Shown piece by piece: positions 1-64,000 of a stretch of DNA of 64,000 nt. A program made the translations under genes and the position numbers. The stretch's first letter is position 1. Each line of letters starts with the position of its first letter. The DNA is taken from contig CP136069.1 in assembly GCA_032622095.1 (NCBI GenBank), positions 32,710,194 to 32,774,193 on the forward strand. Reading direction: 5' to 3'. This DNA is from Siphonodentalium dalli. Lineage: Eukaryota; Mollusca; Scaphopoda; Gadilida; Siphonodentaliidae. The notes beneath the pieces were generated by a model, which was not told where the DNA came from, did no database searches, and saw nothing but the letters and a program-made list of their open reading frames with translations.

Positions 1-330
1 CCTATTCAATTGCCCATGCGACGTGACCTTGAAATCGGGTCAATTCAAGGTCAAATCGCGAATTTTGATGGGATTTCCACGAAATTTGATACATAGGGTT
101 ACTTTTGTCTACTGAGTGTTTTGGACGGGTTAAATCGTGACCCCGACCTGACCTTGACCTTCAAAATCATAAATTCAAGGTCAAGTCGGGTAAAACCATA
201 GGATTTCGACGGGTACTTTTGTCGTGTACTTTTGTCCGGGCAGTATTTTGGACGGGTCAAATCGTGACCCCACCTGACATTAACCTTCAAAATGGACAAT
301 TCAAGGTCAAATCGCGCAATTCGCCGAAAA
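1..330. repeat. Degenerate tandem repeat, ~128-bp period
   Basis: A block containing TTTTGGACGGGT, AAATCGTGACCCC and AATTCAAGGTCAA recurs at about 118-183 and 246-310, with a partial copy at the left edge. The copies differ by substitutions and small indels. It lies immediately left of the primer site of gypsy copy 1, so it may be inside or beside a decayed LTR, but no second LTR is available in the window to test this. Confidence 0.7.
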
Positions 331-422
331 GCAGAGGGGAAACAGCCCGGACGAAGTCGGGTCCACCTGCTAGTATATATATATATATCAGTCCCTCTGC
401 CCTGTCCTTATTGATACATGTG

Positions 423-433
423 TGGTGGCAGCG
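423..433 (+). other. Primer binding site, tRNA-Leu-like, of gypsy copy 1
   Basis: TGGTGGCAGCG is complementary to the 3' end of tRNA-Leu(AAG) including its CCA tail. It precedes the gag remnant by about 170 bp, where a Ty3/gypsy primer site belongs. It implies a 5' LTR ending near 422, with a TATA-rich run at 373-388 possibly in its U3/R. No 3' LTR is visible, so the LTR limits are unproven. Confidence 0.55.
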
Positions 434-602
434 TATATTGTTCACGTCTCGGTGTTCCAAAGAAACGGTGAACTCTCATGGGCTGGGTTGAGTGGGATTT
501 GAGTCGCCTAAAGTCGCGGTATTTGACCGTCGAATCAAACGTCGCCAATGTGTCCAGATATTGTATTATCATCGGAGTCTGATGAGAATAATTTAGTCAA
601 CT

Positions 603-1116
603 ATGGCAACATATCGAGCACCGAGTCAGTGGTGCCTAACGAAGACAGAAAGAGTCAACTCATTTGAAAACTGGGGAGCTAATTTACAATACACCTTGTC
701 CCTTGATACAAACTTTGCTCAATACCTCGTTAATGGAACTACCTGGCTCCAAAGGGCAACAGCTGATCCTCTCCATGGGTTCACTAATGATCATGATACT
801 GTTTCAGAAGCATCCCGGAAAACTGCACAACAGAAGGTAACAATCTTTGAGCTACACCTCGGACAAATAACCAATTTCTGTCCTGTAATCTCTAGAAATT
901 CTAGCGTGAAAAATTGAACCTCCATTGATCAAGTATGGCAGACCATCAGAATGCATTATGGCTTTCTTTCAACATGTAGTAATTTCTCAGACTTTCCTTG
1001 AATTAATTTCCAGTCTGACGAACGACATGCAGACTTGAACCAAAGATTGCTTGCCTTTGATAGATAGATAGTTTATTGGTCAGAATGCTATTCAGATTAA
1101 ATAATGTTACAAACAT

Positions 1117-1151
<35 letters not shown>

Positions 1152-1645
1152 TAGATATTGGCCTTTGTGGATGGCAACCTGCTCAATAAGGATGGTGGTA
1201 TTTCTCACAACGGTGAGGCCATATATGAAGATAATGAGGTCTGGCCCACATCAGAAAATTGTATAGTGCTCACATGGTTAAGACTTATACGCCCAGAACT
1301 ACCCCGTCTCGTTAAGCAGTGATACGGAACAGAACTACGTTCACGTTCGCTCGCATCTATTAAGCCCGAGATTTCCTAAGCACTGGATTCATTACGGGAT
1401 GAAGAATCAAAAGAACTAAGAGCCAACACCTACCATACCGACCTCCCCAACGACTACAGCGAGGCAATACAAAGAACAAGTCAACATTCAACACTGGATA
1501 AAACATTTGTCCCTTGTGTAAACAGGCGGGGCGCACTGAATTCCAACATTTTTGAGTCGATGTTCGTATCTCCCATCATCAGACAAACAATTTACGACAA
1601 AGGCTCGCACAGTTCTTATTGATGACGAGGAGATGAAGGTGATAT
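603..1645 (+). pseudogene. gag: gag remnant of gypsy copy 1
   Basis: The first 104 codons are open (603-917) and read like the N-terminal part of a Ty3/gypsy Gag, including the segments SFENWGANLQYTLSLD and HLGQITNFCPVISRNS. After 917 homology continues in other frames: a segment near 1160-1370 resembles [18 protein letters not shown], and 1510-1640 keeps a CPLCKQAG zinc-knuckle motif with following His and Cys. A small insertion at 1060-1157 interrupts it. Gag would form the particle and package RNA; this copy cannot make a full protein. The assignment rests on remembered family resemblance and on agreement with the second copy at 8307. Confidence 0.75.
1060..1157. mobile_element. Small insertion in gag, likely LINE/SINE 3' tail
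   Basis: About 98 bp bounded by (GATA)n and a (TA)n microsatellite splits gag. The target TTGCCTTTG (1051-1059) recurs almost exactly as TTGGCCTTTG at 1158-1167, like a target-site duplication. The motif ATAGTTTATTGGTCA resembles a stretch at 38980-39005, consistent with a 3'-end fragment of a dispersed non-LTR element. Too short to classify. Confidence 0.5.
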
Positions 1646-1915
1646 TTCTATGACAAACTACTCTGAGGATGACAGTTCATACCCAAAGATGTCCGAACTC
1701 AATATGCGTCGAGTTCAAGTCATGAAATCACCATATATAAATTTGTTCTATGGCCCTCATCCAGTGACTGTTATTCTAGATCTGGAGCTGAAACTAACAT
1801 GATTAGAGCATTAGTCGCACATTCTCTTGAACTCAGAATAATAAAGTCATGCGGACAAGCACAACAGTCAGGTGGCAAGTCATCATTGTCGGTGATATGA
1901 TAAACCAGACTTACT

Positions 1916-2450
1916 TTGTCACGAGGTGATACCACATTCAGCTTGGAAGCCTTGGTCGTGCAGAATCGTGATGCTGATGCAGGAGTTCCTGGCATGTGTA
2001 AGACCGATATAGGCATTCGCCCTGGTAAATGCACCGTTGTTGTGGGAGATCAAGTGTCATTTTCGTGGGTTTTATCAAGAAACCACCAAAGAGCCACACA
2101 TCGTTCGCCGTACGAATGTAGAAGCCACGACAATATGGCCAGGGGATTATATAGAAATACCTCTGCCTGAAGATATCCAGCCAGACTCGGTTTTAGCAGT
2201 GGAACCACGCATGGACCTAAACAGTTCACACAACTTAGTATTTCGACCACAACCATTCATCGCATCCTCAGTTGGAAGAGCTATTCGTCTGACAAACGAT
2301 ATAGGTGAAGCAATAAATCTTCGCCGAAACGTACTGGAATTTACCACCTTACAACCAAGTGATATATCTAGTTCTAGTAACGAAACACAACCACCGGGTT
2401 CTGCGCAGGTCCACCATGTTGATTGTGAGTATACTTTGTTACGAGTATGA
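1916..2450 (+). pseudogene. pol: Protease/linker remnant of gypsy copy 1
   Basis: Reading about 1916-2036 in one frame and 2037-2450 in another gives the retropepsin-proximal region. It contains FSLEALVVQNRDADAGVP and then WPGDYIEIPLP followed by VLAVEPRM. The equivalent segment of copy 2 reads WSGHYIELDIP and VAIEPRI, which establishes homology by direct comparison within the window. A frameshift lies near 2037, and more breaks follow 2450 before the RT region. No intact protease catalytic triad can be read. Confidence 0.65.
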
Positions 2451-2671
2451 GTACTACTATGGAAACCCAGGTGAATTGCAATTTATTCGAAAGGACCTCA
2501 CACACAAACGGCCAGAATGCCAAATGGCAAATCGCACTCAAGTGGTCGGTATTCACTATCTGTTATCTTCGACCCTGACAATATAGTACCATCATAAATC
2601 ACAAGCAAGTTTCGATCAATACTCGTTGATTATAATAGTGTTCGATCCACACTTCCAGGGTACACCGAAGC

Positions 2672-3682
2672 ATGTGGTTCGTTCGAATCAGTGTTAAATA
2701 TGGGACCAGTACAACCACCACAAAGCAAAGGACGTGTCCCTCAATATCTCAATATGCTCACAACAACCTTGTCCAGCTTCAAGAAAAATTCAACGAGCTG
2801 GAATCGCTTGGAGTATTTCAACGTCCAGAGGATGTCGGAGTAGTTACAGGGTATTTAAACCCGCCATTCATTGTGAAAAAGCCGAATGGGAACTTCCATT
2901 TAGTGACTGCATTTGCATATGTAGGCAAATATACAAAGCCTCAACCAGCTAGCATGCCCGATGTAGATTCCACACTTAGAAAATATGCTCAGTAGAAGTA
3001 GCTTGTGGTGTCCGATCTGACACAGGCATTTTATCAGTTTCATCTGGAAAAGGACTCGATGAAATATTGCGGTGTCGCTGCTCATTTCCGTGGCGTCCGT
3101 GTGTATGTAAGGTCGGCCATGGGAATGCCAGGTTCCGAAACCCCATTGGAGGAGCTCATGTCTCGTGTGTTAGACAACTTACTGATGGAAGGAGTCGTTG
3201 CCAAGCTAGCAGACGATATATTATTTGGTGGCGACACACCAGAGAAGTTGCTTCAGAATTGGATCAGAGTATTGCGCGTATTTGAACGGACGAAGTTGAG
3301 ACTATTTGCATCAAAAACAGTAATTGCTCCTAAGTCCACCACCATACTTCGATGGATATGGTCTGATGGTACTGGTGATAAGCAACATCGAATTGCTGCA
3401 CTGGCATCATGCAACCGCCCAACAACCGTGTATGGTCTGACATCTTTCATTGGCGCTTACACAATGTTGTCAATGGTTCTACCAAATAACGCCCATTTAC
3501 TTGAGACACTTGATGACATTGTGGTTGGGCGGACGTCAAAGGAAATCATCCTGTGGTCTGAAGACCGATTATCAGCCTGCAATGCTGCACAACAACATTT
3601 GAACGCTCACAAAGTGATAACCTTGCATCGAAAAGATGATGAGCTCTGGATCGTCACATATGCTGCTGTCACACAGCGATGA
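2672..3682 (+). pseudogene. pol: Reverse transcriptase remnant of gypsy copy 1
   Basis: One frame (2672-3682) encodes most of a Ty3/gypsy RT: the fingers segment [28 protein letters not shown], the palm motif VSDLTQAFYQFHL, the G-M-P-G-S-E-T block and an active-site-like LADDIL. It then continues into the thumb/connection (ILRWIWSDG). Two in-frame stops at about 2996-3004 (TAG, TAG) replace what would be tryptophan and tyrosine just before VSDL. A frameshift lies near 2750, upstream of which the N-terminal GPVQPPQ motif is in another frame. RNase H is truncated at 3682. The copy is dead. Confidence 0.85.
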
Positions 3683-5300
3683 ATTGGCGCGAAAATATAA
3701 AATTTTGCGAAAAAAAACCCACGTCGCTGGGTTTGTTTAGTGCAAAGCTGCGAAGACGCAAGTGAACTGGCAACTGTGCGAAGTCGAAACACTTATTAAT
3801 TAACAACTACTGATACATCAATTATCAATAGTACTTGTACGTTGGCAGAACATAATTAAACTAGTATGTGAATATTTAATTTTTGAATGAAAATTTGCAA
3901 CAAACCAAAATTGGTTGGTAACCATCAAATTCAACAATGACTGTAGCACACCGTGATACTATTTGCACATGCGATGATAGTATGTACATTGACATTGAGT
4001 TGATCGCTTAGATACGACATAGTATCTTCAAATACATAGTGGCGATACCTACCACCGGGACAGCATGCGTAACATTGATATTTCAACCACGAGTAATATA
4101 CTACATATCCATCCTCATTAACTGGTGCAGTGCTGAAAGCCCATATTTGGACCTTATGTAAGAGTGTTGGAAGCCCAGATCTGGGCTTTGGCGAAGACAC
4201 TGCCTTGCTTGTTTAGTTTAATCATTTAAATGGAGTTTATAAGGTAATATTTTAGGAATATTGTTACATATATAATTAAATTGGGACATTGTGAAGTTTG
4301 AATGGATGCCGACCATAAAAATTGACAGAAAATGTACTTCTACTAAGAACAGTTTGAGAAAATGACAAATTGTTTTGCCCAAAGGCGTCCAACAATTAAC
4401 CAAGCTCATAACCTAATCATACATCCATGCTCATAGCCATGACCTAATTTGACAACCGGACTCATAACCTTAACCTATTCTAAAAAAAACCACATATAAG
4501 TTATAACCATAACCTAATCACAAATGTATATATATATATATATATATATAGGGGTCAAATTTGAGAAAAGAGTGCAAATGTAATAAATTACCTACTCCTC
4601 CGAGCATACAATTCAATGATTTTCTGTTTATTGAAATATATACACACGCATTTCATTATGCGCATGTAAGATATTTAGCTGCGAACCAGTTAATACGTAT
4701 ATACATACAAGAACAACGACGCTTACTAAACTATGCATAATTACATGCGTGGTGGGACCCTACTGAAATATAGAGAAACAATTTCAGTATTTGGTTGTTG
4801 GCGATTATCGTCGTTGTTTCACTGGAGTGTCACTCAACTGAACATAGAAACCAAGACCCTAGTAATCAGTTGATGACATATAGAGATATGTCAACTAAGA
4901 TGCACACATCCTTTACAATCAATACACTTATCGGGTTTCAAAATAATAAATGTGTGCGGGCACAATGTGTACTGGGGTACATACCTTTGTTATTGGATAT
5001 TGAATAGATTCAATACTAATGCATAGCTACATTCTAATCGGCATTGTGGATTGCTATATTTATATGGATGTCAGCAGTTGCATGGTGCAGCAGAAAAATT
5101 ACTCGAATACCGCCAAGTATTAAAGCTCCGTCCTAATGTGGCAATTTGACATTGCAATGCATCGTTTTCCGAGAAATCATTAATATCTTAATACCAGTAT
5201 ATTTGATCGAATCGGATTCATATCACATTAGCTCCCAAAATGTATAAGCACCTTCGAGTAAGCTACTAACAACATATACCACATAACATGCAGATTTTCT
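3683..5300. other. No recognisable gene
   Basis: AT-rich DNA with only short unrelated ORFs. A (TA)n run lies at 4527-4550. The stretch 4400-4520 repeats the phrase CATAACCTAA loosely. I see no coding signature and no clear mobile-element ends. Confidence 0.6.
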
Positions 5301-5301
5301 T

Positions 5302-5990
5302 GCAGCTCAGAAGTTGGACGTTTTATCAAAACATTGTTGGGATTTTGGCCGCGATTTTGGTGTCCATCATCGCTTTTACGCGACATGTTTCCTTATGAAT
5401 ATTGAGGCATAGACTCTACGAATTAAAATGGTCTCGTAACATATAAAGCGCTGGCGATGTTCCAGTCTGGTTTGAATACGTTTTGGCAAATGTTGTGTAT
5501 AACGTGTCAATATCACAATTGGAGACCACCCTGGACGCCATCTTGGATTTTATCACATTCTTAATCTAGGATTTAAACTGAATTTTATATTGTGTGTGTC
5601 TCTGGAGTGTTTTACGCATTATGACGCCATAAACTGTCAACTGTTTCTTTATTTTCTTGCAACTCAGAAGTTGATCGTTTTATCGGATTTGTTTTGTTAT
5701 TATCGCCGCCATATTGAGGTCCATTGTCACGTTTTTGTGAGGAATTGCCTTATAAACATTACGGCGCAGACTTTAGACACAATACAGTAACATATTAAGC
5801 AATGGCGATACATTGGTCCAGTTTGCATACTTGTTACCAATATAAAAAAAGGCTACTATCTTGGACGCCATCTTGAAATTGTATACCTTGCTAATCTAGT
5901 ATTTTAACTAAATTTTATATTTTCTGGGGTACCTTGGGTGGGGGGGGGGGTTCTGCACATTATGACACCATAAACTGTGCACTGTTCATT
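5302..5990. repeat. Diverged tandem duplication, ~355-bp unit
   Basis: The block starting CTTGCA(G/A)CTCAGAAGTTG at 5302 recurs at 5657. Both copies run through TGGACGCCATCTTG and AATTTTATATT to ATTATGAC(G/A)CCATAAACTG before ending. The two units differ at many positions and by indels, so the duplication is old. A G-rich run at 5939-5951 interrupts the second unit. Confidence 0.75.
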
Positions 5991-6918
5991 TATTTATGAA
6001 TACAACCGACATTGACCCCTCTATCTGAATAATTATGTAATTTGGGGGAGGGTTAAATTTGTGTCGATTATTTCGCCAGTTGGAAAGATATAATATTTGT
6101 TTGAAAACTATAATGTAGGGTATATCCTACCATTTCTAAAAAATATATAGTATAGAAGAACATGGCATATGTGTTATATTTGAATGGAGTTGATGACCGA
6201 CAATTTGTCTGAATTTTTGAAGCGTAACGTTAAATTCTTTACCATTACGTCACAAAATCAGAACGAAAGCAGAATAACAATGTTGCATCTGATTAAGTGT
6301 AATATTTGCTCCATAAATTTGTACATATGCTTTCATTGATGCCCATTTTGGTGCCCGGTTTGCCAGTTGTCTATTGGCGGTCAACCACTAAAGATATGTC
6401 AATTTGTATGTAGGGTACCATAAGAAACATAGCAAACATCGATATTTTGTCACTTGTCGCGGCTCGGCGCCCTCTGAATTCTAAAACTAGAGTAATATTT
6501 CCATAAGAAAATGATGGTCGCACAAATTTCCCCGAGGTGCGACACCTACCCCCAGTACGGGTGGAGATATCGTAATGAACGTTTGCCGTTAAATTATTAT
6601 ATATATTTGCCCTTTAGTTAATTTGTTGTTATTCAGCATAATTCTAAATTATCGTTCAATCTCTGTTTGCTCGTCTGATCGTTTGGTTTATTTAGTCAAA
6701 TTGGTTTCTAAGGCACATACACCTTCAAAATAAAGTTTAGTAAAAATTGTTGGGTTATTTAAATTTAAGGTTAATGGTTGGTCAAATTCTAGAAGTTTGG
6801 TTCAATTGTTGGGTTATATAGATTAGTTTAGTTAATAGTCACTTGTTTACAGTTGCGCCCCTTGATAAAGATTTGCTGGATGTGTGCTCTCTTTGTCAAT
6901 TTTCTTCTCTGTATTTGT
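5991..6918. other. No recognisable gene
   Basis: Unique-looking AT-rich sequence without long ORFs, repeats or element ends that I can identify. Confidence 0.5.
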
Positions 6919-6987
6919 GCCAATGCACTCTCTTATATATGCGAGTCGACCATAGGTCGCATCGCATATATAAGAGAATGCATTGGC
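6919..6987. repeat. 69-bp near-perfect palindrome, copy 1
   Basis: The left arm GCCAATGCACTCTCTTATAT and the inverted right arm match with one mismatch across 26 bp each. They enclose a centre that is itself palindromic (CGACCATAGGTCG). The same arm sequence recurs at 7132-7200, inside the MITE at 7556-7693, and in decayed form at 16590-16740. It is therefore a dispersed foldback unit. Confidence 0.85.
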
Positions 6988-7131
6988 TTAACACATATTA
7001 AAAATGATAAAATCGTCAAAGAATGTAGAAAAATATTATAACAATTGTTAACAAATGTAAGAACAAATTATAAAATTGTTAAAGAATGTAAGAAAAAATG
7101 GTAAAAAGTGTTAAAAAATGAATTTATTTAG

Positions 7132-7200
7132 GCCAATGCATTCTCTTATATATGCGAGGCGACCTATGGTCGATTCGCATATATAAGAGAATGCATTGGC
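7132..7200. repeat. 69-bp near-perfect palindrome, copy 2
   Basis: Same unit as at 6919-6987, 213 bp downstream, with arms GCCAATGCATTCTCTTATAT and its inverse around GCGACCTATGGTCG. The intervening 144 bp is an A/T-rich run of repeated AAATTGTTAA(A/C)(G/A)AATGTAAG-like phrases. The two palindromes may be the two ends of one small foldback element. Confidence 0.85.
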
Positions 7201-7555
7201 ACAGGGCATAACTGTAACTAGCACAATGTGGTCAATGAGCCGGTTCCAATGATATCCATATTTGTATGGTTCTATTGAGACAGACCCAAGATAATTTAAG
7301 CAGTTGCAGCTTCAAACTCAAATAAATACACGGTGTAGGCATAATTTATGTTACGTCGGAATTATATAGTTGTAGTATTGCTTGTGTCTTTGATTCAAGT
7401 ATCCTATTGTAGGTTGCTAATTTATTCCCGAAAATGACAATATCATTTATGAGCATAGAATCTCATGAGAAACACATAAAATGATAAACTCTGATATAAA
7501 CTCGGAATCCAATGACACAAATTACGACTGAAACGAAATGGAAAACAAAAGTGAC

Positions 7556-7693
7556 TTAACCCTTTACCCAACAAAACGCCCAGAAAAATAGCCTCGCATA
7601 TATAAGAGAATGCATTGGCCTAAAAAAATCATTCGACTCGCATATATAAGAGAATGCATTGGCACAGGGCCGTTTTGTTGGGTAAAGGGTTAA
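7556..7693. mobile_element. piggyBac-type MITE (~130 bp, TTAA-flanked)
   Basis: TTAA at 7556-7559 and 7690-7693 flanks an element whose ends begin CCCTTTACCCAACAAAACG and finish with the inverse, giving terminal inverted repeats of about 24 bp with one indel. A TTAA target duplication and CCC termini are hallmarks of piggyBac elements. The body holds two direct copies of the TCGCATATATAAGAGAATGC unit (7594-7619 and 7638-7663) that also forms the nearby palindromes. There is no coding capacity, so it would need a transposase in trans. Assignment to piggyBac rests on TTAA plus CCC ends only. Confidence 0.75.
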
Positions 7694-7859
7694 ATAGAAG
7701 AAATAAAACCTGAATACCTGAAAGCATCCGCGATGACACTCTGTTGGATATTTACTGTGCATATTTTAACCATTTTAATTAAAATATAGCTGCTAAAACT
7801 GCTTAAACTGTCATCTGGGCTACATGGGATAAGATCCTTGTGGTATGAGCGATATGCGT

Positions 7860-8030
7860 AGGGTTTTAAGCGGATTTGGACCAGAATTATTTATATATTG
7901 AGGGTGGATTTCAAAAATTGGGACCAAAAACATATCGTTTTTTGCAGGTTTTGGGAGTGGTGGCTCCCGGTAATGCCAGATGCGAAAAACGGCATGCCTT
8001 GTTGCAAACGTATGTACTACCCCCATCCAT
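7860..8030 (+). repeat. Fragment of the dispersed repeat seen at 33 and 55 kb
   Basis: GCAGGTTTTGGGAGTGGTGG, CCAGATGC, AAAACGGC and the following TACTACCCCC match the end of the repeat copy at 56,560-56,640. This is a third, truncated copy of the family. It lies next to the start of gypsy copy 2. Confidence 0.6.
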
Positions 8031-8306
8031 CATCATTACATGAACATTGAATTACTTCCTCGATGCGTCTGTGTATTAGTTTCGATTGTGAAATTACATA
8101 AAATTATCTTCTTCTGTAAATTTATTGATTATGTTATGTAAGTCAATTACTTGACATTGGTTTGGTGGTAGCTGTAATAAACGACAACCCACGCACCCAT
8201 AATATATTAGACTTAAAACGTGACTTAAGTGCAGCATTGCATCGTCGATAAATGTAAAACCTTTAGACGTGCCAGCTTCTTTTTCACAAACTGAAAATTT
8301 TACAAT

Positions 8307-8965
8307 ATGGCCGCATGGGCACCGAAGCAGTGGTGTTTGACGATAATTTGCTCCATTTGTCACCGAAGTTAATTTATAGGAAAGAAAATCCAAATGTAAT
8401 CCTCTGCGGGACGATGATGACAATGTTCCTGCACTGTGCCGCAAACTCATGCTAGGGCAAATTGCAAACTATTGCCCTCTTATTTCTAGAAATTTCATCA
8501 TCAAAAACTATAATAGCATGGACAGTGTCTGGCACACTGTAAGAACTCACTATGGTTTCCAATAATCGGGAACACATTTCATCGATTTCATCGTCGTTCA
8601 ACTTGATCCCGACGAGCGCCCAGAAGACCTCTTTCAACATTTGATATCATTTGTTGAGGACAGTCTCGTGAATCGTGATGGCGAAATCACTCATCATGAA
8701 GAAAAACCACACGAAGATGAATAAATGTCAACACACGCGGAAAATCCTATCACTTTCACATGGTTCCGTTATTTACACAATGCGCTTCATAAACTTGTTA
8801 AACAACTCTATGGTACTTACGTGCTACTCAGCACTTTAGCGTCAATGAAATCAGAAATACCCCAGGTACTAGGCTCACTCATAGATGAAATTTATACATG
8901 CGAAGATACAAAGCTCACGCGTGCTGCTACATTTTCTCATTCATCCAGTGGAAAAGACAAAACTT
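8307..8965 (+). pseudogene. gag: gag remnant of gypsy copy 2
   Basis: It begins with ATG at 8307 and the segment APKQWCLT, matching APSQWCLT of copy 1. Most of the next ~30 residues are deleted. The homology continues as [17 protein letters not shown] (about 8450-8510), FVEDSLVNRDGEITHHEE (8650-8705) and ITFTWFRYLHNALHKL (8750-8800), in three different frames. The long minus-strand ORFs over 8094-8640 are antisense shadows of this remnant. Confidence 0.7.
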
Positions 8966-9440
8966 AATTTACAAGGCAAGTGTGAGTGTAAATTTTACCG
9001 CTGTAATGTAATCGCTGGCGTTCCCTTCATGTTCACAAATGACATAACAGTTCGACAAGCAAACGGGAATTTATCTTATCTGAAGGATCACGTTACGCTT
9101 ATGGTCATTACGACCAATACAGTGGGTGGATCGCAAACAGTTCGTGGTACACAGACATACCTCTTGAATGCCCCAACCTTCTCAACCACATTGTGGTCTG
9201 GTCATTACATCGAACTTGACATCCCGACTGAACTCGAAAATGACTCTACCGTAGCAATCGAACCCAGAATATTACCTTCAAAAATTATGACAGACAGTTC
9301 TGAACGACTGTGGCCTCCAACGATAATCGTGACTGATGTTTGTCGAAAAGTCTGCATTGTTAATTACATCGATGAACCAAAGTTACTACGACGACATGAA
9401 CGTTTGTCACGGGCATCACATTTTTCCAAACAATATGTAT
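8966..9440 (+). pseudogene. pol: Protease/linker remnant of gypsy copy 2
   Basis: Open in one frame from 8885 to 9442. It encodes GVPFMFTNDITVRQANG and later WSGHYIELDIP and VAIEPRILPS, matching the linker between protease and RT in copy 1. This is the best-preserved part of the copy. No complete aspartic-protease active site is visible. Confidence 0.65.
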
Positions 9441-9599
9441 AAACCAAAACGACAACAACATCAGAAAACCCGTCATTCACAACCAATTCGACTCGACCCA
9501 GATCACGTAGTACCCAGTGACATTAAAGAAACATTCGACGAAGTACATGTACACGCAAAATACGACCAAGGCTTTTATTCAAACCTTCTTTGCATGGCA

Positions 9600-10253
9600 A
9601 ATTCGACATCGTCATAAATATGGGACCAGTCCAACCCAAAAAAAAAAAGAAAAAAGGAAAAGACGCATTCCGCTGTACGCACCCAATAAACTTGTTGAAC
9701 TCCAAATTAAATTTGATGAACTTGCATAAAAGTGAATTTTCAAAAGTCCTGTGGACGTTGGAGTTGCCCAGAGTATCCGAATCCCTCCTTCCTGGTGAAA
9801 AACACCCGATGGAAATATCAGATTGTTACTGCATTTGTAGATGTTAGACAAAAAACCCCATCGTATTCACTATTGATAGCACACTCAGAACCATCGCTCA
9901 ATGGAAATATCTCACCTGACATAACATCTGACCTAACGACTATGTTCTTTTAAATACCGTTATCAAATGAATCAATAAAATACTGTGGTTTTCCTATGCC
10001 GTTTTCCATGTGCTCGCGTCTACACTCGCACCGACATGGTTATGCCCGGACCCGAGGCTGCATTGGAAGAACATATGTCCCAGCTTCTTGGTAATTTGCT
10101 CATGGAAGACACTGGAGGAAATACCTATGAAGAATTGATTTCGAATTGGACACGCTTTCTCCAAACATTTGACAAATGCGGCATGCATTTGTCTACGCTT
10201 ATGACCATGATTGCACACCATCATCATCATTTAATTAGGAACAGGTCTGACTG
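9600..10253 (+). pseudogene. pol: Reverse transcriptase remnant of gypsy copy 2
   Basis: The motif MGPVQP at about 9620 parallels GPVQPPQ in copy 1. NKLVELQIKFDELA follows in another frame, and FLVKNTRWKYQIVTAFVDVR comes near 9800. ARVYTRTDMVMPGPEAALEE (about 10010-10070) corresponds to the palm region that reads SAMGMPGSETPLEE in copy 1. Several frameshifts and a run of A at 9639-9660 break it. The D-D active site is not preserved. Confidence 0.7.
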
Positions 10254-10261
10254 ACTCTTAG

Positions 10262-10642
10262 TTCCCGTATTTACATGAAGATTTAACCTTTTTGTTGTCA
10301 CAATAATAAAACACAAATACTAAATTTAACATTCTACAATTTGTCCTTCTTCCAAACGCAAGGTCTTTTTTGGATAATTCTTTTTTCTGTTCTTTATTTC
10401 AGTTCGTAGTTTGTAAAGTGTTCCTATTTCGATTCGTGTGTGGTCTTTGTTGATATATACTTTTGATGGTCCTGGTTGTGTACATTTATCTCTATTGTAT
10501 CTTACCGCATCACTGACCATTTGATCTCGTATATGTCTTGACTTTTACAGAAGTTTAACTGGTCGATTTTTGTTTTCTACTATACTACCTATTCTGTAAA
10601 ATGAGAGAACATCATCTTCATTACACTTTGTCACTTTCCCAT
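10262..10642 (-). pseudogene. LINE ORF1, 3' half (RRM-like region and C-terminus)
   Basis: Read right to left, this stretch continues a CR1/L2-type ORF1 protein. It has YGKVTKCNEDDVLSFYRIGS, then ENKNRPVKLL, one in-frame stop, and the C-terminal segment SKVYINKDHTRIEIGTLYKL rich in Lys/Arg. This is the second part of the RRM-like nucleic-acid-binding domain and the C-terminal domain of such proteins. Its first half lies 17 kb away at 27575-28532, cut exactly inside the RRM-like domain. ORF2 is not present to the left, where gypsy copy 2 begins, so the LINE is also 3'-truncated. Confidence 0.75.
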
Positions 10643-10643
10643 A

Positions 10644-10700
10644 TATGGCAAGAAACGTGGTCAAATTGTTTTGGGTAATCGTATTTTTAGGTGCTAACTG
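10644..10700 (+). repeat. Left terminal inverted repeat of the giant element
   Basis: It starts TATGGCAAGAAACGTGGTCA and continues AATTGTTTTGGGTAATCGTA and TTTTTAGGTGCTAA. Its reverse complement appears at 27515-27573 with small differences. Confidence 0.75.
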
Positions 10701-10804
10701 CTATATCAAAGTAAAGTCAAAGATATTTATTGCCGGAAAAGCGGTTTCCTTTTTTGGTTTCCGAGAAGTCGGAAGAAAAGGGAGTTTTAAACCCGATTCT
10801 AGCA

Positions 10805-11790
10805 ATGCCATGACGCTAAACCGCTAAGGAATGAAAATTTAAAAAAAGAGAGTTTCAAACTCAATTCTAGCAGTGCTATGCTGCTAAACTGCTAAGGAAT
10901 GAAAATATTAAAAAGGAGAGTTTCAAACTGAATTCTAGCAGTGCTATGCTGCTAAATGCTAACGAATGAACATATTAAAAAAGAGAGTTGAATGAAAATA
11001 TTAAAAACGAGAGTTTCAAACTGAATTCTAGCAGTGCTATGCTGCTAAACTGCTAAGGAATGAAAATATTAAAACAGAGTTTCAAACTGAATTCTAGCAG
11101 TGCTATGCTGCTAAATTGCTAAGGAATGAAAATATTAAAAAAGAGTTTCAAACTGAATTCTAGCAGTGCTCTGCTGCTAAACTGCTAAGGAATGAAAATA
11201 TTAAAAAGGAGAGTTTCAAACTGAATTCTAGCAGTGCTATGCTGCTAAATGCTAACGAATGAACATATTAAAAAAGAGAGTTGAATGAAAATATTAAAAA
11301 CGAGAGTTTCAAACTCAATACTAGCAGTGCTATGCTGCTAAACTGCTAAGGAATGAAAATATTAAAAAAGAGAGTTTCAAACTCAATACTAGCAATGCAC
11401 TGCTGCTAAACTGCTAAGGAATGAAAATATTAAAACAGAGTTTCAAACTCAATTCTAGCAGTGCTATGCTGCTAAACTGCTAAGGAATGAAAATATTAAA
11501 ACAGAGTTTCAAACTGAATTCTAGCAGTGCTATGCTGCTAAACTGCTAAGGAATGAAAATATTAAAAAAGAGAGTTTCAAACCTAATCCTAGCGGTGCTA
11601 TGCTGCTAAACTGCTGAGAAATAAAAATATTAAACAAGAGAGTTTCAAACTAAATTCTAGCGGTACTATGCTGCTAAACTGCTAGCGAATGAAAATATTA
11701 AAACAGAAAGTTTCAAACTGAATTCTAGCGGTGCTATGCTGCTAAACTGCTAAGCAACGAAAATATTTAAAAAAAAGAATTTCAAACTGT
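10805..11790 (+). repeat. Satellite A, left array (~68-bp unit)
   Basis: About 14 tandem copies of a ~68-bp unit with the core GAATTCTAGCAGTGCTATGC, TGCTAAACTGCTAAGGAATG and AAAATATTAAAAA. A short-unit variant containing CTAAATGCTAACGAATG recurs at about 10945 and 11250, so a ~296-bp higher-order block is duplicated. The unit carries an internal inverted motif (TAGCAG...CTGCTA). The same satellite lies in reverse orientation at 25336-27480. Confidence 0.9.
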
Positions 11791-11929
11791 TACATAGTTA
11801 CATTTGGAAATCAAAGAATTACTCAAACTAGAAAAATGAAAATATTTCACCCGTACGTGTTTTTTGTTACATAGTTACAAATGCTTATCAGGGAATTACT
11901 CCAACTAGGAAAATGAAATAGTTCACACA

Positions 11930-13230
11930 TCCTTGAAACTCGAATTTGAGCCTGTGCAGTGAAAACCTATGTCACCTAAACCTAAGTCAAGCCCAGAACT
12001 ATACAGGATGGTCCACATATGTCCCAATATCGATATTATATGCCAGAATACAAAGATATTGGCACATACCCATTTTCTAGGATGGTCCCTTAAAATGATG
12101 AACCCCAAATTTGAGCTCGTGCAGTTTAAACCTAGGCAAACTATACATTAGTCATGTCCGGATGCATGATGGTCCAGCAATGTCCCAACATCCATACTAT
12201 ATATATAATCCGATATAGGCACATAACAATTTTCTGTGATGGGCCCTTAAATTGGAGAACCCTGAATTTGAGCCCGTGCAGTGATAACCTATGTCAGCTA
12301 TAAAAGAGTCATGTCCAGATGCATGATGGTCCAGATTTGTCCCAAAATAAATATTATATATCAGAATCGAAAGATACAGGTACATAACAATTTTCCATGA
12401 TGGGCCATTAAAATGGTGAACCCCAAATTTGAGCGAGTGCAGTTTAAGCCCAAGAAAACTGTACGTGAGTCATGCCCAGATTCAGGATGGTCCAGGTATG
12501 TCCCAGCATCCATATTATATGCCAGAATCTAAAAATATAGGCAAACACTCATTCTTTATGATGGGCCCTTAAAATGGTGAACCCCAAATTTGAGCCCGTG
12601 CAGTGAAAATCTATGTCTACTATACCTGAGTCATGTACATATACATGATGGTCCATATATGTCACAATATCCACATTACATCCCAGAATCCAAAGATATA
12701 TGCACATAACAATTTTCCATGATGGGCCCTTAAAATGGTAAGCCCCAAATTTGAGCCCCTCAAGTTTAAACCTAAGTAAACTATACGTCAGTCATGCCCA
12801 GATGCAGGTCGGTCCAGATATGTCCCAACATCCATATTATATGCCAGAATTCAACGATAAAGGCGCATACCCATTTTTATGCTGGGCCCTTACAATGGAG
12901 AACCCAAAATTTGAGCCCGTGCAGTGAAAACATATGTCAGCTTTTCCTGATTCATGTCCAGATACAGGAAGGTCCAAATTTGTCCCAATATCCATATTAA
13001 ATACCAGAATCTAAAGATATAGGTACACTTAAAATGGCGAACCCGAACCCCAAATTTGAGTCCGTGCAGTGAAAACATGTGCCACTTGGTTGTAAACATG
13101 ACAACTTTAATACCAGTGGGGAAAACACAGGTTGCCCAGCATATCTACCAATGTAGATGACTATACATGAGTCAAGTCCGGATGCAGGATGGTCCAGCTA
13201 AGTCCCAATATCCATATCTTATGCCCAGAA
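11930..13230 (+). repeat. Satellite B, left array (~157-bp unit)
   Basis: About eight diverged tandem units. Each contains CCCCAAATTTGAGCCCGTGC, CTGAGTCATGTCCAGATGCA, GGTCCAGATATGTCCCAATA, CCAGAATC, AAAGATATAGGCACATA and GATGGGCCCTTAAAATGG. Short ORFs here simply translate the repeat. Other blocks of the same satellite lie at 19.4-20.15, 21.06-21.19, 22.2-22.35 and 23.2-24.3 kb. Confidence 0.9.
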
Positions 13231-13767
13231 TCCAAAGGTATAGCACAATCATAATAGCGGTCTGCGAATCGGGGATTTTGCATCGAATCGAATCTCGATA
13301 TCGAATCTCCTTCCTGATATCGACATCGAATCTCGAATCGAATCAGCTAGTGGTTGACATTGTTTACCAGTGTGTAATTCGGTGTCTCATTACAAAAACT
13401 GGAAAATTCACTAGATACTATATAAAAACTTTAATCTTCTTAAACAGCAGTTGGAACTTGCATCTTTTTTAGGGAAATCATGACATAGGCAAGTCACTCT
13501 CGGTCTCATTGTGGGTTTGGGATATGTTGCATTGAATTTCTATCTAGCTGTGTCATGGCGACCATTACACAAGAAGTGACAGTATGACATTTAAAGACAT
13601 GTAGTTCAATCAACGTATCACCAACCTCATGGAATTGAAGTAACTTGTCTACATTATTTAATAAAGATAACACAGAATTTGACACACTTGGAAATTGGTA
13701 CATCGTTATAATCAGGGAGCCTGATGGGTCTATTTGCACAATCGCATACGAAAGGTTTGATGCCCCA
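13231..13767. other. Spacer with CGAATC-rich segment
   Basis: At 13260-13350 the hexamer CGAATC and ATCGATATCG-like phrases recur (TCGAATCTCGAATCGAATCA). A similar CGAATC-rich stretch lies inverted at 19260-19360, outside the right-hand inverted block, extending the mirror symmetry of the giant element. No gene is visible. Confidence 0.55.
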
Positions 13768-14240
13768 GATGTGTTACACCCCAGGAACGTTCAAAGAAAT
13801 CGGATTTCTTAAGTTCCGCATTCCTGGCGTTTTGGGGCCGGAGACCACACAAAACCCCCAAAAATGACTATTTGCACTTTTGAGTAGAACGCTGATTTTT
13901 GTATTAATTGTGCTCCAGCAATTACTGATCAACAATACACAATTTATTGAAATAAATTTCCTGGCGTTTTCATTTAAGAAAGGGGGTTTTGAAAGTATCC
14001 CCCAAAACCCCAAAAATTACTTCTATTTGCACTTTCGAGTACAAAGTTGATTTTCATATTAATAGTGCTCTAGTCATCACTGATTAATAATACACAATTT
14101 CTGAAACAAAATTCCTTGGCGTTTTCATTTCTGAATGGGTTTTTTTAAAGTGCCCCCAAAAAACTAGAAAATTAATTTCCTGAATAGTTATCCTGCTATT
14201 GCTAGTCATAATAACCTAGTTTAAGAAACGAAATTCCGTG
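13768..14240 (+). repeat. Block C, left arm (tandem units, inverted with 18.42-18.98 kb)
   Basis: Three diverged ~150-bp units each contain CCTGGCGTTTTCATTT, CAAAACCCC, TATTTGCACTTTTGAGTA and ACTGATCAACAATACACAAT. The outermost unit carries GAAATCGGATTTCTTAAG and CGCATTCCTGGCGTTTTGGG. The reverse complement of the same series, in mirrored order, is at 18420-18975. A small perfect hairpin (CCCCAATAATACTTA and its inverse, about 14272-14315) follows. Confidence 0.85.
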
Positions 14241-14766
14241 CGTTTTCATGTCACGTGAAACAATTGACCCTACCCCAATAATACTTACTTATATAGGAGT
14301 AAGTATTATTGGGGTGGGTAATTTTTGTGCTGGGGGATATGTGTTAAGGAGATGGTGGGTTCGTGTTAAGTCCCAACGAAAACCCGAAAAAGAAAATTAT
14401 TTGCACTGCCGTACGCACATATAATATTTTTTCTTAATACTATCTCCACTATCATCATTGTTCACAGACCAAATGGTAAAAAAAAAACTTGGTCAGAGTC
14501 AATGGTGTAGTAACACCTAGCATTTCATATTCTCATATAAGCGATAAAACAATGCAATATTCCTTTTAATTAAACGTGACTTTGTTAGGTATTTATTAAG
14601 CTGTATAATCATGTATTATGCGAAGCCTGTATTATATGAACACTTTCAGGTGGGACATTCCAATTTATGATTCGATTTATTTGAAAGTATGTTGTTGCTA
14701 TATAACAGGATACCTAAACACCGGACTCACCCCATAGGATAAATGATGTGTCCCTATCATGGGCAC
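14241..14766. other. Spacer, no recognisable gene
   Basis: It holds the short hairpin around 14272-14315 and otherwise AT-rich sequence. I see no ORF of note. Confidence 0.5.
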
Positions 14767-15212
14767 AATCCTGCACAATGGGGAAAAACAAGTTCGCGCG
14801 AATCAATGTCAAGTATGACCGCATTGGGAATTTCTTCGAAAGCTGCAGAACTATATAGACATTTGAAGCGAGGACGATGACAGATTTATGTCAAGTATAA
14901 ACACGGGCAGAATTGATTGCTGGTGTCAGAACCCGGCGGAACAACATTCGCATTGAAGTAGTGTCATTCAACTATCGGCGCCAACTCAACAATCCTGCAC
15001 AATGGGGAAAAACAAGTTCGCGCAAATCAATGTCAAGTATGACCGCGTTGGGAATTTCTTCGAAAGCTGCAGAACTATATAGACATTTGAAGCGAGGACG
15101 ATGACAGATTTATGTCAAGTATAAACACGGGCAGAATTGATTGCTGGTGTCAGAACCCGACTGAACATCATTCGCATTGAAGTAGTGTCATTCAACTATC
15201 GGCTCCAACTCA
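14767..15212 (+). repeat. Recent 223-bp tandem duplication
   Basis: AATCCTGCACAATGGGGAAA starts at 14767 and again at 14990. The two units differ at only a few positions (for example GCGCGAATC versus GCGCAAATC), so this duplication is young compared with the surrounding satellites. Confidence 0.85.
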
Positions 15213-16139
15213 AGAGTTATTCATGACTTGATATCCAACGTCATGGGTGTTTTCAAAAGTGGGCGAGCAACTCTCCATGACCTGTTTTCTAATTGATTTT
15301 ACAGAAAAACTTTCGTCGCGTATACTTTCTGAGAACTACTTTCTGGAGAAGCCCTTTAGCTAAGATCTGTATTATTCTTGGTCAGAATCAATGGTGAAGT
15401 AAAATCTAGCATTTCATATTCTCATATAACAGATAAAACAATGGAAAATATATAATATGCAATATTTTTGTCATTTTTTCGGGCAGAATCGGGGGAACAA
15501 CATTTTCTAAATCCGCTTTGGGGGAATTTTATGGAGTTCTTTCGAAAAAAGTCCTATTTATGTGCATAGCTTTATTGTTTGTTATTTCGTTCCATGTGAA
15601 ATTATTAATATATTATTATTGTTGTCATTACAAAATACAAAATAGCGGACAAAATGGTGTCCGGAAGTGGTAAAATTGTGCAAATTTCGCTACATTTAAC
15701 AAGATAATTTCCTTTTTTTGTTTAAAAACAATGTACCATGCTAAATCGATATCTGATAGTAATGAGCCATATCACGAGGATTGGCCCTTCAGTGTCCATC
15801 AAATTAAAATAGATTTAAAATACAATTTCTAAGAAAAATCAATTATTATTGTAATGCCCAGAAGGTAATTGAACTCACCCGTGTACTGAATACTGAATAC
15901 CAATACGATGGCAGACATGAACCGCCCATTTTAGCAGAAACGATGGCATCAATATCGAAAATATGGACAAAATGGCCACTGGCAGCAGTAAAATTGGGCA
16001 AGTTCGGCTAAAGGTCACCAGACTGTTTCCGTGGCATCAAAAATAAAAACATATTATTTTCATTAATTCATATTGTAACTAAATCTTCTCGTATAATTTA
16101 TAGCCAATAGTGCTATATGCCATGAAATGAGTGTCAAAA
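15213..16139. other. Central spacer of the giant element, no gene
   Basis: AT-rich sequence with repeated phrases such as GGACAAAATGG and GTAAAATTG(T/G)GCAA(A/G)TT at about 15650 and 15970. No coding signal was found. Confidence 0.5.
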
Positions 16140-16560
16140 GCCACCAAACTTGTATCCAAACATATCCAATGAGTTTCCAAAACCACTTAACGAGTGTCAT
16201 CTAAGGAGCTTAAGTCCACGCATCTGGGGTCTCAAACCACCATCTTAATTAATATAGTATACCAAACCAACACAGTCCATAGAACGGGCACTGCCAATTG
16301 CCAACCAGTGTCCCGAACCACCCAATACGCATCCCAATCGACCCAACTAGTGTCGCAAACCATCAAATGGTTCCCAAACAATCCGCCTGGTGTCTAAAAC
16401 CACCCCATGCAGAATGTCCCACACCATCGAATGATTGTCACAACTATTATACAAAATCATCCATCGGATATCTCGAACAACCAAGCGAGTGTCTCTTGGT
16501 TTGGATTTTAAACCCATTGGGTGGTTTGGAACACTCATTTGATGGTCTTAATCCTTGACC
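16140..16560 (+). repeat. Short-period degenerate repeat D, left part
   Basis: A loose ~20-25-bp motif of the form AACCACC(A)A(N)(C/G)GAGTGTC(C/T)C recurs many times. The complementary motif (GGTTTGGGACACTCATTTGG) fills 16800-17810, so the two stretches mirror each other around about 16.65 kb. ORFs here are by-products of the repeat. Confidence 0.7.
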
Positions 16561-16584
16561 GTAGCTTCTTGACATTTTGCGAAA

Positions 16585-16740
16585 ATCCTGTGCCATAGGG
16601 TGCATCGCATATATATAAGGAAATGCATTGGCCTAACATTACTTACCTTGGCCATGTGAGTCACATAATTCTCATAACATATACAGGACTCCCTATGGGA
16701 GACCCGCATACATGTATATGGGAGAATGCATGGCACAGGA
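16585..16740. repeat. Decayed copy of the GCATATATAAGAGAATGC foldback unit
   Basis: TCGCATATATATAAGGAAATGCATTGGCC-like and GGGAGAATGCATGGCACAGG segments sit between inverted TGTGCCAT and ATGGCACA ends. It resembles the palindromes at 6919 and 7132 with more substitutions. It lies at the symmetry point of repeat D. Confidence 0.6.
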
Positions 16741-16799
16741 TCATTAATGCTGTATCAGCAATTCACCCGCCATGAAAGGGTTGAATACTCGGAGGAGGG

Positions 16800-17810
16800 T
16801 TTTGTACACTTGTTTAAATGTATTGAGATGCAAGTTAGTAGATGGTTTATGACACCATTTGGATGGATTGGGAACTCACTGGCTGGTTTGTTATACTAGT
16901 TGTATGGTTTGGGTCACTCGGTGGGTGGTTGTAACACCCATTGCATGGTTTGAGACAACAGTTGAATTGGTTTGGACACTCGACTTGGATATGGGACACA
17001 TGTGTGGTTGAATGTCATATAAATTTGTCGATTTATTCAATGATTGGGCCATTTTATAAATTGAGACGACTTTTGGTGGTTTGAACCTATTTGGTTAGGA
17101 ACACCAGTTGCATTGTTTGGGGCACTACTAGTACCATGCACTGTGATTTGGAACAACAGTTGCAGGGTTGCGACACTGATCGGGTGAATGAGACACTCCT
17201 TGTATGGCCTGTGATACCCATTGTGTGGGTTAGGGTACCAGATGCATGGTTTGGGGGACTATCTGTGCTGGTCGGGAATCAGGTGCATATCGTACTTAAT
17301 TGTTTGTGCCACCCGTTGGATAGTTTGAGACCAATTGGGTGGTTTTTGACACTAGATGTGCATATGGGACACACGAATGGTGGAATGAGACACTCATTTG
17401 TCGACTGGTTCACTGATTGGGCCGTGGAATGGATTGAGACGACAGTTGGTGGTTTGGGACACCCGTTGTATGACATAGAACTCTCTTCGGATGGCCCGGG
17501 ACAAAAAATTTGGTGCATATGGGACACTCTTTTCCTTTCGAACATTCGCTGGATTGTTTGGGACACTCATTTGGTGGTTTGGGGCATTCATTGGATGGAT
17601 TGGCCCGCTCATTGTATGATTTGGATCACACGTTGGGTGGTTAGGGACACTCATTTTTGGTAATTTGGGACAAAACCTGTGTAGTTTGGAACGTTCGTTG
17701 AATTGTTTGGGGCACTACCATGCGCTGTGGTTTGGAACAATCGTTGCAGGGCTACGACTATACTCGTGGTAATTTAGATGGCACGTGATACTCATTGTGT
17801 AAAGCACTTC
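16800..17810 (-). repeat. Short-period degenerate repeat D, right part
   Basis: Tandem ~20-25-bp units of the type TGGTTTGGGACACTCATTTG. The 190-codon frame over 17091-17663, rich in Trp, Val and His, is a translation of this repeat and not a credible gene. Confidence 0.75.
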
Positions 17811-18419
17811 AACTGTTGACTTCCGATTGCCATTTTCGTCATCATTTTTGAAAACTCGGGTTTTGACTTACTGTTATCGTATTAGGATTGGACATCATGT
17901 ATGGTGACGCAACTGGCACCTACGGTGAAAGTTACTGTAAAATGCTCTTTTTGTTACTTTCGGTTGCCATTTTTTCCTCCATTTTGGACTCTTTTTTTCA
18001 GTCAAATTATGCAGGAAAAATGACAGGCATATGGCATGGAATCAAGAACAATAGGTTTTTGCTGAACATGTATGTAGTGAGTGGGGTATACTCCCGGAAA
18101 TCGCCGCCATATTGTCCGGAACATACACTGTCACCTTTTAACGTCTAAATAGTTTTGAGTAGACATCCTTACGAAAATTGAATGAAGTTTAATCCTCGGG
18201 GTGTGCACGTTTGATCGACCTGGTTCCCGGACTAAAATTTCAATTTTCGTTTTCTTTCATGTTTTACTACATTTTTTTATAATAAAAAATAATGAATTTT
18301 CCTCCCTGAAACGCGCGGAACGTTTGTGGTCAGTAGATTTGTATATTTATATAAATTTTTCCAGGTTCACCTTAAAATTGTGCTTTGTATTCGACAGTAT
18401 GTGAAAATAAAAGTTATTG
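17811..18419. other. Spacer, no recognisable gene
   Basis: Contains the phrase TTACTTTCGGTTGCCATTTT and related repeats of GTTGACTTCCGATTGCCATT. No known motif or convincing ORF. Confidence 0.5.
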
Positions 18420-18975
18420 TTTTTTTTTTGGGTACATTCAGAAACCCCTTCTGAAATGAAAACGCCAGGAAATTTCATTTCAGAAATTGTGTATCATCGA
18501 TCAGTGATGATTATGGCACTATTAAGACAAAAATCAGCTTTGTACTCGAAAGTGCAAATAGAAGTAATGTTTTGTTGTTTTGGGGGTACTATCAGAAACC
18601 CCCTTCTGAAATGAAAACGCCAGGAAATATTGTTTCATAAATTGTGTATTATTGATCAGTGATTGCTGGAGCACTATTAATATAAAAATTAGCTTTGTAC
18701 TCAAAAATCCAAATAGAAGTGATTTTTGGGGTTTTATGGGTACGATCAGAAACCCCCTTCTGAAATGAAAACGCCCGGAAATTTCGTTTCAGAAATTGTG
18801 TATTATTGGTCAGTGATTGCTGGAGTACTAATAATATAACAAATCAGCTTTGTACTCAAAAGTGCAAATAGTTATTTTTGGAGTTTTTGTGGGGTCTCCG
18901 GCCCCAAAACGCCAGGAATGCGGAACTTAAGAAATCGGATTTCTTCAAACGTTCTTGGGGTGGAACAAATCTGGG
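18420..18975 (-). repeat. Block C, right arm
   Basis: Reverse-complement counterpart of 13768-14240: units with GAAATGAAAACGCCAGGAAA, TGTGTATTATTGATCAGTGA, TTTGTACTCAAAAGTGCAAA and, outermost, CCGGCCCCAAAACGCCAGGA followed by GAAATCGGATTTCTTC. The outer unit lies at the right end, as expected for an inverted repeat. Confidence 0.85.
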
Positions 18976-19384
18976 GCATCAAATCTTTCGTACGCAATTG
19001 TGCAAATAGAACCCAGCAGGCTCTCGGACAATTACAGCTATATAATTGTTGTAGTCCGATACCAATGGTAGTTATAGTTATCTGATAAACTGTTCACACC
19101 ACAATAGATCAAACACCAACATGCACGTTTATTCTGAATGACATACTTTCAAAATTACCTATGTTGGCTAACTTGGCAACCTTGTGCTTCAATTTTTGTG
19201 AGTTCATATCATTTGCATATGTTATCTAGACGCAAAAAAACGAGACAACACCAAAGTAACACCGATTCGAACATATCCGAATCAGCAGACCGATTCGGTG
19301 TCGATCTCGAATCGGGTGCCCGATATCGACATCGAATCGAATCTCGAATATTCGCAGGTCGCTAAATCATAACATTTTTTTTAT

Positions 19385-20150
19385 GATAGCCCTTAAAATG
19401 GTGAACCCCAAATTTGAGCCCGTGCAGTAAAAACATATGTCAGCTTTTCCTGATTCATGTCCAGATACAGGAGGGTCCAGATATGTCCCAATATCCATAT
19501 TGCATGCCAGAATCTAAGATATAGGCACATACCCATTGTTTATGATGGGCCCTTAAAATGGTGAACCCCAAATTTGAGCCCGTGCAGCAAAAACCTATGT
19601 CAACAATACCCGAGTCATGTCCAGATGCAGGACGGTCCAGATATGTCCCAATATCCATATTTTATTACATAATCCAAAGATATAGGCCATTATAATTTTC
19701 TATAATGGGCCCTTAAAATGGTAAACCCCAAATTTGAGCCGTTTAAACCGAAGTAAACTATACCTGAGTCATGTCCAGATGCAGGATGATCCAGATATGT
19801 CCCGATATCCATATTATATGCCAGAATCCAACGATATAGTCACATACCAATCTTTTATGATGGACCCTTAAAATTGTGAATCCCAAAGTTGAGCTTGTGC
19901 AGTGAAAACCTATGCCAAATCTATGTCAACTATACCCGAGTCATATCCAGATGCAGGATGGTCCAGATGTGACCCAATATTCATATTATATGCCAGAATC
20001 CAAAGATATAGGCACATAACAATTTTCTATGATGGGCCCTTAAAATGGTGAACCCCAAATTTGAGCCGTGCAGGTGTAACCTAAGTAAACTATTCTCCCG
20101 ATATTCAAATTAGATGCCAGAACCCCAAATTTGAGCCAGTGCGGGGGGGG
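19385..20150 (+). repeat. Satellite B block, plus orientation
   Basis: Five units of the ~157-bp satellite in the same orientation as the left array. The last unit has a distinctive variant (GTGCAGGTGTAACCTAAGTA and GATATTCAAATTAGATGCCA) and ends in a G-run at 20142-20151. That same variant appears inverted at 21056-21190, giving a second dyad centred near 20.6 kb. Confidence 0.85.
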
Positions 20151-20743
20151 GGGTGAAAAATAAAAATTCCGGCACGTATGTCGGGGTGGGTGGGTGGTCA
20201 AAGCCACCAACAAGCAATTTTGTCCGCAACTAAAAACAAAATTTCCTGCTTGTTATTTTAGTGTTTTGGCAATGAGTTGGGCTTCAAAACCACTTTGAAT
20301 GAGAGAAATAATGTAACTCTAACTGGTAAACTGACTGCAGACAGTTATCCAGTTGTATTTTTTAAAAATGGGTGTTAGTCCATGGGAAATTCGAACGTGA
20401 TCCTGCATGAGCGATTTTGAAAAAGCAAAGTCTGCCTTTTGATGTTAAACCGAGCTAATAAAATATACACACTTGTAATAAAATATACTGACTGTAGACT
20501 TATTCAGTTTTGTATTACAGGAGGGTGCAGCTGATAAGTTATATCTTATACACTGAACGGCACTAAGGGAATTGTCATATAAACAACAACCATTATCATA
20601 ACAAAATTATCTTGTTTTAGAATAATCTGCATATAAAACAAACACAAATAACATTTAGCATAAAGGTATAAAAGAAAAATAAGAGGAATGCTCATCACTA
20701 TAAATCTATGAAACAGCAACTGGGCTCAGCTGGGCTGATTAAA
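20151..20743. other. Spacer, no recognisable gene
   Basis: AT-rich sequence between satellite blocks. I find no ORF or repeat boundary beyond the G-run at its left edge. Confidence 0.45.
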
Positions 20744-21050
20744 AATAAAACTTTAAAATAAAAAAGTAAACACTGTGATAACAGGACATAGAGTATTTGG
20801 CATCACTATTAGATTATATATCTTCGTTTGATAAAACATAACAATAAGCCATGTAAAACTTCCAGAATAGATTATACCAATATAGTCACATACCAATCTT
20901 TTATGATGGACCCTTAAAATTGTGAATCCCAAAGTTGAGCTTGTGCAGTGAAAACAAAAATATATAGATCATATAGCTCTCGGCTAATAGTGATGCCAAA
21001 TACTCTATGTCCTGTTATCACAGTGTTTACTTTTTTATTTTAAAGTTTTA
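20744..21050. repeat. Inverted repeat with ~70-bp arms
   Basis: The arm at 20744-20815 (TTTAAAATAAAAAAGTAAAC, ACTGTGATAACAGGACATAG, AGTATTTGGCATCACTATTA) is repeated inverted at 20984-21050. The loop includes a fragment of satellite B (20886-20955). Confidence 0.85.
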
Positions 21051-21055
21051 TGTTT

Positions 21056-21190
21056 AAGCACTGGCTCAAATTTGGGGTTCTGGCATCTAATTTGAATATC
21101 GGGAGAATAGTTTACTTAGGTTACACCTGCACGGGCTCAAAAATGGGGTTCACCATTTTAAGGGCCCATCATAGAAAATTGTTATGTGCT
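21056..21190 (-). repeat. Satellite B fragment, minus orientation
   Basis: Reverse complement of the variant unit at 20020-20150, including the AGTTTACTTAGGTTACACCT and GGCATCTAATTTGAATATCG motifs. Confidence 0.85.
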
Positions 21191-22195
21191 TATTTTTACA
21201 TTGTTATACCAATAAAACTTCACTATAGTCATTCTGCCTATATAACTGTTCATAATTCAAAAGAAGTATTAATGGCGACATTATTCCATGTGAATCTATG
21301 GCTTGTTTTATCACAATCTAGACATTGATCTATACACAATTAAATGTGCAAATAAAACAAATGAAAAACAAATCTGGACGGCTTGTCAGTAAAACAACCT
21401 TTGTCATAACAATGTAAAAATAGAAGTGGAATTCTCATCACATAAAGTTGGCACATGATAATATTGAGCTAAGACTGAATGTTACAGACTTATACAACTA
21501 AAAACATAAAACAAAAAAGTAAATACCAAAACATTCTCATCTATAGACTGCTGTAACCTTGTTCCTCAACTTTACAATTGTTCAAATCAACAAAACCGAC
21601 TTTAACCATACATAATTCCCACTAAGTGTGCGTTCGATTTGTCAACTTGACACATTTGGACACATATTTACAAAAGTAGTAAGAAATAAATGTTGCTTCT
21701 TATTGCTTTTAAACGAAGAAGTGAGCTACGTGACTGATCAGCTGTCAAAAATGTCTTTTAATCATAGTTGTATCTCAAATCGGACTATATATTCTGATAA
21801 GGCAGCATTGCATAATTCCATTTCTTTAAATGTTGGGAGATAGCAGTCGAATCACTGGTCGAATCAGGTAGAATATCAAAATGTTACTAGCGCCATAGAT
21901 GTGTTCTGACATCCATTCAGAAAACGAAAATAGTCATGCTTGTGTTTTCTCAAAACATAGGAAGCTCACATAATAGTATGGGCCTAAATTCACTTGAAAG
22001 TTATTAACAACTGTTTCCGCCGGTTTTCGCATCTTTATTACTGTTTTAGTGTTTTAAGGGGGTGGGTGTCCAAAAATGGTCGGAAAAACTGTCGAAAACG
22101 GAAAAATATTTGGCGGTGGGGGTGGGTGGGTACAAAAAATGATCGAAAGGGAAAAAGTGCCATACGTGCCTGAATTCTTTTTCCGACCCCACCCC
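21191..22195. other. Spacer, no recognisable gene
   Basis: AT-rich, with several short ORFs that match nothing I know. A G/C-rich stretch (GGGGGTGGGTGTCC and GGCGGTGGGGGTGGGTGGG) lies at 22058-22135. Confidence 0.45.
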
Positions 22196-22349
22196 CCTGC
22201 CAGTGCAGTGAAAACCTATGTCAGCTATACCTGAGTCAAGTCCGGATTCAGGAGGGTCCAGATATGTCCCATTATCCATAATATATCCCAGAATCTAAAT
22301 GTTTAAACACATACCATTTTTCTATGATTGACCCTTAAAATGGTGAACC
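22196..22349 (+). repeat. Satellite B fragment, plus orientation
   Basis: One unit with GTGCAGTGAAAACCTATGTC, GAGTCAAGTCCGG and CCCTTAAAATGGTGAACCA. It is interrupted on its right side by the nested TIR element at 22350. Confidence 0.8.
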
Positions 22350-23216
22350 ATGTGTAGTGGGAACTGGGGTGGAGTGGGACATTTTTTCTTTGAATGCTCA
22401 TTACTCAATTTGTGCTACATGACTTGCTTTTTGTACTATTTGTACGTCATTGCCATCTTGATATATTTCCCATGCTGGCAACTTAAACAAGGTACCCAAA
22501 TCTCTCACACTTCCCCGGGTCAGGGGGTACAGTGGGTCACCCATTGGAATTCCATAACATACTGAAATAGTTATTCATTCAAAGAGGGAAATTCGTTCTG
22601 TGGTAACACGCATTCATATAGTTGAAACACAAGGCTTTATTGATACTTCCACTCAATCGGGGAGGAGTGGGACACAGTTTAAATCCACAGGGCTAAATTC
22701 TAATCTGACAAACTAATTGAAAAAAGTTCTGCTTGGGGTCACCATGTAGAAGATAAAAGCAACCAGGAATGGTATTTTCCAAAGATCTGCTCAAATCTAT
22801 ATTACTGTAACCAACAGTCCCAATGTACACCGAGCCACATGTCCCACTCTAACCCGACATAGTCATGTATCAGTTGAGTCAATATTTTAGCAACACGCCT
22901 ATGCTAAGTATTGAAACAGATATACAATTTGAAGCCCACACACAGTTGTTTCAGAGCTCAGAGTCGGTAAGAAAATATCTCTCATATGAAAAATTTCAAA
23001 ATGTTGTGTTCGGAAACATATTGCTCAGATTCCATAAAAATCACATACAAATATAATATGCTTGCTACACGTTTGATTCATGTCATTTGTTCTGGGGACA
23101 TCTTATGAGCATCAAATGAATCCATACAGAATAGGCAACTCATCGATTGTATGGAGTTATCTCCACTGCCCACAGTACCCACTGTCCCACTCCACCCCAG
23201 TTTCCCCTACACTGCA
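22350..23216. mobile_element. Nested ~0.87-kb non-autonomous TIR element
   Basis: The left end TGTAGTGGGAACTGGGGTGG AGTGGGACA (about 22352-22380) is matched inverted at 23183-23212 (TGTCCCACTCCACCCCAGTT TCCCCTACA), with one indel. It interrupts satellite B. A related sub-terminal motif GTGGGACACAG lies at 22667 and its inverse CATGTCCCACTC at 22838. It has no transposase ORF. I cannot fix the target duplication or the superfamily. Confidence 0.75.
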
Positions 23217-23219
23217 GAG

Positions 23220-24265
23220 ACTCAAATTTGATGTTCACAATTTTAGGGGCCCATCATAGAAAATGAGTAGGTGGCTAAATCTTGGGATTCTGTGAATATA
23301 ATATGGATGTTGGGACATATCTGAACCTTCTGCATCTGTGCATGACACTGATATAGTTGACTCACGTTTTCACTGCACGGGCTCCATATCGGGGTTCAAA
23401 CATTTAAGGGCCCATCACTGAAAACGTGTATGTGCCTATATCTTTGGATTCTGGCATATAATATGGATGTTTGGCATATATAGACCGTCCTGCAGCTGTA
23501 CATGACTCATATATAGTTGACTTAGGTTTTCACTGCACGAACTTCATTTTGGGGTTCAAACAGAAATTGTGTATGTGCCTATACTTTGGTTCTGGCATAT
23601 AATATGGATGTTGGGACAAATGTGGACCGTCCTGTATCTGTACATGACTCACATATACATGTAGTTGAATTAGGTTTAAACTGCATGGGCTCAAATTTGG
23701 GGTTCGCCATTTCAAGGGCCCTTTCATAGAAATGGGCAAGTGCCTAAATCTTTGGATTCTGGGAATATATTGTAGATGTTAGGACATATCTGGAATCTCC
23801 TGCATCTGTACCGGACTCCGATATAGTTGACTTAGGTTTAGACTACACAGGCTCCAATTTGGGGTTCACCATTTTAAGGGCCCATCATAGAAAATGGGTA
23901 GGTGCCTAAATCTTTGAATTCTGGGAATATAATATGGATGTTGGGACATATCTGGACCCTACTGCATCTGTACGTGACTCATATATAGTTGACATAGGTT
24001 ATTACTGCACATACTAGTACATCAGTTTGGGGTTCAAACATTTAAGGGCCCATCACAGAAAATGTGTATTGATGTGCCTATATCTTTGGATTCTGGCATA
24101 TAATAAGGACGTTGGGACATATATGGACCGTCCTGCATCTGTACAAGACTCATTTATAGCTGACATGTTTAAACTGCACGGGTTCAATTTGGGGTTCACA
24201 ATTTTAAGGGCCCATCGTAGAAGATGGGTAGGTGCCCAAATCTTTGGATTCTGGACATATGATAT
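23220..24265 (-). repeat. Satellite B, right array, minus orientation
   Basis: About seven inverted units with CCATTTTAAGGGCCCATCAT, AATCTTTGGATTCTGG, AATATGGATGTTGGGACATA and TGACTCATATATAGTTGACT. This array mirrors 11930-13230. ORFs in the region translate the satellite. Confidence 0.88.
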
Positions 24266-24289
24266 GAATTATTTTTTGTGACTAGTATT

Positions 24290-25335
24290 ACATGCTGGCT
24301 TGATAGATATAGTTAGCTACATTGATAAATACTACTGCCCGTATAAACTTTGAGACCATCATGACCAGCTATAGTGACTAATGGAACTGGCTAGATAGAC
24401 TTACCACCATGGTTAGCTATGATGTCTACACTTACCAGCTTTTCTGTATAGATTATCCACCATAGCTAGCTACTTTGATCGATATTACTGTCCATATGTA
24501 CTGAATTACCACAATGACTAAATATAGTAACCAATGTAGCTCACTAAATAGACTTACCGCCCTGGTGAGCTATAGTGACTATTATTATTAGCCGGATATA
24601 TAGACCATCCGCCAGTGCTAGCTATATTGATTATTATTACTGCCTATTTAAACTGCACAACCACCATGATTAGCCATTATGACTACAGTAACTGACTAGA
24701 TAGACTTACCACCCTGGCTAGCTGCAGTGGCTACTATTACTTGTGGTATAGACTATCTTCCTATCTGGCTACTTTGATCTATATAACTGCCCATATATAC
24801 TGAATAACCACCATGACTAGCTATATGCATACACAATGACTGTTTATATGAATAACTAACTGTCTAGATAGACTTGACACAGAGGTTAGCTGACTACACT
24901 TACTAGCTTTCGGGAAAGATTATCCACTATAGCTAGATATGTTGATCAATAATACTGCCCGCATGTACTGATTAACCACAATGGCTAGCTATAGTGACTG
25001 ATTAACTAGCTAGATAGACTTACCACCCAGGTTAGCTATAGTGACTACATTTACTAGCTTACTGTGTAGAATATTATACACTTATAGTCACTTTTATCAA
25101 TATTGCTGCCCACATGTACTAAATAGCCATCACGACTAGCTACAGTGACTAATGTAACTGGCAATATAGACATACCACCCTGATTGGCTATAGTGACTAT
25201 TATCAATAGCTGTTTATAGTCTAGCCGTCATTGGTAGCTATATGCATCGAGATTACTGCCTAGATAAACTGAACAACCACCACGACCAACTATTGTGTCT
25301 AATGTAACTGGCTAGAGAGACATATCGCCATTGGT
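24290..25335. repeat. Satellite E (CTAGCTATAGTGAC), ~150-bp unit
   Basis: About seven degenerate units containing GGTTAGCTATAGTGACTA, GGCTAGATAGACTTACCACC, ATTACTGCCCATATGTACTG and AACCACCATGAC. It lies only on the right side, between satellites B and A. The corresponding place on the left (11791-11929) holds two copies of GTTACATAGTTACA instead. Confidence 0.8.
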
Positions 25336-27480
25336 TAGCAGTTTAGCAGCATAGCACCGGTAGAATTCCGTTTGAGACTCAATTTTTTAATATTTTCATT
25401 CCTTAGCAGTTTAGCAGAATAGCACCGCTAGAATTCCGTTTGAAACTCTCTTTTCCAATAATTCCATTCCTTAGCAGTTTAGCAGCATAGCACCGCTAGA
25501 ATTCAGTTTGAGACTCTATTTGTTAATATGTTCATTCCTTAGCAGTTTAGCAGCATAGCACTGCTAGAATTGAGTTTGAAACTCACTTTTTTAATATTTT
25601 CATTCCATAGCAGTTTAGCAGCATAGCACTGCTAGAATTGAGTTTGAAACTCTCCTTTTTATATTTTTATTCCATAGCAGTTTAGCAGCAGAGCACTGCG
25701 AGAATTGAGTTTGAAACTCTCTTTTTCAATATTATCATTCCTTAGCAGTTTAGCAGCATAGCACTGCTAGAATTGAGTTTGAAAGTCTCGTTTTTAATAT
25801 TTTTATTCCTTAGCAGTTTAGCAGCAGAGCACTGCTAGAATTCCGTTTGAAACTCTCTTTTCCAATAATTCCATTCCTTAGCAGTTTAGCAGCATAGCAC
25901 CGCTAGAATTCAGTTTGAGACTCTATTTGTTAATATGTTCATTCCTTAGCAGTTTAGCAGCATAGCACTGCTAGAATTGAGTTTGAAACTCACTTTTTTA
26001 ATATTTTCATTCCATAGCAGTTTAGCAGCATAGCACTGCTAGAATTGAGTTTGAAACTCTCCTTTTTATATTTTTATTCCATAGCAGTTTAGCAGCAGAG
26101 CACTGCGAGAATTGAGTTTGAAACTCTCTTTTTCAATATTATCATTCCTTAGCAGTTTAGCAGCATAGCACTGCTAGAATTGAGTTTGAAAGTCTGGTTT
26201 TTAATATTTTTATTCCTTAGCAGTTTAGCAGCAGAGCACTGCTAAAATTCAGTTTGAAACTCTCTTTTTTAATATTTTCATTCCTTAGCAGTTTAGCAGC
26301 AGTGCACTACTAGAATTCCGTTTGAAACTCTCTTTTTTAATATTATCATTCCTTAGCAGTTTAGCAGCATAGCACTGCTAGAATTGAGTTTGAAATTCTC
26401 TTTTTTAATATTCTTATTTCTTAGCAGTTTAGCAGCAGAGCCCTGCTAGAATTGATTTTGAAACTCTCTTTTTAAATATTTTCATACCTTAGCAGTTTAG
26501 CAGCATAGCACCGCTAGAATTCAGTTTGAAACTCTATTTTTTAATATTATCATTCCTTAGCAGTTTAGCAGCATAGCACTGCTAGAATTGAGTTTGAAAT
26601 TCTCTTTTTTAATATTTTTATTTTTAGCTTTTAGCAGCATAGCACCGCTAGAATTGAGTTTGAAACTCTCTTTTTTAATATTTTCATTCCTTAGCAGTTT
26701 AGCAGCATAGCACTGCTACAATTCAGTTTGAAACTCTCTTTTTTAATATTTTCATTCCTTAGCAGTTTAGCAGCATAGCACTGCTAGAATTCAGTTTGAA
26801 ACTCTCTTTTTTAATATTTTCATTCCTTAGCAGTTTAGCAGCATAGCACTGCTAGAATTCAGTTTGAAACTCTCTTTTTTAATATGTTCATTCGTTAGCA
26901 ATTTAGCAGCATAGCACCGCTAGAATTCAGTTTGAAACTCTCTTTTTTACCATTCCATTCATTAGCAGTTTAGCAGCATAGCACCGCTAGAATTCCGTTT
27001 GAGACTCTCTTTTTTAATATTTTCATTCTTTAGCAGTTTAGCATCATAGCACTGCTAGAATTGAGTTTGAAATTCTTTTTTAATATTTTCATTCCTTAGC
27101 AGTTTTGTAGCAGAGCACTACTAGAATTGAGTTTGAAACTATCTTTTTTAATATTTTCATTCCTTAGCAGTTTAGCAGCAGAGCACTACTAGAATTGAGT
27201 TTGAAACTCTCTTTTTTAATATTTTTATTCCTTTGCAGCTTAGCAGCAGAGCACTGCTAGAATTCAGTTTGAAACTCTCTTTTTTTAATATTTTCATTCC
27301 TTAGCAGTTTAGGAGCATAGCACTGCTAGGATTGAGTTTGAAACTCTCTTTTTTAATATTTTCATTCCTTAGCAGTTTAGCAGCATAGCACTGCTAGAAT
27401 TCAGTTTGAAACTCTCTTTTCTAATATTTTCATTCCTTAGCAGTTTAGTAGCATAGCACCGCTAGAATTCAGTTTGATAC
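25336..27480 (-). repeat. Satellite A, right array (~68-bp unit), inverted
   Basis: About 31 units, reverse complement of the left array, with the core CCTTAGCAGTTTAGCAGCAT, AGCACTGCTAGAATT and GAGTTTGAAACTCTC. A six-unit higher-order block of about 411 bp is duplicated: TTTTCCAATAATTCC occurs at about 25452 and 25860, and GAGACTCTATTTGTTAATAT at about 25508 and 25919. Toward the right end units become more uniform. Confidence 0.92.
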
Positions 27481-27514
27481 GCCCTTTTCTTGATTCATTT
27501 GCACTTAGCACTTA

Positions 27515-27573
27515 GCCCCTCAAAATATGAGTACCAAAAAAAAATTGACCACGTTTCTTGCCATATCTATATT
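27515..27573 (-). repeat. Right terminal inverted repeat of the giant element
   Basis: It ends TGACCACGTTTCTTGCCATA, the reverse complement of the left end at 10644-10663. Internally it retains CTCAAAATATGAGTACC, which corresponds to GGGTAATCGTATTTTTAG on the left with substitutions. Confidence 0.75.
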
Positions 27574-27574
27574 T

Positions 27575-28532
27575 TCCGTACTATTTTTGATATGATTTTC
27601 CAATCTTGTTTGCGCGAATCATCATAATCACAATGTGTCGTTGGCTCCGGTACGTTTGCCAAAACGACATTGTAGTCTTTGTTCTCGCCAATGTTTTTTT
27701 TAACTTGTCGTCCGTATGTATTGGAGTTAGTAATTTCTCGTTGATCGATGTTTCCAGTATTTTCTTTAATTCTTGTATCTCTATTTTTTGTTGTTCAAAC
27801 TTATTATTTTGTTTGTCTCTAAATTCGCTGAACTGTTTCTCTGCTGTCCTCCTAAATGCCTCTATCTGTGAGTATATTTCTGCATTGATATTTGATCTTC
27901 ACATTTAGTCACTTGCTTTTCCAGTTTTGATACTGTCGTATCTACTTGATATATTCTTCTTTCCATGTCAGTCATATGTTTCTTCACCTTTGCGCTATAT
28001 TTTGTGTCGAAATTTTCGAACCGCTGATCCACCCTGCTATTTATTTGTTCTTCAAATTTATCCATATTTGTTATCACTTTTTCTAATAGTTTTTCGATGT
28101 GTTTCATCCAGTTTCCGATCTCATGTACACTCAGTTGTTCTGATAATTCTACTTCTTTGGTTGTTTTCTCATCCATGTCTGTCGTTTTTACGGATGGTGA
28201 TTCAGTTGTTGGTTGGATTTTACTCCCAGCTTGCCTGGTTTTGTGTGTTTTTCTCGGCAACGCTTGCATGGCCACAACAGTGAACTCGATCTGTTTGTTA
28301 AGTCTTTTGCGTCTTCAGCACACATGCCTTGGCAGCTAAAGTGAAAGTTTTCATGACAAAAGTCACAAACGATATAGTTTTTTCTATGTTTAAACTTGCC
28401 TCTGCATGAAAAACAGTGTTTCTGTTCTGGTTCCATCTTTAATTTTGTTTGTCCAGACATTTTCTCTTGTTGTAATAGTTTATTTGTTCTTCCGTTTCGC
28501 TGTTGCCAGATGTCCATGATTGTCATCTCCAT
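27575..28532 (-). pseudogene. LINE ORF1, 5' half (PHD finger, coiled coil, RRM-like start)
   Basis: It starts at ATG 28532. The first ~114 codons hold a Cys/His zinc-finger of PHD type: CFSCRGKF, CDFCHENFHFSC and CKRCREKH. After a frame change the 28275-27862 frame gives a Lys/Glu-rich coiled coil (WMKHIEKLLEKVITNMDKFE, TVSKLEKQVTKCEDQI). The next frame ends in the start of an RRM-like domain, NVVLANVPEP followed by KQDWKIISKIVRKI, where the giant element interrupts. PHD-bearing ORF1 proteins are known from CR1-like LINEs. Two or more frameshifts make this a pseudogene. The continuation is at 10262-10642. Confidence 0.8.
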
Positions 28533-28559
28533 TGACGAAAAAATGTCGCAAACATAATG

Positions 28560-29230
28560 TAATTGTTAAGATAATTTACAGCACATATCCTTCCGAATTT
28601 TAACTGACTTTTATATGCGTTATACCATTGTTTTTTGTGTTTTTGATGGGTTTTTTTACGGAGCGAAAACCTTTCCGACTGCGTTGTCTATTGCATCTCA
28701 GACCTGATTAATTCTTGGCTGGTTATGGAACCAAGAGAGTGTTCGCGCCAGATCACACCGTATCGCTGCTCTCGCATCATGCAGCCAACCTACACATGAG
28801 AATGATTCTTCGCTTTTTATTTGACGATACACATTTCTATATCGCGTCATTTAAAATGATCGCTCCATTGTTTTATATGGATGCTGGACAGACATCTTCC
28901 GACAAAGTTGTTTGAACATACAATCTAGCTGCCATACGGATAATCATAAACGGTGCAGTTACAGTTGGCAGAATTGCATCTACGTTATATGTTGTTCGTT
29001 ATAACAAGCCAAAACTAGCTGAACGTTTTTGTGCCAAACTTCAAACTTCATTTTAGATGGCAGTCAATCCCGTTGACCGCCAATTAGAAGTATTGGTGTA
29101 CAAACATTGGATTCGAGTAAATTTGCGCAGATGCATGGGCATACGGAAGCATGCTTTTATAAACTATGTGTCGGATTTATGTGCTATATAATAATACATT
29201 TTCAACTGTTGAAAGTGCTGACTAAACGTC
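28560..29230. other. No recognisable gene
   Basis: Upstream side of the LINE ORF1 followed by unassigned sequence. A 66-codon frame at 28715-28915 has no recognised domain. Confidence 0.45.
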
Positions 29231-30132
29231 GCATCAGTGCTATAATGTCATAACCCACATTTTCAACTTTCCGGGAAAATGAAGCTTGAAGTTTTCAGAC
29301 AACATTTCTCCTAATACTGACAAGGCATGACGTATTGTTGTATTTATCCCAATGAAAACTGACATTAGCTGTCCATGGAACCACATACTTTTTCTGTTTA
29401 CTCCCTCGTTTTCTTTTAAAAAGCAATAACTTGTTTGGAGATACGACCTTTTGCGTACGCCAACGACGATTGGTTTCCGTGCTATAAGGAAGTTGTGCTA
29501 ATAAATAGAATTGGGCGGCAAATATTCTCACAAAACAGTGACACAAATGTCGTATTTCCAGCGATCTTCACAATTATTCGTGCTATAAGGTCGTATGTCC
29601 AACAGCAGCCAAACGGATGCTTCATGTTGTCCACGTTACTTCTGTTTTGTGTTTGTAAATTCTCAAATGAGTGCTTGGTCGTATCTCCATACTAGTCACG
29701 TGATCATTTGGTGATTTAAATTTTGTGATTGTTCCACAAATTTCTGTATGATGATGCACATGAGTGAATATTCATTATTTAGAATAGGCACTGTTTAGTT
29801 CATAGACACATGCGATTACCACCATATTTAGCTTAATGTGTACTATGTATTAACACAACTTTCTTATAGCACGGAAACCAATCGTCGTTGGCGTACGCAA
29901 AATGTCGTAACTTCAAACAAGTTATTGTCGTTTAAAAGAAAACGAGTGAGTAAACAGAAACAAATATTTCGTTCAATGGACAGCTAATGCCAGTGTTTAT
30001 TGGCATAAATGCGACATAAATACGTCATGCTTTGTCAACATTATGAGAATTGTTGACCGAAAACTTCAACCTTCATTTTGTCGGAAAGTTGAAAATGTGA
30101 GTTACGACATTTTAGTTCTGACGCGACGAATT
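29231..30132. mobile_element. ~0.9-kb element with ~270-bp terminal inverted repeats
   Basis: 29231-29502 and 29862-30132 are inverted copies. Shared blocks include CACATTTTCAACTTTCCG, GTTTACTC(C/A)CTCGTTTTC and TACGCCAACGACGATTGGTT. The arms differ at about one site in eight. The ~360-bp centre contains another copy of AACGACGATTGGTTTCCGTG context at the arm ends only. There is no ORF with known domains. Target duplication not resolved. Confidence 0.75.
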
Positions 30133-30169
30133 GGGTTGGCGTAGATCGGATGCGTCCGTCAACAATTTC

Positions 30170-32200
30170 CGTTAGCACACCATACAGGTCTCATCTCTCA
30201 TCTGATCGTCACCAAACTTCACATGGATCGTCGCGGTTACCTCTAGATGGGAGCCTCCTATTTTGAGGAAGATTCCTTTAAAATATGGCCTCCGGAAGCT
30301 CTTGTATTTGACTCTTTACATAACTAAATCCTTTGGCACTTGGATCGTATAGGCATGTTAGGATCACCTCTATACGGGAGCTATCGAATTTGAACAATTT
30401 TCGATAAAAAACATGGCAGCCGTCTTGGATTTTACTTATTGCCACACCCCTCATCTGATCGTCACCAAGCTTCATATGGATCTTTTGGGTAACCTCTAGA
30501 TGGGAGCCTTCATTTTTTTCCGAATTTCGTTGAAAAGCATGACCACCAGCGGCATCTTTGATTTTACTCTTTGTATGACTAAATCCTTCGGCAAACCTAC
30601 AGGCCACATCCTTAATCTTTCTGGAACCCGGTAAAGACGCCATGACGGCACGACGCACATCAGGACGTCACAGGGCGCGCAAAACACAAGACACGATTGC
30701 GTCGATGTCCAGACAGCTGAGACTCGTATTACACGGACAGGCTGAACCGATCCATCTGCATATAGCGCATGGTTCAATTGAGAAACAATTACACTGAAAA
30801 ATGTGAATGTGGATTATTAAAATGCCTTATGTATTAACTGGGACAACAAGCTCTCTCATTCTCAACGCAATAGACACTTTGATGATATGTTCCCGAAGAC
30901 TGTAGATCAGTCGCAAAGGGCATATTCACATTTACACACTTTCAATAAAAGACTGTAACGTGTCTTTTATTTAATTGTGTCGGTATTTGTAATTGTCTTC
31001 GATGGTTTTTGCCGCTGAAGTGCAATGGCATACACAAATCATTCTAGTCAAACTAGTAATTTAGCCCATTGGTAAATAATATATTGCCTCATCGGCAACC
31101 AATAGTCTTCACACCCTTCATATCAGCGATGTCTATATTGTTCCATAAATATGTCAAGCAAATATGTCAGCGATGGATGAACTGAAATTTGATATCCAGA
31201 TTTGTTATCGATCTCTCAGAGGGGTCAACACCCGTGGTTCAAACTGTTGTTGGCAAGAAACCACAAATCATGCCTAATGTGTGATGGGTGCAAGTATAGG
31301 CAGTTCCAGTGAGCGCATTCTAGTTGCATGACTAAATTCTTTGGTACATCCAACAGACCACATACCTCATCATCTGATTGTCACCAAGCTTCATATGGAT
31401 CTTTTATGTGACCTCTAGATGGGAGCCTTCAATTTTTGTTCCGAATTTCGTTGCAAATCATGACCACAAGCGGCCATCTTTGATTTTACTCTTTGTATGA
31501 CTAAATCCTTCGGCACAACCTACAGGCCATACCCCTAATCGCCAAACTGCATATCGATATTCGGGGTGACCTCTAAATGGAAGCCTCCTATTTTGACTGG
31601 AAATCGTTAAAGCAAGGCCGCCAGCAGCCATCTTGGATTTCAAATTTGAATCCATCGACACATTGTTTTTGAAAATTTACAAGCATGTTTAGGATCACCT
31701 CTAGACAGGAGCTATCGAATTTGAAAAAATTTCGATCAAAAACATGGACACAGGCAGCTATTATGACTAAATCCTTCGGCACAACCTACAGGGGTGACCT
31801 TTAACTGGGAGACTCCTATTTTGACTGAAAATCGTTAAAGCAAGGCCACCAGCAGCCATCTTGGATTATTTAAAATTTGAATCCATCGACACCCTGCAGC
31901 CCATTTATTAGATAATTGTTTTGTAAATCTACAGGCATTTTTAGGATCACCTCTAGATGGGAGCTATCGAACTTGAACTATTTTCGATCAAAACATGGCC
32001 ACCGGCAGCCATCTTGGATGTTACTTATTGCATGAGTAAATCCTTTGGTACATCCTACAGACCACATCCCTCATCTGATCGTCACCAGATGTCATATGGA
32101 TCTTTTGGGCGACCTCTAGATGGGAGACATATTTTTCCGAATTACGTTGAAAAACATGGCTCCCATTTTAAAACCATTTTGGATTGTACTTTAAATATAT
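30170..32200. repeat. Degenerate dispersed/tandem repeat (GCCATCTTGGATTTTACT type)
   Basis: A ~150-bp phrase recurs at 30190-30660, 31330-31620, 31690-31900 and 31935-32200. Its components are CTCATCTGATCGTCACCAAG, CTTCATATGGATCTTTTGGG, ACCTCTAGATGGGAGCC, GCAGCCATCTTGGATT and TGACTAAATCCTTCGGCACA. Units are shuffled and truncated. A short relic is also visible at 36350-36430. The ORFs here are repeat translations. Confidence 0.75.
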
Positions 32201-32229
32201 CGCTTCATGTTGACATCTATGCTTAATCT

Positions 32230-32597
32230 TTAAACTGTCCGCATTCATAATTGCTCTATTGACTGTAGCATATGAAATTATCCCCATCTAAATTGAGCTA
32301 CAGTGTACTTGACATTTCTATTTATGTTCTCAAGACTCCACGCAATCGAGCGATCTCAGGGCGAAACAAGTGGGGACCTCTGTCAGATCCCCACTTTTTT
32401 GAAGTTCCCAAAGCAAGGTTCTATTGTCACTTCGCTATCCCGACGAACGTCCACACCCTGCCACACCCTCGTACACACACCCGCATACACCTTAACACGT
32501 AGATAGTTAGATGTAATTGATTGATGTTCTTTGCAAAATATGACATATTGGTAGTGTCGTGAGCAATATTATAATAGTTCAAGTCCATTTCAAACAT
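32230..32597. other. Downstream flank of lectin-like exon, no gene seen
   Basis: Sequence 3' of the lectin-like exon (which is on the minus strand). A CCACACCCTCG(T)ACACACACCC run lies at 32450-32480. No clear polyadenylation signal could be fixed. Confidence 0.45.
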
Positions 32598-32806
32598 TTA
32601 GAAACGTTGACACAGGTGAGGTCTCGCGGCGCCGCCGGTTCCATCATACATCTGGTAGAGTGTTCCCGTATGGCTTATGGAGAGCGAGTTTACTGACGGT
32701 TCATTGGGTTGTCCAGGGTACCAGTCCAAGAACGGGACGTTTTCCCCGGCATGTGTGTATAATGTAGCGTTGTTGTAGGTCCTCTGTCCATCAATGTATA
32801 ATGGTG
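32598..32806 (-). CDS. Last exon of a C-type-lectin-like gene (A)
   Basis: The exon follows an acceptor (TTCCATTCCAG, AG at 32807-32808) in phase 1 and ends at a TAA stop. It encodes about 69 residues: PLYIDGQRTYNNATLY, then FLDWYPGQPNEPS, and closes with ARPHLCQRF. The W-x-x-G-Q-P-N block and the terminal R-P-x-L-C-Q resemble the second half of a C-type lectin-like domain. The usual W-x-D and several calcium ligands (E-P-N/W-N-D) are not clearly present, so sugar binding is uncertain. A paralogous exon with the same phase is at 59969-60174. Upstream exons were not identified to the right. Confidence 0.6.
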
Positions 32807-32809
32807 CTG

Positions 32810-33160
32810 GAATGGAAAGAAGACAATTAATATGTTTGTTATATTGTTTATTATACGCAATCAAATAGTATATAGTTGTTTTGCATTTAGATAAAAACTG
32901 ATCCGTCTAATGAGATATCGATGTGGAAAATATTAGACCGACATGGGTTAAATCAATGGGGCATATCTGGGTGATCGGCGACAGCAATTCACTCGTGATA
33001 AGCGTTGTTTGTTATTGAATAGATTTAGCACGGGTTTCACGATTGTTCTAAAGTGTGCTTTTAATCGATAATTTTGGACTCCTACTTTCAAAGAATTTTC
33101 ACGAATATGTTTATATAGCAAATCCATTAATGGTGCTCCTTTATTCATATTCTCAAGACC
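32810..33160. other. Intron or intergenic flank of lectin-like exon A
   Basis: AT-rich. A minus-strand frame over 32948-33382 has no recognised domain and overlaps the start of the dispersed repeat, so I do not call it a gene. Confidence 0.4.
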
Positions 33161-33784
33161 AATTAGAATAAAATGCAAGGTGATTCTGAGCATGTTGTCA
33201 GTTTTAAACCATCGAAAACAGGGGGGGTGGGGTAGTAAAACATTTGCTGGAATGTATGCCGTTTGTTTTGCATCTGGCATTTTCGGGGACCCACCGCCCC
33301 CAAACCTGCAAGAAATTTTTTTAGTCCCAATTTTTTGACACCCACCCCACCAAATTTCACTAAAATTGGTATAAAATCGCATAAAACTCTACTGATATCA
33401 CTCATGTGACTGGGATTGATCTCAGTTAGTTCAAATAACAGTTTAACCTGTTTCAGAAGTTGTTTTAATTGAAAACAAAATGTTTTATAAATTGCTGATC
33501 ATCTGTAAACCAAGGTCATTGTGCAGAATACACAAAATTTCATAATTTCTAACTATTTCCTGATTATTCTGTCAACCAGCCCATTATCTAACATATTCCA
33601 TACCACTTATATTAGTCTACTGGAGCAACTTACTTCTATTATACTAAACTAGCTGAAACAGGCTCCCTTTGGGAGCCTATATTCAGCATCAGAGATGCCT
33701 GTAGCCCCATTTATGGGACTTTGCAAACATTTTGATCTGAGAAAAAGCCTTCATTTAGCACATTTGGTCAATGAAACATTTTGT

Positions 33785-33816
<32 letters not shown>

Positions 33817-34930
33817 ATATATATATTGTTTTAATATATTTTTTTAAAGATTGAATTCCTTGCTCAATTTAACAAAACCAATTTTTTTTAAATTGTTTTT
33901 TAATTAAAATGTTTGAAAAACTAACACCATTAGAACACCCGCCGGGTACCCAGAGTCACCACACCGAATTTGGTTGAACTCGGTCCAGGGGTCTGATAGA
34001 AAATCCCGGACAGATCTTACTCGTTTATATACATATATATATATATACATATAGATATATATATATATATATAGATGACAAGCAGTCACAGCACTATACC
34101 AGACTTGGCTACGTTCGGTCTTGTGAGACATCATCTGATGACATGCAAATAATTCACTGATTGGCTTGATGCACTGATGACATATATTTCTACCCATTGA
34201 TAGTCGCATTAATGTTTGAGACAGTTGCTCGCTCTTTTTACATGCACACAATGAGCTAGGCATTAGTTACATCAGGACCAGTTTACTTATATATGAAAAC
34301 GTAGATCAATGTACAGGATACACACAATTCCATTATTTCTAACCATTTCCCGATTAGTCTGTCAACCAGCCCATTATCAAGCATTATGCCTTAACACTTT
34401 TGTTAGTCTACTGGGGCAACCTCTGTTATAATAAATCATAACCAGTCACTGTGCCAGAATTGGATATTTTTGGTGTTGTGAGAGTAACAGATCATATGAG
34501 TTGATAGACATGTAAATATTTCAGTGATTGGCTTGATGGACTGATGAGCAGTGTGATGGCAGTTATATGCTAGCCAGTGATAGTCACATTAATGTTTGAG
34601 ACAGTTGCTCGCTCTTTTTCCATGCACACACTGATCTAGACTTTAGTTACATCAAGACGAGTTTATTTATTTCAGTTTTCATTTCTCGGATTTTTTTTCA
34701 ACCCACCGCCCCATATGCAACATGCCATATAGATCAGTGTCATCTCTACTAAGGCCCATATGAGGTCCCAGTAACATAAATATGGTGTTTTTGCCGTTAT
34801 AAAATCTTATATGTTTTAAACTGTTACAAATGTCATATAAGGGCACAAAAGATCTTTAGTAAAAAAAATTGCATGAGGGTTACCCACCACCCCGGCATAC
34901 GTTCCTGCAAATCTTTTAATACCCCCTCCT
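33160..34930 (+). repeat. Dispersed ~1.7-kb repeat, copy 1
   Basis: Colinear (inverted) with 55010-56690. Matching blocks include AAAACTCTACTGATATCACT, TAGTCTACTGGAGCAACTTA, AACTAGCTGAAACAGGCTCC, CCACACCGAATTTGGTTGAA, AATGTTTGAGACAGTTGCTC and CATGAGGGTTACCCACCACC. Contains (TA)n microsatellites at 33785-33830 and 34024-34075. It has no coding domain and no clear inverted ends. Class unknown. Confidence 0.75.
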
Positions 34931-37452
34931 GTCGAAAATAATAAAAATAAACCTGCAGTACCATATCATATCACAAAATCTTGTTAACATGAAACTCACC
35001 AGAATCTGAAACCAGCTAGAAAATGCTTGTTGAAATAGATTGTTTATTTTCTTATCTCTCACGTGTGCTTCCCTGGATATTTCGCATAGCGCCAAGTAAA
35101 TCACCACGCGGATTAATACTATTTAGAAAAAAGACGCACTTGACACCTATACCAGACATTGCACAATGATTGCTTTGTGCATTAAAGTTCAATTATTGTC
35201 CAACTTCGATGTACTAACGTAAATAGGCACAAAATACAGAGGAACATTGGGAGACTATCAGTTTCGTGGCAAGGCAAAGCGCGCAATACTATCGTATACG
35301 GTTGTTTTGTGATGCGTCTCAGCCAACGGCGTGCGTGTATGCATGTTACATCCATTTTCAGCTTCTTTTAAAGATTTTGATTTTTTTAAAAGGCATTACG
35401 CTCTAGTTGTTTTTCATGTGATATACAAGATCTTCAACTCGTTATTTTGGGATATAACAATTTATGGAGCTCGTTTCATAAATTTGATTCACAACCCGTC
35501 TAGGATTCGTTGTGAATCAAATTTATCAAACTCGTTTCTTAAAACCTTATATCCCAACATAACTTGTTCGAAATCCTCTATATAACAGTACACACTTCAA
35601 ACTGAGTAGGACAATACCACACCACTGGAATGAATGTATTATTTCGACCAAAGGGGGTTATAACTTGGGAAATTTGTATTTCACTGTGTCAACAAATTTC
35701 ATATGTGTATCGCAGTTTACCAATATGAGTACATGTTAGCCCGAAATTGCCAATGCTTTTCTTCATTATCATATGGAACCGTATTAAACCAACTCCAAAT
35801 CGCGTCAAAACAGCCCAATATATATTGGCATGTGTCAATGGTACAACTGTATACCGAGAACAATCAGCAACACGAAATAAAGATGCATCAGATCGCCCAT
35901 GAATTATTAAAAAAAAAAATAACTTTTAAAATCTGATACAATTTATGATGTATTAAATAACGTGTTCTACTGAAGTACAGGGTATATACTATATATACAT
36001 GCTAGCTATATATATCTCTCTTTTAAAAGGGGTAATGTGCAATTATTAATTAATGAGTATATTAAATGACGTAAATAGTTTGTACATGGACGGAAGGTAG
36101 TGGCGTGTTTACGATGAGGAGAAGCAAATATTTAATTAAAAGTAGAATAGTTAGTAAAGGAAATATGTTTATAAAAATGTAAATTAAAACATTAAACTCA
36201 TTACTATGTGCTTACACGTGTTCATGGCGGGTCACATGTAGGGACGCAGTGACAGGAGGTTGGGGTGCACGTACTTATATTGCACGGGACACTATCGGGT
36301 CTATTTGAATATTTGTATTTTTGTGGTGACAACTAGATAAGCTAACGTTTCTTTTCCGAATTTCTTTTCATGAACCTCAGCATCCATCTTAAATTTTACT
36401 CTTCGCATCATTAACGTCTTTGGAATATGTTACAGTCAACACCTGTCCGTCTGCATAGTGAATGTCACTATTTGAATATATAGGCAAACCATATAACCCG
36501 CGTTTATGAGCAGGTAATTATCAGATTGTACATGCACGATCAAGCTTCATATCTAGTGTAATCTGGCCATGTAAGTGCCATGTGCTTGGCCGCGAGTACA
36601 CCAGACATCTCGTTTTGATAGATGAGTATATTTGAAGTTCTAATATTAAATTTATAACATTTCCCAAATGTACGTAATTATTTTGTAAAATATATCATGG
36701 GCGATCAGATGCAGGCATCTTCTTTTCTTGTTGATTTTCGTTTTGTTCATTTGTGTTCACTGTGATTTTTCTGTATATCACTTTTCTTTGGTGTGGTGGC
36801 AACTACAACGTGTTACTCTATCGAGTCAAGGCATCTAATAATGATTTTGTAGCTGTATATAGAGTGTATATTGTTTGCATTAGCGCTGGCGTCCGACCAT
36901 TCATATCATGGCTACAGTTAAGATCTGTTTCTGGTATCGAATAATTAATATTAACGGTATCCCTATCTTCGTCACAATGGATCAATTGGTTTGCCGCGAA
37001 TTTCTAATGTATGCATTTGGATGCCAGTCGCTGTGAGGACTTGTTCCCTCAAATATTCGAACGAAAATAATTCAGATTGCTTCTCGTTAAAAAGTGCGTT
37101 TGTGTATAATTTAGATTGCTTCTCGATAAAAAGTGTATTATGTCACAAATGATTGTTTGCGAGTGGCTACTCGCATATACCTATATGCATGAATAATAAT
37201 GATATTTAGTGTAACTTTATATGTCCAAATAGGAGGGAAACAATACAGAAAATGTAATAATATAATCATATTATTACTGCATATTATAGTATATCAGTAT
37301 CACAATAAAAGGATAACATCACATCTCTGTATAATATATGTAATGCCAACACACTACGATGACTAAATTAGTATATGCTCTCAGAGACATTGAAAATGCC
37401 ACAATTATAGTGTTAAATATATGACTCGTGTGTTAGCAATCGCCGTAGACGT

Positions 37453-37503
<51 letters not shown>

Positions 37504-38540
37504 ACACATTTATGTATTTATACTAATAAAACCCAATTGTGTGTGTGTTCGTTTGTTTGTCTGTCTGCCGGGCTATTGTATCATGGCAAAAGAAAATTGG
37601 TGCACATGGTAAATTCTCTAATGGAGTGTCATCGGATAGGTACAGCTGACGTCAAATGATTTAAATTGGCATTCATGAATAATTTAATAACATAATTAAT
37701 TACATACATATTATGATCTGACCCACGGAGCTGAAAATTAGTGCACATGTTTAAATTGTCCAGGGAAATGCTATCCGTTAGGTGCTTTGCCATCATATGA
37801 CTTGAGGTGGGACAAATAAATGATATCAACAAAGATACACATCAAATAGCGTTTATTATCAGCTTGGAAGATTTTGGGGAAATTGCTACACATGGGTAAC
37901 TTGACCATGATATTGCCATGGGGCAGGTGCCGTGGATCTCAGATGACTCAAGCAGCACTAATCATTAGCAATAAAGATCGTTTATCTTTAGCTTCGAATA
38001 AATGGATGGAGAAATTGGTAGCTTCCCAGAGGTGTCTCATGGAATATGTGTGGTTTATCTCAGTACAAATCGACACATGGGTAACTTGATCCAGGTAACC
38101 GTTAGAGAAATATTTAGGGTTTGTGTTTGGGTTAGTTTTATGGTTAGTGTTATGGATTATGTCAGGGATGTGAATAGTACAGCCAGGGCTAAAGGATGGG
38201 TAAGGGTTGGTTCAGGTTATATACATAGTTAGAATAGTAGATGTGGTTATGGTTACGACAAGAGCACGGTTATGCTTATGAAAACATTTCGCCTTAAGAT
38301 ACAGTATGGGATGCCGATAGGTATGGTTATGGTTAAGGTTTGGGTTATGGGAAAGGTAATGACTGAGAAGGGGTTTGGATTGGAATATATATGATAATTA
38401 TATGGAAGTATCAAAATTCCAATTGGAAGTTTAAAATGTCTAGTTGAATTTGTTATTATTATTTTGTAATTATTATTATCAGTTTCATATTTCATAACAT
38501 AAAATAAATAAAGAATGGTTTTAAAGAATGGTTCTGTTCT
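34931..38540. other. Long stretch without recognisable genes
   Basis: AT-rich DNA. Visible features: a foldback at 35444-35556 (ATAAATTTGATTCACAAC and its inverse), a (TA)n microsatellite at 37455-37500, and a G-rich GGTTA(T/G)GGTTA-like run at 38100-38350 in which GTTATGGTTA phrases recur. No ORF shows known domains. Confidence 0.55.
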
Positions 38541-38542
38541 AT

Positions 38543-38632
38543 ATGGGGCCGACTTCTCTGGGGCCGACTTCGCATGGGGCCGACTTCGCATGGGGCCGAC
38601 TTCGCATGGGTCCGTATTCGTATGGGGCCGAT
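38543..38632 (+). repeat. 19-bp tandem repeat (GGGGCCGACTTCGCAT)
   Basis: Four to five units of ATGGGGCCGACTTCGC, the last ones degenerate (GGGTCCGTATTCGTAT). It is much more GC-rich than its surroundings. Confidence 0.85.
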
Positions 38633-38692
38633 AGTATAGGCCTAGTATAGGCCGATCATGCGTTTGCCGACTGCTTAAGTGGCCTCGTAGCA

Positions 38693-38804
38693 TGACTTCC
38701 AGGGTTCGACGATTAGTTGGCTCGGGCAACTTCGGGGGGCATGCATTAACTTAACGAACCCCCGAAGTTGACCCAACCAACGACCTGTCGAACCCTGGAA
38801 GTCA
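38693..38804. repeat. 112-bp imperfect palindrome
   Basis: The arm TGACTTCCAGGGTTCGAC ... CAACTTCGGGGG (38693-38739) is repeated inverted at 38758-38804 with a few mismatches around a short AT-rich loop. The GGGTTCGA core is tRNA B-box-like, and GTTCG(A/T)(C/A)GAACCC-like phrases continue to 38860, but no tRNA cloverleaf can be drawn. Confidence 0.8.
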
Positions 38805-38829
38805 GGCGACAAGAGCACATCTGCCTTCA

Positions 38830-41800
38830 AGGGCGGGTTCGTCCGAACCCATCGAACCCTAGCTGGCTACGCCCATGATCAAACTAAATATGACTTTTGC
38901 TCATGCAAAATTGCAATGATGCATGTATTTTATTTAAATTTAACATAAAATTCACAATAACCTGAGATGGAATAGAATAGAATAGAATAGTTTCATTTGT
39001 CAATCAAGACGCCCTAACTGACAGATTAATCCCAGTATAATAACGTAATGCAAATGATAGTTCAAATAGGTTAATCGTACAGTAAGTAATTCGCGTCCGT
39101 TTTTGACTTTTGTATAAACCGAAGCTGCCAAATTGAAAATGAGAAACTCATCAATAATCTCAATAAATTATAGATATTGGAGACACATGAATGTAAGTCA
39201 CAACAACCGGAAAGTTGCTGCATACTAAGGAAATAATGATATAGATTATCTTACCCGATTATCCATGTATTCCATGCATAAATGCGTGATCTTTTGTGTC
39301 AATCTTCTTGGAAATATTCAAAAACTCCGACGCTCAAACCACGTGATGGATTACACAGTGTTCAATTTACGGAACATAGTTACTTCATGGGGCATCAATT
39401 TACGGAACTTAGTTACATCATGTGACAAACGGTACTATGTACCATCGTGAAAACGGTACATAGTCCAATTCTGGAACGGAAAATTAAAACAGTGTACAAA
39501 GTTAAAATGATATAGTGTACCACGAACAATTTGTTTTCACACAGCAATGTGTGCTGATCAATGATCCCAATAAATTCAAACTAAAACGCACATTGAATCT
39601 ACCTATGCTATTTTATGAAATGAGACATTGCCTCAATTATCCACACAAGGAACATTCATATGAATCTCAAGCCGCAGCTAATGCACATCTAAACTAAAAC
39701 AACACAGTGCGAGCTATATAATGAATCTAATTAAAGGTCATTAAATGACTAATCTCTTGATATTACACGACTACGACACGATTATGCTACATATGCATAA
39801 CAATGGATCCACGATGAGAAACCTAAATTATGACAAAACCAGTCAACTATATGGAAACGTGGGCAAACAGACATATTTGTGCATGTTAACTTGCCTTACC
39901 ATACCTGCATCAACGTAGTATACATGTATATACGAATCGTAACAACGGTCGAATCCACAAATAAATACTTGACAGAATTAAAAAAAAACATAAATACCCA
40001 AAAAGCGCGATTTTCGAATCTAAAATCGTTTGTTTTAGTCACGGTAAACGCACAGGTACATATAATTACGCCGAATTGACAATGTAACTGGACGTCAGTA
40101 ATACCAATCTTCAAGACGCAAACAAGTCGCATTTCATTACATAAAAGGAAATGACAAATTTGTAACTTTAATTAACCCCCCCCCTCTATTTTACGGACTC
40201 GAAACTGGGGTTCGCTGCGTCCGAAGAATGTCCCGTTCCACTCCCAATAACAAATCGAGAAGTCGGATCACTAAAAACGATGTGAGGCGGCTGGGCTCGT
40301 TTGTCCACTTTTCGGCATTAAAGGCGCACTATCTGTCCATTTGTGGTCATACAATCTTAATTTTGTTGCAAAGGGTTAATTCGCCAGATTGGCGATGCGA
40401 CACGCTTTGGTCCCTAATATTGTTCACTCTTGGATTTGATTTGACTGGTGACTAAAATCTGCACCCGTTGCCCTACATGCCGATGATGCCACAAAACAAA
40501 ACTAATTATTTCCCATAGGAGACAGTGTTAGGGTTAAGCCATACCCACGATTCATTACGGTATTGAGTAAAACTTTAAATATTTTGGCGTTTAGAATTCC
40601 ACGTCCGACATAAGTTGTCAAAAAAGAAATGGTGCCTGACTCACCCGTACCAAATTTGGCGACCAACGTAGACGCTTGACGAACAATCCCACACAAATTG
40701 CCGAGGAATTAACAGAGATTATGAATTACTTTTTTTACTTTCACATTAAACAACCGAAGATATTATACACCATTCAGCTGCCGGTATTTTGTTTATGCTG
40801 ACTCGAATTTCTCTGCACAAATGCCAAGGAACATAATTTCAATTATTCACACCCCAAGGCAAACACAATTGAGCCACATTATATTCGATGATTACGTAAT
40901 CAAAAGTTAATTGAATGGATTGTGGTGTTCGCTTCTCCTGTTGAATAATCAGTCAAATGTCCGTTGACAATCGGCTCACTTGCATGCGTCTGCATTATAT
41001 ATCAGCATTGATAAACCATTTTGTGCCCGAATTTGAGAACGTTGTATACTGATAACGTGTTTCTTGATACATAAGATTATTCCTTGTGACAATAAACTGT
41101 TTCAGCTGTTTATGTTATTTTTCGCCTTGTTGCCATAATGGAATTATCGTTCAGAAGACAATGTGCTGGTTGTGTTCGGACTCGGAAGTTAAACTATTCC
41201 ACATTGCATAAAGTTTGTGTGATGAAATATCACCGGCATTCAGACGTAAGCAAACCTGTTTATAGTGCCTGTATTTTCCGCGCACATGCATGTAAATGTG
41301 AACAGTTTGTGACATTTTCGCAATGTACCAGTCAAAAGATCATTACGTCATTATTGTGGATTATACATTCGAAACAGGTTTGGATCTCGTTCAGTTTACT
41401 TCCAATCACCCGCCCCTCCCGACAAACCATAACATATTCAACCGAAAGTGTTGGGCCCCCACCCATTCAGACCACCCCTATATAAGTATGTCCGCTAATA
41501 ATGGAATGATCCGTGTTTAACTTCCCGAGTGACTGGTGCGATCATTATCATGGCGCATTGTTAGAATTTCACACCTACCGCTCCGATCTCCTTCCAGCTT
41601 ACTATCCAATTAATGTCAATTTATGTCTGCTATTTAGCTCAAGTCTGTATTTTGGCCCCGTTGAAATACAGATTCATACAAGAAATATTGTTCATTGGAG
41701 CAATTTGATTCGCCGAGGGGTGTGAACCGATTTATAAAGTTGCTTATAACCTCTAAGGCACAATACAAGCGAGATAACTCTATAAACAATAATAGCATAT

Positions 41801-42067
41801 CGATTTAACGGAATGTCTAACTGAAATGGACAAGCGCTGACTATAAGGGACCATCAAATCGGATTGAGTACCTTTCAAAGATCGTATACGATAGCTGAAC
41901 ATTTCCGCGAGGCGTAATGACGCAATGAAGGAGATAGACCTTTGCGGTAAAATGTGCATTTCAATTATACATTGTGTATACTCATCACCGGTATAGTTGT
42001 CATCATCACCATCGTCGTTACCATCATCATCAACAACAAACATCAACAACAACAAACATCAACAACA
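38830..42067. other. No recognisable gene
   Basis: Contains (GAATA)n at 38968-38990 beside a TTTCATTTGTCAATCA phrase reminiscent of a LINE tail, a C-run at 40175-40184, and (ATC/CAA)n at 42000-42067, into which the LTR element inserted. A 115-codon plus-strand frame at 41138-41485 begins with Cys-rich QCAGCVRTRK, but nothing else supports it as a gene. Confidence 0.5.
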
Positions 42068-42071
42068 ACAC

Positions 42072-42349
42072 TGTGTTATCTTTTGGGTTATGGCAAAGAT
42101 AAGGTTATTTATATAAGGTTCTCACCTGTTTTACTCTCCTAGTCCTTCCAGCTATATACTTTCCTGGCGTGCTTTACCGATGGCGGTCCCGATTTAAGAG
42201 ATCGCACACTTCCTTTTTAGCTCCGCCCTTCTCTCTCCTCTTTCTCCCTTGTTACCCAATCACAGACCAGTTAGAGTTCAGATGCCAAAGGTTACAGCTA
42301 TTGGTTTCTTAAGGGCCAGAGGTCATAGTTCACATTGACATATTCTACA
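42072..42349 (-). repeat. 3' LTR of the young gypsy element
   Basis: 278 bp. In element orientation it starts TGTAGAATATG and ends AACACA, so it has canonical TG...CA ends. I see no difference from the other LTR at 54062-54339. Confidence 0.95.
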
Positions 42350-42362
42350 CTCCTCCCTCTCC
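42350..42362 (-). other. Polypurine tract
   Basis: In element orientation GGAGAGGGAGGAG directly abuts the TGTAGAAT start of the 3' LTR. This is where plus-strand DNA synthesis is primed. Its position independently confirms the LTR boundary. Confidence 0.9.
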
Positions 42363-42504
42363 AGTTCTTGCAGAATGCATTGTGAGGACTTCTGCTATCC
42401 TATCTGGTCTGCGACTGGGTGGTTATTTAACAAATACATGTAGATAAATCCCGCTTTGTACAATTCCCTCAACAGGATGTCGTCGTTCCTCGTCGACACC
42501 ATGC

Positions 42505-42600
42505 CAGCAGCTCAGCGTTCCTCGCTGTTTCCATATAGCCGCTCAGCGTTCCTCGCTGTTCCCATACAGCAGCTCAGCGTTCCTCGCTGTTCCCATGCCA
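42505..42600 (-). repeat. ~36-bp tandem repeat at the end of ORF4
   Basis: GCTCAGCGTTCCTCGCTGTT(T/C)CCATA occurs three times in tandem. It spans the C-terminal codons and stop of ORF4 and the start of the 3' untranslated stretch. Confidence 0.8.
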
Positions 42601-44624
42601 ATGACTTCTAGGGTTTGACCCCTTATTTCCGCCACAGCAGCCACTACTTCGCCTATATTCTTTGGGCTAGAAAATGCCCTGCTCCCTGCAAAGTACGGTC
42701 CATCCGTCTCTACCAGCAATCTTTCGTCCGGAACACTCCTCAAGGCCTCTTTCTGCTCTTCATCAAAATGTTTCACCAGCCCAGTAAACCCAAAATAACA
42801 ATTTGGCAACTCCATCCATTCCCTCAGTACTTCAGATCTCTGTGAGCAACAATGGAGATGCAGTGGTTGGTCGACAAGCCTCATTCTCCTAATGATGTTC
42901 AATGCAATCCTTGCCACTCGATCTCCATACCTGCTGGCTCCTCTAAGGTGTAAAATGATGGGCTTACTGGGCATGCTTAATTTCAGGAGGTCTATGAACA
43001 GCCGTTCTTGCAAGTCGAATGAGGATGGGTGACTAGTATCATCCAGGCCAATCTCTCCCAAAGCACACACCGAACGATGGTTCAGATAATCTCTAATAAG
43101 ATCCAGGGTGCGGCTTGAAGCCTGCCGATAGTTTTTCGGGTGAAACCCTATAGCTGTTCTCCACCTCTGACCAAGATCCACTGTCCAGGGGTAAGACTCC
43201 GGATCACAAAATACCGCAACCCCACCGATTACGCTACATGGGACCTTTCCGTCCGGAAATCCCTCAAAATATTGGTCCCAACAAAGGGTATCGGTGCCCT
43301 TGTTCGCTCGCTCCAGAATCCGATCCGGGTGGAAATGACTGTCATATAATTTGAGCAGTGGCTTTGGGGGAGGATCAGCGAGAGCGTCTTCACACTCCAC
43401 CCAGGCCTCCAAACTGTCATCCTCCAGTTCTATCTCCAAAGCTCCGCCCTTCTCGGTCTCCATGGGGCAGGTCTGGTGTTCTCCCAGGGACTCTAAGAAC
43501 ATTTCTTCCTCTGGTGGAGACTTTGGTGCTGACTCTATACTGCTATCCTGACTGTCTGTGGCCCCAGACTGGCTCAACCCGGTGAGGGGTCGAGTCAAAG
43601 TACCGGGCTCTTCAGGCACCCTCTCTTCGACTTGAGTCTTCCGATCCATCTCGGTTAGGGGACGGACCATAGAATAATCCTCCGTAAATAATCCTCCGTA
43701 AAATAGACTGCTATCCTGACTGTCTGTGGCCCCAGACTGGCTCAACCCGGTGAGGGGTCGAGTCAAAGTACTGGGCTCTTCAGGCACCCTCTCTTCGACT
43801 TGAGTCTCCCGATCCATCTCGGTGGATTTACATGATTGGATCTCGATAGGGTCAAACACCTTGTAGGATCTCAGGCGTACTGATGTGATTCTGATGAACT
43901 TGTTTCCCAGGTATATTTTTATTCCTTTTGATTTGTAAAATGGTTCTGTGAGATCTTTTTTGATTGGTACAGATAACAGACTTTTTTCGCAGGATATAGG
44001 AATATCCCTGGGGTAGATCGAACGTGTTTTATTTTTTTCGTCGATCAGATCTATCGACACAGTCTTTTGCTTCAAGCCAATAGATCCAAACTGGATGAAG
44101 ATCTCTGTGACAAACACTGGTCTGGAGACATGCACCGCTTGTTCCAATTCTTCGCATGTTAAGATGGGTGTCAATTCTAGTTTCTCAACTGGTGTGGAGT
44201 GAGCTTGGTAAGCCTTGATCTCCATTAGTTCCATTAATCCTCTCTTTGATTGTCTTAATGCAAATCTGTTTTTTTCATTAGTATTTACTACCCGTGTGAT
44301 GTCTTCTCTGGTCACCCCATGAAGAAATGGGTCCTTGAGCAAAATCTGTACCTCCATATACCCTTCCTTATTTATTTTTGTAGTATGACGGAGCAAATAC
44401 GACAAATGTCTCCCGATAGCTTCGTCATTTGGTTTCTTTCTACCTGGCCTATCAGTCCTAAAATGGTGGACCGCAACAGGGTCTTCGCAAACTACTTGTT
44501 GAAGCGTGTTCTGAGAATCACGGTGGGATTGATTTAAATCTAGTGACTCACTATGTCTTGATGGTGTCCAGTAATGTGATTTCCTTCTGTCCCTCTCATT
44601 CATTCTTAACTTCTTTGCTGACAT
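42543..44624 (-). CDS. ORF4: KptA/Tpt1 N-lobe fused to TatD-like nuclease
   Basis: A 693-residue ORF from ATG 44624, 43 nt after the integrase stop, in the position env occupies in other gypsy elements. Residues ~66-143 match the N-lobe of RNA 2'-phosphotransferase Tpt1/KptA: GRHLSYLLRH (R79, H80), a VTREDI helix and NTNEKNRFALR (R120). The expected C-lobe HGT/NAD site is not seen after residue 150. Residues ~280-390 contain a 56-residue-spaced duplicated segment. Residues ~424-690 form a TatD-family TIM-barrel hydrolase with all metal ligands: H430/H432 in DSHFHPD, GEIGLD (E~524), LHLRG (H559), HCC (H~590) and ETDGP (D641). TatD enzymes are Mg-dependent 3'-5' DNA/RNA nucleases. The link with retrotransposition is inferred. 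There is no signal peptide or membrane segment, so it is not an envelope protein. Confidence 0.88.
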   Translation of the reverse strand: MSAKKLRMNERDRRKSHYWTPSRHSESLDLNQSHRDSQNTLQQVVCEDPVAVHHFRTDRPGRKKPNDEAIGRHLSYLLRHTTKINKEGYMEVQILLKDPFLHGVTREDITRVVNTNEKNRFALRQSKRGLMELMEIKAYQAHSTPVEKLELTPILTCEELEQAVHVSRPVFVTEIFIQFGSIGLKQKTVSIDLIDEKNKTRSIYPRDIPISCEKSLLSVPIKKDLTEPFYKSKGIKIYLGNKFIRITSVRLRSYKVFDPIEIQSCKSTEMDRETQVEERVPEEPSTLTRPLTGLSQSGATDSQDSSLFYGGLFTEDYSMVRPLTEMDRKTQVEERVPEEPGTLTRPLTGLSQSGATDSQDSSIESAPKSPPEEEMFLESLGEHQTCPMETEKGGALEIELEDDSLEAWVECEDALADPPPKPLLKLYDSHFHPDRILERANKGTDTLCWDQYFEGFPDGKVPCSVIGGVAVFCDPESYPWTVDLGQRWRTAIGFHPKNYRQASSRTLDLIRDYLNHRSVCALGEIGLDDTSHPSSFDLQERLFIDLLKLSMPSKPIILHLRGASRYGDRVARIALNIIRRMRLVDQPLHLHCCSQRSEVLREWMELPNCYFGFTGLVKHFDEEQKEALRSVPDERLLVETDGPYFAGSRAFSSPKNIGEVVAAVAEIRGQTLEVIGMGTARNAELLYGNSEER
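43539..43825 (-). repeat. Internal duplication in ORF4 (~117 bp, 168-bp spacing)
   Basis: ACTGCTATCCTGACTGTCTG starts units at 43539 and 43707. Both continue through CTCAACCCGGTGAGGGGTCG and CACCCTCTCTTCGACTTGAG with two or three differences. It encodes the repeated acidic linker between the KptA-like and TatD-like domains, in frame. Confidence 0.9.
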
Positions 44625-44667
44625 CTAAAATTTAGGAATAGACTTTGTACGATGAAGCTGAACATTA

Positions 44668-46646
44668 TTAATTACACTCAGGACAGACGTATTGTTTTAA
44701 AGCTCGTCCTTGTTTTGCAGTAACCTTAACGCACTCCCCATGATACCATTCCCTGCAGCTGTTACATTGGATCATGAATTTGCCATCGTCTATTTTATTG
44801 CACCAGCAGTACAGAATATCTGCAGAGGAAATAGAGGCTCTTTCCTCCCCTCTTTTAATGACGGCCAGTAGCCATTTTGGCAGTTCCTCATCTCGACACA
44901 ACTTAAGCCGGTCATGATGGAGCGTTACTAAACCGGTCTTAAGTCTGACCTTAAAGGTGCTCTTAGAAAGTAACTGCATTATTACGCCCGGTCCCTTCCA
45001 GTTCACCGACAGTTTTTTATTTTTCCCCTTGATAACTGCTGTGTCGCGTAGGTAAACTATATCTCCCAACTTAAATGGTTTACAAAACATCCTGGCATCG
45101 TACTTTTTCTTCATTTGGACCTGAGACTGTTTTAGTTTATCTCTAGCAATCTCATGGGCGACCCTCATTGTATTTTCCAGTTCCAAAACAAACTCAGGTA
45201 TATTTTCCATGCTTTTATGAGGGAAATTTGTGGGGTACATGAGGTCGACGGGTTTGGTTACCTCTCTGCCCAACATCAAACGATTCGGAGTGAAACCGGT
45301 TTGCCGACAAACCGATGATCGCAAAGCTCCAGCTATTTGGGGTAGGAAAATGTCCCAACTTTTCTGTTTTTTGCCCACAAAGCAGCGCACCGCGTCCATT
45401 AAAGTTCTATTATATCTTTCGCATTGGCCATTAGCGGATGGTCTATATGGCGAGCATCGGAGCTTATCAATATTCAGTGCCTTACACATTTCCGCAAAAA
45501 GATCGCTCTCAAAGTTCCGCCCTTGGTCTGTCAAAATCCCAAATGGAAGACCAAAGCGAGTAAAGAATTCATTTATCGCTGCCCGTGCCGTAACAATAGC
45601 TGTTTGAGAAGGTAATGGAATACATTCCACCCATTTGGTGAAAGAGTCAACGATCATGAGGACATATTCATTTCCCTGTTCTGTCCTCGGTAATGGCCCC
45701 AAAAAGTCCATGTGCACGCGTTCCATAGGTGCCCCCATTTGAATTTGTTGAAGTGGAGCGCGAGGGTGCCGGCTTTGCTTTTTACAAACATTGCAAGTCT
45801 TGCAGGCTGCCACCCAGATCTCAACATCGTTATTTAGCCCAACCCAATAACCAATTTCCTTGACCCGCTCTTTCGTTCTACTCATTCCTTGGTGTCCAGA
45901 AAGTGGAACATTGTGGCATAACTCAAATATTTCTTTTCTCATATTAAATGGAACCACTATAACTTTTCGCCCAGTCTTGCGGGTTCTATACAAAACATTA
46001 TCATTATCAAGAACGCAAAGTTCCTTATTTAACCAATAATTTTTGGCAGCAGGGCTAGATATCAGTAAATCCCCTTCCGAAGGTTCCACAGTGTTGATTA
46101 GCCAATTCAAAATAAGTTTGAGATCTGGGTCAGCTTCTTGAGCTAGCTTAATATCGTCCGATGAGTGCTTTTGAAATTCCACTAACTGGACCGATGGTTT
46201 ATGTTCAGGACCTGACCCCTTTCCGGTTAGGGAAAGGGCCATAGGATCCTTGGTTTCTCTATTTATAGTCTCTCCACCCGGATCCCAGGTCTCGTGTAGG
46301 CCTAATGGAGTATTTGGGATCAAAGGCTGTGTAAGCAACTTATTGGGGACCTCTTTGTGAGGGTTAGTCAGGTTAATTTGAGGAGAATCCATGGTTGGTG
46401 TTACTCCAGCTGAGGCCCAAAATAAATTTAAATCAAAATTAGCGCCTTGCTCCCTTTTTCCAATTCGTGAAATGGCAGACAGAGGTATTATGTCATTCAC
46501 TTCTTCCTCAAATTTCTTTCTCTTCAACTCCACCCTTTTGCAGTAGGAACATCCCCCACAAGGCAGCGATTCAATCCCAGTTTCTGCTTTACAATATTCG
46601 TCCCATGGGATCCTACTCCGAGGCTGGGACAGTGTGTGAAGGATTC
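44668..46646 (-). CDS. pol: Integrase with C-terminal PHD finger (detached from pol here)
   Basis: Open from the stop at 46647-46649 to 44668. Numbering from 46533, about residues 205-250 form the H-H-C-C zinc domain (HNVPLSGHQG ... CKTCNVCKK). The catalytic core has D276 (MDFLGPL), D336 (ILTDQGRNF) and E372 (GQCERYNR), a D,D35E spacing. A GPY/F module follows (WKGPGVIM). Residues ~570-621 are a C4-H-C3 PHD finger: YCWCNKI, FMIQCNSC, REWYHGEC and YVCPEC, with aromatic residues placed as in methyl-lysine readers. It inserts cDNA into chromatin; the finger may guide targeting. No ATG precedes the domain, and the frame differs from RNase H because of the 626-bp insertion. Translation as part of Pol is therefore lost in this copy. 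Confidence 0.9.
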
Positions 46647-46962
46647 ATGTGAACGAGTGAAATGCGGATCGCATCCTGTTAAACATGGCTGGACTAACTG
46701 TACTGGAATGGCTGTAGGTGATACCTGTTTAGTCTCCTGTCAGAAAGGTTATTATCTGGAACATGGGTTGGATGAGGTCGTTTGTGAGGAGCACGGGAGG
46801 TGGAAGAGTGCCACGCCCGTCCAGTGTGTTCCTGTTGACTGCGGCATGCCTGAAATTCCCAACGCTCAAGCGGAATGTGAGCGGGGCACAACGTTTGGTG
46901 AGAAGTGCATGTTCAAATGCAAGGCGCCAGCTCTGTTAAAAGGAAAAGATACGAAGGTTGAA
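46619..46962 (+). pseudogene. Captured host sushi (CCP) cDNA, antisense to the element
   Basis: A plus-strand frame encodes one full and one partial complement-control (sushi) module. The first holds CERVKCGSHPV, GDTCLVSCQKGYYLEHG and GRWKSATPVQCVPV. The second starts DCGMPEIPNA and has FGEKCMFKCKAP. The cysteine spacing and the G-x-W before the last cysteine are typical. There is no intron between modules, suggesting capture from an mRNA. It lies inside the LTR element in the opposite orientation and joins pol-derived sequence at a TGTAAAGC junction (46963), where a sushi codon pair and pol coincide. Which host gene supplied it is unknown. Confidence 0.85.
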
Positions 46963-49900
46963 TGTAAAGCAGAAACTGGGATTGAACCGCCGCCCCGCGG
47001 GGGACGCTCCCACTGCAAAAGGGCGGAGCCGAAGAGAAAGAAATCTGAGGAAGAAGCGAATGACACAACACCTCTGCCTGCCATTCCAATTCGTGAAATG
47101 GCAGACAGAGGCATTATGTCATTCACCTCCTCCTCAAACCCCCCCCTCCCCAACTCCACCCCCCCGCAGCAGGAACATCCCCCACCAGGCAGCGATTCAA
47201 TCCCAGTTTCTGCTTTACAATATTCGTCCCATGGGATCCTACTCAGCGCATCTGCATTCGAATGTTTTTCACCCTTCCGAAATACTATTTGCATGTTAAA
47301 TTGACTTAATTCGAGGAGCCATCTAGCCAATTGGCCTTGGGGCTCCTTGAAATTCATCAACCACGTAAGACTGCTGTGGTCTGTACGGAGCGTAAAAGGT
47401 TTGCCCAATAAATAATGCTTGTATTGGCGAGTAAAACATACGACAGCTAAAAGTTCCTTACGTGTGGTGCAATAATTCCGCTGTTCCTTTGATAAAGCTA
47501 GACTTCCATAGCAAATAACTTTTTCTTGCCCATTTTGTATCTGAATTAATTCAGCCCCCATACACGTTTGTGAACAATCGGTATCTAGCAGATATGGGTC
47601 GGTTTTATTCGGAAGGGCCAATACTGGTGGGCTCGTTAGAAGTTTCCGAAGGTTTTGCCAGGCAGATTCTTCAGAATCTCCCCATGAAAAAGGTTTTTTC
47701 CTTATAGAATCGTATAAAGGTTTGGCAAGTTCTGCAAAACCTTTAACAAAGTTACGGTGATAGTTAACCAACCCCATAAACCTCTCCACTTCCTTCGCCG
47801 AACGTGGACGTGGCCAATCTTTGACTACTTGAGTTGCACTATCCCCCATTTCTAGCCCGTTTGCACTTATGACTCTTCCAAGGAATTGCACTTCTTTTTG
47901 GAACAGAAGACATTTCCGGGGTTTTAGTTTTAAGCCATATTCTCGAAACCTCAATAAAACTTCTTTTAAATTGTTTATGTGCGAATCTACTCCCTGCCCC
48001 ATAACCAAACAATCGTCTACAAATGCCAAAGTGGTCTTCCAGAGGAGCCCGCGCAACACGAGATTCATTGCCCGACAGTAACTAGCCACCGCGCCCGTCA
48101 GTCCAAAACTTAAACGTTCAAACTCAAAAATCCCGTATTTAGTAATAAACGCAGTCTTAGGTTGGTCTTCCTCTTTGATACGGAGCTGGTAATACGCCTG
48201 GTTGCAGTCCAATTTTGACGCCCATTCGTTGTCAGCTAGGGCCGCTAGACAATCATCGACTAGCGGTAGGGGAAATTGATCTTTTTTGGTTACCGCGTTC
48301 AATTTTCGATAATCTAAGCACCACCGTACCGTATGGTCAGGTTTACGGATAAGAACCGGTACTGAACACCACTCAGACATAGAAGGTTTAATTATTCCGG
48401 CGCCCAAAAGTTTCTTCAAGTGCGACTCCTCCTCCCCCGCAAAGGCTTCCGGGGTCCTACGCATTCTTAATTTAACGGGTGTTGCATCACCAGTAGGAAT
48501 GGTGTGCTCTATAGCCGTAAAATGCCCAAGATCATACTCGTGGGTAGCAAAAATGTCTTGGAATTCTATAAATAAGTCTTTTAATTTCAATTGTTCTGAA
48601 TAATTCAAGTGTACTATTGACCTTTCAAAAAGTTGGGATAAATGTGGGGGCAATGTTGAGATATTTCCATTTTCCACCACAGTTTCATTGACTCGTGGGT
48701 GATTATCGCAAAACCTTTCCGAGGTCTGTGAACTAATCTCAGAAACATGAGAGATTTGACGGTTTTTCCTCAGCGTTACCCAAGACCCGGTAGGATTCAA
48801 AATGCAACAAAGTATTTCAGTGGTCCCTTTACTGTGTAACGAACACCCCACAATTATCTTATCCCCTATAACCGGTTCTACTATAAAATCGTGGGCCATG
48901 GAATTTACTCGACAACTGACCAGCCTACCTGTACGAGGGGGAATCACACATTTATTGGAAATCATTACCGGTTGAATCCTTTCTTCCGGTTTTTTATCAC
49001 TCATCCTTCGGTTAGAAAACAAATGGGAACCTATGTGTACGTCACTCTCCCTCCCGGGGCCTGCCCCAACTATCATACTCTCGCCAAGTTGGTCCTCAGG
49101 CAGTAAAACCGGGAGATCAAAACTTGCAGCCATATTCTCACCAAGTTGGTCCTCCGGCAGCAAGGCCGGGAGATCAAAACTTGCTGTCATATTCTCACCA
49201 AGTTGGTCCTCCGGCGGCAAGGCCGGGAGATCAAAACTGGCAGTCCTACTCTCACCAAGTTGGTCCTCCGGCGGCGAAGTCGGAAGCTCAAAACTTGCAG
49301 TCATACTCTCGCCAAGTTGGTCCTCCGGCGGCAAGGCCGGAAGATCAAAACTCTCAGTCATACTTTTACCAAAAAGATGAGGACACTTCCTATTGACTGT
49401 ACCAATTCCCACCAGTCCAAATGTACACAAGGGACTACCACAAGATATAGGAATGAGTTCGTTATTGAGGTGGAGTTCATCATTTAAGAGATCTAAGGTC
49501 ATACAATGTTTTTTCATGAAATCATACCCTAAGAGCATTTGATCATAAATGGGTGCTACATAGAAATTCTCCTGGAAGGTTTGGGTTCCTAATTTAATCT
49601 CTACTGGCCCTACATATAACCCTCCCATACCAGAATTCCTGGCGGCTAACTTCAAGTTCACATGATTTATAATTGGCGGTGTTATAGTAAAACCTTCAAA
49701 AATCTTATCGGAAATTATGGAGACTTCTGCGGCTGAATCTATTACCGATTCCACTTCCATACCATTTAGAAATACATTCACCATCGCCAACGGTCTTTGA
49801 ACCTTATGAATCCCAACTTCCGGATCGGCTGGTAAAGAGTTGCTGAGAATGTTAGGTAGAGTTTTTCCCTCTAAATCTCCCAGCAACCCTTGACAGGCCT

Positions 49901-50261
49901 GGTCCCTCAAAAGTGTTTGGGCTGTGATAAAGTTTGAGACTGCCATCGAGTCCTTTAAACCATTGAGTACCAAACCCTCTCGCGCCGTAAACTCTGATGT
50001 TAAATCAATCAAAATTCCCTCCGATACTGAAATAACCTCGGGTATTGTATCACTTGAGAAATTTATCAAATCGTCAGGTATTGATTTAACTATTGAATCC
50101 ATTAAGTTGTCGGGTATTGGGTTAACTTTATTGGATACCCGGCTGATATTATTGAGAGGAAATGGCTCCCCTTTAACGGACAATTCATTTACATGTACAT
50201 CTGTGTAATCAATATTTACATTTATTAGCTCACTCTTACCAACTTCCTTGAGACCATCCAC
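46866..50261 (-). CDS. pol: Pol: protease, reverse transcriptase, RNase H (C-terminus broken)
   Basis: The frame is open from about 50357, overlapping gag by ~80 nt in the -1 frame; there is no early ATG, so frameshifting is likely. Numbering from 50261: retropepsin with VESVIDSAAEVSII (D175) and LLGYDFM (~245); a linker with five 20-residue repeats (~295-395); RT with KLDCNQAYYQL and the active site AFVDDCLVMG (FVDD at 747-750, F for the usual Y); connection (FMGLVNYHRNFV); RNase H from TDCSQT (~892) to the DALSR segment near 1005. After ~1010 the frame runs through the duplicated pol segment into antisense insert sequence and stops at 46866, so the last ~120 residues are foreign and integrase is cut off. 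Confidence 0.92.
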   Translation of the reverse strand: MDGLKEVGKSELINVNIDYTDVHVNELSVKGEPFPLNNISRVSNKVNPIPDNLMDSIVKSIPDDLINFSSDTIPEVISVSEGILIDLTSEFTAREGLVLNGLKDSMAVSNFITAQTLLRDQACQGLLGDLEGKTLPNILSNSLPADPEVGIHKVQRPLAMVNVFLNGMEVESVIDSAAEVSIISDKIFEGFTITPPIINHVNLKLAARNSGMGGLYVGPVEIKLGTQTFQENFYVAPIYDQMLLGYDFMKKHCMTLDLLNDELHLNNELIPISCGSPLCTFGLVGIGTVNRKCPHLFGKSMTESFDLPALPPEDQLGESMTASFELPTSPPEDQLGESRTASFDLPALPPEDQLGENMTASFDLPALLPEDQLGENMAASFDLPVLLPEDQLGESMIVGAGPGRESDVHIGSHLFSNRRMSDKKPEERIQPVMISNKCVIPPRTGRLVSCRVNSMAHDFIVEPVIGDKIIVGCSLHSKGTTEILCCILNPTGSWVTLRKNRQISHVSEISSQTSERFCDNHPRVNETVVENGNISTLPPHLSQLFERSIVHLNYSEQLKLKDLFIEFQDIFATHEYDLGHFTAIEHTIPTGDATPVKLRMRRTPEAFAGEEESHLKKLLGAGIIKPSMSEWCSVPVLIRKPDHTVRWCLDYRKLNAVTKKDQFPLPLVDDCLAALADNEWASKLDCNQAYYQLRIKEEDQPKTAFITKYGIFEFERLSFGLTGAVASYCRAMNLVLRGLLWKTTLAFVDDCLVMGQGVDSHINNLKEVLLRFREYGLKLKPRKCLLFQKEVQFLGRVISANGLEMGDSATQVVKDWPRPRSAKEVERFMGLVNYHRNFVKGFAELAKPLYDSIRKKPFSWGDSEESAWQNLRKLLTSPPVLALPNKTDPYLLDTDCSQTCMGAELIQIQNGQEKVICYGSLALSKEQRNYCTTRKELLAVVCFTRQYKHYLLGKPFTLRTDHSSLTWLMNFKEPQGQLARWLLELSQFNMQIVFRKGEKHSNADALSRIPWDEYCKAETGIESLPGGGCSCCGGVELGRGGFEEEVNDIMPLSAISRIGMAGRGVVSFASSSDFFLFGSALLQWERPPRGGGSIPVSALHSTFVSFPFNRAGALHLNMHFSPNVVPRSHSA
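46963..47232. repeat. Hairpin of duplicated pol sequence with A-to-G-edited arms
   Basis: 46963-47085 is an inverted copy and 47086-47232 a same-orientation copy of the pol segment whose third copy lies at 46460-46618. They turn over a short loop near 47086-47095. Relative to the third copy, the left arm has 16 T-to-C and the right arm 16 T-to-C (plus-strand reading), plus one transversion at 47186. At each changed site the other arm keeps the third copy's state, so polarity is clear. On the element (minus) strand all 32 are A-to-G. Edits fall at 46987-47077 and 47112-47170; the loop is untouched. Confidence 0.9.
49080..49379 (-). repeat. Five 60-bp tandem repeats inside pol
   Basis: CACCAAGTTGGTCCTCCGGC begins each 60-bp unit. 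The encoded 20-residue unit is of the form SFDLPALPPEDQLGE(S/N)MTA. Length is a multiple of three, so the frame is kept. It lies between protease and RT and looks like a flexible linker that expanded. Confidence 0.92.
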
Positions 50262-50275
50262 AAATGGAGCCGGAA

Positions 50276-53200
50276 TCAGGCCTCTTGACCCGACTCTCTG
50301 AAGTTTGACATGCCCATTTTGTTTCCGGTTTCCGCATTTTCCGGAGGTGCTGAACGATTAAAGGGCTTGCCACTGGGACAATTTCGAGCGTAATGGCCCC
50401 TACCCCCACAAGAAAAACAGGTAAACCTCCCTCCATTTTCCTTACTAAACCGGTTAGGCCTCTGATCATTTCCGCGCCCCCTTCCACGACCTACTCCGGG
50501 TTGAAGGTTAGATATTTGACGCATCAAAACTCCGTAGCCATCCTCAGTATTGGAGGCTTGCGACTTAACTTCTACTCTCGATACTCCCGGAGAATATTCC
50601 CTTTCAAATGCCCCAACACTTCGTACTTCCCTTTTTCTTCCCAGGGCTTGAGTGGCTTGAATGTATTTCACCTTTTTTACTGCATCTTCTATGTTTGGTA
50701 GTTGGAGCCCGTTAGTATAATCCCCAGAATTCCGATCGTAAAGCCCTTGACAAAATCTGGCCACAGCTTGTCCCATTATAATATTTTCCGGTGACCCTTT
50801 CCATACTTTAGAAGCCTTCATAAGAACCCGATCTGCCCACTCCTGTAGGAGTTCATCTCTATTTTGGGTCATACTCAAGAATTGGGCGCTTAGAGTTTCG
50901 GGCGGTTGTTGGGCCCCATAATGAACCACCAATTTGTCCATCACGGCTTGGAAACCCAAATCCGGATGATTTTCGGAAAGAAAAGCGTAGTAGTCAAGAA
51001 CCTTTCCCTCCAAGCTTAAACATAAGGCCGTTAATTTCTCAACTGCAGTCAATTGATGTAAAACAGCGAAGCTTTCAAACTTAGCCCGAAAACATTCAAA
51101 GCTATTGCGGCCATCAAATTTCAATCCATGAGGGAGATTGGGAAACTTATGTCTTCGATCCCTTTCCTGAACATGGTCCCGATCATTCCCATTAAAGTGA
51201 GGCGGAGGATCTCTCCAGTCATTGTTCCCATGTCGCCCATGTGCATAGCGTTCACCTTTATCATTTCGACGGACAAGGAATTCATCGCGGTCTCTTAAAT
51301 CGTACTCGGGTCGAGGATTAGGCTTATCCCTACACCCTTGAGGGTGATATAACATTTCCGGGCTAACCTCCCGACTGTGTCGGCGCATTTCATTTCTGTT
51401 TGAACATTCACGACGAATCGGTCTGGGGCTTTTATCCCCATGCTGGTGCGGAGAATAGCATCTGTCCGCGCGCTCCCGTCGGTATGGTTCTAAACTACTA
51501 GCACTAGTCTGTTCAGCCGACAAATCCGGATAAAAACCATGCCTATGCGCGGAATGACGTTTGTCCCTACTCTGTTGGCGCATATCGGGTCTATAATCAC
51601 CGTGTCCACTTGGGGAACCCTGTCTATCATCGCGTTCTATGTGGCGCGGTTCTGGAACACCAGTAGAGTAATGCCCCCTGCGCGGAGAATCCCGGCGACA
51701 TTCTATCTCGCCTCGATGGGATTCCGGACTCAAATATTCTCGTCTGCCCGACGAATATGGTCGGTTGTCAGGTTCTAAACGGCGTGATTCTGACTGTATA
51801 GAGTGTCGTCTGTGCGGTGAACCACGACTGACGGCTAATTTGTTTGGTCGCGATTCAGGACTCTCTTTACGTTTTAGTGGAGAATGCTGCGAGTCAACAT
51901 ATTTGATACGTCGCGGCGATACAAGTCTGTCTGCGCGCTCCATGCTTGGTTCCGAGTGGCGATGTCGCCTGCGTGGTGAATGAACCTTGTGTCGCGATTG
52001 GTGATTATCTCTACTTCGTTGCGTAGAATAATGCGTGTCAACATACTCTGTATGCCGCGGAGAAGCAAGTTTGTCTATGCGCGACTGTAGACGACTCATG
52101 GTTCGACTATGTGAGGCGTCTTGTGAAACTACCTTGCGTTTGGCTACCACATTCTTAAACGGAGAATGGTCACTCCCCCCTTCTGAAAGTGAGAGTTTCC
52201 GGTTATCATGCCTGCCTGCAACTGTAATATCATGCAGCCTATTCTCCACCCCCAAAAGATCAGGAATATCCCTACTCCTGTGAGAAGGCTTAGACAGGCC
52301 CCGTATAGGCCTAACCGATTTATCCACATCGCGGTTTCGTAGATGCTGGGTCGGAGAACATGCATGAGGACTGACCATTTTAAGAGTCAACTTCGGATGT
52401 TGAGGTGAGTTTGGTGAATTTGTACAGACTCGTTGAAACTCCGGTGTGGCCCCCTGAGATGTACGACGAGGGTCCACATATAATTGCATTTGTGATAATT
52501 GGTGACTTAAATAATTGACATACTTATGTTGATGCTCTAACCGCTCAATTGTGTCATCCCTGTTAAAAGTCGAACCATGATTGTAGGACGCTAACCGACT
52601 ATGAGAGGCCGTTGATACATTCGACCCTGACCGGCTAAGGTCCGAGTCCGAAAAGGAATCGCGGGGGCTCCCCTTACATGGAGTCGGTGCCTTCGCCAAT
52701 AAATTAGAGGATTTGATATCAAAATTGATCAGCGAACCTGTCAGCGATGTTTTAGCAGTGGAGGTTAATTTATGTAAACCCGATCGGTCCGGTTTCGGAC
52801 TGGAAGAAGCAGGAATGGAACCCTCAAAACTGATAGCAGGGGGCTGAGATGTGGAAATTTCTCCCTGTCGTTGAATGTCAGCATCGCGTTCAACTGACTG
52901 GTCCATCCCCAGGTCCGAAACCGAAGATTTTGATTTGCCCTCATCATCGGTACCTAACCGCGCTCTCACCCCATGTAATTCCCTCTCCCTACCCTTATGA
53001 AAATGGGTATGCTCCTGTGGAAAAGGGTCGGTTGCCGGAGGGGTAGGCGGTCCCTCAAAATCTCCCCGAACAGCCGGATTGCGATCAAACTCCTCAACCA
53101 ACTTCTCGAGACGTTCAAGCGTTTCTTGGTCGCACAAGCGGGGGGCGCTGGACTCCATACCCGCAAAAATACGAAAATCGATAAGCGGCAACAATTTATC

Positions 53201-53350
53201 GATCGAAGTTGCTAAAGGCAACTTGTGCAAAATTTCCGGGAGTAAATTCCCATATACATGCCTGTTATACAAAAGTATATCCGCACGTTTTCGCCCGATG
53301 CCCGGCAAAGAAAAAAGCTCTCGATACGAGCAAAAATTTATGGCTAACAT
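50276..53350 (-). CDS. gag: Gag with N-terminal HhH motif, RS-like region and CCHC knuckle
   Basis: A 1024-residue ORF from ATG 53350, long for a gypsy Gag. Residues ~8-40 (SYRELFSLPGIGRKRADILL) read as a helix-hairpin-helix of the ComEA type, a nucleic-acid-binding motif not usual in Gag. Residues ~300-720 are rich in Arg, Ser, His and Pro (many SPRR, RHS and SRD phrases). Residues ~735-880 are a retrotransposon capsid domain (LKFDGRNSFECFRAKFESF ... LQEWADRVL). CFSCGGRGHYARNC (~977-990) is the zinc knuckle. It ends TGA at 50276-50278, overlapping the -1 pol frame. No canonical X-XXY-YYZ slippery heptamer was found in the overlap. Confidence 0.9.
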   Translation of the reverse strand: MLAINFCSYRELFSLPGIGRKRADILLYNRHVYGNLLPEILHKLPLATSIDKLLPLIDFRIFAGMESSAPRLCDQETLERLEKLVEEFDRNPAVRGDFEGPPTPPATDPFPQEHTHFHKGRERELHGVRARLGTDDEGKSKSSVSDLGMDQSVERDADIQRQGEISTSQPPAISFEGSIPASSSPKPDRSGLHKLTSTAKTSLTGSLINFDIKSSNLLAKAPTPCKGSPRDSFSDSDLSRSGSNVSTASHSRLASYNHGSTFNRDDTIERLEHQHKYVNYLSHQLSQMQLYVDPRRTSQGATPEFQRVCTNSPNSPQHPKLTLKMVSPHACSPTQHLRNRDVDKSVRPIRGLSKPSHRSRDIPDLLGVENRLHDITVAGRHDNRKLSLSEGGSDHSPFKNVVAKRKVVSQDASHSRTMSRLQSRIDKLASPRHTEYVDTHYSTQRSRDNHQSRHKVHSPRRRHRHSEPSMERADRLVSPRRIKYVDSQHSPLKRKESPESRPNKLAVSRGSPHRRHSIQSESRRLEPDNRPYSSGRREYLSPESHRGEIECRRDSPRRGHYSTGVPEPRHIERDDRQGSPSGHGDYRPDMRQQSRDKRHSAHRHGFYPDLSAEQTSASSLEPYRRERADRCYSPHQHGDKSPRPIRRECSNRNEMRRHSREVSPEMLYHPQGCRDKPNPRPEYDLRDRDEFLVRRNDKGERYAHGRHGNNDWRDPPPHFNGNDRDHVQERDRRHKFPNLPHGLKFDGRNSFECFRAKFESFAVLHQLTAVEKLTALCLSLEGKVLDYYAFLSENHPDLGFQAVMDKLVVHYGAQQPPETLSAQFLSMTQNRDELLQEWADRVLMKASKVWKGSPENIIMGQAVARFCQGLYDRNSGDYTNGLQLPNIEDAVKKVKYIQATQALGRKREVRSVGAFEREYSPGVSRVEVKSQASNTEDGYGVLMRQISNLQPGVGRGRGRGNDQRPNRFSKENGGRFTCFSCGGRGHYARNCPSGKPFNRSAPPENAETGNKMGMSNFRESGQEA

Positions 53351-54047
53351 GAAAATGAGGAAATCTCAAAACACAATAGTGTCAATAAAGTCCAGATGAA
53401 TACACAATAGTGTCAAGAACAACCCCCAAAAAATGGCAGCCCGTGAGACGTCGGTCTATAGGACTTGTAACAAAATAAAGGGAAGAAAACTTCAGCAAGT
53501 TACAATTCTGACAGCTACACTGTCACCGAGACTGAGATTATTCCATCGTGCACCAGCGTGCACTGGCTCAAGGGAGACAGAAAAAGCAATAACATGATAT
53601 ACCCATAGCCGGAGACAAATGTGTCTAGTGCTAATACCTGAATAGAGGCATATATATCGCAAAGAATCTTTAAAATGCCCTTGAATCTTCAAATTAGACA
53701 AAAAATATCCACCTGAGCAACATGAGGTCACGTGACCAAAACATCCGTTTCTGGGAAAAGAAACAGGAAAATATAAACAAAAGCACGTGGAGCTATACCC
53801 CGTGTCGCCCACCGCCAAACCACGTGTCCCAGACACTTCGACAAAACACGGAAAGAAGCAGTCTTAATATACGCCAATTCCGACAAAATACGGAATGAAA
53901 AAGTATCTATAGGCGCCCATTCCAACCAAGGTGGCAAGTGAGAATAACAAAAAATACCCGAAAAAAGTTAGAGCCGAGTGGAATCCCCAACTTTCCCGTT
54001 GCCGATAGAATTGAATTACAACGTCAAAACACCACGACAAAGCCAAT
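53351..54047 (-). other. 5' untranslated leader of the young gypsy element
   Basis: About 700 nt between primer site and gag ATG. It has only short frames and no domain. Such leaders normally carry packaging signals, but none can be identified by eye. Confidence 0.7.
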
Positions 54048-54060
54048 ATCCTCGTCGCCA
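54048..54060 (-). other. Primer binding site, tRNA-Ser(GCU)-like
   Basis: In element orientation TGGCGACGAGGAT, complementary to the 3' end of tRNA-Ser(GCU), ATCCTCGTCG plus CCA, over 13 nt. One base (54061) separates it from the 5' LTR. tRNA identity is from memory of metazoan tRNA-Ser(GCU) acceptor sequences. Confidence 0.85.
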
Positions 54061-54061
54061 A

Positions 54062-54339
54062 TGTGTTATCTTTTGGGTTATGGCAAAGATAAGGTTATTT
54101 ATATAAGGTTCTCACCTGTTTTACTCTCCTAGTCCTTCCAGCTATATACTTTCCTGGCGTGCTTTACCGATGGCGGTCCCGATTTAAGAGATCGCACACT
54201 TCCTTTTTAGCTCCGCCCTTCTCTCTCCTCTTTCTCCCTTGTTACCCAATCACAGACCAGTTAGAGTTCAGATGCCAAAGGTTACAGCTATTGGTTTCTT
54301 AAGGGCCAGAGGTCATAGTTCACATTGACATATTCTACA
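54062..54339 (-). promoter_or_regulatory. 5' LTR and promoter of the young gypsy element
   Basis: 278 bp, apparently identical to 42072-42349. In element orientation it has a CCAAT motif (54290-54294), a second, inverted CCAAT box (54246-54250), a GGGCGG GC-box (about 54212-54218) and a TATA box TTATATAAATAA (about 54095-54106). Transcription should start some 25-30 nt after the TATA box, which would leave a very short R-U5. Start site and polyadenylation site are not determined. Confidence 0.85.
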
Positions 54340-54343
54340 ACAC

Positions 54344-55010
54344 CATCATCATCATCTTCGTCGTTCTCATTATTGTCATCATCGCCATTATCAACGTCGC
54401 TTCATCACGCATGCTATCTCTCATTCAATCTTGTTGAGCCCTATTTTAAGCAGGTTTCCAAGACATATCTGAATTTCGGGATTATGAGAAGCAAGTAATG
54501 TATAAAATTTCCATGTAGAAGGTTCTTCTCAGTAATATCGCGGTGTATTATCGCCTTGCCCTTTCGGGGGATTTGCAGATGGATGCAAGATGATACTCAT
54601 CATTTGCGTCTGTACGACCACATATCGAACAATACTTAGTCCACTTCCCTATGTTGCCTCATCTGCTAGTTTCAACGCCTAGTCTATGAGTAACTGTCCT
54701 TATTCGCATAACATATTTTGGCAATTCACGAAGTATAGATTCGAAAAGTAGGTTTCGCAACCAAATTTTCTTTTAATTTTTTTATAAAACTGACCTCGTG
54801 AAGAGCAACCGATGTCATACCACCATTTCTGAATGAATTGGTCTTTGAATATGTCCTTGATATTATTTATATCAGAACCTGTCAGAACCGGAAATTGTCT
54901 GGGCACTCCATATATGATTTTGACCGGACGAGTCAATTAGTCCCTGAACACAAGATAACCAAGTCAAACGCTTATTAGCTTTTCACGAACCATTGAGTTT
55001 TATGACAAAT
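54344..55010. other. No recognisable gene
   Basis: Starts with the (ATC)n continuation of the insertion site (54341-54400). A short minus-strand frame at 54700-54936 has no known domain. A G-run is at 55015-55028. Confidence 0.5.
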
Positions 55011-56690
55011 CACAGGGGGGGGGGGGGGTAAACAATTTGCAGGAAGGTATGCCGGGTGGGTGGTGGCCCGAGGGGCAACAAGCGCGTTTTTTATAACCTC
55101 ATGCAATTTTCTTTTACTAAAATCTGTTGTGCCCTTATTTGACATTTGTAACAGTTAAAAACATATTATAAGAATTTATAACAGCAAAAGCACCATATTT
55201 ATGTTACTGTGACCTCACGTGGTCCTTTAGTGGAGATGACATTAAGCTATGGCATGTTGCATTTGAGACGGCTGGGTGAACAAATTCCTTCCAGACAACG
55301 TTCGGAAAGAAGCTTCGATAATAGTAAAACTGAAATAAACTTGCCTTGATGTAACTAAAGCCTAAAGCATTATATGCATGTAAGAATAAGCAACTGTCTC
55401 AAACATTAATGTGACTATCAGTGGCTAGTATATAACTGTCATCACACTGTTTATCAGTGAATCAAGCCAATCAGTGAATTATCTGCATGTCTATCTATTC
55501 ATATGATCTGTTACTCTCACAACACCTAAAATAACCAAGTCTGGCAAAGTGACTGTCATTTATTATAATAGATGTTGCTCCAGTAGACTAACAAGTGTGC
55601 TAAGGCACAATGCTAAATACTGGGCTGGTTATCAGACTAATCGGGAAATGGTTAGAAATTATGTGTAACCTGTACAATGACCTAAGTTTGCATATATAAA
55701 TACACTTGTCCTGATGTAACTAATGTCTAGATCATTGTGTGCATGGGAAAATATCGAGCAACTGTCTCAAACATTAATGTGACCATGCATGGGTATAAAA
55801 TATATGTCATCAGTGCATCAATCCAATCAGTTAATTATTTGCAACTCTATCAACTCAGATGATCTATCACACGACCGAAAGTATCCAAGTATGGTATAGT
55901 GTTGTGACTGCTTGTCATCAATATATATAAACGAGAAGGATCTGTCCGGAATTTTCTCTCAGACCCCTGGACCGAGATCAACCAAATTCGGTGTGGTGAC
56001 TCGGGGTACCCTGGTGGATGTTACAAAATTTTGGATTAAAAACCAATTAAATAAAATCAGTTTTGTTAAATTGAGCAAGGAATTCAATCTAAACAAAAAA
56101 TTATTATAACGATATATATAAATCAAAATGTTTTAATGATCAAAAGGGGCCGCCGCTAAATAAAGGCTCTGCCTAAGATCAAAATATGCGCGAAGTCCCA
56201 CAAAGGGTACCACAGGTATATCCGACGCTGAATATAGGTTCCCGAAGTGAGCCTGTTTCAGCTAGTTTAGTATGATAGAAGTAAGTTGCTCCAGTAGACT
56301 AACATAAGTGGTATGGAATTATGAAATTGTGTGTATCCTGCACAATGACCTAGGTTATTTTGCAGGATCAGCAATTTATAAAACATTTTTTGTTTCAATT
56401 AAAACAGCTTCTGAAACAGGTTCAACTGTTATTTGAACTAAATGAGATCATTACCAGTCATATGGGTGATGTTAGTAGAGTTCTATGCGGTTTTAGACCA
56501 AATTTAGTGAAATGTTGGCGGTGGGTGTCAAACAGTTGGGAGTAAAACTTATTTTTGTTGCAGGTTTGGGAGTGGTGGGTCCGCGAAAATGTCAGATGCA
56601 AAAAAACGGCTTACTTTCCTGCAAATTATGTACTACCCCCTTGCAAATCATACAATTTACTTACAACTTGAGCACATTTTTACCTTCAAT
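55010..56690 (-). repeat. Dispersed ~1.7-kb repeat, copy 2 (inverted)
   Basis: Reverse-orientation counterpart of 33160-34930, with the same order of blocks: GCCGGGTGGGTGGTGG, GCAACTGTCTCAAACATTAA, GACCGAGATCAACCAAATTC, GAGCCTGTTTCAGCTAGTTT and ATGGGTGATGTTAGTAGAGT. Similar divergence throughout indicates an old dispersed element. Confidence 0.75.
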
Positions 56691-57345
56691 GATGCGCCTT
56701 CAGCATGCGTCTTTTGCATGTAATGCCCAAATGGAAACTGCCAATTTCACCATACGCCATGACAGTCGGGTTCGTCTCTTCACTTTGATGGTTCGCTTGT
56801 AAAATCCCAAAATGAGTTTGTCTATTTCATATAGATTTTCCATAGCCAAAATGCCGCTAAAGTATAAAACTATTGGTTCGATAGTCTTATCAAACAGGGT
56901 TAGTATCAAGTCGTTATTCAATAGTAATTGTTCAGTTTTGGCCCACAGAGCTGTATATTGCTTTCTTACCTACAGCCACAATTTTTTTAGTGGTTTGACA
57001 AAACCGTCCGTTTTGGGAAAATTCTAAACCCATGTACGTCCTACTATCAACATAAACAATGTAATCGTCGTAGAGGGATAACCGTTCCAAGTCATCTTCT
57101 TTGTGGTTACAGAACACAATTGGTTTAGTTTTATCGACAATGATGGTTAGTTCAGTGCTCGCTGCATGCTGTTGTGATTATCGGCAATGATAATCGTATC
57201 ATCCACGTACAGTAGACACATTACCTTTAAATATTCACCGAGTTTATCCAAAAAGTTGTCATTCACAAACGGCATACCTTCAACTGCACAGTAATCGTAA
57301 AAAGATTCTAGTTCTTTGAGATAAATATACTGTTTCAACTATTCC
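56690..57345 (-). pseudogene. LINE reverse transcriptase remnant
   Basis: Three adjacent minus-strand frames line up as the C-terminal half of a non-LTR RT. 57338-57147 holds the active-site segment MCLLYVDDTIIIADN. 57117-56932 has YMGLEFSQNGRF and TKKIVAVGKKAIY, and 56921-56700 has LFDKTIEPIVLY and KRTIKVKRRTR. The Y-V-D-D followed by Y-(L/M)-G and the L-F-D-x-x-(I/V)-x-P-(I/V)-L-(L/V)-Y block are standard for LINE ORF2. At least two frameshifts separate the pieces. The N-terminal RT and endonuclease are absent. Confidence 0.8.
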
Positions 57346-57811
57346 AACAGTACGCAATTAGAAAAAGCTAATATTTGGACCAGTTTTTACTCTCAATTCA
57401 GATTCAAGTCATAGATAGATAGATAATTATGTTGATTGCATAAAACTTCACATGAGCAGTATGCATGCCATAATTGGGATTATACTAATACAATAAGTTT
57501 TACAGATGTAGTTGAAATGTGAATATACAATATGTGGGAGTTGTTCTATATAGATGATTGATTGTGGTAATATATCGTATATACATGCCTATTTTACAGT
57601 TGGAATATCGCAGCATATCCTCGTGCAAATACGCATAATCGACCTATAATGTGAAATATGTTCATAATGTGATTATTTGATTCTGAAATAAGCAGACAAT
57701 GGACTCATACTCGTTATTTCGTTTTATGGCACGCGCCACCGTGAAAACATATGTTAAAGACCGTACACCTAAACGTGATTTGGATTATTTGTGTCATCGT
57801 CAGCACATAAT
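57346..57811. other. No recognisable gene
   Basis: AT-rich. A (TAGA)n stretch at 57412-57424 sits near a possible LINE tail. Confidence 0.5.
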
Positions 57812-57903
57812 GTGCTTAGAATCGCCTCATTGTGAATCGATATTGTGACTAAAACACTCTCAATTTCAGCACATTATGGACTCAAAATGAGGCGATTCTA
57901 AGC
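57812..57903. repeat. 92-bp inverted repeat
   Basis: TGCTTAGAATCGCCTCATT at the left is matched inverted by AATGAGGCGATTCTAAGCA at the right. The 46-bp loop contains a further short AGCACATTATG inverse. Confidence 0.85.
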
Positions 57904-57906
57904 AGA

Positions 57907-58248
57907 TTATCTACCTACCATCAGTTTTATTATACGCAGATAATGTTCGGTTTTTCGGAATATTGGTCCGATTTGGAAGTTGTCTCTGTCTAACATTCCA
58001 GATAGATACACATCATATCTTGAAATGTGCCGAACACATACGACTTCGGAATCTAAAATATTCACTGAATTTTTGGAACGGAATTGCATTCTATGGCCAT
58101 AACGGTCAATATTCAACCAATTCATGAAATTGTCACAGCGTCGTAACCAGGATGGCATTGATATATGTAAGTTTGGTCGCGACATGATATATTTTTTTTG
58201 CGACATTGAATACAGACCCACCATGCAGTGGTCAACAAACGGACCACA
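57907..58248 (-). CDS. Possible exon of unknown function
   Basis: A minus-strand frame preceded by an acceptor-like TTCATTCTTACAG. It reads through NGCGPFVDHCMVGLYSMS to a stop at 57907, about 113 residues if the exon starts there. It contains spaced Cys/Trp residues (SWLRRCDNFMNWL, EVVCVRH), but I recognise no family. It may be an exon of a small secreted-protein gene or chance; overlap of its end with the 57812-57903 inverted repeat is immediate but not inside it. Confidence 0.25.
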   Translation of the reverse strand, partial: CGPFVDHCMVGLYSMSQKKYIMSRPNLHISMPSWLRRCDNFMNWLNIDRYGHRMQFRSKNSVNILDSEVVCVRHISRYDVYLSGMLDRDNFQIGPIFRKTEHYLRIIKLMVGR

Positions 58249-59965
58249 GCCATTCTGTAAGAATGAAATAAGTATAGTTCTATAAATTATATAAGTTCGA
58301 TAAGTTCTACATCACAATATTTTTTCCCATTTCGCTACGTCAAAGCGTCCCAGAGACAAACAACACTATACGAGAGGTCGGTTTAAGTCTGCCAATCAAG
58401 CACAAACTGGTAGAAGATTTATATATTTTAATGGTTTATCTCCAGTGGGTATTGAGATATAATTTAACAAAATTACTAAGAAACAAATGTACCCCCCCCC
58501 CCCGATATACTGAGCCGAGTCGGGATCAAGGGAGTATCGTCGACTCTATCCTTGTGGCACCAGATGATTCTGCTGCGACTGGCTCTGAACGAGACAAACA
58601 AACCAACAGATGACAACACACTCTCCACGTGATCACGATACAGTTACTAAATTATTGTACATGCATACCTGCTCAGCCCAATGTGTCAGAAGAGAGAGAC
58701 TCTAATTCCCCTCACCAGAATCATTGTGATAACCGCATAGTGCCTCAATGCCCAAGATGGTTCACTTCGAAAATCTGGAACATCTCCTCTGAAAACAGGT
58801 ACACGAATACCATGCATGGACCACTGAGGAGTATGGGAATGTGAATACCGTGCATGGACCACTGAGGAGTATGGGGATGTGATAACTTGCTACTATATGG
58901 CAAAAGATCAATTCGCAGAAAATCCATCAAAGGTACTCAATCCTCATCAACAACAACATTTCATGAAATGCCGCTTCAGTTATCAGAATCGATTAATTGC
59001 TAAAAAATAATGCTAACGACTGTTAACTTTTGTCCAAAAGTGTTATAGATCAACACTTTGTTCAACGCAATTTGGTATCGAGAGTAAATCGGTCGGCATT
59101 CGTTGACTTTTTGTCCGGCCGCCATAAAGTCCCTGTGGTGAAACTTAATAAATTTCAAAAGTCGATATCTAATAAATCTGAGATTTGATGGGTGGGTTCC
59201 TCGACTCTATTCAAATATTTGTTACACCCGAAGTCAAAGAAATAGTAATTAAGTGGTGTTTAATCGAATAATGCATCTTTAACAAACAATATGTAATAAA
59301 TATGGTAGCGTAGAAATCCTGATTCCAGGCTGAGCTTGACTGGATTCACTGAATTTCCGACATTTGTCAGTAATCCTCATAACTCAAAATACGAAACGAA
59401 AAGAAATTCAATAGAAATAATTGTCGCTTTAAACATGCATAACCACATGGCAAATGTAACCCCAACACCTCTCTTTCTCGTTTCTCTCTCCCTCTCTCCC
59501 TATCCATATGTCCTTCTCTGCTCTTCACCCTTATCTATCCACAAATCATGTCATTACACCAATGTGCCAACAATTATGCTATATATATATTCATTGAGGT
59601 ACACTAAATATACACCAAGAATTATTCAAACCAGATACGAACCCATCCTTCCCCATTTATGATATGTTCACAAATGCGATGGGGTGTTTAAAGCCACCGT
59701 TTGTTGCGTCGACACCGACAAGACGAATAAACTGTAACCGTGGTATCTCGCGGGAGAACGAGACCGAACGTTTGCAAAGGAAAAATTCGTAGCTGTCCAT
59801 GCGTAATCGAAAGATACTTCCCTTGCTAGTCAGGCGATTAAAGTGACATGCTGGAATATTACCATAATTGTATCCGGGTTGTGTAAGTCGTATAGTTACT
59901 CATAAAACTATAAATTGGTACATTTCATTTTCAATTTATAATGTTTATGATATACATGTAGGATG
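58249..59965. other. No recognisable gene; small tandem duplication
   Basis: A 38-bp direct duplication lies at 58805-58880 (GAATACC(A/G)TGCATGGACC plus ACTGAGGAGTATGGG). A C-run is at 58493-58503. There is a CTCTCTCCCTCTCTCCC run at about 59480. No ORF with recognised domains. Confidence 0.55.
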
Positions 59966-59968
59966 ATA

Positions 59969-60174
59969 TCAGTATATTTGACAAAGGTATGGCCTCCTCC
60001 ATGTTCCATCGTGATTCGTCAAGTAATATTTCACATCAGCTCCTGTTTGAATTTTAATCTCCGTTGCATCTGGAATGTTCTGTGGAAAACCGGGTGCCCA
60101 CAATCCTGATGGAACCTCTTCGCCACCGGAGTAGAAAGTCCCGACAGCTCGCTCCCCGGCTACATACAGGTCAC
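59969..60174 (-). CDS. Last exon of a C-type-lectin-like gene (B)
   Basis: The exon follows an acceptor (TTCACACACAG, AG at 60175-60176), phase 1, and ends TGA at 59969. It encodes DLYVAGERAVGTFYSGGEE, then GLWAPGFPQNIPDA, and ends TWRRPYLCQIY. The (G)-W/L-W-x-x-G-x-P block and terminal R-P-Y-L-C-Q match exon A at 32598-32806 position for position, with the same intron phase and length. The two are therefore paralogues. It resembles the C-terminal half of a C-type-lectin-like domain, but the calcium-binding W-N-D is replaced (LTNHDG), so carbohydrate binding is doubtful. Partner exons are not seen within the window. Confidence 0.62.
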
Positions 60175-60176
60175 CT

Positions 60177-62773
60177 GTGTGTGAACAAATACAACACAAT
60201 AAATAAATGGAGTCTTTGTAGTATTTGTTTGGTAAATACCACTGCTTGAGTGATATTAGACTCTTTAGCCTCGCACCTTTGCTTGTTTATCCGTTGTCCC
60301 TCCCCAAAGACACAAAGGTCACTCCTCTGGGTGATTATGGTCGGCCTCTTGATGCCAGTCACTGTGGGAGAACTACTTGGTTACTCGATATCTGCCAGTT
60401 GGTGAAGGGAATTCTTCATTTCCACATCATTTTCCCAAAATAATACTCATAGAAATTCGTCGTAACTTTGGTGGCAGATGATAATGCAAACGCACAAACA
60501 CATAATGTGCATTTATGAGGAACTGTCATAAAACATATGATTGTGACTGTTACGAGGATTATGCTAGATTATTTTAAAAACAATTAGATACCTTATTTGT
60601 TCGGATAACTCCAGTAGTAGTTAGTTTTATATAACATGCTGACCAAAGTTGCCAATTGGAGGTTCGTGCAATACACCAGTCCCTATACATCTTGGATAAT
60701 CCCTCGACTGACAAGTTTGGTCAGAAAGTTAAGCAAATAGGTTTGGATATAAATGAGGTACCAGTTGTTTGAAAAATAGTATAGCATATGCTCGATGCTG
60801 CAAAAATACTATGTAATATAGAATTATCACAGTTTATTACCATTTACTTATTTGCGATCGCCTCGGTCATTTATAATGCGTGGTACTCATCAACTCGTTA
60901 CAACGTGATTCCCACTGTAATAACATTCACTGGGGGATGCTAACAAAAACAATTAACTATAACTCGCATGTTTTGAGAAAACAAGCTATAAACAATATTG
61001 TGAAGTATCTGGTTCTCTATTGAGGGCTCCGATTCTTTGCGTCTTAATCGAGGTGGCTCTCTATAGATGTGCTGAGTAATTTTTACTCACATAAATAGCC
61101 AACATGTAACAACAAAATTATGCTCAAACACTTATTGGGCTAAAACAATACAGAGGTAGATGTTCATATATGACCTAAATACAGTTATTTGTCATAGTCA
61201 TAACCAAACTCCATACAGCGCCCTCTACGTTATCACTGTGAAATAGCACTGCCATAAGGACATTGTTAGCAACAATTTCTTACGTGTTTTTAATTCTTAT
61301 GTTTTAGTGTTACAATTGTCTATGTCTGGCCCAGTTCATATTGTTCTGATCAATACCGAAACAATACCAAAATAATTAGCATTATTTCAACTTTTGGTGG
61401 TCAAAATAAGGTAATTAGTGAATAAATATAGTTCCGACGATTTACTGCGCTTAAAATAGACTTCCTTCCCGAACTTGTGTTTTTACAAAATGGCGACATT
61501 CGATTCCATGAATTTTATATCTGCGTATCAACATTCTAAAGATTTAATCGGAGTTAAACATGATTTGAATTCTCGACTCGAATGGAATCGGATTAGACCG
61601 CTTCATCAAAAGCATGTTTGGTTTTAGTGGGTCTTTAAACACATAAATCTGATCAATGACAATGTTTATTCAATTGTCATGAGCTGCAAATTTCTCGAGA
61701 ATGTGTAGAAAATTATATTTCATTTTCTTGTCACTGGACTGGAGACAAGTCACAGCGTGACAGTGGAGCGCCGGTAAATTAATAAATCGAATCTGTCAAC
61801 AATAGACTAATGGATTATTTCTATGGTATGTACATGTATTTACTATTTATTTTATACAATTCCTCGAGTCGAAATATTATAGTATGCCGTTGGCTTTGTG
61901 GATATTCTTTAGTGTGCTTAAGCGCAATAAGAATACTTAATATTGTGCTTATAAAGCGCAATAAGAGATTCCTGAATTCCTTAAGCACAATTAAACATTT
62001 CCTTATTGTGCTTAAGCGCAATTGGAGCTTTCCGTATTGCGCTTTCATTATTGCGCTTTTAAAAGCTCAATTATTTATAAAATGTCAATCTGGCTTCCCA
62101 TAGATCACACGCAGTCAATCATTCAATGTATTTTTTTACATTTTGAATTACATGTACAATTAAAAAAAATTGTTATAATAAATTGTATTGTAACTATTGT
62201 TATATTGTCCTTATTCCCCATAAAGCATGTGCAGTTGTGCACATGTTTTATGATAGACTAGTAAGTACTATTAATACTCGTAGTACTGTAGTTAATACCA
62301 CACTACTGTCAAAATTCTAACATGTTTAGTTACAATATCATAATGTTAATTGTTATTACTATTTGATGTGTACATGTACTGTACTTTACATCAGTCATCA
62401 ATTCAAAAACTGATCTTTTTATATGTTGAATTTAGTTTAAACTTAAACAAATAAGCCTGGTTGAATATCTACCATATGGTGGGTCGTTCCCACCCTTAAG
62501 CTGTTGATGTCATTGAGACATTCAGTGTTATTTTGCTATTTTGCATGCGAAGAGGTAGACTGCTTGAGACCTCGTGGTAGATACATTCACTCCAGGCATT
62601 CAACTTTTTGGATCTAAACTTTGACAATTTAGCCAAACACACTATTTTCATATCAGTGATGATTTATGACACATCATTTCTTACTGTAGTGTATGAGGAC
62701 CGGATACAGGTAGCTTAAATTAAAGACTTTAAAAAGCCCGACGAAGATCGTTTGTGATGATATAAATATAAAT
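60177..62773. other. No recognisable gene
   Basis: AT-rich. At 61905-62075 the phrase (T)TAAGCGCAATAAG and its inverse CTTATTGTGCTTAA alternate several times, forming short local inverted repeats. Everything else looks unique and non-coding to me. Confidence 0.5.
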
Positions 62774-63115
62774 TTATTTCACTTTTAGCAAATAATTTAA
62801 TACTAAGAAGTCCATGTCCACGATACCACATTCTGACATTAAGTATACGGTACTAGTAAGTGTTGGCAGTGGGATAAGAAGGGGCAACTTGATGCACTGG
62901 AGAATATTTTTATATTCCATATACTCTGACAAATTTTTCAAGAAACTAGATTTGAATTCATAATTTGATGACACTCTGTTGAGACACTTCTGACAGATGG
63001 AAGCAGTCGCCGGTAATTTATCAACAGATGCCCGAACAAAGATGTTAATTTCCGACGCACGTCTTCTTTGATACATTTAGTTTTGTTCAACGTAAAACAT
63101 CGCGATTTGTCTGAT
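62774..63115 (-). pseudogene. Possible exon or transposon-derived Cys-motif fragment
   Basis: Two minus-strand frames overlap. 63120-62938 reads SDKSRCFTLNKTKCIKEDV, while 63076-62774 contains TASICQKCLNRV and SEYMEYKNI. Together they suggest a zinc-binding N-terminal module (early Cys pair in one frame, C-x-x-C in the other) joined by a frameshift. The family is not recognised and this may be a domesticated or dead transposon protein fragment. Confidence 0.25.
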
Positions 63116-63286
63116 GTCAAGCAGGCAAATCAAACGGCTTTTGATTTATTTCGGGGAGTTGAAAAGCCCGCGGACATTTTGAATGGGATTTCCCAGTCTA
63201 AAAATAGAGGTATCCGTCCGCATAGTTAAAACAGTTACCATCCTTAGGGCAGTGGTATCTCAGCGTAGCGATGAGAGATAAGGCCC

Positions 63287-63500
63287 GTTCCAAACGACGG
63301 ATTTTTGTCGACTCGAATATAATACCAGACCCACAATTGTATTAAATGCGTCAAAAATGCGACGTTTGAAACAATTAGATCCGTGTCAGACGCATCACAG
63401 ACGAATCTCCGTCCAATTCAGACGAATCTTCGTCGGTGATGCGTCTGAAATCCGTCTTGGTTTCAAACGACGGATTTTTGACGACTCGAATCTAATACAT
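63287..63500. repeat. Direct repeat (38 bp, ~176-bp spacing) enclosing a hairpin
   Basis: CAAACGACGGATTTTTG(T/A)CGACTCGAAT occurs at about 63292 and 63467. Between them TCAGACGCATCAC and GTGATGCGTCTGA are inverted. It could be a small element with direct terminal copies. Confidence 0.7.
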
Positions 63501-63653
63501 GTGACGAGAAGAGCCGAAAGTTGCCGAAGAACGAATGCAAATGATATGATAATGATATGATAATGGTATAATAATGAGGGAGCTCCCCTTATCTGAGGAA
63601 ATGCCCACATGACGTCATTTGTCGCACGCTCTCTTTGTCATAAAGAAAGATAT

Positions 63654-63705
63654 ATCTACAAGCATTGCTTAGGTAACATTACAAGCATTGCTTAGGTAAC
63701 ATTGT
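63654..63705 (+). repeat. 24-bp tandem duplication
   Basis: ACAAGCATTGCTTAGGTAAC plus ATT is present twice in succession. Each unit contains the short inverse AGCATTGCT. Confidence 0.85.
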
Positions 63706-63807
63706 GCAAATTGTAATTATATTGGTAGTTTGATTCCTCAACGAACATGGCATGTCACTGACTCACATCTTATAATGGATATAGTATCAATGTTTTAGAA
63801 TAATCGA

Positions 63808-64000
63808 TATATACCGGTATAAGGGGTAGGGGTTATAGCAACTGATTTATAATAATTCATATAGCCCGATATTCTTTATTGTAAGGAATAGAGGTGGTAG
63901 TCTCTGATGTATAATAATTAATATTTACCGGTATTACTTATTATAAGGGGCAGAGGTGGTACTACTGATTTATAACCATTCATATAAACCGATACTACTT
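63808..64000. repeat. ~62-bp tandem repeat running off the window
   Basis: GATTTATAATAATTCATATA, CCGATATT and TAAGG(G/A)(A/G)(T/C)AGAGGTGGTA recur about three times at 63844, 63906 and 63968. The array continues beyond the window. Confidence 0.75.

What the first reader, a model, noticed from the sequence alone, without database searches (positions are those of the whole stretch)
42543..44624. Retrotransposon ORF4 joins a Tpt1/KptA-like N-lobe to an intact TatD nuclease
Seen: an intact 693-residue ORF in the env position of a young gypsy element. It has LSYLLRH and NTNEKNRF motifs of the RNA 2'-phosphotransferase N-lobe, and a C-terminal TatD barrel with DSHFHPD, GEIGLD, LHLRG, HCC and ETDGP. 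Known: Tpt1 removes 2'-phosphates from RNA using NAD+; TatD enzymes are metal-dependent 3'-5' nucleases. Inference: the KptA part lacks its NAD-binding lobe and may only bind RNA ends, while the nuclease could trim cDNA or RNA ends or degrade host nucleic acid. I know of no described gypsy element with this pair of domains.
Basis: partly seen in the sequence, partly recalled or inferred. Interest (0 to 1): 0.93.

Follow-up and report, generated by a model that had tools for sequence, protein, structure and literature searches.

The report
Retrotransposon carrying two RNA-end enzymes
A group of animal jumping genes carries a gene joining an RNA-repair-type enzyme to a nuclease, and the copy in this window is a scrambled version in which part of that enzyme was replaced by a piece of a spliced host messenger RNA.

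Summary
The ORF is real (minus strand, 693 codons) and both domains hold: a Tpt1/KptA RNA lobe and a TatD nuclease. It is a rearranged copy. Of 17 close sister copies examined in the same 2.23 Gb genome, six have an unbroken 950- or 894-codon ORF4; the two scanned carry a COMPLETE Tpt1/KptA domain, NAD lobe included, plus TatD, with a zinc-finger-like middle region. The adjoining stretch of that mRNA lies antisense inside pol, which is broken there. The foldback beside it has 33 of 34 differences as A-to-G, an ADAR-like scar. An accessory ORF directly follows the integrase in four families; three have KptA+TatD, one TatD only. Both domains have pN/pS below 1 in 14 of 14 comparisons. An unrelated record fuses KptA to an integrase. 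Most likely this is a nucleic-acid end-processing accessory protein serving reverse transcription; that function is inferred, not shown. The paper listings searched showed no such element.

The parts
42072..42349 (-). 3' LTR, 278 bp
   Evidence: identical to 54062-54339; ACAC on both outer flanks
54062..54339 (-). 5' LTR, 278 bp
   Evidence: followed by TGGCGACGAGGAT, a primer-binding-site-like string that I recall as the complement of a tRNA-Ser(GCT) 3' end
50276..53350 (-). gag ORF, 1024 aa, CCHC knuckle; PNMA and HhH matches below the curated cut-offs
46866..50261 (-). protease-RT-RNase H ORF; its tail runs into the rearranged insert (protease matches are below the curated cut-offs)
46458..47244 (-). 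rearrangement in pol: copy A sense (47244-47084), arm B inverted (47088-46963), antisense PAPP-A, copy C sense (46618-46458)
   Evidence: absent from 11 of 11 sister junctions fetched
46614..46962 (+). host PAPP-A CCP1-2 coding sequence, antisense to the element, exons joined
   Evidence: PAPP-A E 1.3e-12; host exons 134/135 and 196/199 bases; the last stretch, after the second exon end, lies beyond what was fetched
44668..46533 (-). integrase ORF with C-terminal PHD finger
   Evidence: Integrase_H2C2, rve, PHD
42543..44624 (-). ORF4, 693 aa: KptA RNA lobe - PAPP-A segment - repeat linker - TatD
44097..44426 (-). KptA/Tpt1 Pfam match, residues 67-176 (its last residues run into the PAPP-A segment); tetrad residues R79, H80, R120 present, the fourth (R205 in sister L033) absent
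43824..44128 (-). host PAPP-A segment (two exons joined) in place of about 1076 bp of the sister ORF4; frame kept
   Evidence: breakpoints; 304 of 305 bases identical to host exons
43536..43823 (-). two near-identical 120-bp repeats, spacing 168 bp, in the linker
   Evidence: the 894-codon sisters are shorter in the linker
42561..43229 (-). TatD_DNase match, residues 466-688; DSHFH at residue 428 lies upstream of it

Best explanation
ORF4 is a rearranged copy of a conserved accessory gene of a Ty3/gypsy-type lineage whose integrase ends in a PHD finger. The usual gene product is a complete Tpt1/KptA (NAD+-dependent RNA 2'-phosphotransferase) domain, a zinc-finger-like region and a TatD nuclease. 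Most likely (inferred) it cleans nucleic-acid ends and junctions for reverse transcription: the Tpt1 part removes 2'-phosphates, or caps 5'-phosphates with ADP-ribose, on the element's RNA or cDNA; the TatD part trims damaged 3' ends or RNA in hybrids; the zinc-finger-like region binds nucleic acid. In this copy (inferred from the sequence) reverse transcriptase switched onto a spliced host PAPP-A mRNA and back. One PAPP-A piece replaced the NAD lobe and zinc-finger region in frame; the adjoining piece went into pol antisense beside a foldback. The foldback RNA was then A-to-I edited and copied back into DNA, so the rearranged copy moved at least once after it arose, with pol supplied in trans. 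ORF4 of this copy can probably still make a TatD nuclease but not an active Tpt1.
For: Shown: full PTS_2-RNA (profile 3-177 of 177, E 8.6e-45) plus TatD in sister ORF4 (L033, L035), matching tRNA 2'-phosphotransferase 1 (7yw2) over both lobes at E 4.3e-33. Accessory ORF right after the integrase in families F1, F2, F3 (KptA+TatD) and F4 (TatD only); integrase stretches matched are 41-56% identical, for F2 and F3 only the C-terminal 124 and 80 residues. 83 PF01885 matches in the genome, 22 of them over at least profile 8-177 in open frames of 800 aa or more. pN/pS against L033 in 14 sisters: KptA 0.00-0.41, TatD 0.00-0.58, linker 0.47-2.08 in the 11 computable. KptA fused to integrase in an unrelated record, P0003. 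PAPP-A origin, splicing, adjacency. A-to-G scar confined to the paired arms. Literature (passages seen): tetrad and two lobes, PMC6333775; 5'-phosphate ADP-ribosylation and the open question of metazoan Tpt1 substrates, PMC8053099; TatD/TATDN2 nuclease activities, PMC12709183.
Against: No biochemical or expression evidence. Metazoan tRNA processing does not leave a 2'-phosphate junction (PMC8053099), so the Tpt1 substrate is unknown. One open 894-codon sister (L035) has ETYGP in place of ETDGP, and F5 has HFR and GDIGID at TatD motif positions, so some copies may lack nuclease activity. F4 has no KptA match. Eleven of 17 sister ORF4 copies are broken or partial. Six of 24 KptA frames checked had no TatD match downstream. 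5'-G avoidance, expected of ADAR (recalled), is only a trend (6 of 33 changed versus 13 of 39 unchanged, p = 0.18). The pN/pS counts are small, uncorrected, and include broken copies.
Confidence: 0.55

Rival explanations
1. The protein is a counter-defence or host-directed factor: it acts on host nucleic acids or undoes a host defence mark (an RNA phosphate or ADP-ribose mark, R-loops) rather than serving reverse transcription.
For: TRPT1-type enzymes and TATDN2 act on RNA ends and R-loops (passages). The ORF sits where env or accessory genes lie. The linker varies between copies.
Against: No sign of fast evolution in KptA or TatD. No host target is known.
Confidence: 0.25
2. The KptA part works mainly as an ADP-ribosyl capper of 5'-phosphate ends, protecting cleaved element RNA or cDNA from exonucleases; 2'-phosphate removal is secondary.
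For: Human, prokaryotic and fungal TRPT1 enzymes ADP-ribosylate 5'-phosphate ssRNA and ssDNA in vitro (PMC8053099, passages). All four tetrad residues are kept in sister L033.
Against: Sequence cannot separate the two reactions.
Confidence: 0.15
3. ORF4 is a passenger: captured host genes carried along without function.
For: This very copy shows that the lineage picks up host mRNA. Eleven of 17 sister copies examined are broken or partial.
Against: Same position and domain order kept across divergent families. Low pN/pS in KptA. Separate KptA-integrase fusion.
Confidence: 0.05
4. The chimeric ORF4 of this copy is itself a new functional protein in which a PAPP-A segment gives a new binding ability.
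For: Frame preserved through both junctions; the segment aligns with PAPP-A residues 1033-1116 (chain numbering) without stops.
Against: Single copy found; the segment is almost identical to the host exons (304 of 305 bases), so there was little time for selection; the cut removes the NAD lobe. Frame is kept by chance in about one of three cases, less any stops.
Confidence: 0.05
5. The rearranged pol and the PAPP-A pieces are an assembly artefact.
For: Foldbacks are a known source of assembly errors (recalled). Only this one copy has it among those examined.
Against: Spliced exon junctions do not arise by joining genomic reads. 33 of 34 differences being A-to-G and confined to the arms do not look like sequencing noise. 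The two pieces lie about a dozen bases apart in the host exon yet 2.5 kb apart in the element.
Confidence: 0.05

Closest known systems
Ty3/gypsy (Metaviridae-type) LTR retrotransposons with an accessory 3' ORF
   Same: LTRs, gag with CCHC, RT-RNase H before integrase, extra ORF between integrase and 3' LTR
   Different: The extra ORF is a two-enzyme protein with no env or chromodomain Pfam match, and the integrase ends in a PHD finger
Tpt1/KptA/TRPT1 RNA 2'-phosphotransferases
   Same: Complete two-lobe domain with Arg-His-Arg-Arg in sister L033; RNA lobe with three of the four in the window copy
   Different: Encoded by a retrotransposon and fused to a nuclease; window copy lacks the NAD lobe
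TatD nucleases (YcfH, TATDN1-3)
   Same: Pfam match to the profile end; HxH, E, H, H, D motif positions kept in F1-F4 representatives except L035
   Different: C-terminal part of a retrotransposon accessory protein; closest solved chain by sequence is YcfH (1yix) rather than TATDN1 or TATDN3; TATDN2 could not be compared
P0003, KptA-integrase protein from an unnamed ENA record
   Same: KptA inside a retroelement-type polyprotein
   Different: KptA is N-terminal to integrase in one frame; no TatD match; 38% identical over 20% of the query

Membership tests
Ty3/gypsy LTR retrotransposon | LTRs with target-site duplication | tested here: met
   278-bp identical LTRs, ACAC on both sides
Ty3/gypsy LTR retrotransposon | RT-RNase H before integrase | tested here: met
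   RVT_1 and RT_RNaseH, then Integrase_H2C2 and rve
Ty3/gypsy LTR retrotransposon | uninterrupted pol | tested here: not met
   rearrangement in this copy, spacing 626 bp, not a multiple of 3; absent from 11 of 11 sister junctions fetched
Ty3/gypsy LTR retrotransposon | RT phylogeny placing it inside Ty3/gypsy | not tested
   no RT tree was built
Tpt1/KptA | complete two-lobe domain | tested here: not met
   window copy: profile 3-116 of 177. Sisters L033 and L035: 3-177, met
Tpt1/KptA | Arg-His-Arg-Arg tetrad | tested here: not met
   window copy has three of four; sister L033 has R79, H80, R120, R205, met; tetrad after PMC6333775 (passages), positions mapped by motif
Tpt1/KptA | 2'-phosphotransferase activity | not testable with these tools
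   needs a bench assay
TatD nuclease | TatD_DNase domain with metal-ligand motifs | tested here: met
   E 5.4e-36, 29-253 of 253; DSHFH, GEIGLD, LHLRG, HLHC, ETDGP present; which residues bind metal is recalled
TatD nuclease | nuclease activity | not testable with these tools
   needs a bench assay
ADAR-type RNA editing | A-to-G changes limited to a double-stranded stretch | tested here: met
   33 of 34 differences in the two 126-nt arms; 0 in copy C (319 nt) and 0 in the 181 nt before arm A
ADAR-type RNA editing | avoidance of 5'-G neighbours (recalled) | tested here: inconclusive
   6 of 33 changed versus 13 of 39 unchanged adenines, p = 0.18

The most novel reading that the evidence does not exclude
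A lineage of animal Ty3/gypsy-type elements encodes its own RNA-repair enzyme pair: a complete Tpt1 2'-phosphotransferase joined to a TatD nuclease, used to clear 2'-phosphates and damaged ends from RNA before and during reverse transcription. KptA was recruited by retroelements more than once, which would give animal Tpt1 enzymes a natural substrate at last. This copy also records host mRNA capture in two pieces, double-stranded RNA editing and re-insertion in one molecule.
Probability: 0.35. Interest if true: 0.92.

Novelty: new variant of a known kind. Interest (0 to 1): 0.8.

Why it matters
Why animals and bacteria keep Tpt1, although their tRNA splicing leaves no 2'-phosphate, is stated as an open question in PMC8053099 (passages). 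A mobile element that keeps an apparently complete Tpt1 next to a nuclease points to a substrate made during reverse transcription or RNA damage and makes the question testable with purified domains. The window copy is also a clear record of how LTR elements pick up host mRNA, and of RNA editing written back into DNA.

Tried and rejected
Viral-contig scans with window ORF4, P0003, sister ORF4 and alignment A1 gave no relatives. Protein search with window ORF4 gave nothing. I considered that ORF4 is a chance ORF or a host exon: rejected. I considered that the sushi frame on the plus strand (46636-47304) is a host gene exon in place: rejected, since its exons are joined and the host gene lies elsewhere on C9. 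Mytilus proteins P0008, P0010, P0012 hold a retropepsin-type domain and KptA, but the two whose letters I read (P0008, P0010) resemble other mollusc KptA proteins outside the protease part, by eye, and may be gene-model fusions; not used as support. Structure prediction was not possible. A search for all TatD domains in the genome did not complete, so host TATDN genes and total TatD counts are unknown. One search used an arm A interval ten bases out of register and printed a complementarity figure that is not used; one search repeats the count in register (33 of 72 adenines, p = 0.18, in place of 33 of 71, p = 0.11).

Full report
Observation. The ORF at 42543-44624 (minus strand) is open for 693 codons. 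Pfam finds PTS_2-RNA (Tpt1/KptA) at residues 67-176, but only profile positions 3-116 of 177, and TatD_DNase at 466-688 to the end of the profile. It lies 43 nt after the integrase stop and 193 nt before the 3' LTR. The LTRs are 278 bp, without a difference, flanked by ACAC on both sides. Between the KptA and TatD parts, residues 184-269 match pappalysin-1 (PAPP-A) at E 1e-10.

Pol is not intact. Between RNase H and integrase there is a rearrangement: copy A (sense), arm B (inverted), an antisense stretch coding PAPP-A CCP modules (E 1.3e-12), then copy C (sense), with A and C 626 bp apart. 626 is not a multiple of three, and the RT frame stops inside the insert. Of 11 sister junctions fetched, 11 lack the insert; one of them (L067) is matched only from 47271 and lies in a locally rearranged copy.

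The family. The genome (2.227 Gb, 9 contigs, unnamed) gave 78 matches to ORF4, with 64 of 597 first-look candidates scored. No match other than the window's own covers residues 169-266. The close sisters match residues 1-167 or so and 268-693 or so. Of 17 close copies examined for frames, four have an unbroken 950-codon ORF4 (L031-L034) and two an unbroken 894-codon one (L035, L036); the other eleven are broken or partial. The two that I scanned, L033 and L035, hold a complete PTS_2-RNA domain (67-238, profile 3-177, E 8.6e-45 in L033) and TatD. L033 matches tRNA 2'-phosphotransferase 1 (7yw2) over both lobes (E 4.3e-33). The essential Arg-His-Arg-Arg tetrad described in PMC6333775 (passages) corresponds, by motif, to R79, H80, R120 and R205 of L033; the window copy keeps the first three. 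Between the two enzymes lies a conserved region with a C-x2-C-x9-H-x4-H pattern in L033 (spacing varies in other families) followed by LWEP and an NSxAC motif; no Pfam model matched it at E 0.1.

Other families. In the same genome F2 (L048: 1492 codons, KptA 669-844, TatD 1232-1490), F3 (L050: 1371 codons, KptA 153-331, TatD 1098-1370) and F4 (L053: 921 codons, TatD only) carry the accessory ORF directly after an integrase. For F4 most of the integrase and its PHD finger were read (41% identical; Pfam); for F2 and F3 only the C-terminal 124 and 80 residues were in the fetched piece, and these span the PHD (52% and 44%). F5 (L047) has TatD in a frame that runs off the fetched piece; what precedes it was not tested. 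A PF01885 search gave 83 matches with 150 of 154 candidates scored; 22 cover at least profile 8-177 in open frames of at least 800 aa (my count from its rows). Of 24 KptA rows taken from it, 18 have an ORF4/TatD match within 6 kb downstream on the same strand (given 29 of the 78 rows); six do not: the frames of 1346 (two), 1308, 1291, 866 and 651 aa. Because one search scored only part of its candidates, absence there is weak evidence.

Selection. Crude uncorrected pN/pS against L033 over 14 sister copies, several of them broken: KptA 0.00-0.41 in all 14; TatD 0.00-0.58 in all 14; linker 0.47-2.08 in the 11 where it could be computed; middle region 0.28-0.46 in the 12 where it could be computed. 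Among eight further pairs KptA was 0.06-0.31, TatD 0.17-0.92 (the highest for L038 versus L041, both broken) and the linker 0.41-1.01. Counts are small in the young copies, and the middle region of L045 and L046 has so many differences that misalignment is likely. As a rule KptA is the most constrained part and the linker the least. Against: L035 has ETYGP instead of ETDGP, and F5 has changed motif residues.

An independent case. Protein P0003 (1059 aa, one ENA contig of 8041 bp) holds a complete PTS_2-RNA domain (203-378), Integrase_H2C2 and rve in one frame. No TatD match is present. So KptA has also joined a retroelement-type protein in another arrangement. Its host is unknown.

Host mRNA capture. 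The antisense stretch in pol matches two host exons on C9, 134 of 135 and 196 of 199 bases (the last mismatch is where the exon ends), with an intron of about 2.35 kb missing from the element. The ORF4 segment (window 43824-44128, 305 bp) matches the host piece by piece: 204 of 205 bases in one exon, then 90 of 90 and 10 of 10 in two adjoining fetched loci, 304 of 305 in all, with an intron of about 1.19 kb missing. One piece ends at C9:21406710 and the other begins at about C9:21406722, in what reads as the same exon. They are therefore adjoining parts of one kind of spliced mRNA, now 2.5 kb apart and in opposite orientations. ORF4 lost about 1076 bp and gained 305, both 2 modulo 3, so the frame continues. 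The junctions are GCATG / TCTCCAG and AAATCC / ACCGAG; template switching is inferred.

Editing scar. Against sister L059, arm A (47219-47094) has 17 differences, 16 of them A-to-G; arm B, read on the element's sense strand, has 17 of 17 A-to-G; copy C has none in 319 nt and the 181 nt before arm A none. In all, 33 of 72 adenines and 1 of 180 other bases in the arms are changed. This fits A-to-I editing of a folded sense RNA followed by reverse transcription, so the rearranged element existed as RNA before this insertion (inferred). 5'-G avoidance is a trend only (p = 0.18). The CCP search scored 42 of 42 candidates and gave eight matches: the window, the two host exons, and five of 32-43% identity in one 2818-aa frame on C3; so no other rearranged copy was seen in this assembly.

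Mechanism. Shown: the domains, their conservation, position, constraint and the make-up of this copy. Inferred: that the family protein processes nucleic-acid ends for reverse transcription. Tpt1 removes 2'-phosphates, and its relatives cap 5'-phosphate RNA and DNA with ADP-ribose (PMC6333775, abstract and passages; PMC8053099, passages). E. coli TatD is a 3'-5' exonuclease on ssDNA and RNA, and TATDN2 acts on R-loops (PMC12709183, passages). That a 2'-phosphate would stall reverse transcriptase is my recollection. In the window copy Tpt1 activity is unlikely (no NAD lobe); nuclease activity is possible.

Literature. The held library was searched for TatD+retrotransposon+gypsy (1 paper, on wheat), PTS_2-RNA+retrotransposon (0), pappalysin+retrotransposon (7), two of TatD, Tpt1, transposable element (59, of which 25 listed), KptA+retrotransposon (3), four of a PHD/integrase/TatD set (0), and TatD+retrotransposon (14). 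By the titles and abstract starts listed, none describes such an element; apart from PMC6962438 those papers were not opened. The giant squid genome paper lists TATDN2 and a pogo-type transposon gene among non-Hox genes of its Hox cluster (PMC6962438, passage). Repeat databases were not searched, so a description there is possible.

Noticed in passing
46963-47219: Foldback in pol with 33 of 34 differences A-to-G on the sense strand: an ADAR-like editing scar fixed in DNA.
   Followed up: yes
43824-44128 and 46614-46962: Two adjoining parts of a spliced host PAPP-A mRNA inside the element, in opposite orientations.
   Followed up: yes
P0003: A 1059-aa ENA protein joins a complete KptA domain to an integrase.
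   Followed up: partly
44674-44808: PHD finger at the C terminus of the integrase, also in F4 and in the matched ends of F2 and F3.
   Followed up: partly
53279-53341: Weak helix-hairpin-helix match at the N terminus of gag, below the curated cut-off.
   Followed up: no
49073-49372: About five copies of a 57-bp in-frame repeat between protease and RT.
   Followed up: no
L006: A sister copy in which the integrase frame is fused directly to the ORF4 linker, without KptA.
   Followed up: no
10776-11788 and 25335-27490: Two arrays of the same 68-bp satellite in opposite orientation.
   Followed up: no
   Followed up: no
P0008, P0010, P0012: Mytilus predicted proteins with a retropepsin-type domain and KptA.
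   Followed up: partly
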